Shown: piece after piece, positions 1-64,000 of the stretch
Layout of the letters: every line of letters begins with the position of its first letter
Numbering within the stretch: the first letter of the stretch is position 1
From: Myxacorys californica WJT36-NPBG1
GTDB lineage: Bacteria; Cyanobacteriota; Cyanobacteriia; Leptolyngbyales; Leptolyngbyaceae
NCBI GenBank assembly: GCA_019359315.1
Contig: JAHHHO010000024.1
Location: 1-64,000, forward strand
Length of the DNA stretch: 64,000 nt
Reading direction: 5' to 3'
Notes under the pieces: generated by a model
Told to the model about the DNA's origin: nothing
The model's input: the letters and a program-made list of their open reading frames with translations, nothing else
Databases searched by the model: none
Translations under genes and position numbers: made by a program

Positions 1-2
1 GA

Positions 3-104
3 TTCCGATGCTTAAGCAAGGATTATGAGGTGTATTGGGAGGTGAGTGAAGCCATGATTTATGGTTCTTTGATTCGTCTGATGGTACGACGATTGGCTGC
101 TTAA
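3..104 (+). pseudogene. 3' remnant of an IS5-like transposase gene
   Basis: The open frame enters from the left window edge and ends in TAA at 102-104. Its last 33 residues contain LSKDYEV, then EAMIYGSLIRLMVRRLAA. This matches, from family knowledge, the C-terminal tail common in cyanobacterial IS5-group DDE transposases. It stops 15 bp before the converging truncated transposase at 120-968. Whether the copy is intact to the left of the window cannot be seen. It is marked as a remnant because its right flank runs straight into another broken element. Confidence 0.6.
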
Positions 105-119
105 GATTTACTTTATGAA

Positions 120-968
120 TCAGCTCTGACACGCACTCAGACGATCACCAAAGATCGTCTTGAAGCGAAAGTTCGTCGTCTCTGCCAACGACCGCCGATG
201 ATAATTCGACTGCTCCTTCCATCGCTTACGCCCCTGTTTGCGGATTGCCCGCAGATTTTCATCACGAGGATGAGGCGGCGCTTTGCAGTTGCCATGCTGC
301 CAAATCACTGCATTCTTGCGCGGTGGGATTACAGGCTTAGCCTCGCACCCAGAAATCGCGTCATAACAATGGCGGTGGTCGTAGGCTCCATCGCCTGACA
401 CTTGCTCAATCTCCCCCTCAATTTGCTCCAACAACTCTTCTAACACTTCTCCATCGGCTATATCGTTGGTGGTAACCATTGCAGCTACGATCTCACCAGT
501 TGCTTCATCAATCCCCAGATGCAGTTTGCGCCAGGTTCGCCGTTTGCTCACCCCATGTTGACGGGTCTTCCATTCCCCCTCGCCATACACTTTCACCCCC
601 GTTGAATCCACCACCACATGACGAGCACCCTCCTTCGGCACCACCGGAAGTTCAACCGATAGTTGCCCCAATCGCCGGGACAGTGTGCTGTGGTCTGGCA
701 CAGGTAGGTCGATTCCCATCACCTTGAAAATCGATTCGAGAAAGCCTTGGCACTGCCGCCCAGCTAGACGATAGACTGCTTTAAGTGTCGCCATCGTTTG
801 AATGGCAAGGTCACTGTAGAGGACAGACGCGCCTGGTTTGCCGCTCAGCGCTTCGACTACCCACTTCTCCAGGATGGATTCTTCGATCCAGAAGGTGAGG
901 CTTCCTCTCTGCTTGAGTCCAGCGCTATCCTCAGACCAGTTGCGGATGCGGTATCCCTCTTTCATCAC
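120..968 (-). pseudogene. IS5-family transposase, C-terminally truncated
   Basis: A 282-aa DDE transposase. The N-terminal signature GYRIRNWSEDSAGLKQRGSL and the helix-turn-helix-like region precede a catalytic core with Asp in VVVDSTGVKV, Asp in SGDGAYD and Glu in RRSLAETTNFRF, so all three acidic residues are visible. The family normally continues some 25 residues past the FGDRLSA motif. Here the frame ends abruptly in an unrelated CQS stop, beside the tail of a second transposase on the other strand. I infer truncation by a later insertion or deletion, so transposition activity is doubtful. The start uses the second or first of two adjacent ATG codons. Confidence 0.75.
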
Positions 969-1144
969 TCTCGCTGAAGTGAACTCTGAAACCTAGCTCC
1001 AGTGCGAGTTTCCTATTTTGACGGCTCGAAGATGACAAAAGAGCAAAACGCAGGTGCAGCAAAGCTTTCAGCTTTTGCTCCTACCAAAGTGATGAAAGAG
1101 GGGTATTGAGGTTTCATGGCACGTTGCGGTGTGGTAACTACAAC

Positions 1145-1501
1145 CTACCATCCCTCTTCCCTCCGCAACCCCTCTTCATGCAACAACGCCCCCAAAAACT
1201 CTCGGTCTGCGGTCAAGTACGCCACTTCCACGTCTCCAAATACGACTAAGAACTCAGTCAACAACTCGCTGCGCTCGGTTGTGTTAGAGTTGCCGCGCTT
1301 GTTCAGAAATGTCCAAAATAAGGGAAACGCAACGCCTTGATGCACGACACCCAACATGAGGATGTTGATGGTAGAGTTTCCCAACTCCCAAGTCGTGCGG
1401 TCGATGCTCAACACCCACGGCTGCGGAATCTCCATCACCTCAATGACGATTCGAGCAATCGTATCGTAATCGATCTCAAAGCTGCGGAAGAAACGCTGTA
1501 G
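1145..1501 (-). pseudogene. Internal fragment of an IS4-type transposase
   Basis: The minus-strand frame carries LQRFFRSFEIDYDTIARI, then VLSIDRTTWELG (first catalytic Asp) and VAYLTADREFLG (second Asp), the pattern of the IS4-like transposases abundant in cyanobacteria. Recognisable homology starts at about 1501 and ends at about 1187 right after the second Asp motif. Both the N-terminal roughly 60 residues and the C-terminal half with the catalytic Glu are missing. The frame stays open upstream to 1645, but that part is the antisense of the next transposase fragment, so it is not counted. Confidence 0.7.
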
Positions 1502-1873
1502 CCCCATCACCCACTGAGCGATGAAACCGTAGCAGAAATCGTTCAAGCCGGGCGTACCCACTGGAAGGTCGAAAACGAGAATAACAACACCCTCAAGACC
1601 AAGGGCTACAACCTGGAACACAATTTTGGACACGGAAAGCAGCACCTTTCCTCATTCTTGGCAACCCTGAACATCTTGTCCCTCCTCTTTCATACGTTGC
1701 TAGAGTTGCTCGACTTGAAGTACAAGTTGCGGCGATCTCACTTGCCCACCCGTAAGACCTTTTTTGATGATTTGCGAGCATTAACCCGATATATGTATTT
1801 CGGCAGTTGGGATCATCTGCTCACCTTCATGCTGCAAGGGCTAGAGCTAGACATCCCGCCGAATACCAGTTAA
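1502..1873 (+). pseudogene. C-terminal fragment of a third transposase type
   Basis: The plus-strand frame opens after a TAG at 1499-1501 and runs to TAA at 1871-1873. It reads LSDETVAEIVQAGRTHWKVE, then EHNFGHGKQHLSSFLATLN and a Leu-rich helix, ending GLELDIPPNTS. The W(K/H)xExENNxxLKTKGY/EHNFGHG pattern is typical of the C-terminal end of a DDE transposase family common in cyanobacteria (exact ISfinder family not certain). The fragment has no start and no catalytic N-terminal part. It abuts the IS4-type fragment at 1501/1502, so the breakpoint lies there. Confidence 0.7.
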
Positions 1874-1990
1874 ATTTCCATACTGAGAATTGCTGGAACC
1901 GCACTAAGAACAGATCAACGTACTTTAATAACCTATGTTTATTTGGTAAGAACAAAAGTTTCCATTTATGTTATTGATGGACTAAGGTTT

Positions 1991-2053
1991 GTTCTTAATG
2001 TTCGAGCTTTTGTTCTTAATGCTCAAACTTTTGTTCTTAATGTTCGAGCTTTT
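1991..2053. repeat. Three 21-bp tandem repeats
   Basis: Units at 1991-2011, 2012-2032 and 2033-2053 each begin GTTCTTAATG. Units 1 and 3 are identical, and unit 2 differs at a few positions in its centre. The period is a multiple of three, so frames stay open across it. The array lies between transposase debris and the PhoX-like gene, and its function is unknown. Confidence 0.85.
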
Positions 2054-2194
2054 GCGATTTTTCCAGTACAATTACTGAGCAAACTCGCACATCTTTATTC
2101 AAAGAATACAAAAAATTTGCGGATTCTGCGCTTCTAACATGTTCTCGAATCGTCGAAACCCAACTTAATAAATTCACACGATTTTGCACAGCAA

Positions 2195-2230
2195 CATCTC
2201 GCCTGTCCACCGATGATTGCAGGCGAGATG
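2195..2230 (-). terminator. Hairpin beyond the PhoX-like gene (weak terminator)
   Basis: A perfect 11-bp stem (2195-2205 with 2220-2230, arm CATCTCGCCTG) encloses a 14-nt loop, 22 bp downstream of the stop of the PhoX-like gene. There is no clear U-run on the minus strand, so termination strength is uncertain. Confidence 0.5.
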
Positions 2231-2252
2231 CTGACGCTACAATAACCTGGCT

Positions 2253-3590
2253 CTATGCGCCTCGTTGAGACTTCCAAGGACCCCAAATGGCAAACGTAAT
2301 GCCTGGACTTTGGATATTGGCAAACAAAGTTTTACCATCCGGCGAGAAACAGGCTCCCGCAAACTCACTATCGTTGATGGCATTTTTTGCCAGACGATAG
2401 AGTTGTCCCTCAGGAGTGACGCCCACTAAGAACTGCTCCGCATCGCCATCTTCACAAATAATCAGATCGCCATGGGGTGCCACAACAATGTTGTCAGGAC
2501 CATCGAGTTCATCTTTCGATTGCGCCTCAACAAACAGTTCGATCGTCTCCCGCTCAGGAATATACCGCCAAACTTGGCCTGCACCGTTCGGTCTGCCATT
2601 GGTGGGATCAACAGAACCACCGCTTGTACAACAGAAGTAAATTTCACCGTTGCCGTACCACATGCCTTCTCCACGAGCAAACTGAGCAGCGCCCTTACTA
2701 AACCCTTCTACCCGTACCGTATCGGTCGCAGGGTTTGGATCAGTAATGGTCACCCATTCCACTGGCATCGGTTGACGCTTGGGAACGCCTGAGAAGGTTT
2801 TTGCCTGCGGCATACCCTTAATCACGAGCGCTTGCAGAGTGCCGCCTGCACTTAACTGACCGGGCTGAGTTGGAACAAAGCGATAGATCAGACTATCTCG
2901 TTGATCTTCAGTTTCATAAATAATTCCGGTTCTAGGATCAACTGCGATCGCTTCGTGGTTGAACCGTCCCATTGCAACTAACGGCACGGGAGCGACAGGA
3001 GCAGTTGCGTTGATCGGAACCTCAAAGTTATAGCCGTGAGCCTGCGAAACATTTCTCGCGCCGCCCGGTGTATTGGTTGCTGGTGTTGAAGTATTTTCTT
3101 CACAAGTAATCCATGACCCCCAAGGAGTCGGACCTCCTGCACAATTACGGTACGTGCCGCTTAGCGACGCATAGTGATTGATTAGCTCACCATTTGGTCC
3201 AATCTGTAGTGTGGTTGTCCCTCCTTTGCAAGCAGGATCGTAAGGACGAGGACCCACAACTTGGGTTTTAGAATCTGGACTCAATTCGTGGTTGCGAATC
3301 AGAATAACTGAGTTTTGAGGGCCGGGGAAAGCTGCCATGCCATCATGACCACCAGGTACGGGAGAACCATCGCTCATGGTTTCGCCTGTTCGTGACAAAG
3401 CGCGGTACTTAAACCCTCTTGGCAAATCTAATAAGCCGTTTGGATCAGGTATGAGTTCTCCGTAACCTCCCCCAAATACTGATTGCCCATTTGCTCTTCT
3501 CGTATAGAGCGCCTCTAAAGGAGACATCATCAATGTGCTAGCAGCACTCGCTCCTGCCAAGGTGAAAAACTTCCGTCGTGATAATTGCAT
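2253..3590 (-). CDS. PhoX-like phosphatase family protein (DUF839), Tat-exported
   Basis: A 445-aa protein starting MQLSRRKFFTLAGASAAS, a twin-arginine signal with the SRRKFF motif, so folded, probably cofactor-loaded export to the periplasm is expected. The mature part carries PhoX/DUF839 features: GGHDGMAAFP, LIRNHE, WGSWITCEE, NHEAIAVDP, YETEDQRDSLIYRF and DGPDNIVVAPHGDLIICED. PhoX enzymes are iron- and calcium-dependent alkaline phosphatases used in phosphate scavenging. The length fits the shorter cyanobacterial DUF839 proteins rather than long classical PhoX. Phosphatase activity is therefore an inference; a structural beta-propeller role is possible. No Pho box was identified upstream. 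Confidence 0.85.
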   Translation of the reverse strand: MQLSRRKFFTLAGASAASTLMMSPLEALYTRRANGQSVFGGGYGELIPDPNGLLDLPRGFKYRALSRTGETMSDGSPVPGGHDGMAAFPGPQNSVILIRNHELSPDSKTQVVGPRPYDPACKGGTTTLQIGPNGELINHYASLSGTYRNCAGGPTPWGSWITCEENTSTPATNTPGGARNVSQAHGYNFEVPINATAPVAPVPLVAMGRFNHEAIAVDPRTGIIYETEDQRDSLIYRFVPTQPGQLSAGGTLQALVIKGMPQAKTFSGVPKRQPMPVEWVTITDPNPATDTVRVEGFSKGAAQFARGEGMWYGNGEIYFCCTSGGSVDPTNGRPNGAGQVWRYIPERETIELFVEAQSKDELDGPDNIVVAPHGDLIICEDGDAEQFLVGVTPEGQLYRLAKNAINDSEFAGACFSPDGKTLFANIQSPGITFAIWGPWKSQRGA

Positions 3591-4104
3591 CGGCTTTTAG
3601 ATACATATGTAACCAAAAGGAAGCTTACTAGGCTTGCATGAAGACCAAGCTAAGGTTGGTTTAACGTCCCGCAGGGTTGACTTAATGTATTGTTAGAGTT
3701 TTCCCATCGCTGCTGAGAATTGATTTCAACGACTCGTGGCGGACGACTAATCTGGATTCCTTGCTGCTCCGTCTGTACAAGCCCGTTCGTCTTCTATAAG
3801 AGTATTTTTCTAGGCAGTGTTTGTAGGTTAAGACAAGGGGTAATATTGCTTCAATTGAACACAAAGCTTTACATCTTGCTGACTCAGCCTTCTCTCGTCG
3901 AGCAAACGCGATCGCGGACTGGTATTGACTACTAACCAACAACATTCAAATCGCTGCCGCACTGCAAACGCAGGATAACTATAATCACAGAAAGTTTCTG
4001 CCTAATATCCTATGTGGGATAGTTAGACAGAAACTTAGAAATCGAATTAAGCTTTCCTCTGATTCGCTACGCCACTCCGAAGGAAACGCCTCACAAGAGC
4101 TTGA
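3591..4104. other. Gene-free stretch
   Basis: 514 bp between the 5' end of the PhoX-like gene and the 3' end of the next minus-strand gene. It must hold the promoter of the PhoX-like gene, though no clean -35/-10 pair was identified. It contains the large hairpin at 3992-4036. Short frames on both strands lack recognisable domains or start signals. Confidence 0.5.
3992..4036 (-). terminator. Long hairpin downstream of the repeat-rich secreted gene
   Basis: Nested arms pair 3992-4000 with 4028-4036 (9 bp, AAGTTTCTG), 4002-4005 with 4023-4026 and 4006-4010 with 4017-4021, giving an almost continuous 18-bp stem with a 6-nt loop. It lies about 70 bp beyond the stop of the minus-strand gene ending at 4105. 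A U-rich tail is weak, so this is a probable terminator or mRNA 3' stabiliser. Confidence 0.5.
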
Positions 4105-5562
4105 CTAGAAGATACTCTGCGACGAAACAAGCTGGGGCTGAGTAGCAAGATCCAGAGCATTCCTGCCAGCAATAGAGATGAGATCTTGAGGCAGCAGTCG
4201 AGAAGCCCCAAGCACGACATCCGCTCCATTCTCCAAAGCATTGCCTTTGCCATGACGAATCTTAATCTTGGTATCCGCTCGGTAAATTCCCTCTGTGCCA
4301 TCGGTGAAATCGACGCTGAAGGCAATCTGACCTGCATCATTGAGTCCACGCAATTGCACTTGTTGCACGATTGAACCTCCGAGCGATTCTCCTGGCGCAA
4401 TCACCTGTTCAGTTACAGAACCAACTCGGGCAAAAATTCCCGTTGACTCTGACCCAAGTTGTCCGGGTTGAAACACAATCACACCCGAATTGTTGATCAG
4501 CGCATTCGCAGCGATGCGATCGCTAATCTGAGTAATCGTCCCTTGATCTAGTAGAAACAGCCCTGATTGATTGGCGGTTGAACCCGAAAACAGAATTGAC
4601 CCGCGATCATTCACCGTAAACGAAGTCACATCTAATCGCTGATCAGAAACCCGCACTGGCTCGGTTGCTCCTGAATCAAAGCGATAAATATTGTTAGCAT
4701 CGACTTCCGTTCGGTTTCCATAGGCAGTCCCCGATCGCGCAAAAAACGCTGTGCCTGCATCATTTAAAACCGGAGAAAAGACGCGCTCCGTGAAGGGTTG
4801 TTGTGGACCTGAACCTGCTACCGCCAAAATTTTGCCGTCAAACACAATTGTCGTATTTGAGGCGCTCTGCCCAAACTCTATCTTCGTGTCAATTTGAGCC
4901 AGAGTTTGTCCGCGATCGTTAATTTGCAGATTACTAAACGTATTTGTTCGAGAAGTGCCTCCTCCAATCAATCCCGTTGCCTCGGCAACTTGAGCAAGGG
5001 TTCCATCGGTTTGACTCAGAAACAATCGATCAACGGGTTGATTTACACCATATACCCTAAAATTCGCCTCTGCATCAAATAGAACATTGCCTGCATCACT
5101 CAAGGCAAGATTGTCACCAAAGCTGTATGTTGCTATCAACCTATCAGGTGGAAATTGAGAGAGAAGATCTGAAAAGGAATTAGATAGAGTTTGCAGATCG
5201 ACGACGGTTTTTGTGGTTTTGCCATCACTGGTAAACAGTCCCGTAATTCTCGATGAGTTCTCATTTCCGGCAGCAAACGCAACTAATCCATTATCGTTAA
5301 GGTCAAAATCGCCAAGGTTGGTAAATTGACCATTTTGCAGATCGGCGATCGTTCTGATTTTTCCACCACTGCTTGTAAAAATGCCTGTGATTTGCGATGC
5401 ATCGTTGCTTGTGGAGAAGGCAACGAGTCCATCATCATTTAGTAGAACGTTATCGAAGTTTGTGAAGCCATCTTTTGAATCAGCAATCTCTTTGAATTTG
5501 AACTTAATTTGAGTCGCAGCTGGAGAATTAGATTGTGCAAGAATGTCGGTAGATGTCAACAT
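4105..5562 (-). CDS. Secreted tandem-repeat (beta-propeller-like) protein
   Basis: A 485-aa protein built of repeated units with the pattern LNDxGxVAF followed by GIFTSxGGKxxTIAD, seen at least eight times. This is the layout of the DUF3466/DUF7453-like repeat proteins of cyanobacteria and planctomycetes, which probably form extracellular propellers. The 485-residue reading begins inside a hydrophobic stretch and reaches a plausible cleavage site (DILAQS) at about residue 9. The frame stays open 20 codons further upstream, adding a cationic-hydrophobic segment (YRFNFACVITLLILLT), but offers no ATG, GTG or TTG. The true start is thus unclear or mutated. Function is unknown. Confidence 0.6.
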   Translation of the reverse strand: MLTSTDILAQSNSPAATQIKFKFKEIADSKDGFTNFDNVLLNDDGLVAFSTSNDASQITGIFTSSGGKIRTIADLQNGQFTNLGDFDLNDNGLVAFAAGNENSSRITGLFTSDGKTTKTVVDLQTLSNSFSDLLSQFPPDRLIATYSFGDNLALSDAGNVLFDAEANFRVYGVNQPVDRLFLSQTDGTLAQVAEATGLIGGGTSRTNTFSNLQINDRGQTLAQIDTKIEFGQSASNTTIVFDGKILAVAGSGPQQPFTERVFSPVLNDAGTAFFARSGTAYGNRTEVDANNIYRFDSGATEPVRVSDQRLDVTSFTVNDRGSILFSGSTANQSGLFLLDQGTITQISDRIAANALINNSGVIVFQPGQLGSESTGIFARVGSVTEQVIAPGESLGGSIVQQVQLRGLNDAGQIAFSVDFTDGTEGIYRADTKIKIRHGKGNALENGADVVLGASRLLPQDLISIAGRNALDLATQPQLVSSQSIF

Positions 5563-6087
5563 TGTTAATAGAATGAGTAGGGTTATAACGCAAGCAAAAT
5601 TAAACCTATAAGCACACTTTCATTAGTCAATTGCGCTTATATTAGGACCTCAGGGAACTTCTATTGATAAAAATCTGTACTTAAATATTAGAATAATCGC
5701 GCTAACATTACAGGCCGAATTGATGATTGTTTAAATAACTCTCTTCAAATTCTCTTCATATAACCTTTATTTAGACAGCGCAATTAGCTTTACAAAATTG
5801 TAGAGAATGTCTGCTAGCTATACTCATGTTTTTAATAAAAAACAGTGTTAGTTTCCTTGGTGTTTATAAAGAATGACGAGCATTAGATTAAGTATAAGAA
5901 GCTACTCTATTACTGAAAAACTGCTGATTCTAAAGTCTTGAATTTGAGCACTTAAAATTCATTTTGCTTCGCTTTCCTAGAAGGCTACTGAGCTTTAAAT
6001 CACACTTAAATCTCAGCGATCCCTAGAAGAATTGAGCCATTAAAATAGTCCTGTGTCATCAACTGTAATCAACCCTTCATCTTACGA
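5563..6087. other. AT-rich divergent intergenic region
   Basis: 525 bp between two divergently read genes, clearly more AT-rich than the flanks. It should hold promoters for both. Bases 5563-5625 probably encode the missing signal-peptide start of the minus-strand gene. No RNA gene, repeat or credible open frame was seen. Confidence 0.5.
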
Positions 6088-7269
6088 ATGCTATACCGCC
6101 GCTTTGGACGAACCAATCTTCAAATGCCCGTCTTCTCTTGCGGGGGAATGCGCTATCAATACAAATGGCAAGATGTCCCCGATCGCGACATTCCGCCCGA
6201 CAATCAAGCCAACCTCGAAGCCACAGTTCGTCGCGCCTTTGACTTGGGCATTCATCACATCGAAACGGCTCGCGGCTATGGTTCATCCGAGCAGCAGCTT
6301 GGCAAAATCCTGCCGAAACTGCCGCGTGAAACTCTGATCGCTCAAACCAAGATTTCACCTAAACCCAATCCCAAAGAATTCTTAGAAACCTTTGAGCGAT
6401 CGCTTTCTCTTCTCAAACTCGACCACATTGATCTGCTCGGCATCCACGGCATCAACTTACTCGAACATCTCGACTGGTGCACTCGTCCGGGTGGTTGTCT
6501 CGATGCCGTCCGCAAACTCCAAGACCAAGGCAAAGTTCGCTTCGTTGGCTTCTCGACTCACGGCCCCACCGATGTCATTGTCAAAGCGATCGAGACGAAT
6601 CAATTCGATTACGTCAATCTGCACTGGTATTACATCAATCAGCAAAACTGGGCAGCCATTGACGCCGCTAATCAGCGCGATGTGGGCGTCTTCATCATTA
6701 GCCCCTCGAATAAAGGCGGGAACCTATTTAATCCGCCGCCTCGGTTGGTTGAGCTGTGCGCTCCGCTCAGTCCGCTAGTGTTTAACGACTTGTTTTGCCT
6801 CAGTCATCCGCAAGTGCATACGCTTAGCATTGGCGCAGCGCGACCGGGTGATTTTGATGAACATTTGAAGACGTTAGACCTGCTGCATCAAGCAGATGAA
6901 CTCTTACCACCGATTATTGAGCGATTAGAAGACGCCGCGATCGCCCGCCTTGGCAAAGACTGGTATCTCAACTGGCAAACCGGACTGCCCAACGTCAATG
7001 AAACGCCAGGACGGTTAAATCTTTCGGCGGTGCTGTGGCTCAGAAACCTTGCGATCGCCTATGACCTCGTAGACTACGCCAAGATGCGCTACAACCTTTT
7101 GGGACAAGCCGATCATTGGTTTCCTGGCGCACGCATCGATCAAATTGATCCTGACGCCTTGCGTCCTTACCTCGTCAACAGTCCCTTTGCCGATCAAATT
7201 CCAGATGTGCTACGAGAAACACACGAGCTACTGGGTGGTGAAGCTGTAAAACGATTGTCTCAACAATAA
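6088..7269 (+). CDS. Aldo/keto reductase family oxidoreductase
   Basis: A 393-aa (alpha/beta)8-barrel oxidoreductase, predicted cytosolic and NADPH-dependent. The N-terminus MLYRRFGRTNLQMPVFSCGG is the standard AKR opening. The catalytic set appears as Tyr in ARGYGSSEQQLG, Lys in IAQTK and His in LLGIHGIN. The usual Asp before the Tyr is Glu here (IETARGYG), a variant I associate with a cyanobacterial AKR subfamily. Residues 170-190 hold the NLHWYYIN strand, and the C-terminal 110 residues extend beyond a minimal AKR barrel. The substrate cannot be deduced. The gene stands alone, 233 bp ahead of coaD. Confidence 0.85.
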   Translation: MLYRRFGRTNLQMPVFSCGGMRYQYKWQDVPDRDIPPDNQANLEATVRRAFDLGIHHIETARGYGSSEQQLGKILPKLPRETLIAQTKISPKPNPKEFLETFERSLSLLKLDHIDLLGIHGINLLEHLDWCTRPGGCLDAVRKLQDQGKVRFVGFSTHGPTDVIVKAIETNQFDYVNLHWYYINQQNWAAIDAANQRDVGVFIISPSNKGGNLFNPPPRLVELCAPLSPLVFNDLFCLSHPQVHTLSIGAARPGDFDEHLKTLDLLHQADELLPPIIERLEDAAIARLGKDWYLNWQTGLPNVNETPGRLNLSAVLWLRNLAIAYDLVDYAKMRYNLLGQADHWFPGARIDQIDPDALRPYLVNSPFADQIPDVLRETHELLGGEAVKRLSQQ

Positions 7270-7502
7270 ACGAACAAGAAAGAATAACAAGCAGCATCTT
7301 TGACGTCAGGGTGTTCTCACTTATTTGCTAGATGGTTTTTCGTTACATGGTTAGAAAAATCAGTCACATGCTTTATCCTATTCAAGAAGCGCTTGTCGCC
7401 AGCGATCGCGACAAAGTGTTTAACTGATCATCCGCAACGGAAAGCTTCTTGCTAAAGTAAGAAGACTCCGCTCAAGCGGTACTTCTACTGCCCTCATTTC
7501 TT

Positions 7503-8051
7503 GTGATTGCGATCTACCCCGGAAGCTTTGACCCGATTACCTTTGGTCACCTCGACATTATCAAACGAGGGGCACATTTTTGCGATCGCGTCATTGTTGC
7601 CGTGCTTCGCAATCCCAACAAAACGCCGCTTTTCACGGTCGAAGAACGGCTCGCCCAAATTCGGTTAACCACCCGACACCTACCCAATGTAGAAGTAGAC
7701 AGCTTTGAAGGGTTGACTGTCACCTATGCTCAGAGACAGGGCGCAACGGCTCTCCTGCGTGGACTCCGAGCCGTCTCAGATTTTGAGATGGAATTACAGA
7801 TGGCGCACACCAATAAAACGCTGTCAACTCAACTAGAGACTGTCTTCTTAGCTACCTCTAATGAGTATAGTTTTCTCAGTAGTAGTGTGGTCAAAGAGAT
7901 TGCCCGCTTTGGAGGTCCGATCGACCACCTGGTTCCTAAACACGTTGCCGAAAGTATATACCGATGCTACGCCAAGACTCATCCAGTATCAGCCCTGACG
8001 GAACCCACACTAGCGGAAGCCGAGCCGCCCACCCGGATGCTGCACGAGTAG
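7503..8051 (+). CDS. coaD: Pantetheine-phosphate adenylyltransferase
   Basis: CoaD transfers AMP from ATP to 4'-phosphopantetheine, the penultimate step of coenzyme A synthesis. The 182-aa protein starts with GTG and reads [19 protein letters not shown], with the nucleotidyltransferase (T/H)xGH motif as TFGH. It also has [18 protein letters not shown] and the C-terminal SSSVVKEIA motif. The core ends near residue 160. The last 20 residues (proline- and glutamate-rich) are translated from the stretch that overlaps the next gene. The chosen GTG lies directly at the first conserved strand, and no ATG is suitably placed. Confidence 0.95.
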
Positions 8052-8707
8052 GCAGTGTAGACATTCAACGGGAACTCAATCGGATGGAGGAACTGATTCT
8101 TGACAGTCCGAGAATTCCGCTGTCGCGCCGCACAATGGTCGATGAAGAACAAATCCTCGACCAGCTTGATCTGATTCGGCTGAGTCTTCCCGAAGCCTTT
8201 CACGAGGCAGAAGAAATTGTGCGGCAAAAAGACGCGATTCTCGACCAGGCAGAACAGTATGCCCAAGAACTGATTGAAGCCGCAGAGCATCGGGCGGCTC
8301 AAATAATGAACGAGTCAGGCATTCTGCGCCAAGCGGAGCTAGAAGCGCAGCAGATTCGGCAGCAGGTGCAGCGCGAATGCGACGAGGTGCAACAGCAAAC
8401 GATCGCAGAGATCGAGCGGACGCGGCGACAGGCGCAGCAAGATCTCGAAGAGATGCGGCGAATCTCAATTGAGGAAAGCGAAGAGATTCAGGCAGGAGCC
8501 GATCGCTATGCCGATCGAGTGCTGCGAGATATGGAAGCTCAGATGGGCGAGATGTTGCGAATTGTTCGCAACGGACGGCAACAACTGCAAATTAACCAAC
8601 CGCAAGCCCAAGCCAAACCGCAAGTTCAGGTACAAGTGCCACGATCGAAAGAAGGTAATCCTAACGTAGGACGACCCGCACCCAAAGCAGGAGAACGGAA
8701 GAATTAA
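7964..8707 (+). CDS. DivIVA-like coiled-coil protein, overlaps coaD
   Basis: 247 aa. Residues 33-60 hold the conserved [20 protein letters not shown] block and residues 60-195 form one long Glu/Gln/Arg-rich coiled coil. A Gln/Pro-rich basic tail follows. Proteins of this type sit beside coaD in cyanobacteria and are annotated as DivIVA-domain or ATP-synthase-B-like; the related Cdv3 acts in cell division, so a role at the division site or membrane is a guess from family. The start at 7964 overlaps coaD by 88 bp, in another frame. The next in-frame ATG (8084) would cut into the conserved block, which favours the overlapping start. Confidence 0.75.
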
Positions 8708-8755
8708 GCAATTTCTTCAAAGCTTCGCTCTAATCGCACTATTGGAAATGGATGA

Positions 8756-8787
8756 GGGATGAAGAACGCCTAGGCGTTCTTCATCCC
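8756..8787 (+). terminator. Intrinsic terminator of the coaD operon
   Basis: A perfect 15-bp stem (8756-8770 with 8773-8787) closes on a TA core that is itself palindromic (GCCTAGGC). It is followed by a T-rich TTATTTCT tail, 49 bp after the stop of the DivIVA-like gene. Confidence 0.8.
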
Positions 8788-8948
8788 TTATTTCTCTGTC
8801 TGTTCCTCTCTCTGTAGGGGGAACAATTCAATTCATGAATCTGTCCTTTTAGCAATGGCTTTTTATAAAAAGTTACATATTCTAGGCGTAATGCCATCTT
8901 CTGAAGATGAAGCATGAAATAACGTCTTCAACCGTAGGTGACACGCTC

Positions 8949-9179
8949 ATGGACAGTAACCCTTCTTCAGCCGCCGCATTTTCAGCGTCGCTCAAGCAGG
9001 GCATCTGGATTCTTTGCATTCCAGCTTGGCTCTTTGGCACGATCGAACGAGGCACAACCGCCATGTCCGATCATGTTCTCTCGACCTCCGATGTGATTCA
9101 AGTTCTAACTGCCGCTTTCTTTCTTGCGAGCTGGCTGCTGCTTAAACCGAATAAACATCGCACTGTCGTAAAGCCATAG
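8949..9179 (+). CDS. Small membrane protein, unknown function
   Basis: 76 aa. The ATG at 8949 is preceded by AGGTG at 7-bp spacing, which favours it over the upstream ATG at 8907. Two hydrophobic segments are visible: IWILCIPAWLFGTI (about residues 19-32) and VIQVLTAAFFLASWLLL (about 49-65), ending in a short Lys/Arg-rich tail. This suggests a two-helix inner-membrane protein. No family is recognised. It lies alone behind a strong terminator and ahead of another small gene. Confidence 0.5.
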   Translation: MDSNPSSAAAFSASLKQGIWILCIPAWLFGTIERGTTAMSDHVLSTSDVIQVLTAAFFLASWLLLKPNKHRTVVKP

Positions 9180-9255
9180 CTCGTAAAGCCATAGTTGTAA
9201 AGCAATAGTGGTTTCTGTAGGCGTTACTACTCTTTGTAATTTAGGAGCTACAGCA

Positions 9256-9513
9256 ATGAAAGGACAAATGTGTTGGTTAGCAGGTTTCGGCAGTGCAACT
9301 AAGATTCTTCATGTGCGAGACGCTGCCCATCAGCCTTGGAAACCCTATACTGCGTCGGTACACCGAGTTCCCGACCTCCAGATTCCCCGCGCGTCTAAGG
9401 GATGGACAACCTATCAAAAGCTTTATCGGGCAGGCTGGACGCTCGTTCCTACAGCTGAAGCCTACTCTACGACGATTATTCAAACTTCTGAACCAACAGC
9501 GGTTTCAGTCTAA
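9256..9513 (+). CDS. Small hypothetical protein
   Basis: 85 aa. The ATG at 9256 follows AGGAG (9243-9247) at good spacing, so the longer frame from 9208 is rejected. The sequence contains HVRDAAHQPWKPYTASVHRV and IPRASKGWTTYQKLYRAGWT, a Trp/Tyr-rich pattern I recall from small conserved cyanobacterial proteins of unknown function. There is no signal peptide or membrane span. It is the last of two small genes between the coaD terminator and map. Confidence 0.55.
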   Translation: MKGQMCWLAGFGSATKILHVRDAAHQPWKPYTASVHRVPDLQIPRASKGWTTYQKLYRAGWTLVPTAEAYSTTIIQTSEPTAVSV

Positions 9514-9683
9514 AGGTGTGCTAACCAGAGGAGAGTCAAATTGAGGCAACGATTAGCCCAAAGTGGGACTGCGAAGCAACCCCAGCGATCGCCAAGCACA
9601 AACCGCTTTGCTATTTGGTATGAAAAATTTTAGTGAAAAGTTGCAAGCGTCATTGCTTCGCTTCAGAGCTAAAATAAGTACCT

Positions 9684-10466
9684 ATGGATAACAGCGAAGT
9701 CATTACTCTCCTCTCTCGTCGAGAAATTGAAAAAATGCGCCGAGCCGGACAGCTTGCAGCGCAATTATTGCAACATCTTGAACCATTTGTTAAACCTGGC
9801 GTGAGTACCCTCGAACTGAATGACGAGGCAGAACGTTGGACTCAGGCACATGGCGCGAAGAGCGCGCCTCTGGGTTACGGTGGCGACAAGCATCGACCGG
9901 CTTTTCCAAAGTCAATCTGCACTAGCGTGAATGAAGTAGTGTGTCACGGCATTCCCAACGCCAAGCAACTGCTCAAAGATGGTGACATTATTAATATCGA
10001 TGTCACGCTGATTGTGGATGGCTATCACGGTGACACGTCAAAAATGTATTTGGTTGGAGAACCCTCTGCAACGGCTCGTCGCCTCGTTGAAGTCACCGAA
10101 AAATGTCGCCAACTTGGAATTGAGCAAGTCAAACCAGGTGCAAGGCTGGGTGACATTGGCGCAGCGATCCAAGACTACGCAGAATCACAGGGGTTCTCTG
10201 TCGTTCGCGATTTTGTTGGACACGGCATCAGTAACATTTTTCATACGGCTCCGCAGGTCGCGCACTACGGTTCGTATGGCACAGGCAAGAAGCTCCGCGC
10301 TGGAATGGTGTTTACGATCGAGCCGATGATCAATGAGGGTACTTACGAAATAGAAGTCCTCAAAGACAAATGGACAGCAGTAACGAAAGATCGGTCGCTT
10401 TCGGCTCAGTGTGAGCATACGATTGCAGTGACAGACTCAGGCCACGAAATCCTCACGCTACCGTAG
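9684..10466 (+). CDS. map: Type I methionine aminopeptidase
   Basis: 260 aa, cytosolic; removes the initiator Met from nascent proteins as a dinuclear metalloenzyme. The metal ligands are visible in order: Asp in INIDVTLIVDGYHGD (two Asp), His in FVGHGI, Glu in FTIEPM and Glu in AQCEHT. The substrate-proximal HGI of VCHGIP is also present. There is no N-terminal zinc-finger extension, as in most bacterial type I enzymes. Cyanobacteria often carry several map paralogues; whether this is the main one cannot be told from one window. Confidence 0.95.
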   Translation: MDNSEVITLLSRREIEKMRRAGQLAAQLLQHLEPFVKPGVSTLELNDEAERWTQAHGAKSAPLGYGGDKHRPAFPKSICTSVNEVVCHGIPNAKQLLKDGDIINIDVTLIVDGYHGDTSKMYLVGEPSATARRLVEVTEKCRQLGIEQVKPGARLGDIGAAIQDYAESQGFSVVRDFVGHGISNIFHTAPQVAHYGSYGTGKKLRAGMVFTIEPMINEGTYEIEVLKDKWTAVTKDRSLSAQCEHTIAVTDSGHEILTLP

Positions 10467-10494
10467 AGGCAGGAATGCGTGTCGCCTGAGCGCT

Positions 10495-11532
10495 TCACGG
10501 TGTAACCTTTGGTAGGGGAGCAAAACCCGTACCCGCAACTGAGTTTGGGTTTAGTTTGGGATCGTTGTAGTGCAAGAAGCGCGATCGCAGTTCCGTCCGG
10601 AATTCGGCGTGCAGGTATTTTTCTTGAAACGATCGCCACTGATCCCAAGCCTGACTTCGGTTGTGAGCAAGCTGATCCCACAGAACAGGACATGCTTTTT
10701 GCGGCGCATCGTCTAAGCGAGATTCGAGATAGTCATTGAGAATTACGCTGTCTTGAATCTCTCCCAGCGCATCCTGAATCGATTTGAATTCATCAACTTG
10801 GGCGCGATAATCCTCGTCATACAAATCGACAAACAGCTCGGTTTGGTAGCGAACTTGCTTCATCTTTTTCCGCAAGTCATGTAGGGTGTGCCCTTTCTGC
10901 TTCAGCAGCACTCGAATGTTGTCTCCGCTAAGGAAGTCTAAGGAAAGCTGCCCTGCGTTCGTCTGCGTTCCAAACAGCCAAGCGGGATGGAGCAACACAG
11001 TACTAATGAGCGGCAGCAACAGATCGGGTAACACGTGCTGAATCGGAAGCTGAGTCACTTCTTGATAGTCAGGCGCTTCTAACCAATCTTCGAATCCTGC
11101 CTTGAACTTATCGTACTTGCTGGAATGCAGAGTTTTTTGAAGGGTTTCAAACTTGTTCGATCGATCCTCTGTCACCTGCTTGAGAACGCGATCGCGGGTT
11201 TTTCGCTCTGATTTAGAAATTGCGGCGGGTGATTGTAAAGTTGCGCTCAGAATATCTAGATCTCTCACATCCCCTAACACCTGAGCAAATTTGCGAATGC
11301 GTTGCACGCTCGTTGATTTAGGTAACACAACTGCAAAATCGAATACTTGCAACGCTGTCCGCATTCGACGTAAGCCTACTCGCATTTGGTGCAGTGCTTC
11401 TGGATCGTGATCCTTCAGAACATCCGATTCGTGCTTAATCGATTTTCGGTAGTGTTTCTGAATCGCTTCGTAAGCAACATCACCTAGCGTTGTTTGTTTC
11501 ACTTGTGGATTTGTAAGCTTTTTCATAGTCAA
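10495..11532 (-). CDS. CHAD domain-containing protein
   Basis: 345 aa, all helical. The CHAD core shows its conserved His/Arg/Lys pattern in LHQMRVGLRRMRTALQVF (about residues 46-63), RIRKFAQVLGDVRDLDIL and TLHDLRKKMKQVRYQTELF (about 216-234). These basic residues form a positively charged cavity that binds inorganic polyphosphate in characterised CHAD proteins. No CYTH triphosphatase domain is fused here, so a polyphosphate-binding rather than hydrolysing role is likely. It converges on map with 28 bp between the stops. Confidence 0.9.
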   Translation of the reverse strand: MTMKKLTNPQVKQTTLGDVAYEAIQKHYRKSIKHESDVLKDHDPEALHQMRVGLRRMRTALQVFDFAVVLPKSTSVQRIRKFAQVLGDVRDLDILSATLQSPAAISKSERKTRDRVLKQVTEDRSNKFETLQKTLHSSKYDKFKAGFEDWLEAPDYQEVTQLPIQHVLPDLLLPLISTVLLHPAWLFGTQTNAGQLSLDFLSGDNIRVLLKQKGHTLHDLRKKMKQVRYQTELFVDLYDEDYRAQVDEFKSIQDALGEIQDSVILNDYLESRLDDAPQKACPVLWDQLAHNRSQAWDQWRSFQEKYLHAEFRTELRSRFLHYNDPKLNPNSVAGTGFAPLPKVTP

Positions 11533-11736
11533 TCTGGTATAGCAATCTGATGCAAACGTCTTGGACTTGCTTCAGTTACTACATCATAATTAGCATGACT
11601 ACGAATTCATCTAACGATTGGAGTATTCATGTCAACGGCTCAACTTAGCGTGTTGCAATACATTTAACACTTCTTAACGCAAGCGATTTTTTACTTAAAA
11701 CTTCCTTGAAAAGAATCTTAGTGTTTCTACCTGCCG

Positions 11737-12606
11737 CTACATCGTGCCCTTAAACAAGCCTTGAGGACGAACCAACAGCACCAAAACCATGATCAGTAGC
11801 GCAACGCCTTGTTTATACTCTGGACGCAAAACATAGGTACTCAGTTCTTGAGCAATCCCGATCGTCAGCGCCCCCGCGATCGCGCCGTAAGGATTGCCAA
11901 TTCCACCCAAAATCACAGACGCAAACAGCGGCAAGATTAAAAACCAGCCCATATTCGGGCGTACCGCTTCGACTAAGCCCAACATGCTGCCGCCCAAGGC
12001 GGTGAACGTTCCAGCAATTACCCACGTCCAGAGCACAACCCGATCAACATTAATTCCAGTCACACGGGCGAGATCCAAATCATCCGCAACGGCTCGCATT
12101 GCTTTACCAATCTTGGTGTTTTGCAACAAATAATGCAACGCCGCGATCGCGGCGATCGCCATGCCAATTACCAATAGTTTGTAGAATGGAATTAATAACC
12201 CCGCAAACGAGATAGCCGGGGTGACGGGAAGATTGTAGCGTTGATTGCCGCCGCCCCAAATGAAAATGATACCGTTCCGAAGAAAGAGCGCTAACCCGAT
12301 CGAAATAATAATCAGCGTTGTAGAATTAGCGCGTTTTGCTCGCATTGGCGACCACAATAGCTTCTCGCCCAGTAACGTTGCCCCGACCGTAGCGATCGCA
12401 GAACCCACCATTGAGATCCAAATGTTTACCCCAGACGCATTCAGCAGCAGGGTAAAATAGGCTCCCAGGGTCATGAAATCACCGTGGGCAAAGTTGGAGA
12501 GGCGTAAAATGCCGTAGGTCAACGTCAGCCCTACCGCAGACAGGGCAATGATACTTCCAACCGAGATTCCGTTAATAATTAGCTGAGCGATTTGAGTGAA
12601 ATCCAT
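11737..12606 (-). CDS. livH: Branched-chain/neutral amino-acid ABC permease (LivH/NatD-like)
   Basis: 289 aa, about eight membrane helices. The N-terminus FTQIAQLIINGISVGSIIAL and the block SAVGLTLTYGILRLSNFAHG are typical of LivH permeases. The coupling-helix region contains ARVTGINVDRVVLWTWV, and the C-terminus ends LVRPQGLFKGTM. In cyanobacteria the same family is NatD of the Nat-I neutral amino-acid importer. The partner LivM-type permease, ATPases and binding protein are not adjacent, which is common in cyanobacteria where nat genes are scattered. The substrate is inferred from family only. Confidence 0.88.
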   Translation of the reverse strand: MDFTQIAQLIINGISVGSIIALSAVGLTLTYGILRLSNFAHGDFMTLGAYFTLLLNASGVNIWISMVGSAIATVGATLLGEKLLWSPMRAKRANSTTLIIISIGLALFLRNGIIFIWGGGNQRYNLPVTPAISFAGLLIPFYKLLVIGMAIAAIAALHYLLQNTKIGKAMRAVADDLDLARVTGINVDRVVLWTWVIAGTFTALGGSMLGLVEAVRPNMGWFLILPLFASVILGGIGNPYGAIAGALTIGIAQELSTYVLRPEYKQGVALLIMVLVLLVRPQGLFKGTM

Positions 12607-12690
12607 TCAGGCGTCCATGCATCACATCTATCGCTCTGATTGTGCATGAATTGGAGAAGTTTGGGAAGAGATGAGGCGACGAATTGAAAT

Positions 12691-12730
12691 TTAAAAATAA
12701 AAAAGCAGCCCCTACCCGGTTTGGACTGCC
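12691..12730 (-). terminator. Intrinsic terminator downstream of purN
   Basis: On the minus strand a 7-bp stem (12723-12729 with 12705-12711, one T-G wobble) is followed by a run of six T. It lies about 170 bp beyond the purN stop and before livH, so the two same-strand genes probably do not form an operon. Confidence 0.65.
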
Positions 12731-12901
12731 CTTGTGTTAGACGATGAGCTTCTCAATCTGTATACATCATGCCTTAGCAGGCCAAGAAGCCACATCTCCC
12801 TAGAGAAAGATGCCGTTAGTAATTCTGTAAATTGCCGCTGTGCTGCCGTTGTGCTCGCAATTCGATACTAGTGTCATTTTAGACTAGTTCTTCTAACTCG
12901 A

Positions 12902-13561
12902 TCACTCGTCTTTTGACTCTCCTTCGCGGTTGTGGGCGGCGAGTGCGATCGCACAGGGATAAATCACGTGTTCCTGTATATGAATGCGGTTTTGTAGCGT
13001 TTCGGCTGTATCGCTAGGTAGAACTGGAACCGCCGCTTGCATAATAATTTCGCCACTATCGACTTCTGGAACCACAAGATGAACGGTGCATCCTGTAATC
13101 TTGACGCCTGCAGCTAATGCTTGTTCCACCGCCCGGTTGCCCTTAAAGCTAGGGAGTAAGCTGGGATGAATGTTGAGAACTCGACTCGGAAAAGCATTGA
13201 GCAACACGGGTGTCACAATCCGCATCCATCCTGCCATCACGAGCCATTCAATATTGTGATGCTTCAGTGTTTTGACGATCGCGCGATCCAATGCTTCGCG
13301 GCTCTCAAAGTCGCGATGATTGAGCAACACGGCAGGCACATCAAATCGTTTGGCTCGCTCAACGACTTTCGCTTCTGGATTGTTGTAGATGACCACTTGA
13401 ATTTGAGCGTTGAGGCGGCGATCGCAGATCGCTTGAGCGATCGCTTCAAAGTTACTGCCACTCCATGACGCCATCACCCCTAATCTCACAGGAGGGTCGA
13501 GTTGAGGAATAGACGACAGGACAGGCGAGCATAAGCTATTAGCTAAATCAGACGAATTCAT
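12902..13561 (-). CDS. purN: Phosphoribosylglycinamide formyltransferase
   Basis: 219 aa. PurN transfers the formyl group of 10-formyl-THF to GAR, step 3 of purine synthesis, in the cytosol. The formyltransferase fold starts after a 25-residue extension at RLGVMASWSGSNFEAIA. The catalytic Asn and His lie in LNIHPSLLPSFKG and the Asp in VPEVDSGEIIMQ. The HRDF motif and the GWMRIV segment are also present. The gene is divergent from the sugar ABC permease, with 68 bp between the two starts. Confidence 0.95.
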   Translation of the reverse strand: MNSSDLANSLCSPVLSSIPQLDPPVRLGVMASWSGSNFEAIAQAICDRRLNAQIQVVIYNNPEAKVVERAKRFDVPAVLLNHRDFESREALDRAIVKTLKHHNIEWLVMAGWMRIVTPVLLNAFPSRVLNIHPSLLPSFKGNRAVEQALAAGVKITGCTVHLVVPEVDSGEIIMQAAVPVLPSDTAETLQNRIHIQEHVIYPCAIALAAHNREGESKDE

Positions 13562-13629
13562 GTAGAACCGATGCCCGATATGAACTGAACTACAATAACC
13601 CTAATCCAACTCAATCTTTTATACGGTTC

Positions 13630-14535
13630 ATGGGTTCCGATTCTAAGACTCCATCGGATAGACGGCTCTCGCAGCTATTAGACAGCGACGCGATCGCAGC
13701 TTGGCTATTTCTATCGCCTGCACTCCTTTTACTAGGCGTGTTCGTGCTGTATCCGATCGCGTACCTCTGCTACCTCAGCTTCACGACAGGTAGTTTTACC
13801 CGCGAAGGCATCCATTGGATCGGACTACGAAACTATTGGCGACTGTTTCTGAGTCCCGACTTTTGGCAAGTGCTGGGCAACACGGTTTACTTTACGATCG
13901 CAACCGTCATTCCTAGCTTGGTGATCCCACTCGCGTTAGCCGTGATATTGGATCGCGCAATAGCCCTGCGCGGATTGCTCCGCGCCGCTTATTTTATTCC
14001 GTCCATCACCTCTCTCGTGGCGGTGGGGTTAGGCTTTCGGTGGTTATTTCAAACGGATGGGCCGGTCAACGCCGGACTAAGCGCGATCGGGATTGCGCCG
14101 ATTGCTTGGCTTCAAGATACGGCTTGGGCCATGCCAGTTCTAATTCTGCTCAGCATCTGGAAGCAGCTTGGGTTCAACCTGATTGTCTTCCTAGCAGGAC
14201 TGCAAACCATTCCTCTCAACCGCTACGAGGCCGCCGAACTCGACGGCGCGATCGCATGGCAAAAATTTTGGTACATCACCCTGCCCGAATTGCGTCCAAC
14301 GCTGATTTTTGCAGCAGTCACAACCGCAATTTTTACGCTGCGGAGTTTCGAGCAAGTTTACGTGATTACAGGCGGCGGGCCGCTTAATTCAACGAATTTG
14401 ATGGTGTACTACATCTACGAGCAAGCCTTTGCTCAGTTTGACTTTGGGTACGCGGCAGCCGCAGCAACCCTTTTACTGATCGCTGCGATCGCGCTTGTTT
14501 ACGGGCAACTCAAAGCTACAGAAGAAAACGAGTAG
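13630..14535 (+). CDS. Sugar ABC transporter permease (MalF/UgpA type)
   Basis: 301 aa, six predicted membrane helices, in the plasma membrane. The first helix is WLFLSPALLLLGVFVLYPIA. The ABC-permease EAA loop is EAAELDGAIAWQKFWYITLP, and the late GGGPLNSTNLMVYYIYEQAF block is typical of carbohydrate permeases of the LacF/UgpA/MalF group. The companion MalG-type permease, binding protein and ATPase are absent nearby, so the sugar cannot be named. The gene stands alone; the next gene on either side is on the opposite strand. Confidence 0.88.
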   Translation: MGSDSKTPSDRRLSQLLDSDAIAAWLFLSPALLLLGVFVLYPIAYLCYLSFTTGSFTREGIHWIGLRNYWRLFLSPDFWQVLGNTVYFTIATVIPSLVIPLALAVILDRAIALRGLLRAAYFIPSITSLVAVGLGFRWLFQTDGPVNAGLSAIGIAPIAWLQDTAWAMPVLILLSIWKQLGFNLIVFLAGLQTIPLNRYEAAELDGAIAWQKFWYITLPELRPTLIFAAVTTAIFTLRSFEQVYVITGGGPLNSTNLMVYYIYEQAFAQFDFGYAAAAATLLLIAAIALVYGQLKATEENE

Positions 14536-14595
14536 CTTGTGTCGATGAATCATCACAGACAGCCGACTACCCGTTATTCCTTAAATTGCTTCAGC

Positions 14596-14772
14596 TTAGA
14601 TTGCTTCAGGAAATGTCCGTCTAAATTCGTCAATCAAATCATCCATTTCTTCTAGCGCTTGATTGACATCAATGCGTAATGTTCCTAAATCGGGTTGCTC
14701 CAACAGACGAAGCAATGACTCTCGCTTGCCTTCAATCAATCGAATCCGTTCTTTGATCATCTCTGCGTCCAT
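14596..14772 (-). CDS. Small charged protein, 58 aa
   Basis: Read directly from the minus strand: ATG at 14772-14770, stop TAA at 14598-14596. It begins MDAEMIKERIRLIEGKRES and ends DDLIDEFRRTFPEAI. It is highly charged, predicted to be two amphipathic helices, without Cys or a membrane segment. The start is preceded by a purine-rich GAGGAAGAGG at ribosome-binding distance, which is the main support for it being real. The family is not recognised; a short helical adaptor or regulator is possible. Confidence 0.65.
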   Translation of the reverse strand: MDAEMIKERIRLIEGKRESLLRLLEQPDLGTLRIDVNQALEEMDDLIDEFRRTFPEAI

Positions 14773-15019
14773 AGCCTCTTCCTCAACAAACGTCTAGAAC
14801 TTAAAATATTTCCAATTATTAAGCTCTATCTAATTCTAATCAGATGTGAGGAATGTATCAGCCGCAACGAAATTTTAAGCTTAAACCGCTCTCCGTGTTT
14901 TCTCTTCACAAAAGAGAAAGAACTCACACAAAAAGTTTACGCAGAGCGTAATCAGAAGTCCGGGATGCGGGTAGATTAAGGTGTACTCAATCAATGCTGT
15001 CTCAATCTATTATCGCTTT

Positions 15020-15262
15020 ATGAGGAAAAAAAGTCACCGCCCGTTTTTGTTAATGGTGGTCTTGTGCAGTAGTGCAGGCGTTGTGTTAGGCGGAACGTCC
15101 AGTTGGGCAGAAAGTAATCAGTGTTTACAGCAAAAAGTTGTCACGAATCAGTGTCTCGTTCAAAATCCCGTGTCCAAGACCTTTGAAGGCATGGCAACAG
15201 GATTATTAGCCGGGATGGGCGCAGCAGTCGGAGTTACGTGGTCTCATAAGCGCAGTAAGTAA
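15020..15262 (+). CDS. Small secreted or membrane-anchored protein
   Basis: 80 aa from the ATG at 15020; the longer frame from GTG 14981 would place 13 residues before a clean signal peptide. The signal is MRKKSHRPFLLMVVLCSSAG, then VLGGTSSWAES with cleavage after WAES or WAE. The mature part has two Cys in similar contexts (ESNQCLQQKVV, TNQCLVQ), which could form a disulfide. A Gly/Ala/Met-rich hydrophobic stretch and a basic SHKRSK end follow. Function unknown. Confidence 0.55.
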   Translation: MRKKSHRPFLLMVVLCSSAGVVLGGTSSWAESNQCLQQKVVTNQCLVQNPVSKTFEGMATGLLAGMGAAVGVTWSHKRSK

Positions 15263-15271
15263 AAATTAAAA

Positions 15272-15305
15272 AAGAGGGTAAAGATTATCTTTACCCTCTT
15301 CTTTT
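15272..15305. terminator. Bidirectional intrinsic terminator
   Basis: A perfect 13-bp stem (15272-15284 with 15288-15300) with a 3-nt TTA loop, flanked by A-rich sequence on the left and CTTTTT on the right. It can serve both the small secreted gene ending at 15262 and, on the minus strand, the gene ending at 15369. Confidence 0.88.
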
Positions 15306-15368
15306 TGGAGATCGTCAGATGCGACCGCTTGCCCCTAGATATTGGCACTGGGCAATCGTGCCTCTACC

Positions 15369-15953
15369 CTAAAACTCATACGAGCGATCGCTCAGCCAAA
15401 GCCGAAGCGGAACCGCATTGCCCTGAGCATCTACTTTGATTTCAACGACTGCTGATTGTTTGCGCTGGCTCTCTTGAATGGCTTTATTCACTTCATCGCG
15501 CCGAGTTTCAGGCAAATAATAAGTGCTGAGTCCATAATCGACTTGCCCGTATTGCACTCGTCCTTTCAGCGCCACTTGATTAGAGGGTAGAGAGGCTGGG
15601 CGATCTGGGCTTACTCCTACAGGCTTCCAAGCGATCGGACGCCCTGGTTTCTGTTCAGGCAGTTGCAATATCACATAGAGGACTGTGTTTTCCTTCAACG
15701 AATTCCTCGCTTCTAGGGGAAGCGTTTTCCAGCCGGGCAGCTTTCTCAACGTGTCTAGAGTAGAGATGTCATAGCCTAGGGTCTGCGAGTAGCCTCGTAG
15801 CAGGTCGTAGGGATCAACAGGGACAGTTTGCAAGACGACCGTTTTTCCGGTGAGGTGAGTGTAGACGGCTTGAGCTGGAATGGCCGTAATGAGAGCCGTC
15901 TGCACCAGTAGCGGAATCCAAAATCGCCAAGAGCGAAGCGGTTGGAGAGACAT
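15369..15953 (-). CDS. GDYXXLXY domain-containing membrane-anchored protein
   Basis: 194 aa with one N-terminal hydrophobic segment (FWIPLLVQTALITAIPAQAV, residues 11-30), then an exoplasmic domain. The family-defining motif appears as RGYSQTLGYDIS, a variant of GDYXXLXY (RGYxxLxY), within VPVDPYDLLRGYSQTLGYD. The C-terminal YGLSTYYLPETRRDEVNKA is also typical. It follows the DUF2157 gene on the same strand with an 88-bp gap. This GDYXXLXY/DUF2157 pairing is widespread in bacteria and suggests a membrane-associated complex of unknown function. Confidence 0.85.
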   Translation of the reverse strand: MSLQPLRSWRFWIPLLVQTALITAIPAQAVYTHLTGKTVVLQTVPVDPYDLLRGYSQTLGYDISTLDTLRKLPGWKTLPLEARNSLKENTVLYVILQLPEQKPGRPIAWKPVGVSPDRPASLPSNQVALKGRVQYGQVDYGLSTYYLPETRRDEVNKAIQESQRKQSAVVEIKVDAQGNAVPLRLWLSDRSYEF

Positions 15954-16041
15954 AGAACGTTAGGGATGAGGGATGAACAAGAATTGCTCGATAGGAAACT
16001 GGAGGGAAATAGAGAACTGGAGGAAATTGGTCACTGGCGGT

Positions 16042-17472
16042 TTAGTCTTCGGTATTGGTAGATAAGGTCGTTAGAGTCCGGACATATCGCTCGAACCAGA
16101 GACCTGCCAAGATTACCCCAACACCACACAGAACAAACACCAAGGCTTTGAGCAGCAAGCCAGTATCATATTCCAACAACCGACTGAAGATTTGCAGAAT
16201 GAGGAGAACTATGCCAAACCAAAAGGCGGGTCTATCTGCAATTCCGATGCTGGTTCGGACAACCCCGATCGCAAGCACGGCTAGTAACGCATTAAAGACA
16301 AACGGCGCAACGACCGGAAGCGGCTGAAGCTGAATGTCCCAAAAAATGATTAAAGCCGTCAGTGCGATGAAGAGAAGAATGGTGCTGGTGCTGGGACTGA
16401 AATAGAATCGACCGGAACGAGTTCTGGCAAATCTTAGTAGATAGAGCCATTGCGCGATCGCAATCCCTGCCAGAATCACAACACTGGGTAGCGATCGCCA
16501 TTCGCTATTCGTTCCCAGCAAAGTATCCCAACCGGAATCCTTCCAAAGCCAACCAAATGACAGCCAGAAAAAAGCGCCACCCAAATAAACTACAGCACAT
16601 CGACGAGCAATAGGTTGAAACAGCTGAGCTAGGGATACTGAGGAGAGGGAACGCCGCCGAATCGAGTCCCACAGCGTATCGTCGTAGCTCCACAGCAGAG
16701 CGGCAGGAAGCACCGCGATGACAGCCGAGAAAAGTCCTGATCGAGTTGAGAGATTAAAGGGAGTGCTCATTAAAGCCGAGACGAGTGCGATCGCGCTCAA
16801 CGTGAATAACACCTTTGAGCGACACCAGTAAGCCAAAGGCAGAAACAGCACGCTGACCACGAGCGGCATCTGCTGAACCATCAGGCTCAACAGTGAGCTA
16901 TCTTCACCTCTCCACAATCCGCTCTGCAAATAGCCCGTCCAGCTATACCAGTAGCCAATGCCAATCAGCAAAATTGCTAACATTCCTAAAGAGGTCAGCC
17001 GCAAACCATATGCCATCATAAGGACGCCGATTCCCCACGTCAGGAATAACCCGTAGGGAGAGCCGCCAATATGAAACATTTGCGCCATCAGCGCTATGTT
17101 CGCTCCTAAGCTCAGCGACCCTAGCAGCAACAGGGCCTGACCCAAACGAGACTGCCATACATCGCCTGGTTGTCTCCAAAGCGCAAACCCGGCGAAATTG
17201 ACCCCGATAAACACGCTAAACAGAAGCGCTACTCTAGCTAGACGAGGAATGTCTTGCCAGTTTGCCGCGACAAACGTAATTACACCTAGACCAATAAGCA
17301 CACATCCCAGTCCAAGCAGAATGAGGGTGAAACGGTTTTTAGCTTGCGTATCGAGTTGATCAAACTGATAGCGATCGCGCAACTGCTGAAATTGCGTACT
17401 GTTGATTAACCCGTCCGTTTGCCACTGTTGCGCTTCTTGACGAAGCTCATGTCGAAATTTTTCGGAGGACAT
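16042..17472 (-). CDS. DUF2157 multi-pass membrane protein
   Basis: 476 aa. The N-terminal cytosolic DUF2157 helix pair (FRHELRQEAQQWQTDGLIN, residues 6-24) precedes about ten hydrophobic helices, starting with ILLGLGCVLIGLGVITFVAA. The early FVAANWQDIPRLARV loop is the family hallmark. It is the first gene of a two-gene unit with the GDYXXLXY protein. The 398-bp upstream region separates it divergently from the histidine-kinase-like gene. Biochemical role unknown. Confidence 0.85.
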   Translation of the reverse strand: MSSEKFRHELRQEAQQWQTDGLINSTQFQQLRDRYQFDQLDTQAKNRFTLILLGLGCVLIGLGVITFVAANWQDIPRLARVALLFSVFIGVNFAGFALWRQPGDVWQSRLGQALLLLGSLSLGANIALMAQMFHIGGSPYGLFLTWGIGVLMMAYGLRLTSLGMLAILLIGIGYWYSWTGYLQSGLWRGEDSSLLSLMVQQMPLVVSVLFLPLAYWCRSKVLFTLSAIALVSALMSTPFNLSTRSGLFSAVIAVLPAALLWSYDDTLWDSIRRRSLSSVSLAQLFQPIARRCAVVYLGGAFFWLSFGWLWKDSGWDTLLGTNSEWRSLPSVVILAGIAIAQWLYLLRFARTRSGRFYFSPSTSTILLFIALTALIIFWDIQLQPLPVVAPFVFNALLAVLAIGVVRTSIGIADRPAFWFGIVLLILQIFSRLLEYDTGLLLKALVFVLCGVGVILAGLWFERYVRTLTTLSTNTED

Positions 17473-17870
17473 AAAAACTTACTCCCTAAGTACTGAGGAG
17501 CTTAATGAAGCGAAACCGCAAGATTACGGAAATCACCTCTAACTTCTCATAACTGTTTTGAAGTGAGGCTAAGACTATGCCACCTATACGATTGGTAGAA
17601 CGACAGTTTTAATTTCTAAGTAACGGTTAGCAAAATCTATGTACAATTAAGCACTAACCGTCACAAAATATTAAGGTTTCGAGACATAAATTGCCTCAAA
17701 CTCCAATTCAAACAGATTCCAGTAGAAATTCTGGTGTCAAACTGTTAAAAACTTGGTAATTTCCTTACAACACGTTCTTTTATACAAAGGCGCACCTTCT
17801 GAAGCAACTGCCCCTTAGTTTGAACCTGTATTACTGGTTTCATCGAATTCTTCACTGTAGCCCTTAAGGT
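17473..17870. promoter_or_regulatory. Divergent regulatory region with an 8-bp inverted repeat
   Basis: 398 bp between divergent genes. An inverted repeat ACGGTTAG (17623-17630) and CTAACCGT (17654-17661), spaced 23 bp, could be an operator for either gene. No confident -35/-10 pair was called and no open frame of note is present. Confidence 0.4.
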
Positions 17871-19394
17871 ATGAGTTCCTTAGTAGTCGAGACTTCCCTT
17901 TACACCCTTGTCGCTGACTCAGCCGCTTCACCATCGGCTTTGCAAATGAGTCCGATCACGTTCAAATCGCTGATGAACAGTTTATTAGATGTGCTGGTTG
18001 AGCAGCAACTCCCAGCATTGATCTGGGCGAAACTACCGCGTGGGGAAGCGTGGCAAGCAGAACTTGAGCGATATATGAAACTCGGCGATGTTGCTCAGGG
18101 AACCTACCTATTTAAAAATCAACGGGATGACGTTCCAGAAGAGGCGTTACCCACAACCCATAAGCCCATGTCTGAGTCGGTGGACAGTACTCAGGAGTCG
18201 CCTGAGTGTAAGCTTCACTCAAAACCTGACTCAACAGCGGTATCGGTTCAGCTTGCCGCTGATAGCCCGCTTCGACGAGAATATTTTTTGATCATTTGGT
18301 CAACGCAATTTTGCGGAGTCTTGGTTGCCCATCGTTCAAAAAATGGGGCGACATCCAAAGATGAGCTTCAAACCACCTTTATTCCAGACGAAGAAACGAC
18401 CGAAAAGCGACCCTCATTAATGACCTTTCTGGTGCTGGATCAGGCAACGACTCGGCGAGCAGTGGGCGCATTGCACAGGTCTATGGAAGCCATCTCGTCC
18501 CCGTTGAACAAAAGCTGGGAAGCCGCGATCGCAAAAATTCAGCCCGCTCAAGTCAGTTCTCCAATGATTGAGCAGTTCCTCATCCGGCAAGTCCAGCGCC
18601 AAGAAGACCTGTGGCAGAGAGGCACCAGCTACCGTCGTCAAGCCGAACTCGCCAATCTCTTACAGCTTCAAAATGAGGAATTAGTCAGCGCCATTCGGTT
18701 AAAAGATGAGTTTGTGCATACGGTGGGGCAAGAACTCCGAACGCCGCTCACGACGATGAAAACAGCGATCACGTTGCTCAATTCTCCTACATTAAAGCCG
18801 CCGCAACGTCAGCGCTACATGGATTTGCTCGTGAAAGAGTGCGATCGCCAGACGGCACTAATTAGTAGCTTGCTCGATCTCGTCAGTCTCGATCAGATGG
18901 CAGATCAAGCGATTATTCAAGCGTTGCAGTTGATAGACATTGTGCCCGGAGTGGTCAGCACCTACCAACCATTGGCAGAAGAAAAAGGAGTGCGGTTAGC
19001 GTATACGGTGCCTGAAAATTTACCTGCGATCGCCTGTCTCAACACCTGGTTAAAGCAAATTGTGATTCATCTGCTCCGCAACGGGATTAAGTTCACGCCG
19101 AGAGGCGGACAGGTTTGGGTCAGAGCCAAGCAGCAGGATGATTTTGTCCAACTAGAGTTCAAAGATACCGGAATTGGAATTCCAGCAAATGAGATTTCAA
19201 AAATCTTTGATCGGTTCTATCGGGTGCGGCAAGCCGTCGAGACTGAAACGAACGGGGCAGGATTGGGACTCACCGTTGTTCAGCAATTGCTAATCCATTG
19301 CGGCGGCTCGATTTCGGTCAGAAGTCGGGCAGGAGAAGGATCTGTTTTTACAGTTTTGTTACCCATTTACAAAGGCACAGTCGAACCCGATTAG
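17871..19394 (+). CDS. Sensor histidine kinase-like protein, phospho-acceptor His replaced by Gln
   Basis: 507 aa, no membrane span. Residues 1-205 resemble the DICT-type sensor region of cyanobacterial signalling proteins (PALIWAKLPRGEAWQAELER). A helical linker leads to a HisKA dimerisation region, DEFVHTVGQELRTPLTTMK, where the canonical SHELRTPL His is Gln 287 (codon CAA at 18729-18731). The HATPase domain looks intact: N box LLRNGIKFTP, G1 DTGIGIP, F box IFDRFYR, G2 GAGLGLTVV. ATP binding is therefore expected but normal autophosphorylation is not, unless His 283 substitutes. It could act as a phosphatase or allosteric partner. No response regulator is adjacent. Confidence 0.85.
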   Translation: MSSLVVETSLYTLVADSAASPSALQMSPITFKSLMNSLLDVLVEQQLPALIWAKLPRGEAWQAELERYMKLGDVAQGTYLFKNQRDDVPEEALPTTHKPMSESVDSTQESPECKLHSKPDSTAVSVQLAADSPLRREYFLIIWSTQFCGVLVAHRSKNGATSKDELQTTFIPDEETTEKRPSLMTFLVLDQATTRRAVGALHRSMEAISSPLNKSWEAAIAKIQPAQVSSPMIEQFLIRQVQRQEDLWQRGTSYRRQAELANLLQLQNEELVSAIRLKDEFVHTVGQELRTPLTTMKTAITLLNSPTLKPPQRQRYMDLLVKECDRQTALISSLLDLVSLDQMADQAIIQALQLIDIVPGVVSTYQPLAEEKGVRLAYTVPENLPAIACLNTWLKQIVIHLLRNGIKFTPRGGQVWVRAKQQDDFVQLEFKDTGIGIPANEISKIFDRFYRVRQAVETETNGAGLGLTVVQQLLIHCGGSISVRSRAGEGSVFTVLLPIYKGTVEPD

Positions 19395-19479
19395 CAGAAT
19401 TAGATTTGAGTTCTAAGAGGAATCCGCTAAGGTTAGAATCGGGCCTCTTTTGTTAGCGTTTGCTTAGCGCTCAAGTTTT

Positions 19480-19953
19480 ATGTCCATTACCATTTCGATT
19501 AACGCCGCTCAGATTGATGCCTTAGATTTATCACCCGCCGTGGATGCGATCGCGCCGCTCCTAACTCACGCGGCTGAATATGAGCAGCAGATCCAGTTCG
19601 CGATCGACTATCCCTTAGAACCCGGCGATCCCCGAGAATTGCCAGAAGTGCCAGAGGTGCGCCTTTGGTTTATTCGTTTAGATGCCTTGTATCCATGGCT
19701 GCCGTTTCTGCTGGACTGGAAGGCTGGAGAATTTGCCCGCTACACCGCCATGCTTGTGCCTCATCAGTTTCATCCCAAAGACGGCATCCAGTACAACCCG
19801 GAAGCCCTTGAAATTCATGTGATGCACAAAACGTTTGTCTTGTTGTACTGGCTCAAAGAGTTAGGGATCGAAAGCCCATCACGGCTCAAGGCGATGACCC
19901 AAATGGTGGGCTACGAGTTGGAGGATGAGTTTTTTGAGATGTTAAATCGTTAA
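19480..19953 (+). CDS. crr6: CRR6 family NdhI maturation factor
   Basis: 157 aa, soluble. CRR6 (DUF1817) is needed in plants and cyanobacteria to mature the NdhI subunit and so assemble the hydrophilic arm of photosynthetic NDH-1. The conserved blocks are visible: YPLEPGDPRELPEVPEVRLW (about residues 46-65), RLDALYPWLPFLLDWKAGE, and MLVPHQFHPKDGIQYNPEAL with the helical C-terminus. Length matches the cyanobacterial family. It stands alone ahead of recJ, 129 bp apart. Confidence 0.9.
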   Translation: MSITISINAAQIDALDLSPAVDAIAPLLTHAAEYEQQIQFAIDYPLEPGDPRELPEVPEVRLWFIRLDALYPWLPFLLDWKAGEFARYTAMLVPHQFHPKDGIQYNPEALEIHVMHKTFVLLYWLKELGIESPSRLKAMTQMVGYELEDEFFEMLNR

Positions 19954-20082
19954 TGTTAAATCGTTAGAGAGAAGCGGACAGGGTACAATGCTTCCCTAGT
20001 TGGAGTACGTTTGCATCACAGTTGATTCTATCTGAGCAAACGATCGCCTCTAAAATTCGCTTCTTTAGCGCCTAATTTTACG

Positions 20083-22089
20083 ATGCTTGAGCTTCCTAGT
20101 CCTAGATCCGTTGCGTCTAAACGCGCTGGCATTCCCGACCAGCGCTGGAACCTGCTTCCGGTTCAAACCGAACGGGCATTAGCGTTAGCTCAAGCAACGC
20201 AAGTCTCTCCACTTTTAGCGCAAGTTCTACTCAATCGTGGGCTCGACACGCCAAAAGCCATTGCGACGTTCCTCGATCCCGATTCTGAAGCACTGCCTTC
20301 CCCACTAGAAGACTTTTCCGATCTGGCGCTGAGTCTAGAACTGCTGATCAATGCGATTAATGAGCGTCAAGCGATCGCGATTTGCGGTGACTACGACGCA
20401 GACGGCATGACGAGTACAGCCCTTCTGCTGCGGGCACTGCGCTACCTTGGCGCACAAGTAGACTACGCGATTCCCAGCCGCATGAACGAAGGGTACGGCA
20501 TCAATGAGCGGATTATCGAAGAATTTTATGATGAAGGGGTCGGACTGATTCTCACCGTCGATAACGGAATTGCCGCGCATAAACCGATCGAACGTGCTCG
20601 TGAGTTGGGATTAACAGTGATCATTACGGATCACCACGATTTACCGCCACAGCTACCAAACGCGAATGCCATTCTCAATCCTAAATTGATTGCTGAAACA
20701 TCTCCCTATCGCAGCATGGCAGGCGTCGGAGTGGCCTATGTTTTAGCGGTTTGTCTAGCTCAGAGTTTTGGGCAGCGTGACTTGCAAAATACGCTGCTAG
20801 AGTTGTTTACTTTGGGAACGATCGCTGATCTTGCGCCGCTAACGGGGGTGAATCGTCGGTGGGTGCGGAGAGGCTTACAACTCCTGCCGAAATCTAAGAT
20901 TGAAGGAATTCAAGCGCTGATTCAAGTGGCGGGATTGAGCGGTGAGAAAAACCTGAAGCCAGAAGCGATCGGCTTTCGCTTGGGGCCTCGAATTAATGCC
21001 GTGGGTCGCTTGGCAGATCCACAGATTGTGATTGAACTATTAACCACTAACGATGATGGCATTGCATTAGAGCGAGCCATGCAGTGTGAACAGATTAATA
21101 AACATCGGCAGCAACTCTGCGAAACCATTGAAAAAGAAGCCATTAGTGCTTATGAGAATGGATCGGTCAACGCGAAAGAAGAACATGTGTTGCTCTTAGT
21201 GCAACCAGAATGGCATCATGGCGTGATCGGAATTGTCGCATCTCGGTTAGTCGAACGATATGGCGTTCCGGTGTTCATTGGAACATATGAAGATGACAAG
21301 CGAGAACACATTCGTGGGTCAGCGCGAAGTATTCCAGAGTTCAATGTGTTTGACGCACTAGAGTTTACGAAAGATTGCCTCCTCAAGCATGGAGGACACA
21401 AAGCCGCAGGCGGATTTTCCTTTGAGGGCACGCGGCTGGAAGAGGTGCGATCGCGCCTCCGACAATTCGCTCAACAGTGCCTCAAACCCGAACATCTCAA
21501 GCCGTTAGTCACTATTGATGCCCAAGCGAATCTAGAGCAACTCGACTTTCATCTCTACGCCCAACTCGACGCGCTCCACCCCTGCGGCATGGAGAATCCC
21601 GATCCTGTGTTTTGGACGCCCAACGTCCGGATCAGTGATCAAAAGCTGGTTGGCAAAGGGCATCTCAAATTTATGGTGAGTCATGATTCGATTGCCGCTA
21701 GAAAAATTGCCGCGATCGCATGGCGGTGGGGAGAATACTATCCGTTACCGAAATTCTTGGACATCGCCTATCGGCTTCGCACGAATGAATGGAACGGCGA
21801 CGTTTCGATTCAACTTGAAGTGGTTGGAGTTAGATTGCCACATCAGCCCAGCGCGGCTGGAGTCGAGTTTTTGTTTAACCAGCGATCGTATAGCTGCACA
21901 ATAGAAGAACAAAGCGGCGTTAAAGAACTGAAAATTCGCAATGATAGAGGCGACGTTCTAGCTATCCAGAAGGGACAAAAGATTGGTACACTCGGCAAAA
22001 TCAATCATCCCTCTCAAACTGTCGATGTTTCTCAGCAACCTTACTACGACTTAATCAGAACTGCCCTCACCGCTTTGACTGTCTCATGA
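20083..22089 (+). CDS. recJ: Single-stranded-DNA-specific exonuclease RecJ
   Basis: 668 aa, 5'-3' ssDNA exonuclease of recombination and mismatch repair. The DHH-family metal motifs are visible: CGDYDADGMTSTALL (about residues 103-117), TVDNGIAAH and IITDHHDLPP (the DHH signature). The DHHA1 part has WHHGVIGIVASRLVERYG and LLKHGGHKAAGGFSF, and the OB-fold region follows (CGMENPDPVFWTPN). About 100 extra C-terminal residues beyond the E. coli protein are usual in cyanobacteria. It converges on the UspA gene with only 2 bp between the stops. Confidence 0.95.
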   Translation: MLELPSPRSVASKRAGIPDQRWNLLPVQTERALALAQATQVSPLLAQVLLNRGLDTPKAIATFLDPDSEALPSPLEDFSDLALSLELLINAINERQAIAICGDYDADGMTSTALLLRALRYLGAQVDYAIPSRMNEGYGINERIIEEFYDEGVGLILTVDNGIAAHKPIERARELGLTVIITDHHDLPPQLPNANAILNPKLIAETSPYRSMAGVGVAYVLAVCLAQSFGQRDLQNTLLELFTLGTIADLAPLTGVNRRWVRRGLQLLPKSKIEGIQALIQVAGLSGEKNLKPEAIGFRLGPRINAVGRLADPQIVIELLTTNDDGIALERAMQCEQINKHRQQLCETIEKEAISAYENGSVNAKEEHVLLLVQPEWHHGVIGIVASRLVERYGVPVFIGTYEDDKREHIRGSARSIPEFNVFDALEFTKDCLLKHGGHKAAGGFSFEGTRLEEVRSRLRQFAQQCLKPEHLKPLVTIDAQANLEQLDFHLYAQLDALHPCGMENPDPVFWTPNVRISDQKLVGKGHLKFMVSHDSIAARKIAAIAWRWGEYYPLPKFLDIAYRLRTNEWNGDVSIQLEVVGVRLPHQPSAAGVEFLFNQRSYSCTIEEQSGVKELKIRNDRGDVLAIQKGQKIGTLGKINHPSQTVDVSQQPYYDLIRTALTALTVS

Positions 22090-22091
22090 GG

Positions 22092-22970
22092 TTACTTTCT
22101 GAACGGGAAATAGAGAACAGGGTGCATACTTCGACGGACGCATTCATTCGCAAAGCTTGGAGACGACCATTCTAATAAGGGGTTGACGTTATTGGACGAG
22201 AGCGCGATCGCGCTAATGTCAAACTCTTGCGCTGCCGTTAGCAACTCCGTAATCGGATTGCCATGCCGAACTTCAATTTTTATGTTGATTCCCAACCCTT
22301 GGAAGTCGTTTCGGATCGGCTCCAACTTCTGAGCGACAAATTCTTGTTCTTCCTGAGCCGACCATCTCAACCGACCGCCTTCCTCAATCACTCGACACAG
22401 AACGCAGTTTCTTACCCCATGATTACGGTTAGCCTGCGCTAGTCGCTTCACTTGCTCAACGGTAAATTTTGACGCTTCACTGTCGTCATACGGCAACAAC
22501 AAATCACGAAACAAATGCTGACATCGCAGACTGAGTTCTTCTGAGGTGTAGGTCGAGATTAGCTGAGGACGCAGGGTAAACAGGGGAAGCGTGAGTTGTT
22601 TGGCAAGGTCAATAGTGGTACTTCCAAACAGTTTCTCGGTCAGTAGATTGCGGTTTTGTGTGCCCAGAATTAGTACATCGGCTCGATGGGTTTTTGCGGC
22701 TTGAAGCATTGCATCAACCGCTCGTCCCGCTTTTACTTCGACTTTTACTTCGACTCCCGCAGGTACATGTTCTAATGCAACCGCTAATTTCTCTTCAGCG
22801 CGATTCATCTTCTCAGTGTCGGGGCGGGGAACTCCTGATTTCTCAACCAAGGGAACGACATGCAGAAAGACAATTTGCGTTGCGCCACTGGCCGCTAAGT
22901 CAGGGATGAACTGCGTTAGACGCTGCAAACTATCTGTGAAGTCAGTACAAATGAGAGGACGCTGAAACAT
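22092..22970 (-). CDS. Tandem universal stress protein (UspA) family
   Basis: 292 aa made of two UspA domains. Domain 1 (residues 1-140) ends with the ATP-binding-type motif LILGTQNRNLLTEKLFGSTT, which fits G-2x-G-9x-G(S/T). Domain 2 (about 155-290) has the matching strand FDISAIALSSNN but lacks the glycine-rich loop, so it probably does not bind ATP. Such tandem proteins respond to stress through nucleotide-dependent dimerisation. The two-domain layout is common in cyanobacteria. No operon partners. Confidence 0.85.
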   Translation of the reverse strand: MFQRPLICTDFTDSLQRLTQFIPDLAASGATQIVFLHVVPLVEKSGVPRPDTEKMNRAEEKLAVALEHVPAGVEVKVEVKAGRAVDAMLQAAKTHRADVLILGTQNRNLLTEKLFGSTTIDLAKQLTLPLFTLRPQLISTYTSEELSLRCQHLFRDLLLPYDDSEASKFTVEQVKRLAQANRNHGVRNCVLCRVIEEGGRLRWSAQEEQEFVAQKLEPIRNDFQGLGINIKIEVRHGNPITELLTAAQEFDISAIALSSNNVNPLLEWSSPSFANECVRRSMHPVLYFPFRK

Positions 22971-23226
22971 AACAGTAAGAATTAAAGGTTAAACAAGTAG
23001 CTGATGCGACGTTGCAGCAATCTTTTTTGCAAAGGAAGCGATACCCAAAATCCTAACTTAAAGTCTTCCATGTTGAATTATTGACTGCCAATTGAGTCAG
23101 ATCGAGCTATTTACCAACGTTGAGCGCTTACATTTTAGGAGCTAGATGGTGAACTCGATCGCAAATGCAAGGACACGGTATTAGACCTGTACTTCATTTG
23201 CCTTTGCGTTAGCGCTGCCGAAGGCG

Positions 23227-24177
23227 TCAGAAAATCGGCAAATCGTCAGGCATTTCTAAACGTTGAACAACATCCTCATGATTATCCTGGAGGCAGTGCA
23301 AGTTTTCTAGAAAGTTGTCCTTTGCTGCACTGTCTGAAGTATTGCTACGTGGAGATTTAAGCTCACTTTCCTTTAACCCCTTCAGTGGTAGGAAGCACCA
23401 CAGACCTTGACTTACGAGACGCAGCCACACCATGCCTCCTGTCGTTGCAACAAACAGCACGAAAGCTAATGTGCTAGAAGGTTCGGGAACCGCACGGCCA
23501 CAGGAACCAAGCCCTTGCGGAGCTTGAACACAGGCTTTCGTCTCCACGCGCTGTACTAACCTAAGAGAGGTTGGGCAGTCAAATGTGCGAGAGTACATTC
23601 CCCCAACTTCTGCTACAGCAAATTCCTGTCGCCCTCCGATCCCGGTATCCGTGAGGTTAGGCAATAAGGTGAGATTATTTCCCGTCGATCTGATCTTGAG
23701 ACGATCGACGCTTCCTGGCGTGTCTAGGTTGCCTAACACTGTAATATTGAGTGAATCTAGAAGGGTTTCTAGTCCGTCTGTAACGTCATACAATGCCAGC
23801 GAAATAGCACCCGTTGCCCTTGCAAGTTCTAAGCTCGGATTGTCGATCGCGGTTTCTAGAGCTAATAGGCCGAAGAAGGCGAAACCAAAGCGGATAGGAA
23901 CGGTTTGACTTGCCGAGAGAAAGAGGTTTTCTGTGCTTGCCGCCGATCGAGCCAAGTTCTGAAAGTCAGTTCCGTTACCAACGGCAATACTATTTACGTT
24001 AGCTTCGGCTGCAAATGGTTCTGTTGAAGTTGGGGAAGAAAGCTGACCCGCAAGAATAGTTTGTGCTCTGGAGAATGCCAAACTAGCGGCGTTGGTAGGG
24101 GAGGCTGCGATCGCGATCGCAGCAAACGGCGCAGTGACTAACAGCCGCGACTGACGAATTCTAAAATTTAATTTCAT
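23227..24177 (-). CDS. PEP-CTERM-type exported protein with a C-terminal extension
   Basis: 316 aa. The signal peptide is MKLNFRIRQSRLLVTAPFAA with cleavage probably after TNA (residue 30). A beta-rich mature region has four Cys at residues 201-226. The sorting motif VPEPSSTLAFVLFVATTGGM (230-249) is followed by WLRL, as in PEP-CTERM proteins that exosortase processes. Normally the protein ends a few basic residues later; here another 60-odd residues follow, rich in Ser, Glu and Asp and ending DDLPIF. This tail may come from loss of the original stop. Function unknown. Confidence 0.75.
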   Translation of the reverse strand: MKLNFRIRQSRLLVTAPFAAIAIAASPTNAASLAFSRAQTILAGQLSSPTSTEPFAAEANVNSIAVGNGTDFQNLARSAASTENLFLSASQTVPIRFGFAFFGLLALETAIDNPSLELARATGAISLALYDVTDGLETLLDSLNITVLGNLDTPGSVDRLKIRSTGNNLTLLPNLTDTGIGGRQEFAVAEVGGMYSRTFDCPTSLRLVQRVETKACVQAPQGLGSCGRAVPEPSSTLAFVLFVATTGGMVWLRLVSQGLWCFLPLKGLKESELKSPRSNTSDSAAKDNFLENLHCLQDNHEDVVQRLEMPDDLPIF

Positions 24178-24553
24178 GCAGTTTGCTCACAACCTTGACT
24201 AGGGTTGAGTTCCTACTTCGAGGGTTTGCTGACGCTGAATTCTGACGACGTTTGATACCCTGAAAGACGGTAATTGAAAGCTTTTAGATCCGCAATGGAT
24301 AGGGTGTATCTTAGGTAGACCTATCTTGGATCTACTGTGTACGTAGCTGGTAGCGCTACAGAGATGATAAACAGAATACGGGAGAGATTCAGTAGATAAA
24401 TTGGGATTTCACGAAAAACCTATATAAATCAAACGCGCTGTACTGGTACAAGTTGGTGATGGTAGTATATTCCTCCCTTGGCATGATGTTATTGCCATCC
24501 CTTAGCGCCTATTTCTTAATACAGAACGAGAAAGGCTTGGGATAAAGTACATC
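24178..24553. other. Divergent intergenic region
   Basis: 376 bp separating the PEP-CTERM gene (minus) from the fasciclin gene (plus). It must hold both promoters, but no reliable -10/-35 pair, repeat or RNA gene was identified. Confidence 0.4.
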
Positions 24554-24973
24554 ATGGCAAATCTTTTAGAAACAGCAGCACAGGCAGGGTCATTCAGCAC
24601 CTTTTTAGAAGCGGTGAAAAAGTGTGATCTTGCGTCTACTCTAAATGCAGAAGGCTCTCTAACTCTACTCATACCGACCAATGATGCATTTACCAAACTG
24701 CCTGAAGGGACGCTAGACGGACTGTTAGAAGATGTAACCAAGTTGAAGAAAGTGCTGATGTATCACGTTGTCTTTGGCGATGTGCGATCGCAGGATCTCG
24801 CCGAAATTGACGAAGCGCCAACTGCAGAAGGCTCGGTAATTGCGGTTGATCATTCAAACGGTATTACTGTCAATGATGTTCGTGTTCTCAAGACAGACAT
24901 ACTCGCCGACAACGGCGTGATTCATGAAATTGAAGGGGTATTAATGCCGGCAATGCTGGCAGGTCATTCATAA
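24554..24973 (+). CDS. Fasciclin (FAS1) domain protein without a signal peptide
   Basis: 139 aa, a single FAS1 domain over nearly the whole length. The H1 box is LTLLIPTNDAFTKLPEGTLD (about residues 36-55), the central YHVVFGDVRSQDL follows, and the H2 box is NGVIHEIEGVLMP near the end. FAS1 domains usually mediate extracellular adhesion or carotenoid/lipid binding. Here no signal peptide precedes the domain (MANLLETAAQAGSFSTFLEA), so a cytosolic or non-classically exported protein is expected, as in several short cyanobacterial FAS1 proteins. No gene partners. Confidence 0.88.
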   Translation: MANLLETAAQAGSFSTFLEAVKKCDLASTLNAEGSLTLLIPTNDAFTKLPEGTLDGLLEDVTKLKKVLMYHVVFGDVRSQDLAEIDEAPTAEGSVIAVDHSNGITVNDVRVLKTDILADNGVIHEIEGVLMPAMLAGHS

Positions 24974-25055
24974 ATCTGCGAATCTCGATGCTACGGACGT
25001 GAATGATTTGTTATCCTAGACTCCTCTCGGACACACTTTCAACAGGAATAGGGCA

Positions 25056-26306
25056 TTGAACACATTTGCCGCACTGAACCCTCAAACCCGGCGGAGCTTG
25101 AGGGTTCTCTTTGTTGCGGGACTGTTATTTTGGTCAAGTCTGGCAAGTCTACTGCCGACGTTGCCGCCTTACATTAAATCCATTGGGGCAGCAGATGATT
25201 TGCTGGGGGTTGTTATGGGATCCTTTGCGGTAGGGCTGCTAATCGTTCGTCCTGTTCTTGGACGCATGGCAGATACTCGTGGACGCAAAGGGGTACTGCT
25301 AATTGGAATTAGTGTGGCTGCGATCGCGCCCGTCTGTCACCTGCTGACGCAATCAATTCCGGTGCTCATTCTCGTGCGGATGTTTCATGGAGTCAGCATT
25401 GCCGCCTTTACAACCGCCTACAGTTCTCTCGTGGTCGATCTTTCTCCACCTCAAAAACGCGGTGAATTGATTGGTTACATGAGCTTAGTTAACCCAATCG
25501 GAATGGCGATCGGTCCGGCAATCGGCGGATTTCTAGAGGCGTGGCAAGGATTTGCTCCGGTCTTCTTCCTCGCATCGGGCCTCGGCGCAGTGAGCTTTCT
25601 CTGTGCATACCAGGTCAAGCCTCCTGCTTTGCATCCCCAGCCTGAAGCAGAGCAGTCTAGAGAAAATGTATTTTGGCGATTACTGCTCAGCGATCGCATT
25701 CGGATTCCGACGATCACAATGTTACTAGTCGGGATTGTCTTTGGCGCGATCGCAACGTTTGTACCGCTCTACATTGCCGAAGCAAACGTAAATTTGAATG
25801 CTGGATTGTTTTACACGGCGGCAGCAATTACGAGTTTTGGAACACGATTTGTCGCTGGAAAAGCCAGCGATCGCCACGGACGCGGACGCTTTATCACAAT
25901 TGGATTGCTCTGCTACGGTTTGTCAATGCTCGTGCTGTGGCAAGCTCGCACGGCTGAATGGTTTCTCGTGGCGGGGCTGCTAGAAGGAATTGGCGGCGGA
26001 ACCTACTTGCCCATCATGATTGCTTTGGTTGCTGATCGGTGTCAGCCGCACGAACGCGGACGCATCTTCGGCTTGTTTATTGGTGGATTTGATTTGGGCA
26101 TTGCGATCGCAGGCCCGCTTTTAGGATCGGTTGCAAAATCACTCGGTTATCGGGGACTGTACGGCGTTTCAGCTTGTGTTGCATTTGCTGCACTGCTGGT
26201 GTTTGTAACGCTTTCGAGCAAGAGTATTTCTGAATCGGTTAAGTTCGCCTTGGGGCACAGCAAAGATCCTTATGCCATTCCTAGAGACAGCATGGTTTCT
26301 CAGTAG
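25056..26306 (+). CDS. MFS transporter
   Basis: 416 aa, twelve predicted membrane helices. A TTG start at 25056 is preceded by AGGA at about 8 bp. Motif A appears in both halves: GRMADTRGRKGVLL after helix 2 and GKASDRHGRGRFI after helix 8. GPAIGGFLEAWQGFAPVFF matches motif C of drug/H+ antiporters, so an exporter is likely; the substrate is not predictable. The cytosolic loop between halves is short. It converges on the J-domain gene with 24 bp between the stops. Confidence 0.88.
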   Translation: MNTFAALNPQTRRSLRVLFVAGLLFWSSLASLLPTLPPYIKSIGAADDLLGVVMGSFAVGLLIVRPVLGRMADTRGRKGVLLIGISVAAIAPVCHLLTQSIPVLILVRMFHGVSIAAFTTAYSSLVVDLSPPQKRGELIGYMSLVNPIGMAIGPAIGGFLEAWQGFAPVFFLASGLGAVSFLCAYQVKPPALHPQPEAEQSRENVFWRLLLSDRIRIPTITMLLVGIVFGAIATFVPLYIAEANVNLNAGLFYTAAAITSFGTRFVAGKASDRHGRGRFITIGLLCYGLSMLVLWQARTAEWFLVAGLLEGIGGGTYLPIMIALVADRCQPHERGRIFGLFIGGFDLGIAIAGPLLGSVAKSLGYRGLYGVSACVAFAALLVFVTLSSKSISESVKFALGHSKDPYAIPRDSMVSQ

Positions 26307-26330
26307 CGCATTTAACGTCGCGAATGCTAT

Positions 26331-27386
26331 TTACGCTTCGTGTACTTTTCCGTTGGGCATCACTGCCCCTGAAAGCTTCGCCCCCGTCATCTTCACCATC
26401 ACGCGATCGTCAAATCCCACTTTTGCCCCGCGCAGATTCGCGCCGCTCAAATCTGCGCCGCTCAAATCTGCACCAATTAGGTTGGCATCTTGCAAGTCTG
26501 CCCCACACAGGTTTGCCCCTAGCAAATTCGCCCGGAACAAATTTGCTCCTTGCATCTTTGCTCCTTCTAAATTCACTTTATGCATGAAAGCATCGCTCAG
26601 GTTTGCATTGCTTAAGTTGGCACGGCTCAGGTTATAGCCCGACAAGTCTTTCTCTTTCAGATCGCGACCACTGAGATCGGTTCCGGTGAGGTCACGCTCT
26701 TGAGAACGAGGCGGCGTTTTTGGCGGTTGATGATACTCCGCCCGATAGTGCGACTGCCGATAGTAGTTTGACTGTTGAGAGGTGCTGGACTGCTGAGATG
26801 AAGAGGAGGTGCTGGACTGCTGAGATGAAGAGTTCGATGGTTGAGGTGGGGACGGCTGAGCTTGCGGGGGTTTGTGATACTCCGATCGATACTGTGACTG
26901 TGAGTAGTAGTTTTGATAATTTTGAGAGGACTGGGTGGCGTGCCCGCTGCCCTTCTGACCATTCTGCGAGGAGTGCCCATTGGACGAGTGACCGTTTTGA
27001 GACGAATGAGTAGAATACCCGTTCTGCGAGGAGTGCCCGTTGGACGAGTGACCGTTTTGGGACGAATGAGTAGACTGCCCGTTAGACGACGGACGGTGAT
27101 AGTAAGAATGATAATAAGTTTGTCTCGATTCGCTTCTTGACGGTTCGTGCGATCGCGTGGTCTGCGCTTGAGGTTTCGGGTTGCGCTCATGCTTTCGCAA
27201 CACATCACGCGCATGATTGAGTTCCTTGATTTTCGCTTCCGCTTTTTGCACGAGGCGGGGATTATCTTTCGGCACACGATCGGGATGCCAAATGAACACT
27301 AGATCTTTGTACGCCTGATTAACCTCTTCCCAAGGCGCACCAAGTTCGAGTCCCAATACTTGATAACAGCGTTCTAGTTCTCCCAT
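26331..27386 (-). CDS. J-domain / Ser-Asn-Gln-rich linker / pentapeptide-repeat fusion
   Basis: 351 aa in three parts. Residues 1-68 are a DnaJ J domain with an intact HPD at 34-36 (VFIWHPDRVPKD), able in principle to stimulate an Hsp70. Residues 75-230 are a low-complexity linker of Ser, His, Gln, Asn and Tyr with tandem units such as SSNGHSSQNG and SQYRSEYHKPP. Residues 232-345 hold about 20 pentapeptides of A(D/N)LxG type, a right-handed beta-helix. The linker DNA is itself repetitive (about 26790-27070). Combined J/pentapeptide proteins occur in cyanobacteria; their client is unknown. Confidence 0.88.
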   Translation of the reverse strand: MGELERCYQVLGLELGAPWEEVNQAYKDLVFIWHPDRVPKDNPRLVQKAEAKIKELNHARDVLRKHERNPKPQAQTTRSHEPSRSESRQTYYHSYYHRPSSNGQSTHSSQNGHSSNGHSSQNGYSTHSSQNGHSSNGHSSQNGQKGSGHATQSSQNYQNYYSQSQYRSEYHKPPQAQPSPPQPSNSSSQQSSTSSSSQQSSTSQQSNYYRQSHYRAEYHQPPKTPPRSQERDLTGTDLSGRDLKEKDLSGYNLSRANLSNANLSDAFMHKVNLEGAKMQGANLFRANLLGANLCGADLQDANLIGADLSGADLSGANLRGAKVGFDDRVMVKMTGAKLSGAVMPNGKVHEA

Positions 27387-27583
27387 CTACTTCACCACCC
27401 GACTAGCCCGAAGTTTACAAGAAGTGTGATCACTCACTCACCATGTTCCCTAGTGAAGTAGCCATCGCGCGTTTGATCTAGTCTAAACGGAACTCCTGCC
27501 TATTGGGTCTAAGTAAAGACTGATTTAACCTCGTTAACCCAAAGATTAGCAAATTGAATCATACTCTCCTCAAAACGATCACT

Positions 27584-27609
27584 AAAAAAAGGGGACGTCA
27601 AGCGCCCCC
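27584..27609 (-). terminator. Intrinsic terminator of the exopolysaccharide block
   Basis: On the minus strand a GC-rich 7-bp stem (27603-27609 with 27591-27597, one G-T wobble) with a 5-nt loop is followed by seven T (27584-27590). It lies 35 bp after the stop of the SLBB export gene. Confidence 0.88.
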
Positions 27610-27643
27610 TACTTCTATTTAAGTCTATTTAAGAGGTTAGGCT

Positions 27644-29170
27644 CTACCGGAAAATATTGAGAATGCCAAATGCACTTCCCAAAGGATTCAGAATGGTTCC
27701 TAATACAGAACCAATCCTAGCCAATCCATTTTTGCCGACTACGATCGTATCGTTGTTCCGCAACGCTGGATTATTGGCCGAATTGATGCCTTGCTTAAAG
27801 TCCACCGCTAGCTGACGCCGGTCAACTGTTCCATTGGGCTGAAGCCGCAAGAAGTCAACCTGCTTTGTCCGAGAACTGGTAATAAAACCACCTGCCGCTA
27901 GAATTGCTTGGTTCATTGGCGTATTGGGTGGTACTTGAATTTGACCGGGCTTGCTCACTTCACCCACCACATTTACTGTGATGGAGTCAGGCGAGAAGCT
28001 AGCGGTGGCAACGGTTGCTGCATCTTCTGGAGAGAGGGCAACGGCGGTCGGAATGACGATGCGATCGCCTTGCTGCAATCGGAGGTCTTGCTTAGCATCC
28101 CCGGCTTTGAGCAAATCCATCAAGTTCACATTAATGCTGCGCTCCGTGCCATCACGAGCCGTTCGCTTCACTTGAATTTCGCGAATATTAGCCCGTTCTG
28201 TAATGCCGCCTGCAATTTGAATGGCTCGCGTTACGGTTGGCGCTTTTACTTTTGCGGTAACATTTGTTTGCCCGTTCGTGGTTTGACCCGCTGTCACTGG
28301 AACCTGTTCACCCACTACACTATGAGGACCCGGACGGTTCACCTCTCCAGCCACAATGATGTCAATCGGCTCATTGTTATTTGACTCTAAGGTTGTTCCA
28401 GCAAAATCATTGCCCATAGCAGTCGTTGCCGTGCTTGCCGGGACAACAATGCTATCGCCATCGCGCAGCTGAATGTCTTGGCTCAAGTCTCCCGACTTTA
28501 ACAGTGCCTGCAAATTGACTTGAATCGGCGTTGTGCCCGCGTTTGTTCCAGGCAAACGGCGTAGAATCTGAACCTGCTGAAGATCAGCGCTCTGGGTAAG
28601 ACCTCCAGCTAGTTGCAGCATTTTTGTGAGCGTCGGCGTTCCTGCTTCGGTCAGCGATGTCGTGTAGGCTCCTGGGCGCGTCACTTCTCCTGAAACCGCA
28701 ATTTGCACCGGACGCGAACTCATCAAGCTGACTGTCACCACTGGGCGCGTCAACCATTCTCTGTAGCGGGATTCGATCGCGCCAGAGGCTTGACGCAAAG
28801 TCAAGCCGCCCACTCGAACTGTTCCAGCTAAGGGCAGGTTCAGCGAACCATCGGCTAAGACCTGGTACTCACCGCTATACTCAGGCACGCCAAAAACATC
28901 AAGTTTTACCTTGTCTCCGGCCCCTAGTAAATAGCTTTGATCTACGACTGGAGCACTCGCTGGAGCCGAAATTGGGGCGGGACTAGGCAATACTGGCGTA
29001 CTGTTAGGTGGTAAGGCTCTTCCTCCAGGGGTAGTCGTCTGCGCGATCGCAGGAGCGGCAACCCCGGTTAATCCCAGGATCGCGATCATCCACGATGTTG
29101 AAAATTTTGCTGTCAAAACCTTTGAGTTAACCTTTCTAACTGCTGATGGTTCAATCATGTTGTAATTCAC
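27644..29170 (-). CDS. Wza-like polysaccharide export protein with SLBB domains
   Basis: 508 aa. A signal peptide lies after about 25 residues (WMIAILGLTGVAAPAIAQ). The Poly_export domain (about 80-165) has YLLGAGDKVKLDVFGVPEYS and the Pro-rich spacer precedes it. Three SLBB-type beta-grasp domains follow, each opening V(S/A)GEV(T/N)RPG or VVGEVSKPGQI. This is the outer-membrane exopolysaccharide secretin family, here without a lipobox Cys. The GTG start overlaps the stop of the upstream glycosyltransferase as GTGA; an ATG four codons in is an alternative. Wzx, Wzy and Wzc partners are not in this block. Confidence 0.88.
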   Translation of the reverse strand: MNYNMIEPSAVRKVNSKVLTAKFSTSWMIAILGLTGVAAPAIAQTTTPGGRALPPNSTPVLPSPAPISAPASAPVVDQSYLLGAGDKVKLDVFGVPEYSGEYQVLADGSLNLPLAGTVRVGGLTLRQASGAIESRYREWLTRPVVTVSLMSSRPVQIAVSGEVTRPGAYTTSLTEAGTPTLTKMLQLAGGLTQSADLQQVQILRRLPGTNAGTTPIQVNLQALLKSGDLSQDIQLRDGDSIVVPASTATTAMGNDFAGTTLESNNNEPIDIIVAGEVNRPGPHSVVGEQVPVTAGQTTNGQTNVTAKVKAPTVTRAIQIAGGITERANIREIQVKRTARDGTERSINVNLMDLLKAGDAKQDLRLQQGDRIVIPTAVALSPEDAATVATASFSPDSITVNVVGEVSKPGQIQVPPNTPMNQAILAAGGFITSSRTKQVDFLRLQPNGTVDRRQLAVDFKQGINSANNPALRNNDTIVVGKNGLARIGSVLGTILNPLGSAFGILNIFR

Positions 29171-30288
29171 TCTTTTCCTAAGCGCATACAGTCCGAGTCA
29201 AGTCTTTGATGTGCTGACGCGAACCCTGGTAGAATCGCATCCTGGTAAACCGCTAACGTCTCCTGATGCACCCGATCGACACTGAGCCATTCTAAGTGGT
29301 CTTGAGCGCGCTGCTGCCAATGCTCTAATTGAGTTGGACTCTGCAACAGGTAAGAAAGTGCCCTAGAGAGAGCAGAAACATCGCCCGGTGGCACTAAAAT
29401 ACCAGCCTTGCCGCCTTCAAGCACTTCAGGAATTCCGTCTACCTCTGACGCGATGATGGCACATCCGGCTTCTCGCGCTTCAGATAAGACCAACCCAAAC
29501 GGCTCTCGACTAGATGCCAGCACAAAAATGTCTGTTGAGAGCAAATAGCGCTGAGGCTCTGGTTGAAAGCCTTCAAAATGAATTCGGTCTGCAAAGGCAC
29601 TGTTTAGAGCTTGCTGCTCAAACGCTAGCCGATCCGAACCATTTCCTACTAAATATAAATGGACGGTTGGATTGGCGTCAGCTATCTGCACAAAGGCTTC
29701 AATTAACTGAGCAATTCCTTTACGGTAGAACAGACCCGCTACAGTCGTGATGGCAGGGCGCTTTAGACGGATTGGTTCCGTTTCAGCCAGGGGGCGTCGT
29801 CGGGGGCTTCCGATTGTGCCATTTGATACTACACTGATTTTGTGAATTGGCACTCCTCGCTCGTGCATGGAGTGAGCAACCGATTGACTCACTGCAATCA
29901 CGCGATCGGCCAACCCCATGAGAATGGAGGTCGATTGATGCTCGTTGTGAACCGTCGATATTAAAGTGTATTCGCTTTTCCGTTGACGAAGAAAGCGGGC
30001 TAAAACCGCTCCCGTCATCATATGAGCGTGGATAATATCGGGAGCAAACGTTTGAACAATGCGACGAAATCTAAGTATTGCTTGAAAAAGTTGAATGGGA
30101 GTTCGGCGCTGGTCTAAGTAAAAGCACTGAATTCCATAGGGCTTCATTAAAGCTTCATATTCACCGCCGCCACAGGCAACTGCCACCTCAAGTCCTGCCT
30201 GTGCCTGTAAGCAGGCTAGGTCAACCGCCGCATTCACGATTCCATTTCCAAGTTCCCGACAATCGTTGAGGATGTGTAGAATTCGCAT
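29167..30288 (-). CDS. Family GT4 glycosyltransferase
   Basis: 373 aa, GT-B fold. It opens MRILHILNDCRELGNGIVNA, with DIIHAHMMTGAV in the N-terminal half. The donor-binding half has VVSNGTIGS, LVGNGSDRLAFEQQA, EPFGLVLSEAREAGC (the GT4 EX7E motif) and GGKAGILVPPGDV. Probably a cytosolic or membrane-associated enzyme adding one sugar to the exopolysaccharide lipid carrier. It overlaps both neighbours by 1-4 nt, so translation is coupled. Sugar specificity unknown. Confidence 0.88.
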   Translation of the reverse strand: MRILHILNDCRELGNGIVNAAVDLACLQAQAGLEVAVACGGGEYEALMKPYGIQCFYLDQRRTPIQLFQAILRFRRIVQTFAPDIIHAHMMTGAVLARFLRQRKSEYTLISTVHNEHQSTSILMGLADRVIAVSQSVAHSMHERGVPIHKISVVSNGTIGSPRRRPLAETEPIRLKRPAITTVAGLFYRKGIAQLIEAFVQIADANPTVHLYLVGNGSDRLAFEQQALNSAFADRIHFEGFQPEPQRYLLSTDIFVLASSREPFGLVLSEAREAGCAIIASEVDGIPEVLEGGKAGILVPPGDVSALSRALSYLLQSPTQLEHWQQRAQDHLEWLSVDRVHQETLAVYQDAILPGFASAHQRLDSDCMRLGKE

Positions 30289-31424
30289 TAGCTATTTTGC
30301 AATATTTGTTCAATGACATCAACGTATTGCGTGACCACGTGATCGCTGGAAAAGAGAAGCGATCGCGCCTTCAGAACCTCTGAGTTAACCGGATGAGCCA
30401 AAGTTTCAAGAATCGCGGTTGCCATGAAGTCTGGATCTGCGATCGGCACTAATTTGCCATACTTGCCGTTCTCTAATATCTCCGCCGGGCCGCTCGGACA
30501 ATCCGTTGCCACAATTGGCGTTCCCACTGCCATCGCTTCGGCAACGACATTTCCAAACCCTTCGTAATGGGATGAGAGCACAAAGACCGCCGAATTGGCC
30601 ATGTAAACGTAAGGATTTTCTACAAATCCAAGCAAAGCGACATCCTGTTCAAGCTTCAATTCCCGAATCAGGGTCTCTAACCGTGGGCGATCTTCTCCTT
30701 CACCTAAAATGATGAGCCGTGCCCGTCGCTGCTGCCGTACCCGTTGAAAGGCTTGAATCAACGTAAAAAAATCTTTTTGACCCACTAATCGTCCCACCCC
30801 AAGCACCACAGGCGGCTCTCCAGGCAGAAACCAGGGGTGAGCTAACGGCTCCTGGCTTTTCCGAATCACATCTGGGGTCACAACAGGATTGTAGATGACT
30901 TGAATACGATCTAATGGCAAGGCAGTGAGGTGGGCTAAATCTTTTGCAGTTCCCCAAGACGCTGCCACTAGTGCATCAGATTTTGGATAAAGCCATCGCA
31001 CTAAACAAGTGCGAATGTAAGCCGCTACGTAGTGCTGATCATGCTGGAACTGCCCAGATAGGTAGGTCTGCACACACATCACAACTTTCGTTGGCACTGT
31101 TACCTGCCTAGCCCATTTTTTAGCCCAAAGCGCGGAACTAATGATGTCAAGGGCAGAGAAGATAACGGTGGGGTTTTCATGCTGCAGGTAACGGCTCAGT
31201 GCAACGGTCTTCCAGACAACAACGGGAAACGTGGACTTGAGATCAATAACTCGGACACTAGAAGGAACAAGTTCTAAGTAATCTCCCTCAGCTTCTGCCA
31301 AAACCAGATCTGTCTTTATTCCTCGCTCAGCAAATCCTTGGGCAAGATGAAGCATGGCGCGTTCTGCTCCGCCACCATCCAAGTTAGGTAAAAATATACT
31401 GATCGATGTCCCTTTTACGTTCAT
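30288..31424 (-). CDS. Family GT4 glycosyltransferase
   Basis: 378 aa. The acceptor half begins ISIFLPNLDGGGAERAMLHL, a typical opening for GT4 enzymes. The donor half has VIYNPVVTPDVI, GVGRLVGQKDFFTLIQAF, LIILGEGEDRPRLETL and SSHYEGFGNVVAEAMAVG with the EX7E glutamates. The protein is of normal family length. Its stop shares one nucleotide with the next start. It is transcribed first in the tightly overlapping GT-GT-SLBB trio; a 196-bp gap with a duplication separates it from the third glycosyltransferase. Confidence 0.88.
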   Translation of the reverse strand: MNVKGTSISIFLPNLDGGGAERAMLHLAQGFAERGIKTDLVLAEAEGDYLELVPSSVRVIDLKSTFPVVVWKTVALSRYLQHENPTVIFSALDIISSALWAKKWARQVTVPTKVVMCVQTYLSGQFQHDQHYVAAYIRTCLVRWLYPKSDALVAASWGTAKDLAHLTALPLDRIQVIYNPVVTPDVIRKSQEPLAHPWFLPGEPPVVLGVGRLVGQKDFFTLIQAFQRVRQQRRARLIILGEGEDRPRLETLIRELKLEQDVALLGFVENPYVYMANSAVFVLSSHYEGFGNVVAEAMAVGTPIVATDCPSGPAEILENGKYGKLVPIADPDFMATAILETLAHPVNSEVLKARSLLFSSDHVVTQYVDVIEQILQNS

Positions 31425-31546
31425 AAACTCAGGACGTGCTCCACTCTGTAAGAGAATCCCTTGAGTGATGCCTATTTAGCCTCTGTCCCTAGTGGGACTG
31501 GCGATGGACAGAGGTAAACCTTTATCTATCGATTTAAACGGTTCGA

Positions 31547-31684
31547 TTGAGCTACTTGGCTTGGGAGGAAGGAGTTGCCTTTAAAACTTTTGATGCTAAG
31601 AGATGCGTACTTTGCTTGAGCTACTTGGCTTGGGAGGAAGGAGTTGCCTTTAAAACTTTTGATGCTAAGAGATGCGTACTTTGC
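31547..31684. repeat. Perfect 69-bp tandem duplication across a stop codon
   Basis: 31547-31615 and 31616-31684 are identical, base for base. The right copy encodes the last 21 residues and the stop of the minus-strand glycosyltransferase ending at 31621. The left copy lies just outside the gene and is non-coding. Because 69 is a multiple of three, the stop in the right copy still ends the protein in the original frame. The lack of any divergence points to a recent slippage event or an assembly artefact. Confidence 0.95.
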
Positions 31685-32787
31685 TGATTGATCGTGTCTA
31701 AATTAAATCGGAGCTGAGCTTCACGCTGAGCACGCTGAGCGATCGCGTCTGTCTCAGTTAAATTTTGCTGACAATACGCGATCGCATTTGCTAACTCATG
31801 TACATCCCCTGGAGTCACTAACCAGCCCGTTTCTCCCGATTCGACCAATTCCAGCGCGCCTCCTGCTTTTGCCGCAATGACGGGCGTTCCACACAACATT
31901 GCTTCTACAATGACTCGCCCAAACGGTTCAGCAACGGTTGACGTGTGAACAACTAGATCACACATTTGCATCAGTGCGATGACGTCCGATCGAAAGCCTA
32001 GAAAGGTAACGCGATCGCGCAGTCCTAGGTGATCGACTTGGCTCTGTAACTGTTGTACGTAGTCCTGTTCACCAAATAAAGCATCTCCAACAAAAACTGC
32101 CACTACGTTCTCTGAGCAGTGGCTCAGTGCCTCTAATAGCACATGCTGACCTTTCCAGGGAGACAACCGGCTGAAATGCCCAATCACAAATTTTTCCTGC
32201 AATTCTAAAGTTAATCGGAGAGTTTTAGCTTGGTTGTGATTCTCTTGGTATTGTTGAAGACGAAATCCGTTGTACACAACATGTACAGTTTCAGGATTCC
32301 CACCCGCTTCAATCAAGGCTGTTCGACTCGCTTGGGAATTAGCAATGACTAATGTAGCGCGGTTCGCCAAAGCTACCGCTAAGCGTCGATTCGTTGAGCT
32401 GAAGTGTTCTAAAGAAAGGATGTCGTGCAAATGATACACCAGTGGGCGACCACTCAAGAGGCTGGCGATCGCGCCAACCACTAGTGCCTTCTGGGTATTA
32501 GCGTAAATGAGATCGTATTGATGGCTCAACCGCGCTATCTTTGCAATCAGCGGCGCTAGCTGTCTTACACTTTTAAGCCCAGCCAGCCAACTGCTCTGCT
32601 TGCGGACACCAATCGGGGCTTGACTTAATACTTGAACCGCAATCTGGTTCTCTTCTAGCAATCGCCGAAATGCACCGTCCTCAAATAATCCGACAAGGCA
32701 CTGACCGCGATGGCACATTGCAATATCCAGCAAACACAGTTCTGCACCTCCAGGTTTACCACTTTGGTCAAGAAAAAGAATTTTCAC
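31621..32787 (-). CDS. Family GT4 glycosyltransferase
   Basis: 388 aa from the GTG at 32787 (KILFLDQSGKPGGAELCLLD); a TTG five codons upstream is the alternative. GT4 motifs: YHLHDILSLEHFS, VVYNGFRLQQYQE, FSRLSPWKGQHVLLEAL, VGDALFGEQDYVQQL, then EPFGRVIVEAMLCGTPVIA with EX7E. The last residues (ASKVLKATPSSQAK) lie inside the duplicated 69-bp unit. It belongs to the same exopolysaccharide block but is separated by 196 bp, so it may have its own mRNA. Confidence 0.85.
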   Translation of the reverse strand: MKILFLDQSGKPGGAELCLLDIAMCHRGQCLVGLFEDGAFRRLLEENQIAVQVLSQAPIGVRKQSSWLAGLKSVRQLAPLIAKIARLSHQYDLIYANTQKALVVGAIASLLSGRPLVYHLHDILSLEHFSSTNRRLAVALANRATLVIANSQASRTALIEAGGNPETVHVVYNGFRLQQYQENHNQAKTLRLTLELQEKFVIGHFSRLSPWKGQHVLLEALSHCSENVVAVFVGDALFGEQDYVQQLQSQVDHLGLRDRVTFLGFRSDVIALMQMCDLVVHTSTVAEPFGRVIVEAMLCGTPVIAAKAGGALELVESGETGWLVTPGDVHELANAIAYCQQNLTETDAIAQRAQREAQLRFNLDTINQQSTHLLASKVLKATPSSQAK

Positions 32788-32850
32788 AGCAACGCAGCAC
32801 AAAATGGGGTTTCAGCTAGCCATCCAAGCGGAATGCCAAATGTCTAGGGT

Positions 32851-33048
32851 CTAGCCTTCGACAGACTCCAACCAATTGTAAATTCGGTCTAGCTGCTCTA
32901 AGGTAATTAGCCCGTACTGCCACAAAATCATAGGTAAAGGACCTGGATTTTGTTCGCGGTATCTTAAGGCAAGCGAAATTGATGCAGTAGACAGTGAAAG
33001 TTCGTCTTGTAAAAAGCCAATAAATCTAGAGTGCTTTGCGACAGCCAT
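32851..33048 (-). CDS. DUF2949 domain-containing protein
   Basis: 65 aa covering the whole DUF2949 domain: FIGFLQDELSLSTASISLAL, then LPMILWQYGLITLEQLDRIY. The family is found essentially in cyanobacteria and has no known function. Helices and a conserved WQYGLIT motif suggest a small protein-binding module. It lies upstream of the glycosyltransferase block on the same strand, 63 bp from the next start, so co-transcription is possible. The 435-bp region behind it holds its promoter. Confidence 0.85.
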   Translation of the reverse strand: MAVAKHSRFIGFLQDELSLSTASISLALRYREQNPGPLPMILWQYGLITLEQLDRIYNWLESVEG

Positions 33049-33483
33049 GGGGCATCACCTCCGTACAGTGGACTATATTGTTGACAATCTAGTTCAAATT
33101 CCAGTGAGTGTATGGTTCAGTCTTCAATCTGGACTACCCTACCTCCTGAAATTGGAACAAAATTAATCTGCGAAACGAGTTATGTGGAAATGAACTTATT
33201 ACAAACGCTTTGGTGATAGCCAAACCTCTTTAAGGCTTGACTAAATATAGGAACACTTTCTAAAAGCGGACTGGCGATTAAGATAATTGCCATATTGAAT
33301 CTAAACCTCTATCTATAGAGCGATTGTCCCGCTGTTTTTAAGATATGTAACACAATATTACTGTTTATGTAACTTAAACAAAATTTTTAAAGCAGATGCG
33401 ATCGTAGATCTAGGTTAATGATTTCAGGTTTTGGCAAGATTTCCAAAAAATTTAATATTTGGATTGCTTAGATATGAGAAATA
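33049..33483. other. AT-rich intergenic region
   Basis: 435 bp between two minus-strand genes. It must hold the promoter of the DUF2949 gene and the terminator of the DUF192/nblR unit, neither of which was identified with confidence. No open frame, repeat or RNA structure was seen. Confidence 0.4.
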
Positions 33484-34041
33484 TCAGTTTCTAAGAAGTT
33501 GATTACGCTCTAGGAACTGTACGGGAATACGATCGCCGACCTTAATATTCAGTTCGCTTGCCCGCCCATCTGCTAACTCAATAACTTGATCAATATCGCC
33601 GATCGCAGGCCCATAGGTAGGGCATGGAGCTGATTGACAAGGCTGTACATTAGCCGCAATGTATTTCACGATTCCTTTTCGTAGGAAAACCATGTCTAAC
33701 GGAATTAGCGTGTTTTTCATCCAAAACTGCGTTGGGCGAGCAGGTTCAAAAATAAACAGCATGCCGCGATTTGCCGCTAAGCTGGTTCGATTCATCAATC
33801 CAATTGCTTGCTCTTGCGGAGTTCTTGCAACTTCGAGTTGAATGGATTGTTCAGCAACTTGAATTTGTGCTGTGATCGGCAACATTTGTCCTAAAGCAGT
33901 ACTTGCCTGTGCAGCGGTCGATGAATTTGGAGGCTGCGACGTTTGAAATAGCGCACATCCAACCAACAAACTTAGTCCTAGCCCAACGAATCCAACTTGA
34001 TACTTCCGCACAATCTGGCGCACTCGCGATACCTTCACCAT
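33484..34041 (-). CDS. DUF192 domain lipoprotein
   Basis: 185 aa. The N-terminal segment VGFVGLGLSLLVGC ends in a lipobox (LVGC, Cys 29), so a lipid-anchored protein is predicted. The DUF192 domain (about 65-175) shows ARTPQEQAIGLMNRTSL, GMLFIFEPARPTQFWMKNT and PLDMVFLRKGIVKYIAANV. The family is small, beta-rich and of unknown function. Its start shares one nucleotide with the nblR stop, so the two are translated together, though a functional link to phycobilisome control is not established. Confidence 0.88.
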   Translation of the reverse strand: MVKVSRVRQIVRKYQVGFVGLGLSLLVGCALFQTSQPPNSSTAAQASTALGQMLPITAQIQVAEQSIQLEVARTPQEQAIGLMNRTSLAANRGMLFIFEPARPTQFWMKNTLIPLDMVFLRKGIVKYIAANVQPCQSAPCPTYGPAIGDIDQVIELADGRASELNIKVGDRIPVQFLERNQLLRN

Positions 34042-34739
34042 TACGATTCTCTTAACACATATCCAACGCCGCGGACCGTCTGAATTAGACGCTTCTCGCC
34101 TTCATCCTCGACTTTTAGCCGCAGATAACGGACATAAACTTCTATCACATTCGACTCTCCCACAAAATCGTAGCCCCACACGTTCTCTAAAATCTGTTCA
34201 CGGGTGAGTACTTCGCGGGGATGCTCCATCAAATATTTGAGCAACTCGAATTCTTTCATTGTTAGATCGATCGTTCGCCCCTTTCGCAACGCTCGACGCG
34301 TCGCCAGATCTAACCCCAAATCACCAAATCTTAACTGCTCAGTGCTAGGCGTATCAGGTTTGAGATAAAGCTGAACGAGCTTCAGAAACTCATCACTACG
34401 GTAAGGCTTAAGAAAATAATCGTCGGCACCTGCCTCTAAACACGCTACGCGATCGTCAACGGTGTCTCGCGCCATCAGCAATAGCACCGGGACACGCGCA
34501 CCAGAACTGCGCAGATCTTGGCAAAACGATAACCCCGACTCTCCCGTTGTTAACAAGCGATCGACAACCACTAACGCTGGGTTGCGTTCCATTGCCTGAC
34601 GCAATCCAGCGTAGGCATCGTGAACCACGATCGTGTCATACCCAGATTCTTTTAGATCGAGACTGACGTGCTGAGCCAGCGATTCATCAGTTTCGACAAT
34701 CAGTACACAAGGAGTAGATTCGAGAGAAACAATGCTCAT
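34041..34739 (-). CDS. nblR: OmpR-type response regulator NblR
   Basis: 232 aa from the ATG at 34739 (MSIVSLESTPCVLIVETDES); the frame upstream to 34784 is not conserved. The receiver has the phospho-acceptor Asp in ALVVVDRL and Lys in DDYFLKPYRSDEFLKLV. The winged-helix DNA-binding domain runs from about 130, with EVLTREQILENVWGYDFVG and VRYLRLKVEDE. The block MARDTVDDRVACLEAGADDY matches NblR, the regulator of phycobilisome degradation and starvation survival in cyanobacteria. NblR is reported to work without canonical phosphorylation. The DUF192 gene overlaps by one base. Confidence 0.85.
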   Translation of the reverse strand: MSIVSLESTPCVLIVETDESLAQHVSLDLKESGYDTIVVHDAYAGLRQAMERNPALVVVDRLLTTGESGLSFCQDLRSSGARVPVLLLMARDTVDDRVACLEAGADDYFLKPYRSDEFLKLVQLYLKPDTPSTEQLRFGDLGLDLATRRALRKGRTIDLTMKEFELLKYLMEHPREVLTREQILENVWGYDFVGESNVIEVYVRYLRLKVEDEGEKRLIQTVRGVGYVLRES

Positions 34740-34911
34740 ACGATTAACCGGAAAATCACAACAGGACGCATCTCGGTTGATCACGCGGCTCGCTTTACTA
34801 ATGTCTATCTGTTAGATGGAAAACTAGTGACGAGCAATATTCTCCCTTGTTTTAGCACGCATCTCAAAATATTAGTTAAATTCAGCTCATCACCTCCAGA
34901 TTCAGCCGTTC

Positions 34912-35850
34912 TTAACAGCTTCGCTCAGATGGCTTTGCAATATCAGACGGCTTTGCAATATGAGGCAGCCCCCATCCCAGCTTTTCTCTAAGCACGTGAA
35001 AGAATTCATGCGGTCGTAGTCGAACAAAGCGAACCGGGTAAGGAGCTTTGCCAATACAAACGCGATCGTCAGGTAATACATAGCAGCCGGCATTCCCATC
35101 AGCCGTCAAGATCAACCGATTTGGTGCGGCAGGAAACAGAGTGACTAGCTGGTCGTTCGCAAACACTAACGATCGCGATGCTAACGAATGGGGACAAATT
35201 GGAACCAAAATGATCACTGGAACTCCAGGTGTAATAACCGGACCTCCTGCTGATAAGGAGTATGCCGTTGACCCTGTTGGAGTTGAGAGAATAATGCCAT
35301 CTGCTGCAATGTCTACGCGAGTATGCTTACCAATTTCGACTTCAAAGTGACACATACTGGTCAGTGGTTCTCGGTGGAGAACCATCTCATTCAGACACAA
35401 AGCTTCCCATAGCAGTGTGTCCTGCCGAAGAATCTGCACCCGAAGCATCGTGCGTTCTTCAATTTCATAATCGCCATTGATTAAGCACTCGATCGCATCG
35501 GGCAGCTTGTCGAGCAGAATTTCGGTTAGAAATCCCATGTGCCCTGTATTAACGGCAAGCAGGGGAATCTGGCAGGGAGCTACCTGCCGACAGGCAGACA
35601 GAACAGTGCCATCGCCGCCCAGAACGATGGCAAATTTCATATCAGCATCAAACCCAGGCGGCATTAAGCGATCGATGGGCGTATGGCAAACTGGACTCTC
35701 TGGAGTTGCATATCCTAAAATACCTCCTGCTCCTGTTGCCAAAACAACGTCCCAGCCGCGAGACCGAAACTTGTCCTCTAACTCCTGAGCCGTCTGACAA
35801 GCGAGTGGTTTGTCATCGTTGAAAATAATGCCGACCTTGTGCGGGCGCAT
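34912..35850 (-). CDS. nadK: NAD(+) kinase
   Basis: 312 aa. It phosphorylates NAD to NADP in the cytosol. Family motifs: [15 protein letters not shown] (GGDG with the catalytic Asp), [23 protein letters not shown] (NE motif) and [20 protein letters not shown]. The C-terminus ends in [13 protein letters not shown], which comes from an 18-bp DNA duplication and is not a conserved part. Cyanobacteria usually encode two NAD kinases; this one has the longer N-terminal domain type. Confidence 0.93.
34926..34961. repeat. 18-bp tandem duplication at the 3' end of nadK
   Basis: 34926-34943 and 34944-34961 differ at one base (T at 34930, C at 34948). On the minus strand they encode the repeated hexapeptide IAKPS(D/E) close to the C-terminus. 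Confidence 0.9.
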
Positions 35851-35966
35851 ACTGAATTTATAGTGAGAGATCGGGGAAGAAAGATAAACTCTGAATGATT
35901 GATGAAGTATTCCTTAAGAACTAGATAAGACTGCAAAGCTATTGATTCCTCTGCCTATCGTATTTT

Positions 35967-36953
35967 CTAAAATCGGGGATACGTCTTTTTCTTCTTGTTC
36001 TCTTGTTTTTTCTTGGCCTCTGCCTGGGCAAACTCAACCTCTTTGAGCTTTTTCATAATTCGGCTGAAATAGTCCTGCATGTAAGACTCAAGCGTTGTCA
36101 TATCCTTGCGATCGAGACCGAAAGTCGCATATACATCATCCATTGGCGCATTGAGAGGCTTCCCCGTCGCTACCACCTCAGTAAAAGCAAGCCGATCTGC
36201 GATGTTCCATGTCCACTGAAAGAACCGAGCCACACCCCTGACTCCGCGTAAAACCCCAATTGGCATCCGCGTTACCTTTGCTTCCCTGCCAGACAGCCGC
36301 TCACAGAGTTGAATAATTTCTTCGGCTGCCCAAGCGCGAGATCCAACCACTGGAAAGATTTTCCCTTCAGTCTCAGAAACTTTGAGCGCTCGAACCGCAA
36401 ACTTGGCGATGTCGATCGTATCCATGTACGCCGTTGGAGCAGTGTCACCCATTACCCAAACCGCCTGATTCTCCAGAATTGGAATAGCATACTGACCAAT
36501 GAGACCTTGCAAAAATCCGCAGGGACGCAAAATCGTGTAGTTCAGCCCACATTGTGCCAAGAATTTTTCAGTACAGGCCTTGATGTCCATCAAGGGAACG
36601 TCCGGAAATTTCTCAGCATCGAGAATCGAGAAAAAGATATAGCGCTCGACCCCCGCCGCTTTCGCTGCCTTGATCAGGTTGACTTTGCCGTCCCAGTCTA
36701 CTTGTCGAATGGTCAGTGAATCGGTTGCTCGTGCGGTTGCAGCATCAATTACAGCTGTCACACCCTCTAGTGCTTTTGGCAGTGAATCAGGGTTACATAG
36801 ATTTCCCGTTACTAACTCCGCACCCCATTCCTTTAGAAATGTCGCCTTCTTTGGACTGCGAACTAAACAGCGAACTTCGTATCCCTCGTCTAGGGCGCGA
36901 CGAGTCACCTGTCTGCCAAGAGTGCCGGTAGCACCCACAATCAATACGCTCAT
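35967..36953 (-). CDS. ycf39: Ycf39-type NAD(P)-binding protein
   Basis: 328 aa from the ATG at 36953 (MSVLIVGATGTLGRQVTRRA); the 12 upstream codons are not conserved. An atypical short-chain dehydrogenase fold with the GATGTLG Rossmann loop. Other Ycf39 blocks are VRCLVRSPKKATFLKEWGAE, FFSILDAEKFPDVPLMDIK and ILRPCGFLQGLIGQYAIPIL. Ycf39 binds chlorophyll-synthase/HliD complexes and helps deliver chlorophyll to nascent photosystem II D1 at the thylakoid. The Lys-rich C-terminus (KKKQENKKKKTYPRF) is more basic than usual. Confidence 0.9.
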   Translation of the reverse strand: MSVLIVGATGTLGRQVTRRALDEGYEVRCLVRSPKKATFLKEWGAELVTGNLCNPDSLPKALEGVTAVIDAATARATDSLTIRQVDWDGKVNLIKAAKAAGVERYIFFSILDAEKFPDVPLMDIKACTEKFLAQCGLNYTILRPCGFLQGLIGQYAIPILENQAVWVMGDTAPTAYMDTIDIAKFAVRALKVSETEGKIFPVVGSRAWAAEEIIQLCERLSGREAKVTRMPIGVLRGVRGVARFFQWTWNIADRLAFTEVVATGKPLNAPMDDVYATFGLDRKDMTTLESYMQDYFSRIMKKLKEVEFAQAEAKKKQENKKKKTYPRF

Positions 36954-37289
36954 GAGGGGTTTGGTGACAAATTGTAAACTTTTCGTCAAATTTTATCAGA
37001 AATCTCGACCTAAAGTAAAAAATTTGATGTTCAAAGATGAGATTTATGATTAATGCTTCTCATCCTAACGTAGATGGATCAAGCTAACATAGCCCGCGAT
37101 TACTGGTGAAGCACGGGTTTGAATAAGGTCAAGACGATTGGAGCAAAGTTAAATAGTCTAAACTAAAAATTAGGACTTGGGTTCAGTCCGTTTTGGAAAA
37201 GGCGTACGCTACGCTGGAGACGGTCTTGCTCTCTAAGCGGTGTGATGCTTTGAAAAGCTGCACAGCTACTACTGCCAATATTTTTTGCT
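36954..37289. other. Divergent intergenic region
   Basis: 336 bp between ycf39 (minus) and the SmtB-type regulator (plus), expected to carry both promoters. SmtB/ZiaR operators are 12-2-12 palindromes around TGAA; no good match was found here, so autoregulation is not evident from sequence. Confidence 0.4.
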
Positions 37290-37706
37290 ATGTCGAACTC
37301 AAATTCGCTTTCCGCCCAGCCGCCCGACAGTGTGCCTTCACCGCTAGCAGAACCATTAAATTGCACTGTTCAACATCCAGTTAATCTAGGCAATGTCCGT
37401 CATTTGCAGCAGAAAATACTCGACTTGAATAAGGCGCAACAAATGGCAGAGTTCTTTAGTTTACTGGGCGATACGAATCGGTTAAGAATTCTGTCTATGC
37501 TGGCAGTTCAGGAGTTATGCGTTTGTGACCTTGCAGCGGCAGTAGAAATGAGCGAGTCGGCTGTTTCGCACCAGCTTCGCGCGCTGCGGGCAATGCGTTT
37601 AGTGGGATATCGCAAGCAAGGGCGCAATGTCTTCTATTCCCTCAAAGATCATCATGTGTTTAATTTGTATCGCGAGGTAGCTGAACACTTAGATGAAGAG
37701 GATTAA
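37290..37706 (+). CDS. ArsR/SmtB-family zinc-sensing repressor (SmtB/ZiaR-like)
   Basis: 138 aa winged-helix repressor. [23 protein letters not shown], then [20 protein letters not shown]. The alpha-5 zinc site is complete: in [20 protein letters not shown] the Asp, second His, later His and Glu fall at spacings 0, 2, 13 and 16, matching SmtB D104/H106/H117/E120. The alpha-3N site also has candidate Cys (CVCD, plus an N-terminal NCTVQH). It is therefore probably a Zn(II)-responsive derepressor like ZiaR. No metal ATPase or metallothionein gene is adjacent, which is unusual for this regulator. Confidence 0.88.
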
Positions 37707-37708
37707 AT

Positions 37709-37757
37709 AGGAAAAAGGGAAAGGGCAGATCCTGAGAGTGCAGTTTTCCTTTTTCCT
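37709..37757. terminator. Shared terminator between the SmtB-type gene and petM
   Basis: A 10-bp stem AGGAAAAAGG (37709-37718) with CCTTTTTCCT (37748-37757) spans a 29-nt loop between the two converging stops. The arms are purine- or pyrimidine-rich, so both transcripts end in a U-rich or A-rich arm. Moderate support because of the long loop. Confidence 0.5.
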
Positions 37758-37767
37758 TTGCCTTTGC

Positions 37768-37872
37768 TTATTCTTCTCCCCCTTGGAGCTTGAGTAGCAA
37801 GAAGCCCAAGGACAACCCGACGAGGATGAGGCTAAACGCTAAGAAGGCAGTATTAAAAATCTCTCCAGCCAT
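37768..37872 (-). CDS. petM: Cytochrome b6f complex subunit PetM (subunit VII)
   Basis: 34 aa, read directly from the minus strand: ATG at 37872-37870, TAA at 37770-37768. It starts [20 protein letters not shown] and ends [10 protein letters not shown]. This is the single-helix PetM layout: short polar N-terminus, one membrane helix and the conserved GFLLLK(L/V/I)QGxEE end. PetM lies at the edge of the thylakoid cytochrome b6f dimer. A GGAG at about 9 bp before the ATG supports the start. It converges on the zinc-regulator gene. Confidence 0.92.
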
Positions 37873-38020
37873 GATGTGATTTCTCCAAATAAGGAATATT
37901 AGTCGGTTGTGCGCTAGGCGACCTGACTTAAATAAACAGGCGTCATTCCTGAGATAGGATTTCCTGCATAACGTATTCTAGAGCAGTTCCAAGGCTGGTT
38001 TTTACGATTTTGTAAATTTG

Positions 38021-39055
38021 ATGATCAACCGTTCTCGTTTAGTTGTTACACTTGGCGATCCTGCTGGGATTGGAGCAGAAGTCGTTTTGAAAGCACTTGC
38101 AGATCCGATCGCGATCGCAGGGGCAGACATTACGCTCTCCGGGAGTTCTGCCTATCTACAAGACGCCTACGATCGCTTGAAGTCAGTCTGCAACGATCCT
38201 TTAGCAGATCCACATCAGTTCAATATTCTAGAAACAGAGATACCCGATCCGGTCATGGTTGGCGTTGAGACTGCTATTAGTGGTGATGCAAGTTTCCGGT
38301 GGTTGGACAACGCGATCGCGCATACCTTGAACGGAGAGTTTGATAGTTTAGTCACCGCTCCTATTGCAAAATCTGCTTGGAAAGCGGCAGGACATCTTTA
38401 TCCTGGACAGACTGAACTTTTAGCGGAGCGAGCTGGCGTCGGTCGCTTTGGAATGCTATTTGTCGCTCAATCTCCTCATACGGGATGGACGTTGCGAACG
38501 TTGTTAGCCACAACTCATATTCCGCTCTGTCGAGTATCGGAGACCCTAACACCAAAACTCCTCACGCTCAAGTTAGATCTGCTTTTAGAGTGTTTGCAGC
38601 GCGACTTTGGTATCACTCAGCCTCGGATTGCGATCGCGGGTCTCAATCCTCATAGTGGTGAACAAGGACAACTGGGGCATGAAGAAGCCGATTGGATGAG
38701 TGCTTGGCTCGACGCGATGCGGCTTCAGTTTCCTCAAGCCACACTAGAGGGACTTCTACCACCTGATACCCTCTGGGTAAAGCCGGGTCAAGCTTGGTTT
38801 GGCACAGGAGCAGGGAACGCCCATGATGGGTATCTGGCGCTTTATCACGATCAAGGCTTAATTCCGGTCAAGCTAATGGCGTTCGATCGCGCGGTCAACA
38901 CCTCGATTGGGTTGCCCTTTATTCGGACCTCTCCTGACCACGGAACCGCCTTTGATATTGCAGGTAAAGGGATTGCTGATGCGACCAGCATGAAAGCCGC
39001 TATTCAGCTTGCTGTTGAACTGGCGCAGCGAAAGCAAAATGCTTCACAAGCGTAA
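38021..39055 (+). CDS. pdxA: 4-hydroxythreonine-4-phosphate dehydrogenase
   Basis: 344 aa from the ATG at 38021, directly after an in-frame TTG. PdxA oxidises 4-phosphohydroxy-threonine in pyridoxal-phosphate synthesis. Motifs: [19 protein letters not shown] at the start, [36 protein letters not shown] and [19 protein letters not shown] with metal-binding His, then [18 protein letters not shown]. Length and motif order are standard. It stands alone with a 148-bp upstream region beyond petM. Confidence 0.95.
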
Positions 39056-39409
39056 TTCCACCGGGGTTATAAACTGCCGATTTCCATTCTGCGCAATGTT
39101 GCTCAGGGCGACACAAGGACTGAGTAAGTAAGGTTTTTGCGCTACTACCAAAGGAGGAGATTGTGTCAGAGCCTCCTGACTTCACACCTAAGACTGAATT
39201 GATTTTTTGGGTTGATTAGCTAACAATATAGGGAAGATTCGGTATATCTCACTACCAAAAATATAGCCCACGCTAAAGTTTCGCCTCAAAACTGAAATCA
39301 AGCCAATTTTTGCCAAGTTTTTCTGGTTCGACTGTCATTATTCAGATCCAGAGTTTTAACTTCCTATTTCACACCTCAATTTCTGATATCTGATACAAGA
39401 AGGTGCCAC
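39056..39409. other. Intergenic region
   Basis: 354 bp between pdxA and the DUF4327 gene. It probably holds the promoter of the latter. No credible open frame, terminator or RNA structure was seen. Confidence 0.4.
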
Positions 39410-39631
39410 ATGCTTCAAACTGCACAATATTCGCTTAGCTTAATTCAGGACGAAGTGCGTCAATTGGTTGATCAAGGAACTGTCAGCCGGTATCAACCCA
39501 TCTACACGCTCTGCAAGCACATTCCTGCCCGCGAATGGGTTCATTTTGAGAGCGAACTAGAGCATCACGGGTTTCTCCTGCGCGATCGCATCGGAGACCT
39601 GATGGGTCATGAGTCTTGGGAAAACGACTGA
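39410..39631 (+). CDS. DUF4327 family protein
   Basis: 73 aa. The whole protein is the DUF4327 domain: YSLSLIQDEVRQLVDQGTVS, PIYTLCKHIPAREWVHFESE and RDRIGDLMGHESW. The family is cyanobacterial and uncharacterised; the fold is predicted all-helical and soluble. AAGGTG lies about 6 bp before the ATG. It has its own terminator and no operon partner. Confidence 0.88.
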   Translation: MLQTAQYSLSLIQDEVRQLVDQGTVSRYQPIYTLCKHIPAREWVHFESELEHHGFLLRDRIGDLMGHESWEND

Positions 39632-39675
39632 TTCTCTCTACACATTTTTTCACACGACGAGGTTTAAACACGATA

Positions 39676-39714
39676 AGGTCTGAGGTTTACGGCGTCGCCA
39701 ATCTCAGACCTCTT
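39676..39714. terminator. Bidirectional terminator between DUF4327 and dapF
   Basis: A 9-bp perfect stem AGGTCTGAG (39676-39684) with CTCAGACCT (39703-39711) lies between two converging genes. The loop has its own short GGCG/CGCC pairing. A short T-run follows on the plus strand only. Confidence 0.7.
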
Positions 39715-39719
39715 TGATG

Positions 39720-40562
39720 CTAGGCAATCCCAGTAAAAACTTTTTCTGCTGGACCAGTCATATAGATTCGGTTGTCTGTTGCCCATTCGATTGCTAAAGA
39801 TCCGCCCGGAAGCTCGACAGTGGCTCTGCGATCGCACTTTTCATTCAGAACTCCTGCCACGAGGGATGCACAGGCTCCTGTTCCACAGGCTAAGGTGATG
39901 CCCGCTCCGCGTTCCCAAACGCGCATTTTGAGATAGTCCGATCTAACTACTTGAATGAATTCGGTATTGATGCGTTGTGGAAAGACAGCGTGATTTTCAA
40001 ACTGAGGACCAAGTTGCTCAAGCGCAATTTCAGCTACGTCTTCAACAAACGTGATGCAGTGAGGATTTCCCATACTGACGCAAGTCACGTTCCACATTTT
40101 GCCAGCGACCTCTAGCGGTTGATTCACGACTTTCTGATCGGCAGCCACCAGGGTTGTCGGAATTTCTCCTGCTAACAGTCGAGGCTCTCCCATATTGACT
40201 GTGACTTGACCATTCTCCTCTAATTTCGGCGTCATCATGCCTGCCAAGGTATGAATCTGATATTGCGCTCTAGATGCGCCCGCTTCGGCAGTTTCTAGAT
40301 CTGCCAAGAACCGTCCCAAGCAACGAATTCCATTGCCGCACATTTCAGGTTCGGAGCCATCGGAGTTGAAAATCCGCATGCTGTAGTCGGCTCCGTCTTG
40401 TCCTGGCAAGGCGAAAATTACCCCGTCTGCGCCGATCCCAAAGTGGCGATCGCACATTTTTATCGCTTGTTCTGGCGTTAAAAGTGGGTCTACTGCGGCT
40501 CGATTGTCGATCAAAATAAAGTCGTTGCCGATCCCGTGGTACTTTGTGAATTCGATAGTCAT
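39720..40562 (-). CDS. dapF: Diaminopimelate epimerase
   Basis: 280 aa. It converts LL-DAP to meso-DAP for lysine and peptidoglycan. The two catalytic Cys are visible in [14 protein letters not shown] and [15 protein letters not shown]. Further motifs: [17 protein letters not shown] at the N-terminus, [13 protein letters not shown] and [16 protein letters not shown]. It is divergent from hfq with 94 bp between the starts. Confidence 0.96.
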
Positions 40563-40656
40563 GGGCTTTTAGAAACGTAGATTGGTTTAAATGTGCAGAG
40601 TTCTGACGATTGAGGCACTCTATAAAGGTTGGAGCGGTAGATGAAGGAATTTAATT

Positions 40657-40872
40657 ATGGCGCTAGACCTAGATACTGGATTGCCAAGCACTCGTCAGAT
40701 TCAAACCATAATTCGTGAAGAAACAGAAGTCGAGATGAAGCTTACGACAGGCGATGTGCTAACAGGTAAAGTGCGTTGGCAAGACACTCACTGTATTTGT
40801 TTGCTTGATCCCCACGAGCAGCCGACCATTATTTGGCGACAAGCGATCGCATTCATTAAACCAAAATTGTAA
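40657..40872 (+). CDS. hfq: Hfq-like RNA-binding protein (cyanobacterial type)
   Basis: 71 aa, Sm fold. Residues 12-30 (RQIQTIIREETEVEMKLTTG) and 31-55 (VLTGKVRWQDTHCICLLDP) are the two Sm motifs in the divergent form of cyanobacterial Hfq, ending IIWRQAIAFIKPKL. Cyanobacterial Hfq lacks the canonical proximal-face RNA-binding residues, binds poorly to sRNA, and in Synechocystis works with the pilus ATPase PilB1 in motility and DNA uptake. AAGGA precedes the ATG. The gene stands alone. Confidence 0.9.
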   Translation: MALDLDTGLPSTRQIQTIIREETEVEMKLTTGDVLTGKVRWQDTHCICLLDPHEQPTIIWRQAIAFIKPKL

Positions 40873-41012
40873 GTAGACCAAAACTGTAGGCAATATGTAT
40901 CGGTTATTGGGTTAACGGTGAGATTGGCTGAAACTCCTAGGGATGTACGACAGCGCATCTCTACCCTTAAGTTTTTGCTCCGATCTAGCCATTACTTACC
41001 CAACGCCTGCTA

Positions 41013-43379
41013 TTAGGATGGCTCTGTCAAATCGTCTGCGATCGCGTATTCTGTCCCATTTAAGCTAACGGTTGAAAGTGGAACTTGACCGTCAGAAAAT
41101 AATGGCTGGGCAGCAGTTCCGTCTGTGTTGGGCGGTGCGCTAATGGCTTCATTCGCTTGAATGAGAGAATGAAACCCTCCGCAGAGTAACAGTCGATCGC
41201 CAACCTGAATATCGACTTGATTGTCAGGAAACCGCAGGAACTTGCCTTCGCGCCGAACGGCTTGTACCCGGATACCGTACTGATTTAATACATCGAAATC
41301 CGCTAGGGTTTTGCCAGCAATTGGACTTTCTGATGGAACTTCTAACCATTGACACGACGCATTAAAGGCAGGAACTGCCGCTTCTCCTTTCGCCAATTCA
41401 GCAAAGGTCGCCATTTCGTCGGGTTCTCCTACCAGCAGTAAGCGATCGCCCTGTTCCAAGGTGGTTTGAGGATCGGGATAATCAATTTCTCCTCCACCCG
41501 CCCGCCGAATTGCCATCAACGCTACCCCAGTTAGCCGCCGCATATCTGCTTCTTCTAACGTCATTCCGGTTAAAGGCGAGAGATCGGGCAGGCTGTACCA
41601 TTGGCTGTTCATCTCTTTAGTAGCCGCTTTCAAATCTCGTGAGATTTCTGAGGAAGGACGTTCAGGACGAAGTTCACGGTAGTGAGAATTCCGAATTTGC
41701 TGAACCTCTCGCTGAACGGCTGCTGGAGTCAGCCCAACGCCATTCAACAGATGGGCTGACAGTTCTAAGCTCGCTTCAAATTCGGGTTGAACAACTTCTT
41801 TTGCCCCCAATTGATAGAGCAGTTCAATATCTTTGTCTCTGATTGCCCGGACCACAACATCTAATTCGGGCGAAATTTCGAGCGATCGCTTCAGGCAAAG
41901 ACGAGTACTCATCGCATCGGGAAGCGAGATCGCCATGCCTTGCGCATGAGCAACCCCTGCTTTTTCGAGAACATGCAGACTCACCGCATTGCCGTAGATA
42001 TAGGGCAGTCCTGCCTCGCGGACTTTCTGAATGCGGCTTTCGGATTGATCAATCACCAAGACTGGATAATTGCGATCTTGCAAGAGACGAACAATATTAC
42101 GTCCAATGCGACCATAGCCGCAAACGACAACGTGATTCTGAGTCGGCAGATCATCTGAGATAGCCAGGGGAAGATCGGATTGATCTAAATACCTCGCCAG
42201 CCGGGGGATCGATTCTGCCCACGTAAAGAGCGTCGGGATCAGTCGCAACACAAATGGTGTCAGAACCAACGTTACAGCAGTTGTGCCTAAAATCAGCAGA
42301 TAAACGTGGCGAGAGACTAATCCCAGCGATCGCCCTTCGCTTGCCAACACAAAGGAAAACTCTCCAATTTGAGCGAGACCTAATCCGGTTAGTAAAGCAG
42401 TCTTGAGCGGATAACGAAACCCTCGAACAATAGGCGTCACGATCAAAAATTTACCGACAAATACGAGAGCTACCAATTCTAAAATGAGTTCTAGATTGTT
42501 CCAGAGAAACACGGGATCGATCAGCATGCCGATCGCGGCAAAAAACAGCGCTGCGAAAATATCGCGCAACGGCTCGACATAAGCCAGCGTTTGATCAGCG
42601 TACTCTACCTCTGAAATCATCAAGCCTGCGACAAACGCTCCCATTTCGATCGAAAGACCCAAATGTTCAGTCAGCAACGCAATGCCAAAACAAATGGCAA
42701 CAACCCCCAATAAAAATAATTCGCGACTTTCGGTTTTAGCTAATAGTTTTAATAGCGGCGGAATGATCCAGATTCCTGCCGCGATCGCACCCAAAGCAAA
42801 TAATCCAGTTTGTAGCAGTGCCCACCCCACGGCTAATCCAATGTCTTGAACGGGCTTATCGAGTGCAGGCAGCACCGCCAGCATTAAACCCAATGCCAGA
42901 TCTTGAACCACCAGCATTCCTAACATGACCTGCCCGTGAGGTGTGCCAGTTTCGTTGCGCTCCATCAAGCACTTCAACACGACTGCCGTTGATGAGAGCG
43001 ATAGAATCGCCCCAAGAAATACCCCTTGCGGCGGCGACGTTACCCAGCCCATGCCTAATGAGACAAGGGTCGTTATGACAATTGTTAAGGTAATTTGTAA
43101 GCCTCCTCCACCAAGGCTGATCCCCTTTACCTTCTTCAATTCTGAGAATGAAAACTCAACTCCCAGCGCAAATAGTAGAAAAGCGACGCCAAACTGCGCT
43201 AACGTCTCGACCTGAATAATTTCTTTGATTAACCCTAGTCCGGTTGGACCAACCACAACTCCTGCTAGCAGATATCCAAGCAAAACGGGTTGCTTTAATA
43301 GTGCTGCTAGCAGTCCGCCCCCTGCTGCTGCCGCCAGAACCAAGACGAGATCAACAATTAGCCTGAAGTCTTCTTGCAC
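41013..43379 (-). CDS. Kef-type cation:proton antiporter with TrkA-N and TrkA-C domains
   Basis: 788 aa. Residues 1-380 are a CPA2 antiporter of about 12-13 helices: LLAGVVVGPTGLGLIKEI, LSLSSTAVVLKCLMERNETG, VVQDLALGLMLAVLPALD and GLGLAQIGEFSFVLASEGRS. A TrkA-N (RCK) Rossmann domain follows at about 410-530 with VVCGYGRIGRNIVRLL. Two TrkA-C domains occupy about 590-670 and 680-750. Such proteins exchange K+ or Na+ for H+ at the plasma or thylakoid membrane and are gated by nucleotide binding at the RCK domain. Ion specificity not determined. Confidence 0.9.
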   Translation of the reverse strand: MQEDFRLIVDLVLVLAAAAGGGLLAALLKQPVLLGYLLAGVVVGPTGLGLIKEIIQVETLAQFGVAFLLFALGVEFSFSELKKVKGISLGGGGLQITLTIVITTLVSLGMGWVTSPPQGVFLGAILSLSSTAVVLKCLMERNETGTPHGQVMLGMLVVQDLALGLMLAVLPALDKPVQDIGLAVGWALLQTGLFALGAIAAGIWIIPPLLKLLAKTESRELFLLGVVAICFGIALLTEHLGLSIEMGAFVAGLMISEVEYADQTLAYVEPLRDIFAALFFAAIGMLIDPVFLWNNLELILELVALVFVGKFLIVTPIVRGFRYPLKTALLTGLGLAQIGEFSFVLASEGRSLGLVSRHVYLLILGTTAVTLVLTPFVLRLIPTLFTWAESIPRLARYLDQSDLPLAISDDLPTQNHVVVCGYGRIGRNIVRLLQDRNYPVLVIDQSESRIQKVREAGLPYIYGNAVSLHVLEKAGVAHAQGMAISLPDAMSTRLCLKRSLEISPELDVVVRAIRDKDIELLYQLGAKEVVQPEFEASLELSAHLLNGVGLTPAAVQREVQQIRNSHYRELRPERPSSEISRDLKAATKEMNSQWYSLPDLSPLTGMTLEEADMRRLTGVALMAIRRAGGGEIDYPDPQTTLEQGDRLLLVGEPDEMATFAELAKGEAAVPAFNASCQWLEVPSESPIAGKTLADFDVLNQYGIRVQAVRREGKFLRFPDNQVDIQVGDRLLLCGGFHSLIQANEAISAPPNTDGTAAQPLFSDGQVPLSTVSLNGTEYAIADDLTEPS

Positions 43380-43708
43380 AGCTTTATTAGAAAATTATTA
43401 CAGTCTATAAACTTCAGAATACTAAGTTTTCCTGATAATCGGTCAAGTCCAAACGGCGATTTACAGAGCAATCGTAGATTAATTCTTAAGGAATCTTGCT
43501 TTCTCCTAAACGGGTGAAGACAAGACGGGTTGTATATGATACAAGTCTTAGCTCAAGGAGTTTCTGTAAATCGCTTACTCTAAATGGCTTTGTCAACCAT
43601 TACGTTGACCGAGATTTAACTGAATCGTGTTGTCCGACACCGAAACTAGGGCAAAATGATTCGGGGGTTATCTGTACAAACTGCTGCTTTGGAGTTTAGG
43701 GAAGCGCT
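43380..43708. promoter_or_regulatory. Divergent region with a hairpin
   Basis: 329 bp between the antiporter (minus) and the ComFB-like gene (plus). A hairpin at 43522-43549 pairs AAGAC with GTCTT and TTGTAT with ATACAA (loop 3 nt, GGG bulge). With this symmetry it could be a protein-binding palindrome or a 5'-UTR stem. No open frame of note. Confidence 0.4.
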
Positions 43709-44251
43709 ATGAGCATTGAGAAAATTGTTGAACAAGCCCTACAAGATGGCTATTTGACACCAGCAATGGAAGCGGAGGTCGGACGGATTTGCGATACTGC
43801 CTCGGAACTGTCGATCGAGGAATACATGGCGCTAGATCGCCTAATGGGATCGCTACTAACAGGCGAAGTTGTCGCCGTTCCTCGCAAGCAGTTTATTAAC
43901 GTAATGGAAGAATTAGTATTAACGGAAGCGATCGCGCGGGTGGCAGAGATCGAAGCCACGAGCGATCGCACCTTAGATCTAGGCGATATTGCAGCTTATG
44001 CTCTAAACCGTTTGCTACCACTCTATGCCACTACGGAGGAGGGCGCTAGTTATCAGCGACAGAGAGCCAAAGAAGAACTGCAAGGGCTAATCGCTCAGCA
44101 AGTGGGAGAAGCAATCGCCCGTAATTTAGATCGCCCTGACTTCTTTCCTGAACGGCAAGCGTTCGGCAAAAACTCTAAAGACGAAATCCTTACTCAGGTT
44201 AATGCCTTATTGCAAGCCTATGCCCCTACCTTTGAGCCAGAACCCAAGTAA
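43709..44251 (+). CDS. Late competence development ComFB family protein
   Basis: 180 aa, soluble. The ComFB domain spans about 65-130: FINVMEELVLTEAIARVAEI and DIAAYALNRLLPLYATTEEG are typical. In cyanobacteria such proteins (CdgR/ComFB type) bind c-di-GMP or c-di-AMP and affect cell size and natural competence; that activity is inferred from family. The N-terminal 60 residues (VEQALQDGYLTPAMEAEVGR) are the usual cyanobacterial extension. It ends at a terminator shared with the converging L,D-transpeptidase. Confidence 0.88.
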   Translation: MSIEKIVEQALQDGYLTPAMEAEVGRICDTASELSIEEYMALDRLMGSLLTGEVVAVPRKQFINVMEELVLTEAIARVAEIEATSDRTLDLGDIAAYALNRLLPLYATTEEGASYQRQRAKEELQGLIAQQVGEAIARNLDRPDFFPERQAFGKNSKDEILTQVNALLQAYAPTFEPEPK

Positions 44252-44306
44252 TCCTAAGCGATCAAACTATTACAGTATTCAAGCAAGTTGAAGATTTTAG
44301 TTTAAG

Positions 44307-44341
44307 GACACCCGTGATCTGCAAAGATAGCGGGTGTCTTT
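44307..44341 (+). terminator. Terminator of the ComFB-like gene
   Basis: GACACCCG (44307-44314) pairs with CGGGTGTC (44331-44338). The loop can form an inner ATCT/AGAT pairing, and TTTAT follows. It overlaps the stop of the converging L,D-transpeptidase gene at 44340. Confidence 0.75.
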
Positions 44342-44903
44342 ATGGGCGAACACTCACAGGAGTTCCCAACTCTATTTGTTTTGCAAGCGCTTCAATATCA
44401 GCGTTTTTCATGCGAAGACAGCCATGCGAAACGGCTTCTCCAAGTAGCGATTCATCAGGCGTGCCGTGAAACCCGATTAGCAGCTTACCGTGATTGTAAA
44501 AGCCGAGCCACCATTTTCCCAAAGGATTGCGATCGCCTGGTGGAATTACTTCTCCTGTAATGGGATGTTGCCAAACGGGATTTTGATATTTCTGGAAAAC
44601 CTGGAACGATCCGAGTGGTGTTTCCCAGCCTTCTTTGCCAATTGCGACTGGAAAGCTCTTTTTGAGGGCTTTGCTCTGGTAAACGTAGACCCTGCGATCG
44701 CTCAAATCCACGATCAAGTTGTATGTCGATACTGGCGATAGCACAGCCACAGGTTTCGGTCGAGAGTCAGCAAAAACCGAGGGCCAGGTCAACGTTGGTA
44801 AACCTACTTTGTGTCGTTGAGCGCTAAGCAGCAAGAGCCCTGATCCAATGCAGAGCAGCATAAGATGATGCACGATAGGAGACGTTTGAAGCTTTGTAGC
44901 CAT
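44340..44903 (-). CDS. L,D-transpeptidase (YkuD family)
   Basis: 187 aa. A single N-terminal hydrophobic segment (HHLMLLCIGSGLLLLSAQRH) anchors or exports it. The YkuD domain (about 60-185) has YNLIVDLSDRRVYVYQSKAL and the catalytic HxxxxxxxxxxxSHGCLRM layout: IGFHGTPDESLLGEA then VSHGCLRM with the nucleophile Cys. These enzymes form 3-3 peptidoglycan cross-links or attach proteins to the wall in the periplasm. Length is typical for the short cyanobacterial type without a LysM domain. Confidence 0.9.
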   Translation of the reverse strand: MATKLQTSPIVHHLMLLCIGSGLLLLSAQRHKVGLPTLTWPSVFADSRPKPVAVLSPVSTYNLIVDLSDRRVYVYQSKALKKSFPVAIGKEGWETPLGSFQVFQKYQNPVWQHPITGEVIPPGDRNPLGKWWLGFYNHGKLLIGFHGTPDESLLGEAVSHGCLRMKNADIEALAKQIELGTPVSVRP

Positions 44904-45219
44904 GATGCGATCGCAAAATTTCCTTACGGCAAATGCTTCGGTGTTCCCAATTTAGCCTTTTGAAGAACGTTAAATAAACCTAAAATATTTGGTTTTTCCC
45001 GGAACTGATCGCATTGAAAAGGAATCACCCTAGGAAAACAGCAAATCTAAACGCTTTAACTAGAATCAGTAATTTTTAGTTAAGGTGTGCAGCTTAAGGC
45101 TAATTTGCTACACCACTTTGTGAAGAATGGGTAGAGTTAGGTTCAAAAACCAAACCCAAACCTACAATGCTGTCGAGTGGTGTGATGTATTCATTTTTGA
45201 TGTGTGAGGAGCTACCGCT
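44904..45219. other. Divergent intergenic region upstream of the sigG locus
   Basis: 316 bp separating the L,D-transpeptidase start from the 58-aa peptide gene. It should hold the promoter of the sigma-factor locus. No ECF-type promoter motif or gene was identified with confidence. Confidence 0.4.
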
Positions 45220-45396
45220 ATGCGTGAAAAGTTGCTATTAGCGATCGTCGTCACCTTGTCTTTAAGTTGGTTACAGCAACTTTCGACGCCAACCGCTAGA
45301 ATTTCGCCTCAAATCGAACAAGCTCGCGATTCGATAGCGAGCTTTATTGCTTCCAATACTTCTGATAATAATACGACTCCGTCTTCTTACCCATGA
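45220..45396 (+). CDS. Small secreted or anchored peptide upstream of sigG, 58 aa
   Basis: ATG at 45220, TGA at 45394-45396. A strong GAGGAG (45206-45211) lies 8 bp before the start. It begins MREKLLLAIVVTLSLSWLQQ, a basic N-terminus and hydrophobic core that could be a signal peptide with cleavage near TPTA, or an anchor. The remaining 30 residues are Ser/Asn/Thr/Ile-rich (SIASFIASNTSDNNTTPSSY). No family is recognised. Its place 149 bp before sigG on the same strand suggests it belongs to the sigma/anti-sigma locus, as sensor or leader. Confidence 0.6.
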   Translation: MREKLLLAIVVTLSLSWLQQLSTPTARISPQIEQARDSIASFIASNTSDNNTTPSSYP

Positions 45397-45545
45397 CCTT
45401 TTATCTCTACCTGTAGAAGCATCTTTTAGGTCTAGAGCAAGATATGCTGGTAACACAACCGAACAAACTCCCGATCCAGGGGAACTTTCCTTGATACAGA
45501 GCGGTCAGAAGATTTGGAAACTAGAACATCTTTGAGCTTCCGCCC

Positions 45546-46205
45546 ATGAGTCAGTCCTTTCCTGTATCCTGGTCTTCGGTTGAGGTAGCGGTTCCTCAAA
45601 CGCCAGTGCAAGCAGAAAAACTCTCTAATTACGATTTAGTACTTCAGTGTCAAGTCGGGCATCGTCCAGAGAAAGCGGTGTTCGCTGAACTCATGCGGCG
45701 ATATCAATCGCACGTAGACAAAGTTCTCTATCATCTTGCTCCTGATTGGCAAGACCGTGCTGATCTCGCACAAGAAGTTTGGATTCGGGTCTACCGCAAT
45801 ATTCCCCGGCTGAATGAGCCTGTGAAGTTTAGAGGTTGGTTGAGCCGCATTGCGACCAATTTGTTTTACGACGAGTTACGCAAACGGAAGCGGACAGCGA
45901 GTCCTCTCTCATTGGATGCTCCACTCTCCCTCGAAGATGGCGAACTGGATTGGGAAATTGCCTCAGAAACGCCCGGTCCTGATGAAGAGTTAAGCACCCG
46001 CGAGTTCTACGACCAGTTGAATGATGCGATCGCAGACTTGCCCGAAGTCTTTCGTACTACTATCGTCCTTCGCGAAATCGAAGGCATGGCCTATGAAGAA
46101 ATCGCAGAAATTACAGGCGTTTCTCTAGGAACGGTAAAGTCTAGAATTGCTAGAGCACGTTTACGTTTGCAGACTCAGTTGCAGCAATACCTTGATGGCA
46201 AGTAA
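45546..46205 (+). CDS. sigG: Group 3 (ECF) sigma factor SigG
   Basis: 219 aa. Region 2 runs from about 28 to 108 with ADLAQEVWIRVYRNIPRLNE and FRGWLSRIATNLFYDELRKR. Region 4 (about 145-210) has LPEVFRTTIVLREIEGMAYE and ITGVSLGTVKSRIARARLRL. A region-1.1-like part and regions 1.2/3 are absent, as in ECF sigmas. It matches cyanobacterial SigG, which in Nostoc responds to envelope stress and is held by the anti-sigma SapG. The next gene fits that role. Confidence 0.9.
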   Translation: MSQSFPVSWSSVEVAVPQTPVQAEKLSNYDLVLQCQVGHRPEKAVFAELMRRYQSHVDKVLYHLAPDWQDRADLAQEVWIRVYRNIPRLNEPVKFRGWLSRIATNLFYDELRKRKRTASPLSLDAPLSLEDGELDWEIASETPGPDEELSTREFYDQLNDAIADLPEVFRTTIVLREIEGMAYEEIAEITGVSLGTVKSRIARARLRLQTQLQQYLDGK

Positions 46206-46372
46206 CCGTTAAAGTCCCCGTACTGTTACCTTAGTTAGGTGAATTTACGGTTTGGTTTTGATAGTATTCTTCACAATGAAAGCTCTAGTTGTTAGAGTGA
46301 CTAGTTGAGGAGTAGATGAGCCAGAAGCTCTCATTAGTTGAGTGGGTATTCTCCTAACAGAAGTGATCCCAA

Positions 46373-46999
46373 ATGAATCCCAGATTTGATCCGCGTGATA
46401 AATCCATGCAACCTTCGTCCCATTTTCCCCAGGAGCCTATGAGTTCTCAGGGTCAGTCCGAATCCAATCTTCACGGCGATTCGCTCTATGAAACTCCGAA
46501 AGATCGCTTTGAGTTGCTAAGTGCCTACCTAGATGGTGAGGTGACTGCAACCGAGCGGCGTCAAGTAGAGGAGTGGCTAGCCAACGACCCAACCGTTCAG
46601 CAACTTCATGCACGACTGCTGAAATTGCGTCAGGCGTTTCGCTCTATTCCTGCTCCTGCGCCGAGCCAGCCTGTCGAAGCAGCGATCGATCAAGTATTTG
46701 ACAAGATTGAGCGGCGTCCCAATTTGAGTTTAGTTCGGGGCGTCAATACTCAAAGGTTTGCTATACCGATGAGTGTTGCTGCCATGTTTGTGGGCGCAGT
46801 CACCGTATTTGGTCTTAATCGATTGCAGTCTCCTAGCGCTCCTCAGCCTGTTGCAGTACAGCAATCTGAACCTTTAGAGACAGGCGGATTAATGGTGGCG
46901 CTTGATCAACCTGTCGTGGCCATCCCCAAGACCACTTCGCCTAATGTCAAAACGCCAGAAAACAAGCCTTTCGACCATAAGGGTGGCGACGCTCACTAA
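46373..46999 (+). CDS. Membrane anti-sigma factor (SapG-like)
   Basis: 208 aa. The cytosolic part (about 42-85) has the anti-sigma helical motif RFELLSAYLDGEVTATERRQ then VEEWLANDP, without the HxxxCxxC zinc motif. One membrane helix (FAIPMSVAAMFVGAVTVFGL, about 125-144) and a Pro/Ser/Val-rich periplasmic tail follow. Placement directly after sigG, 167 bp downstream, supports it as the cognate anti-sigma. Three Met codons within the first 25 residues make the start uncertain; 46373 is the longest. Confidence 0.82.
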   Translation: MNPRFDPRDKSMQPSSHFPQEPMSSQGQSESNLHGDSLYETPKDRFELLSAYLDGEVTATERRQVEEWLANDPTVQQLHARLLKLRQAFRSIPAPAPSQPVEAAIDQVFDKIERRPNLSLVRGVNTQRFAIPMSVAAMFVGAVTVFGLNRLQSPSAPQPVAVQQSEPLETGGLMVALDQPVVAIPKTTSPNVKTPENKPFDHKGGDAH

Positions 47000-47049
47000 G
47001 CTGTTGTTTTCAGTTTGGCAAAGCTGATAGGGCTCTAGTTAGATTCTCG

Positions 47050-47088
47050 ATAATCCGTAGTTCACCTCAGAACTACGGATTATTTTGT
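47050..47088 (+). terminator. Strong intrinsic terminator of the sigG locus
   Basis: A perfect 14-bp stem (47050-47063 with 47070-47083) with a 6-nt ACCTCA loop, then TTTTG. It lies 51 bp after the anti-sigma gene and isolates it from leuS. Confidence 0.92.
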
Positions 47089-47210
47089 TGGTGACTCCCA
47101 TACTTTTAGGCATAACTTTTGCTGAGTTTGTCTGGGGTTGATTGGCTATAGTTTGTAACGCCTCAATTAGAATAAGTAGACCATTGGTTTTATCCGTAGG
47201 AGTCGCGATC

Positions 47211-49769
47211 GTGGAGTCCCGTTACACCCCCGCAGAAATTGAGGCAAAGTGGCAGCAAACTTGGGCAGAACACCAGCTTTATCAAACGTCTGAAACGAGT
47301 GACAAGCCAAAGTTTTATGCGCTATCGATGTTTCCCTACCCGTCAGGCAATCTGCACATGGGACACGTACGGGTCTATACGATCGTGGACGTGATTGCTC
47401 GGCTCAAGCGAATGCAGGGCTACCGTGTTCTCAATCCGATGGGGTGGGATGCCTTTGGACTGCCTGCGGAAAATGCAGCGATCGAGCGAAAAACTCAGCC
47501 TGCGAAGTGGACGTACCAAAATATTGACCAGATGCGGGAGCAGCTAAAGCAGTTAGGCATTTCTTTTGATTGGGATCGAGAAATCGCCACCTGCTCACCT
47601 GACTATTACCGCTGGACGCAGTGGATTTTTTTAGAGTTTTTCAAAGCGGGATTAGCCTATCAGAAGGAAGCTACGGTCAATTGGGATCCGATTGATCAAA
47701 CGGTACTTGCAAATGAACAGGTCGATGCCGAAGGAAAGTCGTGGAGATCAGGCGCGATCGTAGAGCGAAAATTGCTGCGCCAGTGGTTTCTCAAAATCAC
47801 CAATTACGCCGACCAGTTGTTAGCCGACCTCGACAAACTGACCGGATGGCCTGAGCGCGTCAAGCTGATGCAGGCAAACTGGATCGGCAAATCAGTCGGA
47901 GCGTATTTAGAGTTTCCAATTGTAGGGATCGATGAGAAGATCGGCGTCTTCACGACTCGCCCGGATACAGTCTATGGCGTCAGCTATGTCGTGCTAGCGC
48001 CTGAACATCCGCTCACTCAGAAAGTAGCGACCTCTGATCGCGTTTCTGCGGTTGAAGCGTTTGTTCAAGAAGTCTCTGGTCAAAGCGAGATGGATCGCAC
48101 GGCAGAAGATCGACCAAAGCGCGGCATTCCGACAGGCGGCACAGCGATTAATCCGTTCACAGGTGAGGAGATCCCGATTTGGATCGCGGACTATGTGCTG
48201 TATGAATACGGAACTGGCGCTGTCATGGGCGTGCCCGCTCACGATGTGAGAGATTTCCAGTTTGCAACCCAACAGAATTTACCGATTAAGGTTGTCATTG
48301 CACCGCCCGATCAGCCGATCTCCGACCTGAAAGAAGCGTACACGGAAGCTGGAACAGTCGTGAATTCTGCTCAATTTGATGGCATGGTTTCAACCGAGGC
48401 AAAGGGTGAGATCGTCGCCTACGCTGAGAAACAAGGTTGGGGAAAAGCCCGAATTCAATATCGCTTGCGGGATTGGTTGATTTCTCGTCAACGCTACTGG
48501 GGTGCGCCGATTCCGATTATTCATTGTCCCGAGTGCGGTGCGGTTCCGGTTCCAGAGGCCGATCTGCCTGTGCAATTGCCAGAAGATGTTGAACTGTCGG
48601 GCCGGGGTGGTTCTCCGTTGAGTAAATTAGAGTCTTGGCTGAATGTGCCTTGTCCGTCCTGCGGAACGCCTGCCAAACGAGAAACTGACACGATGGACAC
48701 CTTTATTGATTCATCGTGGTATTTCTTGCGCTATCCCGATGCTAAGAATGATCAAGCAGTCTTTGAGCGCGCGAAAACGAACGATTGGATGCCCGTTGAT
48801 CAATATGTTGGCGGCATTGAACATGCAATTTTACACTTGCTGTACTCGCGGTTTTTTACAAAGGTGTTGCGCGATCGCGGCTTGCTCAACTTTGATGAAC
48901 CGTTTGAGCGGTTGTTGACTCAAGGCATGGTGCAAGGCAGAACTTACAAAAATCCGACAACCGGAAAATACGTCTTGCCGATTGACATTAAGGATCCAGC
49001 AAATCCGATCGATCCCGATACAGGTGAGACGCTGGAGGTCGTCTTTGAGAAGATGTCAAAGTCGAAATATAACGGGGTGGCTCCGGGAGATGTTGTCGAT
49101 AAGTACGGCGCAGATACCGCTCGCATGTTCATTCTGTTCAAAGCGCCGCCTGAAAAGGATTTGGAGTGGGAAGATGCAGACGTTGAGGGGCAATTCCGAT
49201 TTTTGAATCGGGTCTGGCGATTGGTGAGCGAATCCGCAGAATCTCTTAAGACCGCACGATCACAAGATCTCACTAAACCGGAAAAAGAATTGCGTCGAGC
49301 GATTCACACGGCAATTAAAGAAGTCACTGACGACTTGCAGGGCGACTATCAGTTCAATACAGCCATCTCAGAATTGATGAAGCTCAGCAATGCGCTGGGA
49401 GATTTTCCGGAAAAGACTTCTTCAGCTTTTGCAGAAGGAATCAAAACCTTGCTGCTGCTGTTGGCCCCGTTCTCGCCTCACCTCACCGAGGAGCTGTGGC
49501 ACGCGATCGGACAGCCAGAATCGATTCATACTCAACCCTTTCCAACCGTCGATCCAACAGCGCTCATTGCGGATGAGAAAACGATTGTGATTCAGATTAT
49601 GGGGAAAACTAGAGGCACAATCGAAGCGGCAACTGCGATCGCAGATGACAAAGTTGCTTTAGAAAAATTTGCCACCGACTCGGACGTTGCTCGTCGCTAT
49701 ATCGATGGAAAAACCATCAAGAAGGTGATTGTCGTACCTGGCAAACTGGTTAACTTCGTCGTCTCCTAA
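47211..49769 (+). CDS. leuS: Leucyl-tRNA synthetase
   Basis: 852 aa from the GTG at 47211. AGGAG (47198-47202) lies 8 bp before this GTG, and the protein then starts [20 protein letters not shown] as in the family, so the 23 upstream in-frame codons are rejected. Class I motifs: HIGH as [17 protein letters not shown] and KMSKS as [16 protein letters not shown]. The editing (CP1) domain is present with [14 protein letters not shown], and the zinc-type PCPSCG segment is intact. C-terminal anticodon-binding and Leu-specific domains are complete. Confidence 0.97.
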
Positions 49770-49801
49770 CCTCTTGCGAGCGGCTCATCAAATCTCAGGT
49801 G

Positions 49802-49830
49802 GAAGCAGGAAGCAAATTGTTTCCTGCTTC
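49802..49830. terminator. Bidirectional terminator between leuS and the squalene/phytoene synthase-like gene
   Basis: A 10-bp perfect stem GAAGCAGGAA (49802-49811) with TTCCTGCTTC (49821-49830), loop 9 nt, between two converging stops. Only short T-runs flank it. Confidence 0.7.
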
Positions 49831-49839
49831 TCGGTCCGT

Positions 49840-50661
49840 TTAGCTCGCATTTGTAGCTTGCTGGACTAGCTCAATCACCTGTGAGCGGCTCAGCTTCTCA
49901 GAGCCATGCTGCATCGCGTCTAGCGTGGCGTGCGCCAACGTGAGGATGATTTGGCAAAAGTCGAAGGCTGGACTACCTGGGGGTAACGATGTGATGTAGG
50001 CATTCGCCAGCTGAAGCTGACGACGAGAATATGCTTGCATGTTGTCATTGGTCCAGCCATCGGGATAGAAGTCCACACGACGGGTCAAATCTTCGCTGTG
50101 GTTACGAAGAATATTCACCGACTGCAAGCCTCGACCAAAGCCGATCGCATCCATCCGGTCGGTTTGTGTGCCATCATGCCAAGACCACAAATCTGAAAGC
50201 AGTAGCCCCACCGAACCTGCCACGCTAAACGTATAGCGATCGAGATCGGTTTCGGTTTGAATCATCCAGTTTTGGTCTGCCCAGTGCGCCATTCGATCTG
50301 CCATTGCCGCCGTTGATTCCCACACTCGCGGCGCAATGTTTGCAGGCGCAAAGGTTGCCCATTCACCAATTCGCAGCGACACCTCTGGTAGCTGATCAGC
50401 GTACCCGCTAAAAGCAGGCTCAAAATCCTTATCTCCAAATCCATCTACTCCAGATTGGAGAATTAAGCTAATCTGCCGAAGAATCTTAGCTTTGACGGCA
50501 TTATCAAGGTGGGGGTCATCTTCAATTTCGTCGATCGCTCGCATACAGAGGTAAGCAGATGCCACAGCTTGTTGCAAACCTTGCGGCAGCCGACTGATGG
50601 GAATAAAAAATGTCCGACTCGTATCTTTCAAGACCTCAAGGGCATCTTTTCGCATGTTCAT
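49840..50661 (-). CDS. Squalene/phytoene synthase family protein
   Basis: 273 aa, helical trans-prenyltransferase fold. The SRTFFIPISRLPQGLQQAVA start and the first acid motif RAIDEIEDDP (DxxxD) are visible. The second acidic site reads SVNILRNHSEDLTRRVDFYP: Asn replaces the first Asp (usually LRDxxED), but the ED pair stays. Head-to-head condensation of FPP or GGPP is the family reaction. Phytoene synthase (CrtB) has a different layout, so squalene synthase-like activity is more likely, but the product is not certain. Confidence 0.8.
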   Translation of the reverse strand: MNMRKDALEVLKDTSRTFFIPISRLPQGLQQAVASAYLCMRAIDEIEDDPHLDNAVKAKILRQISLILQSGVDGFGDKDFEPAFSGYADQLPEVSLRIGEWATFAPANIAPRVWESTAAMADRMAHWADQNWMIQTETDLDRYTFSVAGSVGLLLSDLWSWHDGTQTDRMDAIGFGRGLQSVNILRNHSEDLTRRVDFYPDGWTNDNMQAYSRRQLQLANAYITSLPPGSPAFDFCQIILTLAHATLDAMQHGSEKLSRSQVIELVQQATNAS

Positions 50662-50921
50662 GTGGTGTTCACTCCTCTCTCCAAACTTTATATACCAGGC
50701 TGTGATCTAAAACGGTGTTTCCTTGGCAAAAGCACCGAACTTCAACTACTAAAGCTCTTAGTCATCACGATATTAAATGACAGTGTTTCAAGAGAAATGA
50801 GAAATCCTGGAAAAGTTCAGTATTCACAACGGTTGACTGAAGTCTAATGGGTCTAATTTGAAGTTGCAGTACTCCTTGTGGAATAGACTACTAAATTGTT
50901 CTATCAGTTTTACTAATGGTT

Positions 50922-51404
50922 ATGAACTACTGGTTGCTTAAGTCCGAGCCAGAGGTTTATGGAATTCGAGATTTAAAGCGCGATTTCACCACTATCTGGG
51001 ATGGAGTCCGCAACTATCAAGCGCGAAATTTCCTACGCGCTATGCAACCGGGCGATCTAGTCTTCTTCTACCATTCCAACACTAGCCCTCCTGGAATTGC
51101 TGGATTGATGAAGGTGGTGGAAGCTAACCTTGCCGACCCCACTCAGTTTGATTCAAGCAGTCCCTATTACGATCAAAAATCGACGCCTGACGCGCCCCGA
51201 TGGCAAACTGTTTGTGTAGAGTTTGTCGAAGAATGGGCTGAAATTGTTTCCCTCGAGCAGCTAAAACAAACCTTTACACCGGATGACCTTATGGTAGTGC
51301 GTCCGGGAAATCGCCTTTCTGTAACAGCTGTAAGCCACTCGACGGCTCAAAAAATTCTAAAACTAGCAAACCCCCATCGAGCGATGCCTGCTATAGCAGA
51401 TTGA
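50922..51404 (+). CDS. EVE domain-containing protein
   Basis: 160 aa from the ATG at 50922 (MNYWLLKSEPEVYGIRDLKR); another ATG two codons earlier is the alternative. The EVE/thymocyte nuclear protein 1 fold: WDGVRNYQARNFLRAMQPGD, VFFYHSNTSPPGIAG, then LMVVRPGNRLSVTAVS. EVE domains belong to the PUA-like group and bind modified nucleotides in DNA or RNA. In many bacteria such proteins stand alone, as here. Function inferred only from family. Confidence 0.9.
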   Translation: MNYWLLKSEPEVYGIRDLKRDFTTIWDGVRNYQARNFLRAMQPGDLVFFYHSNTSPPGIAGLMKVVEANLADPTQFDSSSPYYDQKSTPDAPRWQTVCVEFVEEWAEIVSLEQLKQTFTPDDLMVVRPGNRLSVTAVSHSTAQKILKLANPHRAMPAIAD

Positions 51405-51515
51405 GGTAGCAATCCCCAAAATCTTAGGTAGAAATCCCTAATCTTTACCCTCACTTTTGACGATCGCTAAGCTAGAATTGTAAAGGCTTCTTTACCATCC
51501 CTAGCTGGACTTTTT

Positions 51516-53312
51516 ATGACCCTCCCAATCCGCAACGTTGCTATTATTGCCCACGTTGACCACGGCAAAACAACTCTTGTCGATGCTTTGCTGAAACAGT
51601 CTGGTACGTTTCGAGAGGGAGAAGACGTTCCAGATTGCGTGATGGACTCGAATGACCTAGAGCGTGAGCGGGGCATCACGATCTTGTCGAAAAATACGGC
51701 GGTTCACTACGGAGACACGCTGATCAACATCGTCGATACACCTGGACACGCGGATTTCGGCGGCGAGGTGGAGCGAGTGTTGGGCATGGTAGATGGCTGT
51801 CTGCTGATCGTCGATGCGAACGAAGGCCCAATGCCTCAGACGCGCTTTGTATTGAAGAAAGCCTTGGAAAAAGGGCTGCGTCCGATCGTCTTTGTGAATA
51901 AGATCGATCGGCCTCGGGCTAATCCTCACATTGCGGTTGATAAAGTACTCGATCTGTTCCTTGAACTGGGTGCTGACGATGATCAGTGTGAGTTTCCCTA
52001 TCTTTTCGGCTCTGGTTTGTCTGGCTTTGCCAAAGACACCCTGGAAGAAGAATCAAGTGACATGAAGCCCCTTTTTGAGGCGATTTTGCGTCACGTTCCC
52101 CCGCCTGTGGGTGATGCCGAAAAGCCACTCCAGCTTCAAGTCACAACGTTGGACTACTCGGATTACTTGGGTCGGATTGTGATCGGCAAAATTCACAACG
52201 GCACGATTCGCATGGGACAGCAGGCGGCGATCGTTACAGAAACAGGCGACGTGGTGAAAGGCAAGATTACGAAGCTTATGGGCTTTGATGGGCTTAAGCG
52301 CGTCGAAATTCCTGAAGCAACAGCGGGCAACCTGGTGGCTGTGGCCGGATTTGCAAATGCCAACATTGGCGAAACCATTACCGACCCCAATGATCCTCAA
52401 GCGTTGCCGCTCATTAAAGTAGATGAGCCAACCTTGCAGATGACCTTCTCGGTGAATGATTCGCCGTTTGCTGGACTGGAAGGTGATTTCGTGACATCCC
52501 GGCAGATGCGCGATCGCTTGTACCGCGAGCTTGAAACGAACGTTGCGCTTCGCATCGAAGACACGGACTCGCCCGATAAATTGGCAGTTTCAGGTCGAGG
52601 TGAACTGCACTTAGGTATTCTGATCGAAACGATGCGTCGGGAAGGCTACGAGTTTCAGGTATCTCAGCCGCAGGTAATTTACCGTGAAATGAATGGACAC
52701 CCCTGTGAGCCGTTTGAAACCTTAGTGTTGGATGTGCCTGAAGAAGCGGTCGGTGGCTGCATCGAGCGGTTAGGTCAGCGTCGCGGCGAGATGCAGGATA
52801 TGCAGGTCGGATCAAACGGACGCACAAATCTTGAATTTGTGATTCCAGCACGGGGATTGATTGGCTTCCGAGGGGAGTTTATGCGAATTACTCGTGGTGA
52901 GGGCATCATGAACCACAGTTTCTTGGAGTACCGCCCTATGAGTGGCGACATTGAAGCGCGTCGCAACGGGGTTCTGATCTCGTTTGAAGAAGGTGTTGCG
53001 ACCTTCTACTCGATGCAGAACGCAGAAGATCGCGGCGTGTTCTTCATTAGACCTGGAACGAAGGTTTATAAGGGCATGATTGTCGGGGAACACAACCGTC
53101 CTCAAGATCTCGAACTCAACGTTTGCAAGGCGAAGCAACTGACGAACCACCGTGCATCTGGCGGTGAAGAACTGGTGCAATTGAAAGAACCGATCGAGAT
53201 GAGTTTGGAGCGGGCGCTAGAGTACATTGGACCTGATGAGCTTCTAGAGGTCACGCCTGAGTCGATTCGTCTGCGTAAAGTCGCGAAAGCGAAGAAGCTA
53301 GCGAAGAAATAA
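51516..53312 (+). CDS. typA: Ribosome-associated GTPase TypA/BipA
   Basis: 598 aa, translation-factor GTPase involved in ribosome assembly and stress adaptation. G motifs: G1 [20 protein letters not shown]2 [10 protein letters not shown]3 [17 protein letters not shown]4 VNKIDRPRA. Domain II and the EF-G-like III/V domains follow, then the C-terminal TypA-specific domain with [20 protein letters not shown]. Length is normal. The start has no alternative ATG close by. A terminator lies 33 bp after the stop. Confidence 0.97.
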
Positions 53313-53755
53313 ACAGCGAGTTCTGCTGCTCAGTCTGTCGATGGTGCCAGTTGCCTAATATTTGGTGACTGGCATTATTGTCTTTAAAGGGCAAAATTCT
53401 TTGCGCTGTTTTCGAGATGCGAATTAACTACCGCCATGCAGAATTCAAGAAATTTTCTATGGAGTATAAGTCTTGTAGCTCTTTTCACTTTGATAGTACC
53501 GATGTGGATGCTACTCATAATCGATTTGGAAGTATTCATTATTGTCAGCAAAATTCAGACTATTCAGACAAAAGTGGGTGTTATGAAGAAGCCCTTGAAT
53601 CAAGCAATGTAAAGAGATATCGACCTAGATATATGAACAAGAACTAAACTGGTCTCTTGCAAGCCTTGATATACAGGATGAATTAACATCCATTTATCAA
53701 ATAGACAGGCTTCTAACTCTCGCTAATGATTGTAGAATTGCCATATTTTAACTTT
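53313..53755. other. Intergenic region after typA
   Basis: 443 bp. It has the typA terminator at 53345-53375 (TGCCAGT with ACTGGCA, inner GCC/GGT, then TTATTGTCTTT). An open frame from a TTG at 53378 to 53647 gives 89 aa of unrecognised, Cys/Ser/Tyr-rich sequence with no ribosome-binding site and overlaps the terminator. Not called a gene. Confidence 0.5.
53345..53375 (+). terminator. Terminator of typA
   Basis: Seven-bp stem (53345-53351 with 53368-53374) extended by three inner pairs, loop A/T-rich, followed by a T-rich TTATTGTCTTT tract, 33 bp after the typA stop. Confidence 0.65.
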
Positions 53756-54322
53756 CTAAGGCTCTACTTCATTCCATAAGCGCTCAAGCTGGCGTTGCCA
53801 AGCAGACATGGTTTCTTCGCGCGATCGCTTCCCCATCTCCAAATCTCCCATCATTCCTTCTTGATAGAAGCGATCTAGGGTTTGCATGGTTGCCTCTAAC
53901 GTTTGTCCTTGCCGTTTTGCCGCTTGGATAATCTGACGAATTTGCTTTTCGGCAAATGTGCTAAACATGTCATTTAACCCTTGTTCCTTCAGCGCTAACA
54001 TGCGTTGAATTGCAGCGCTAAGATCATCAGTCGTCAAACTTGCCAGTGAATGCTGAAACACAGACCAGAGAACGTCTTGATGAATGGCATAGCGCGTCTC
54101 TTGAGTTAGATCAAAATTTGCTTCTAACAGTTCTCCTATAAATGGCTGCGCGTCTTGGGCAGGTGCGATCGGTAACAATACTCGTAACCAAGACTGATCG
54201 TCTGTTAGCAAGGCTAAAAGTCGATAGTCAGGCGTTTCAATTTGAAAAGAACCCGGCGCTAAGGTTTGCACTGCCGAGTCAAACAATTGATTTAGGGTGG
54301 CGGTCAGTTCTTCTAAAGTCAT
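53756..54322 (-). CDS. Conserved hypothetical protein, CesT/YbjN-chaperone-like
   Basis: 188 aa from the ATG at 54322 (MTLEELTATLNQLFDSAVQT); the 40 upstream codons of the frame include a hairpin region and are rejected. Alternating alpha/beta segments such as SFQIETPDYRLLALLTDDQS and EANFDLTQETRYAIHQDVLW resemble the small two-layer fold of type III secretion chaperone or YbjN-like proteins. The C-terminal half is helical and charged (QEGMMGDLEMGKRSREETMS). No domain name is certain. It is preceded by the DUF4912 gene on the same strand, with a terminator between. Confidence 0.6.
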   Translation of the reverse strand: MTLEELTATLNQLFDSAVQTLAPGSFQIETPDYRLLALLTDDQSWLRVLLPIAPAQDAQPFIGELLEANFDLTQETRYAIHQDVLWSVFQHSLASLTTDDLSAAIQRMLALKEQGLNDMFSTFAEKQIRQIIQAAKRQGQTLEATMQTLDRFYQEGMMGDLEMGKRSREETMSAWQRQLERLWNEVEP

Positions 54323-54427
54323 GGGATTTGCAGTAGCACACGTACAACTCAGCCAGCACCGTCTCAATATCAGAATCAGAATGAGACGGTGTGTTTGGTT
54401 CTTTTTACTGTAATCGCCATTCTGAAA

Positions 54428-54457
54428 ACAAAAAAACCCCAATCGGAGGATTGGGGT
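54428..54457 (-). terminator. Intrinsic terminator of the DUF4912 gene
   Basis: A perfect 9-bp stem (54436-54444 with 54449-54457, ACCCCAATC on the left arm) with a GGAG tetraloop. On the minus strand it is followed by eight T, 45 bp after the DUF4912 stop. Confidence 0.93.
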
Positions 54458-54501
54458 GCTTAGGAAGGGAAAAACAAGGAAGTCCTGAGTAGAGGAGGCA
54501 A

Positions 54502-55770
54502 CTAGGAGTTAATTAGCCACTCTTCAACTGCTTCCTCTTTTGTATTTGTCCGTCGGCTGGGAGTTTCGCGCTCGAACTTCATGTGAATCTCCCGGTTTTG
54601 CTCGCCGTCTGCGGCGACTGCCATAATCGGGAAGTCGATCAGCCCGTCTTGGAAGGACATTTGGAATCGGAACGTTCCGTCTGGATTGAGTTTGATTGGG
54701 CGTCCGCCAATCGTTACGGTAGCATCTGGCTCGGTCGCACCGTAGACAATTAGTTCTGCATCGGCAACCAGCCAGAACTTGCGAGGACGAACTGGGGGAG
54801 CTGACGCGGAGAAACCTGCGCCCGACATGGTAAGACCCGAAACCGTTGGCAGCGCCCACATGCCCATGCCCGATGGGAACACATAGGAACTGATGCTCTC
54901 TTCGTGGATGGAGCGATCGCTTTGCTGCATCGAGCCATAAAGCGAACCGGCGATGCGCTGAGCTTCGACGCCTTGCACCATGCCAAAGATATCGTCGTAA
55001 ATCGGATTGCCTGTAGCGCTCATGCCGCCTGCGATCGCGCCGCCTGCTGCCCGTTGGGTCGGAGGAACTAATTCCATCACCGTTTTGCCGCGCAGGTCTT
55101 GATCCCAATTTAAGGTGACAAAGTGATCTTCGATCCAATCCGATGGGTAGACGGGCGGAACGCGTACCTGAGCCGAGCGAGCCAAGGTCAACCAGCGTCC
55201 GTCAGCACAGCGATAGCCAATTTCGAGCATGTAGTCGCGATCGCTAACCGGAATCGGCAAGTACCACTCCCGCGCCATTTCATCGCAGGGATATTCCTGC
55301 ACGCTATGAGAAGTCTGGAATTCTACGTTGATATCGGTCACGTCATACAGACGCATCGCTAGCATTTGTCCGCCCTGACGACGTAACTCCTCTTTATGCT
55401 CGTTAGGAATATCCCAGTAAGTGTAAGCCCACTGTGGATCGCGGGGCATTAGCACAATACGACTCTCGCCGTAGCCGGATGGTAGGTCAGCAAGATCGCT
55501 ATCAACGCCTGCTAAAGAAACAACGCTTGGTTCAGTCTTGAGTTGAGAATTGTCTTGTCCAACGTCAAATTTTGCCGCTTCCACAGTTTCTTGTGCCTCT
55601 AAGCTACGAGTGGGAACAGGGGATGAAAAACGAGTGCGCTGAATGTCTTCGATCGATGCCAGCAGTTGGTCTTTACGCATCCGGCTGTATCGCGAAACGC
55701 CATATTCGCTGGCAACGCGCCTCAGTTGGCGCAACGTCATCTCGGTCAAAGGAGGTCTTTCGGTACTCAT
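54502..55770 (-). CDS. DUF4912 protein with an N-terminal Rho-N/SAP-like domain
   Basis: 422 aa from the ATG at 55770, with GGAG at 6-bp spacing; four earlier codons are rejected. Residues 8-45 (EMTLRQLRRVASEYGVSRYS) form a helix-extended-helix typical of Rho-N/SAP nucleic-acid-binding modules. DUF4912 occupies about 100-215 with RIVLMPRDPQWAYTYWDIPN and YRCADGRWLTLARSAQVRVP. A Gly/Ser-rich middle and a second Ig-like beta domain (ELIVYGATEPDATVTIGGRP) end the protein. This architecture is common in cyanobacteria; function unknown. Confidence 0.85.
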   Translation of the reverse strand: MSTERPPLTEMTLRQLRRVASEYGVSRYSRMRKDQLLASIEDIQRTRFSSPVPTRSLEAQETVEAAKFDVGQDNSQLKTEPSVVSLAGVDSDLADLPSGYGESRIVLMPRDPQWAYTYWDIPNEHKEELRRQGGQMLAMRLYDVTDINVEFQTSHSVQEYPCDEMAREWYLPIPVSDRDYMLEIGYRCADGRWLTLARSAQVRVPPVYPSDWIEDHFVTLNWDQDLRGKTVMELVPPTQRAAGGAIAGGMSATGNPIYDDIFGMVQGVEAQRIAGSLYGSMQQSDRSIHEESISSYVFPSGMGMWALPTVSGLTMSGAGFSASAPPVRPRKFWLVADAELIVYGATEPDATVTIGGRPIKLNPDGTFRFQMSFQDGLIDFPIMAVAADGEQNREIHMKFERETPSRRTNTKEEAVEEWLINS

Positions 55771-56186
55771 AGCATTCTCCACAACAGTAATAACGCCTCG
55801 GTTAAGCCAAATCGTGTATTGGGATCACGTGTTTTGAAATCACACGTGCATCGGGATCAATCGTGCGGTTTGCATAACCCTTTCTTGGGGATCGCTAGTT
55901 GAGTTCATCATGCAGCAAAGCTAAATAGGGATCAAGGGGATAGAACACTTGATTTCAGGCTAAAACACGAAATTTCAATGAAAATGGGGATCGTTATGTC
56001 ATGATAACCTGACATTTTTACGCATGGGGATCAACGTATAAGAATTAGGAAAGCATCACATAAGGATTACTTGACATAACGATCCCGAAATTTATCTAAA
56101 TGTCAGAGTTAAATGACATTTGCTTCTGGTTCTTCTCCCACCGCTTTCTAGTAGACTGCTGTAAGCAAGCTTTGGAATGTAACGTT
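55771..56186. promoter_or_regulatory. Divergent region with clustered GGGATC motifs
   Basis: 416 bp between the DUF4912 (minus) and DUF2993 (plus) genes. GGGATC occurs at 55821, 55853, 55888, 55928, 55987 and 56027 in the same direction and once reversed at 56081. A perfect 15-bp inverted repeat pairs 55987-56001 with 56072-56086. The density suggests multiple sites for one DNA-binding protein or a folded RNA leader. Nothing here is a known cyanobacterial regulon motif to my knowledge. Confidence 0.6.
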
Positions 56187-56978
56187 ATGAATTCCGGTTC
56201 TGATCCTTCTGATGTTGAAAAATCTGTTGAAGTCGAGGAGGATTTAGGCAATCAAACGGAAACGCTGTCTAAACAAAGTCGAATTATTAGTAAAGTATTG
56301 GCCCCAGCAGTGCGGCTGTGGTTGCGATCGCAGGTCGAACACATTGAAGACTTGCAGGTAGAGATCGAAGCGGGCGATCGTCAGATTCTTGGTGGTCATA
56401 TTCGACAGATCGCCCTTTCTGCTCAAAAAGCGGTCTATCGTGGGCTGCACCTCACACGGGTTCGCTTAACTGGACAGAACATTCGCGTCAATTTGGGGCA
56501 AATTGCTCGGGGAAAGCCGATGCGATTGTTGGAACCCGTGCCGATTGAAGGAACGCTTTTGCTGCAAGAAGCTGACCTGAATGCGTCTGCAAATGCGCCC
56601 TTACTTAAAGCCGGAGTGACTCAATTTTTAGTAACGTTGCTCAGATCAAGCGGTTCTGAGGTAGAAGAACCAGCGCTCAATCTTCAGAACTTAAAGATTC
56701 GATTGGAAGAGAATCAGATTGTGTTGGCGGCTGCGTTGATTTCGCGCAGTGGAACCGAGAATGCGATCGCAATTCGCTCTGGATTTGAGATGGGTGCGCC
56801 AAATCTTCTCAAGCTCGTCAATCCCCACTGGTTGCCTCATGCGGGTGCGAAACGTGGACTCGCAATTCACGATCTCGACGGCTACGAATTTGATTTGGGT
56901 AAGGATACCGAAATTCAGGACTTGAAACTGGAGACGGGACAGCTTTCGTGTCGAGCAAAGCTGTTGGTGAGATCGTGA
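56187..56978 (+). CDS. DUF2993 domain-containing protein
   Basis: 263 aa from the ATG at 56187 (MNSGSDPSDVEKSVEVEEDL); the upstream frame from 56100 is Cys/Phe-rich and not conserved. DUF2993 (about 50-260): SKVLAPAVRLWLRSQVEHIE, DRQILGGHIRQIALSAQKAV and GKPMRLLEPVPIEGTLLLQE. The family forms an extended beta structure of lipid-transfer type and is found in cyanobacteria and actinobacteria, usually with a membrane anchor, absent here. Function unknown. It converges on cdsA. Confidence 0.85.
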   Translation: MNSGSDPSDVEKSVEVEEDLGNQTETLSKQSRIISKVLAPAVRLWLRSQVEHIEDLQVEIEAGDRQILGGHIRQIALSAQKAVYRGLHLTRVRLTGQNIRVNLGQIARGKPMRLLEPVPIEGTLLLQEADLNASANAPLLKAGVTQFLVTLLRSSGSEVEEPALNLQNLKIRLEENQIVLAAALISRSGTENAIAIRSGFEMGAPNLLKLVNPHWLPHAGAKRGLAIHDLDGYEFDLGKDTEIQDLKLETGQLSCRAKLLVRS

Positions 56979-57020
56979 GCGGTAAGCCGTTTTGTTAATA
57001 CGATGCAGGATTTCTACGGC

Positions 57021-57890
57021 TCAATTGGGCAATAGCGGTAAGACCAGCGTGACAAAGTAATAGACTAACGGAGCCGTAAACACATAGCTATCCGCGCGAT
57101 CGAGGATGCCACCATGTCCAGGAATCAGTTGTCCAGAATCTTTTACTCCCGCATCGCGTTTCATCATCGATTCGGTCAAATCGCCGAGTAGACTGGCAAC
57201 CCCAATCAATAAGCCTAGTAAAACACCTGTGATTGGCCATCCTGACCAATCGAGATACCACGATCCGGCAACACCGACTGCAACACTAGCAGAGACTCCA
57301 AAGACTGCCCCTTCAACCGTCTTCTTGGGACTGATATCTGACAGGCGGGTGCGCCCGATCCATTTACCGATAAAGTAAGCGCCAATATCTGCTGCCCAAA
57401 TACAGAGAAAGGCGAGAAAGGTGTGGGTCAGTCCTTTTGGCAAAGCGTCTAAACCCTGCCAAGAGGTGAGCCAGAATCCATCAAGCGGAATGTTGCTCAG
57501 TTCCGCTTGACCGAGCGATCGCAGCCGCACCCAGTAACTCGGCAAATAGCCGCAGTAGAACAAGCCCATGATCGAGGTGGAAATATCTGCGATCGTGGCT
57601 AGTTTGGGCTGAAACAGCAGATAGAAACAGATAAACGTTCCGGCGACTGGGAAAATAGCATCTGCCAGCGAGGGATTTAAGTTTGAGACGATCAGTAAAA
57701 TTTGGCTGACGACTAATGTTGTTTTGGCAGCGGGGACAATGCCTTTCGCACGCGCAAGCTGAAAGTATTCGAGTTGCCCAAGATAAATAATGATGCCGAA
57801 ACAGACCGTGAAATACCAGCCACCCATGAGAATCATGGCTAGAGCAAGTACGATCGCGACAACTCCACTAAAAATTCGAGACCAAGGCAT
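57021..57890 (-). CDS. cdsA: Phosphatidate cytidylyltransferase
   Basis: 289 aa, about eight membrane helices. It makes CDP-diacylglycerol from phosphatidate and CTP for phosphatidylglycerol, the only thylakoid phospholipid. The CDS signature is intact near the C-terminus: [20 protein letters not shown] then [20 protein letters not shown] with the catalytic Asp residues. [20 protein letters not shown] and [12 protein letters not shown] are also present. Normal family length. Confidence 0.95.
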
Positions 57891-58071
57891 ATAAACTAAC
57901 CGTGCGTGAAGGGAACTTGGTCTAATCTCAACTTGATCAACGGCGACTTTGCTCTCAAAAAATTAATGTCAGGTTAAGCAGGTTAAGGGTTGCTTTGGAA
58001 TACTTTATCAATGATCTGTAAGCAATAGTAAATGCTGAATGAATATTTAAACTTTTATTGGTATTAACCCG

Positions 58072-58674
58072 TCAATTCATTTTCTCTCCACTTAACACGA
58101 AAATTGGATCGACTGCCGCAAACGTTTGACTTGTGCCACGAGTTTCCAAACGATTAATGGCAGATTGCACAACTTCAATGTTGCGAGCATGAAGTTCAGC
58201 GAAGCTTTCTGAAATTTTATAAAGGGTTTCTAAGTTAGCCGCCGTAGCCACAACACGCCCATGTGGTTTAAGGTGCTGCCACACTTCTTTGAGAATATCT
58301 TTGATGGACCGTCCACCCTCAATGCAGACGCGATCGGGAGCGCTGGTTAACGTTTTTAGACAGTCGGGAGCGCTGCCTTCAACGATGCTGACGTTTTTGA
58401 CCCCGAAGCGATCGCAGTTACGACGAATCAGATTAGCCACATCTTCATCTCGCTCGATCGCGATGATTTGCCCACCAGGACACAATAAACCTGCTTCGAC
58501 CGGAATTGTTCCGGTTCCGGCTCCAATGTCCCACAACACGGAATCGGGTTTGAGCCGTAGTTGACAGAGCAAGAGCAGCCGAATCTCTCGTTGACTCATC
58601 GGAATGCCAGGCAGGTTCTCAAATAAATCATCAGGAATGCCAGGGGTGACGTAAGACCAAAGCGGAGAAGTCAT
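58072..58674 (-). CDS. cbiT: Precorrin-6Y C15-methyltransferase/decarboxylase subunit CbiT
   Basis: 200 aa, class I SAM methyltransferase of cobalamin (or pseudocobalamin) corrin-ring synthesis. Motif I VLWDIGAGTGTIPVEAGLL, IIAIERDEDVANLIRRNC, and the CbiT-specific GIPMSQREIRLLLL and DRVCIEGGRSIKDIL segments are visible. In many organisms it is fused to CbiE as CobL; here it is separate. No other cobalamin gene or cobalamin riboswitch sequence was seen in the window. Confidence 0.92.
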   Translation of the reverse strand: MTSPLWSYVTPGIPDDLFENLPGIPMSQREIRLLLLCQLRLKPDSVLWDIGAGTGTIPVEAGLLCPGGQIIAIERDEDVANLIRRNCDRFGVKNVSIVEGSAPDCLKTLTSAPDRVCIEGGRSIKDILKEVWQHLKPHGRVVATAANLETLYKISESFAELHARNIEVVQSAINRLETRGTSQTFAAVDPIFVLSGEKMN

Positions 58675-59268
58675 AGGGGTAAGTCTTGACTTAAATAGAG
58701 CTTTATTCAGTGGAATTTTAGAGAATAGTTGAAGGTTGTGCAGTCAAGTCCCTTCATCGTAATTGGGAGACATCAAAACATCACAAGCGGTAAGCTGCAA
58801 CTTTTTTCTCAAATGACTAAAGTTCGCTTTGCCGAGGAATGCAGACCCAAAATTAAGAAACACGACGCCAAAATCAAGGAATCTTTCTGCATATCAAGTA
58901 ACGAAAACTTGAATCGAGAAATGCTTCTGTTGAATTAAGTAATGCTTATGCAGAACCCAAATAATGGAAGCCGAAATCGACAAACGCTTATCGAAAATTG
59001 AATAACAGAAGCCGAAATCAGCAAATGCTTCTGTGAATTAAGTAATGTTTATGCAAAACGGACTAATAGAAGTTGAAACACGATAAACGCTTATCAAAAA
59101 TCAAGTAGCGGAGAACTGAATTAACAAACGCGATGGGCGAAAACTATCTGAAGTAGTACCGTGTCGTAATATGACACAGCATGGAAGCTAATCAACAGGT
59201 CTACACCACTACCTACCCGTTCTAAAGAACTTGGAAGAGCCAGAACCCTGTTTCTGTCGTTCACGTAT
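58675..59268. other. Repeat-containing gene-free stretch
   Basis: 594 bp between cbiT and the decarboxylase-type gene. The left part probably holds the cbiT promoter. The centre carries degenerate interspersed repeats (58919-59108). A 69-aa frame at 58729-58938 is Lys/Asn-rich, runs into the first repeat unit and has no homology I recognise. Nothing else was seen. Confidence 0.5.
58919..59108. repeat. Degenerate interspersed repeats, composite period about 104 bp
   Basis: A motif close to AAAYGCTTMT followed after a few bases by AAWTnAARTAA recurs at 58919, 58982, 59023 and 59085. Spacings are 63, 41 and 62, so the composite unit is about 104 bp, present about twice. CAGAAGC (59006) and GCTTCTG (59027) can pair, so the units may fold into hairpins. 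Looser matches lie upstream near 58880. Confidence 0.65.
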
Positions 59269-60732
59269 TTACTGAACGACACGCAATGTCTTAAGCATGG
59301 GATCTGCACACCCTGTAATGAAACCACCTGATTTAAGAACGTATTGCAAAGCATTGATAGCGTCTTGAGTAATGAATTCTCCGGGCATCAGAATGGGAAT
59401 GCCAGGTGGATAAGGGCAAACAAGTTCTGTAGAGATGCGATCGCACGCTTGATCGGTCGAAATCATTTCGCTTCGAGCAAAAAACGCTTCACGGGGAGAC
59501 ATTGCCTGCTTTTCATTCAACAACTTTCCATATCCCACAGATATCCCATCCGCTCCTTGCGAAGCATGGCTGGAGGCATCTGCTGCCAACGTTTCCCACG
59601 CTGCAACCAACCGATCGACATCTGTTTCCGTATTGCCCAAACTAAAAATAAAGGTGACATGCCGTAAAGACGGCAATTCTGCCGTTACATCTAGCTGCTG
59701 ATGCAGAATTTCGTCTGCCGTAAATCCATCTATGCCTAAGTTAGAAACCGTTACAGTCAATCGAGTCCGATCGAGGGCATAGAATCCAGCTGTCGTTGCC
59801 TGTTCAGGATTTAGGGTTGCTAATTTTGGAATGGCTTGCAGCCGCGATCGCGCTTCATCCGCTAACCGTAGAGTCTGATCCATCAACTCCTGTCCCTCAG
59901 TTGCCATCTGCCCTCGTGCCGCGTCTAACGAGGCTAGAAGCAAATAACTCGGACTTGTCGATTGAACAAGCTGCAACGATTGCGAAACGCGATCGCGATC
60001 AATTCGATCTCCCTGAACATGCAGCATCGAAGCCTGCGTCAGGGCTGATAAGGTTTTGTGCGTTGATTGCACAGTTAAATCGGCTCCTGCTTGTAGTGCA
60101 GACATTGGTAAATCAGCATGAAACGCAAAGTGCGCTCCGTGAGCTTCATCCACGATTAATGGAAGGTTGTATCGGTGAGTCAGATCTGCGATCGCTTCAA
60201 CATGACCGCAGACACCAAAATACGTGGGATAGATCATCAGCACGGCTTTTGCATCAGGGTGCTGCACTAACGCAGTTGCCACCGTTTCAGGCGTAATACT
60301 ATGAGCGAGATCTAAGATCGGATCGTATTCGGGATGAATAAACACTGGAATTGCACCAGAGAGAATCAGAGCCGCGATCGCAGATTGATGCGCATTGCGC
60401 GGCAGAATAATTTTCTCGCCAGGAGCACACGTTGCTAGGATCGCGGCCATAATTCCGCAGGTCGAGCCATTCGCAAGAAACCAAGTTCGGTCTGCTCCAA
60501 ACGTTTGCGCGGCTAATGCTTGCGCTTCGGCAATCACGCCTTGAGGCGCAAATAAATTATCGAGTTCGGGCAATTCGGGCAAGTCAGCCTGAAAGACTTG
60601 AGAGCCGAGGAGATGGGTGAGTGCGATCGCGCTGCCAACTCCACGCTTATGCCCTGGCGCATAGAAGGAAGCGTGCGATTTGAGGGAGCAAGCGGTCAGA
60701 GCCTCTAATAGTGGCAAGCGAACATTAAGCAT
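59269..60732 (-). CDS. PLP-dependent Orn/Lys/Arg decarboxylase-type enzyme
   Basis: 487 aa from the ATG at 60732; a GTG three codons earlier is the alternative. Fold-type I, cytosolic. Motifs: FYAPGHKRGVGSAIALTHLL, TWFLANGSTCGIMAAILATC, LPLIVDEAHGAHFAFH (cofactor Asp and His) and TVQSTHKTLSALTQASML with the PLP Lys. The group 3 decarboxylase C-terminal domain is short, with ISTELVCPYPPGIPILMPGE. Such cyanobacterial proteins are annotated as lysine, ornithine or arginine decarboxylases; the substrate is not settled. Confidence 0.85.
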   Translation of the reverse strand: MLNVRLPLLEALTACSLKSHASFYAPGHKRGVGSAIALTHLLGSQVFQADLPELPELDNLFAPQGVIAEAQALAAQTFGADRTWFLANGSTCGIMAAILATCAPGEKIILPRNAHQSAIAALILSGAIPVFIHPEYDPILDLAHSITPETVATALVQHPDAKAVLMIYPTYFGVCGHVEAIADLTHRYNLPLIVDEAHGAHFAFHADLPMSALQAGADLTVQSTHKTLSALTQASMLHVQGDRIDRDRVSQSLQLVQSTSPSYLLLASLDAARGQMATEGQELMDQTLRLADEARSRLQAIPKLATLNPEQATTAGFYALDRTRLTVTVSNLGIDGFTADEILHQQLDVTAELPSLRHVTFIFSLGNTETDVDRLVAAWETLAADASSHASQGADGISVGYGKLLNEKQAMSPREAFFARSEMISTDQACDRISTELVCPYPPGIPILMPGEFITQDAINALQYVLKSGGFITGCADPMLKTLRVVQ

Positions 60733-60859
60733 GATCAACACGCATATTGAACTTAACGGATATTAACGGAACCGCCGTTCCTGCATCTCTCTGGGCAGAT
60801 GTTTCCCGCCCAACTTCCTTTCTAGGTTAGGAACGTCAAGTAATTCGTTAGGATATTCT

Positions 60860-61060
60860 ATGGTTAATCCGCCGACCATTCCCGATCCAACGGTTCCCGA
60901 TCCGGCTCCTAGCCCAACTCCCGAACCGTTTCCCAAGCCCGATCCGTTCCCGTCGCCTGTACCGGAACCCATTCCCTCTCCCGCCCCGGAACCTGTGCCG
61001 TCGCCTGTACCGGAGCCTGTTCCCACTCCCGTCCCTCAAACCATACCGGGACCTGTTTAA
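60860..61060 (+). CDS. Small Pro-rich repeat peptide
   Basis: 66 aa ending right before ychF. After MVNPPTIPDPTVPDPAPSPT it repeats (E/D)P(F/I/V)PxPxP units such as PVPEPVPTPVPQ. About 40% of residues are Pro. A run like this forms an extended polyproline II rod. The start is preceded by AGGA at 7 bp, which supports the plus strand. The minus strand also stays open as a Gly/Ser-rich frame, the natural complement of Pro codons, so coding is not proven. Function unknown; possibly envelope-linked, though there is no signal peptide. Confidence 0.5.
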   Translation: MVNPPTIPDPTVPDPAPSPTPEPFPKPDPFPSPVPEPIPSPAPEPVPSPVPEPVPTPVPQTIPGPV

Positions 61061-61085
61061 CCGTTTGTATCTCACCTACCTAACT

Positions 61086-62177
61086 ATGCTAAGAGCCGGG
61101 ATTGTTGGACTCCCCAACGTTGGAAAATCAACTTTATTTAATGCGGTGGTTGCCAATGCCAAAGCCCAAGCCGCCAACTATCCCTTCTGTACGATTGAGC
61201 CAAATGTCGGTATTGTCGCCGTCCCTGACGATCGGCTAAAAGTCTTAGCCAATATTTCTAGCTCAGCCGAGATTTTGCCAGCACGAGTCGAATTTGTGGA
61301 CATCGCTGGATTAGTGAAAGGTGCAAGCCGCGGGGAAGGCTTGGGCAACCAATTTCTCGCCAACATTCGAGAAGTCGATGCGATCGTACATGTGGTGCGC
61401 TGCTTTGAAGATGACGACGTGATTCACGTTTCCGGCTCGGTTGATCCGGTGCGCGACATTGAAGTGATCAATCTCGAACTAGGACTGGCTGATTTAGATC
61501 AAGTCGAGCGCCGAATTGAACGTGCCCGGAAGCAGTCTCGCACCAGCAAAGAAGCTCAAATCGAAACGGGCGCACTCGAAAAGTTGATTCCAGTCCTCAA
61601 CGAAGGGAAACCCGCACGTCAAGTCAGTCTCACCGAAGAGGAAGAAGATCTGATCAAACCACTCGGATTGCTGACTCGCAAGCCGATTATCTATGCCACA
61701 AATGTTTCTGAAGATGACCTGGCAACAGGTAACGAATGGGTTGAGCAGGTGAGAGCGCTCGCCGCTCAAGAAAACGCTCAAGTCGTGGTGGTGTCGGCTC
61801 AAGTTGAATCGGAACTCGTGGAATTGCCAGAGAGCGATCGCGCCGATTTTCTAGAATCGCTAGGCGTCGAAGAAGGCGGGCTAAAGTCACTCATCCGCGC
61901 GACTTACGAACTGTTGGGACTGCGAACCTACTTCACGACCGGGCCAAAAGAAACCCGCGCCTGGACAATTCACGCGGGCATGTTAGCGCCTCAAGCCGCA
62001 GGCGTCATTCACACAGATTTTGAGCGGGGCTTTATTCGTGCCGAAACCGTAGCTTACAAAGACTTAGTAGCCACAGGCTCAATGGCAGGAGCCAAAGAAA
62101 AAGGCTTGGTTCGCAGTGAAGGCAAAGAATACGTCGTTCAAGAAGGCGATGTATTGTTATTCCGCTTTAATGTGTAA
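61086..62177 (+). CDS. ychF: Redox-regulated ATPase/GTPase YchF (Ola1 family)
   Basis: 363 aa from the ATG at 61086, the standard length; the seven earlier codons are not conserved. Obg-like P-loop: [21 protein letters not shown]3 [20 protein letters not shown], and G4 replaced by ATNVSEDD (NxxE), which explains the ATP preference of the family. The helical coiled-coil and the TGS domain ([20 protein letters not shown]) follow. YchF binds ribosomes and tunes stress responses. Confidence 0.96.
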
Positions 62178-62232
62178 ACACTGAAGCCATGCCAGTGTAA
62201 AGATTGGTACGCGGCTCAGCAATATTACGGAA

Positions 62233-62245
62233 GGTTGTGTATAAT
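62233..62245 (+). promoter_or_regulatory. Extended -10 promoter of the candidate RNA
   Basis: TATAAT at 62240-62245 is preceded by TG two bases upstream (TGTGTATAAT), the extended -10 form that needs little -35 contact. A transcript is predicted to start at about 62251. No strong -35 hexamer is present around 62217-62222. Confidence 0.65.
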
Positions 62246-62250
62246 TACAG

Positions 62251-62353
62251 GTAGAAAGGTTTCGCGGAAGCCTCAAAGCTGAATTTCTACGCCTAATCCA
62301 ACGGTTTGGATTTCATAGCACCTCGATCTCACGATCGGGGTCTTTTAATTTTT
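62251..62353 (+). ncRNA. Candidate structured small RNA or attenuated leader
   Basis: A compact set of helices between ychF and the ArsA-like gene. Helix 1 closes 62251-62257 (GTAGAAA) with 62284-62290 (TTTCTAC) around a hairpin 62258-62263/62267-62272 (GGTTTC GCG GAAGCC). Helix 2 is 62295-62301/62306-62312 (AATCCAA CGGT TTGGATT). Helix 3 is 62321-62328/62333-62340 followed by a T-rich tail to 62353, an intrinsic terminator. A TATAAT box lies just upstream. There is no open frame inside. It matches no cyanobacterial RNA family I recognise (not Yfr1, Yfr2, 6S, tmRNA or SRP). The third helix may also terminate ychF. Confidence 0.65.
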
Positions 62354-62445
62354 ACCTCATCCCTCATCCTTACTCCCTCATCCTCCAGTCGTGTGTGACA
62401 ATAGGGTTAAAGAATGTAAACATTTCTCATATAGGACTCGATACC

Positions 62446-63636
62446 ATGCGTGTAATCCTCATGACAGGCAAAGGCGGCGTCGGTAAAACCTCGGTGGCTG
62501 CCGCAACTGGACTTCGCTGTGCCGAATTAGGATATCGAACGCTGGTATTGAGTACCGACCCGGCTCACTCATTAGCTGACAGCTTCGATCTTGAATTAGG
62601 ACACGAACCAAGAGAAGTGCGTCCGAATCTTTGGGGAGCCGAACTCGACGCCCTTATGGAGCTTGAAGGGAACTGGGGAGCCGTCAAGCGTTACATCACC
62701 CAAGTTTTGCAAGCTCGCGGACTCGAAGGGGTTCAGGCAGAAGAGTTAGCCATCCTGCCGGGCATGGACGAGATTTTTGGACTCGTGCGAATGAAGCGGC
62801 ACTACGACGAAGGCGAGTTTGATGTACTGATCATCGATTCTGCCCCCACTGGAACCGCTTTGCGGCTACTGAGTCTACCGGAAGTGGGAGGGTGGTACAT
62901 GCGAAAATTCTACAAGCCGTTTCAGGGGATTTCGGTCGTGTTACGTCCGTTAGTTGAGCCAATCTTTCGCCCGATCGCCGGGTTTTCGCTGCCCGACAAA
63001 GAAGTAATGGACGCGCCTTACGAGTTTTACGAACAAATCGAAGCGCTGGAAAAGGTTCTGACTGACCCCACCAAAACTACCGTGCGACTCGTAATGAACC
63101 CCGAAAAAATGGTGATTAAAGAATCGCTGCGTGCCCATGCTTATCTGAGTCTTTACAACGTTGCCACTGATCTCGTTGTTGCGAACCGGATCATTCCTGA
63201 CTCTGTTTCCGATCCGTTCTTCCAAGGTTGGAAGGCACAGCAGCAGGGCTATCGCCAAGAGATTCACGACAATTTTCTACCGTTGCCTGTGAAGGAAGTG
63301 CCGCTTTATTCTAAGGAAATGTGTGGCTTAGAATCGCTCGATCGCTTAAAAGAAACGCTCTATCCCGACAACGAAGACCCGACGCAAATTTATTACAAAG
63401 AAACAACACTACGAGTCGTTCAAGATCAAAATCAGTACAGCTTGGAGCTTTACTTGCCTGGAATCGCTAAGGATCAGGTTGAGCTAAGCAAAACGGGTGA
63501 TGAATTGAATGTCCGAATTGGAAATCATCGCCGTAATTTGGTTCTGCCGCAAGCGTTGGCAGCTCTGCAACCATCTGGAGCCAAAATGGAAGACGATTAT
63601 CTCAAGATTCGCTTTTCTGACCCGGCCAAGGTTTGA
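62446..63636 (+). CDS. ArsA/Get3-like ATPase with C-terminal HSP20-like domain
   Basis: 396 aa from the ATG at 62446 ([20 protein letters not shown]), with AGGA nearby; the GTG 17 codons earlier lies before the conserved start. Deviant Walker A is GKGGVGKT, with switch [20 protein letters not shown] and switch [22 protein letters not shown]. The C-terminal 80 residues ([20 protein letters not shown] and on) are an ArsA_HSP20-type beta domain. Not linked to arsenic genes here. Cyanobacterial members resemble Get3/TRC40 and may target tail-anchored or other membrane proteins. Confidence 0.88.
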
Positions 63637-63706
63637 TCGTCGCCTTGTATTTGAGCGATCGCGATTTGAATGTCTGTTTCGCGTGATTTGGTTGCGATCG
63701 CTCTAA

Positions 63707-64000
63707 TTACTTGATAGATCCTAAGAAAAGAATCCAACAGCCTCCATTTAGGAATGCGGTTAATACGGCTCCAATAATGACACCTTTCATGAGTCCAAAT
63801 TGCCGTTTGCGGTTTAGATAAATCACTAACGAATCACATAGACCAATTGAGCAACGCCCCAACCAATCAAGGCAAACGTTGGAAGCGCAAGAATATTATT
63901 AAACGGGGAAGGTAGCGATCGCGCAACAGAGAAAATCAGTTGCGCCACGATCGCACCAACAAAAAGCGCAAGAATATGCACTCCAAATAGTAGAAGAACG
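63707..64000 (-). pseudogene. Small membrane-protein gene, apparently frameshifted and cut by the window end
   Basis: Frame 1 enters from the right edge and reads LLLFGVHILALFVGAIVAQL, later FALIGWGVAQLVYVIR and then TAG (63828-63826). An overlapping frame begins at once (GTG in TAGTG) and reads IYLNRKRQFGLMKGVIIGAV then LTAFLNGGCWILFLGSIK, stop at 63707. Joined, they form a continuous membrane protein of a type I recall in cyanobacteria (YVIPLxxxxKRxxxxxxxKGxIIGAxLT). One missing base near 63828 would explain this. Alternatives are a sequencing error or two translationally coupled genes. Function unknown. Confidence 0.55.

Follow-up and report, generated by a model that had tools for sequence, protein, structure and literature searches.

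The spacer between ychF and an ArsA/Get3-like ATPase gene (arsA) of Myxacorys californica holds a short segment that has start and stop signals of its own and is found at the same place in ten species; it is therefore probably an undescribed small regulatory RNA. The favoured reading, held with somewhat better than even confidence from sequence comparison, is that of a lineage-restricted, stand-alone gene for a trans-acting sRNA that would pair through a short conserved core. The preliminary description had proposed a new structured small RNA at this site, and as a candidate new sRNA gene the proposal stands, given that synteny, promoter, core and terminator recur in ten genomes and that no Rfam match was found.

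Within the window, as the whole 64,000-nucleotide stretch analysed is called here, the site at 62233–62353 is flanked by ychF and arsA, two unrelated protein genes, and all three lie on the + strand (Table 1). The region before ychF (60763–61060) is of low complexity and reads as PDP/PSPTPEP-type repeats on the + strand and as Gly-rich repeats on the − strand.

Table 1. Features of the ychF–arsA region, in window coordinates.
Feature	Position	Strand	Basis
ychF (Obg-like GTPase) coding region, the 5′ neighbour; probable start ATG at 61086	61086–62177	+	ORF
Putative promoter, GTATAAT(T/C)A; the −10 hexamer TATAAT spans 62240–62245	62239–62247	+	sequence, conservation
Predicted small RNA, ~98 nt	62253–62350	+	conserved unit in ten genomes
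Hairpin 1, AGGTTTC-GCG-GAAGCCT, 7 pairs, loop GCG	62257–62273	+	sequence, fold
Conserved core AATTTCTACGCCT, the putative seed for pairing	62282–62294	+	alignment, model, unpaired prediction
Hairpin 2, AATCCAA-CGGT-TTTGGATT..., 7 pairs, four-base loop	62295–62312	+	sequence, fold
Intrinsic terminator, 9-pair stem at 62320–62341 and T-rich tail	62320–62353	+	terminator scan, compensatory changes
Upstream element/leader of arsA itself (GTTAAAGAATGTAAA...TTCTCA...GGACTC), separate from the RNA	62397–62445	+	recurrence across cyanobacteria
ArsA/Get3-like ATPase gene (arsA), the 3′ neighbour	62446–63636	+	ORF

Conservation within and between two genera

The family set comprised 42 genomes, with orthologues of ychF and of arsA each present in 41. 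The two genes are directly adjacent, ychF 5′ of arsA, in ten genomes, two of the window's genus (Myxacorys-type) and eight of a second genus (g6). The promoter/core/terminator unit occupies the spacer in every genome with that gene order (10/10), with GTATAAT(T/C)A, the core and the terminator each at the same place. The element is present as a single copy per genome, that of the window included.

The nearest genome is that of M. almedinensis, where the order ychF–RNA–arsA is intact. Between this species and the window the 136-bp RNA stretch is 85% identical, compared with 58% (104/180) of the 4-fold codon sites of ychF and 60% (113/189) of those of arsA, which argues that the RNA stretch is under selection. 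Divergence between the window's genus and g6 is greater, with only ~40% identity at the 4-fold sites of ychF. When seven g6 sequences, and none from the window's genus, were used to build a sequence-only model, its top match across the whole 6-Mb genome was nonetheless the window site (18.4 bits, E 0.0105), which also ranked first within the window (E 1.1e-4); the M. almedinensis site scored 25.1 bits (E 7e-5). Together with synteny, these matches make homology between the genera secure. Sequence comparison thus demonstrates that the element is homologous, and that its putative promoter, core, predicted terminator and position are conserved well above the neutral level.

The terminator is also the first after ychF and could end the ychF mRNA too, such that the whole might be merely the 3′-UTR of ychF with its terminator, or an sRNA processed from the ychF mRNA, the −10 match being incidental. 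However, both GTATAAT(T/C)A and the core persist between the genera, unlike most of the other spacer sequence 5′ of the arsA leader; a plain terminator needs no conserved core, and no such element lies downstream of ychF in other family members. An origin as ychF 3′-UTR is considered distinctly unlikely on these grounds. Conservation of sequence more than of structure would, for its part, suit a gene for a short peptide, or a DNA site bound by protein, instead of an RNA. Against this, no ORF of at least 60 aa lies within the element, a conserved start codon or frame is absent, the indels of 13 and 4 bases are not multiples of three, and a dedicated conserved terminator follows directly. The earlier remark that no open frame fits the site thus holds, and a peptide gene or DNA site appears very improbable.

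Promoter, terminator and fold

Judged on sequence and conservation, the candidate sRNA gene has a promoter and an intrinsic terminator of its own, which enclose a short non-coding stretch. GTATAAT is invariant across the nine aligned species. The element had been described as an extended −10 box, and although the TATAAT hexamer is indeed present, the label is inexact because the hexamer is preceded by GTG and does not form the canonical TGnTATAAT. A promoter scan at the site found no sigma-70 −35/−10 pair and no TTGACA-like −35. Eight bases after the −10 box, an A at 62253 is conserved in 9/9 aligned species, and from the position of this box the start of the sRNA may be inferred to lie at that A. 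In the proposed scheme, a sigma-70-type promoter (GTATAAT) would start the transcript at ~62253 and the intrinsic terminator would end it at ~62350, and the candidate is best read as an RNA of about 85–100 nt.

In the second genus, two related species (L122 and L124) carry GTA-N8-TAC just after ychF, 21 nt 5′ of the TATAAT of the RNA promoter, and the other species lack it. This motif is the NtcA consensus, and its spacing to TATAAT is that of NtcA-activated promoters.

The intrinsic terminator with its T-rich tail, recognized in the preliminary description, is the best supported part of the structure. A terminator scan returned two overlapping sites at the locus against 0.4 expected from shuffled sequences, and all cells of the stem (100%) are paired across nine species. 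Compensatory (both-sided) changes occur at two of its pairs, for example from C-G to G-C. At one locus (L148; G059:C694, ~1425–1630) the terminator loop is occupied by a MITE-like insert, very roughly 200 bp long, that ends in inverted repeats and has a duplicated flank (GATCGAACAATC); the arms of the terminator stem persist on both sides of it.

Relative to dinucleotide shuffles, the predicted RNA folds more stably, with z −3.1 from 62251 and z −2.5 from 62253. Without the terminator, the 5′ domain is no better than shuffles (z −0.5; −1.6 to +1.4 in other species), and single-sequence folding thus supports the terminator only. Hairpin 1 is present in M. almedinensis and absent as such from the second genus because it is built on a 13-nt stretch that is missing in g6. 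Hairpin 2, the 7-bp tetraloop hairpin noted previously, is supported by sequence and fold in the window but does not extend beyond the genus, being kept only in the sister species and paired in 45% of cells over the nine species. Across the nine species a closing helix (62251–62256/62285–62290) has 56% of its cells paired; the window sequence alone has its outer pair, and the helix shrinks for a transcript starting at the conserved A62253. The closed multi-hairpin domain envisaged at first is therefore not upheld, its helices not being conserved beyond the genus and its stability without the terminator being that of chance. A weak alternative hairpin is possible in g6, with AAGG/CCUU outside, UUUG.GGG/CCC.CAAA inside and a 14-nt loop that contains AACUUCUACGCCUA. 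This hairpin is paired in 93–98% of cells and shows one-sided changes only, and is thus compatible with the data rather than proven.

The conserved core and its relation to known sRNAs

The part that persists across the genera is the short core AA(T/C)TTCTACGCCT, also cited as UUCUACGCC. All ten genomes have TTGCGG or TCGCGG, followed by AA(C/T)TT with ACGCC. In two aligned second-genus species TTTAACGCC replaces TTCTACGCC, so the seed is not invariant. The core is mostly unpaired by prediction in 8/9 species, the mean value being 0.86–0.99 for the seven species of g6, 0.58 for M. almedinensis and 0.41 for the sequence of the window. In the last of these it is partly masked by a GUAGAA/UUCUAC helix, which shrinks if the RNA starts at A62253.

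Transcription of the sRNA and its pairing mechanism may be inferred from these features. The sRNA would present the segment AA(U/C)UUCUACGCCU, situated in the second genus in the large apical loop of the weak hairpin and in M. almedinensis, largely unpaired, in the linker between two hairpins. Most likely, this segment would base-pair with target mRNAs and thereby affect their stability or translation, in the manner of known cyanobacterial sRNAs. More tentatively, the two sister genera may hold a new sRNA family that presents one pairing motif in two scaffolds (apical loop versus inter-hairpin linker). Under the same tentative reading, the fold would have been rebuilt around a fixed seed by the 13-nt insertion or deletion, a possibility offered with limited confidence.

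The complement of the core, TAGGCGTAGAA, has no other occurrence in the window's genome. Across seven genomes the core-complement 11-mer gave 14 matches compared with 42 for the reversed control, and the RNA gene itself accounts for several of the 14; 7-mer or looser core-complement matches close before an ATG were not above the control. As this simple seed search showed no enrichment over the control, no targets are proposed.

The trans-encoded sRNAs PsrR1, IsaR1 and NsiR4 each comprise a promoter, a short RNA and an intrinsic terminator, and act by base-pairing. The candidate would be of the same kind of gene, with its base-pairing presumed, but differs from them in having no sequence relation in Rfam. 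The Yfr1 motif reads ACUCCUCACAC; this motif, which Yfr10 shares, is absent from the core described here. Yfr1 carries its motif between two stem-loops and Yfr10 in the loop atop a stem (PMC6778093). The candidate is likewise a short cyanobacterial RNA with one conserved single-stranded motif, for which both presentations are predicted, one per genus. Unlike Yfr1 and Yfr10, it has no Rfam match, another core sequence and another locus, Yfr1 being located 5′ of trxA in 3/4 unicellular species (PMC2662882), and it occurs in two genera where theirs extend to nearly all cyanobacteria. The resemblance would thus make Yfr1 and Yfr10 a precedent in design for the presentation of the core, and does not imply membership. 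The Yfr2 family consists of free-standing cyanobacterial sRNAs with conserved single-stranded motifs (PMC2662882); the candidate, free-standing as well, differs in being present as a single copy per genome and in lacking an Rfam match on its strand (E up to 10).

That the RNA is unlike known families, as first suggested, agrees with the Rfam 15 scan of the whole window, in which no covariance model matched the site at its gathering score or elsewhere; around the site, a threshold relaxed to E 10 added nothing beyond a snoRNA match on the opposite strand, judged to be due to chance. Models of the element gave no convincing match in the 32 remaining family genomes or in 194 genomes across the class, and no homologue was seen downstream of ychF or upstream of arsA in other genera. 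The element is missing after ychF in G012 too, where ychF and arsA lie ~3 kb apart on one strand. In a BLAST search of the spacer against 58 relatives the sister species gave the only good match, and the three best other matches, on inspection, were coding-like sequence unrelated to the site. Weak model matches elsewhere (E 0.01–1), where inspected, looked like coding or chance matches without promoter and terminator, and what model R1 matched in G034, and at a second G029 site, is nothing more than a similar terminator. Within the sensitivity of these searches, the candidate element is restricted to two genera. Literature outside subscription papers contained no description of this RNA, and no small-RNA studies on Leptolyngbyaceae were found in the literature searched.

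The locus adds a conserved, uncatalogued sRNA gene candidate to the Leptolyngbyaceae, one of narrow range and probably undescribed, although the kind of system is already known. Because the fold changed between the genera and the core stayed, it could serve in the study of sRNA scaffold evolution around a fixed pairing motif.

The upstream region of arsA

A conditional leader of the ArsA-like gene had been put forward as the alternative to a stand-alone sRNA. Such a cis-acting leader or attenuator would start at ~62253, with a signal deciding whether transcription ends at the terminator or continues into arsA, and it would fit the placement of arsA on the same strand ~93 bp beyond the terminator, in an order kept in 10/10 genomes. 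However, arsA has a conserved upstream element of its own, a block of GTTAA/GTAAA followed by AATGTAAA, TTCTCA and GGAC, which is placed downstream of the sRNA terminator. The same block recurs 5′ of arsA in many cyanobacteria that lack the RNA and have other upstream genes, and arsA thus most likely has its own regulatory region past the terminator. Furthermore, the terminator arm pairs almost only inside its own hairpin (probability 0.87–1.0 in nine species), so that no antiterminator is visible, and no alternative pairing that would disrupt the terminator was predicted in the nine species. A conserved stable sensor fold and a leader peptide are likewise absent, the leader-peptide reading having been rejected for want of a conserved start or frame. 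With an arsA element past the terminator, and with nothing predicted to compete for the terminator arm, the leader is disfavoured and is regarded as unlikely, though not negligible, beside the stand-alone sRNA gene.

The conserved block before arsA suggests a widely conserved control of the ArsA-like gene, separate from the candidate sRNA. At 62397–62445, and at the equivalent position in L039–L146, two GTAAA/TGTAAA-type repeats lie about ten bases apart, together with a TTCTCAG(G)CAGGAC leader. These repeats may correspond to HLR1, the site of the response regulator RpaB, which they resemble.
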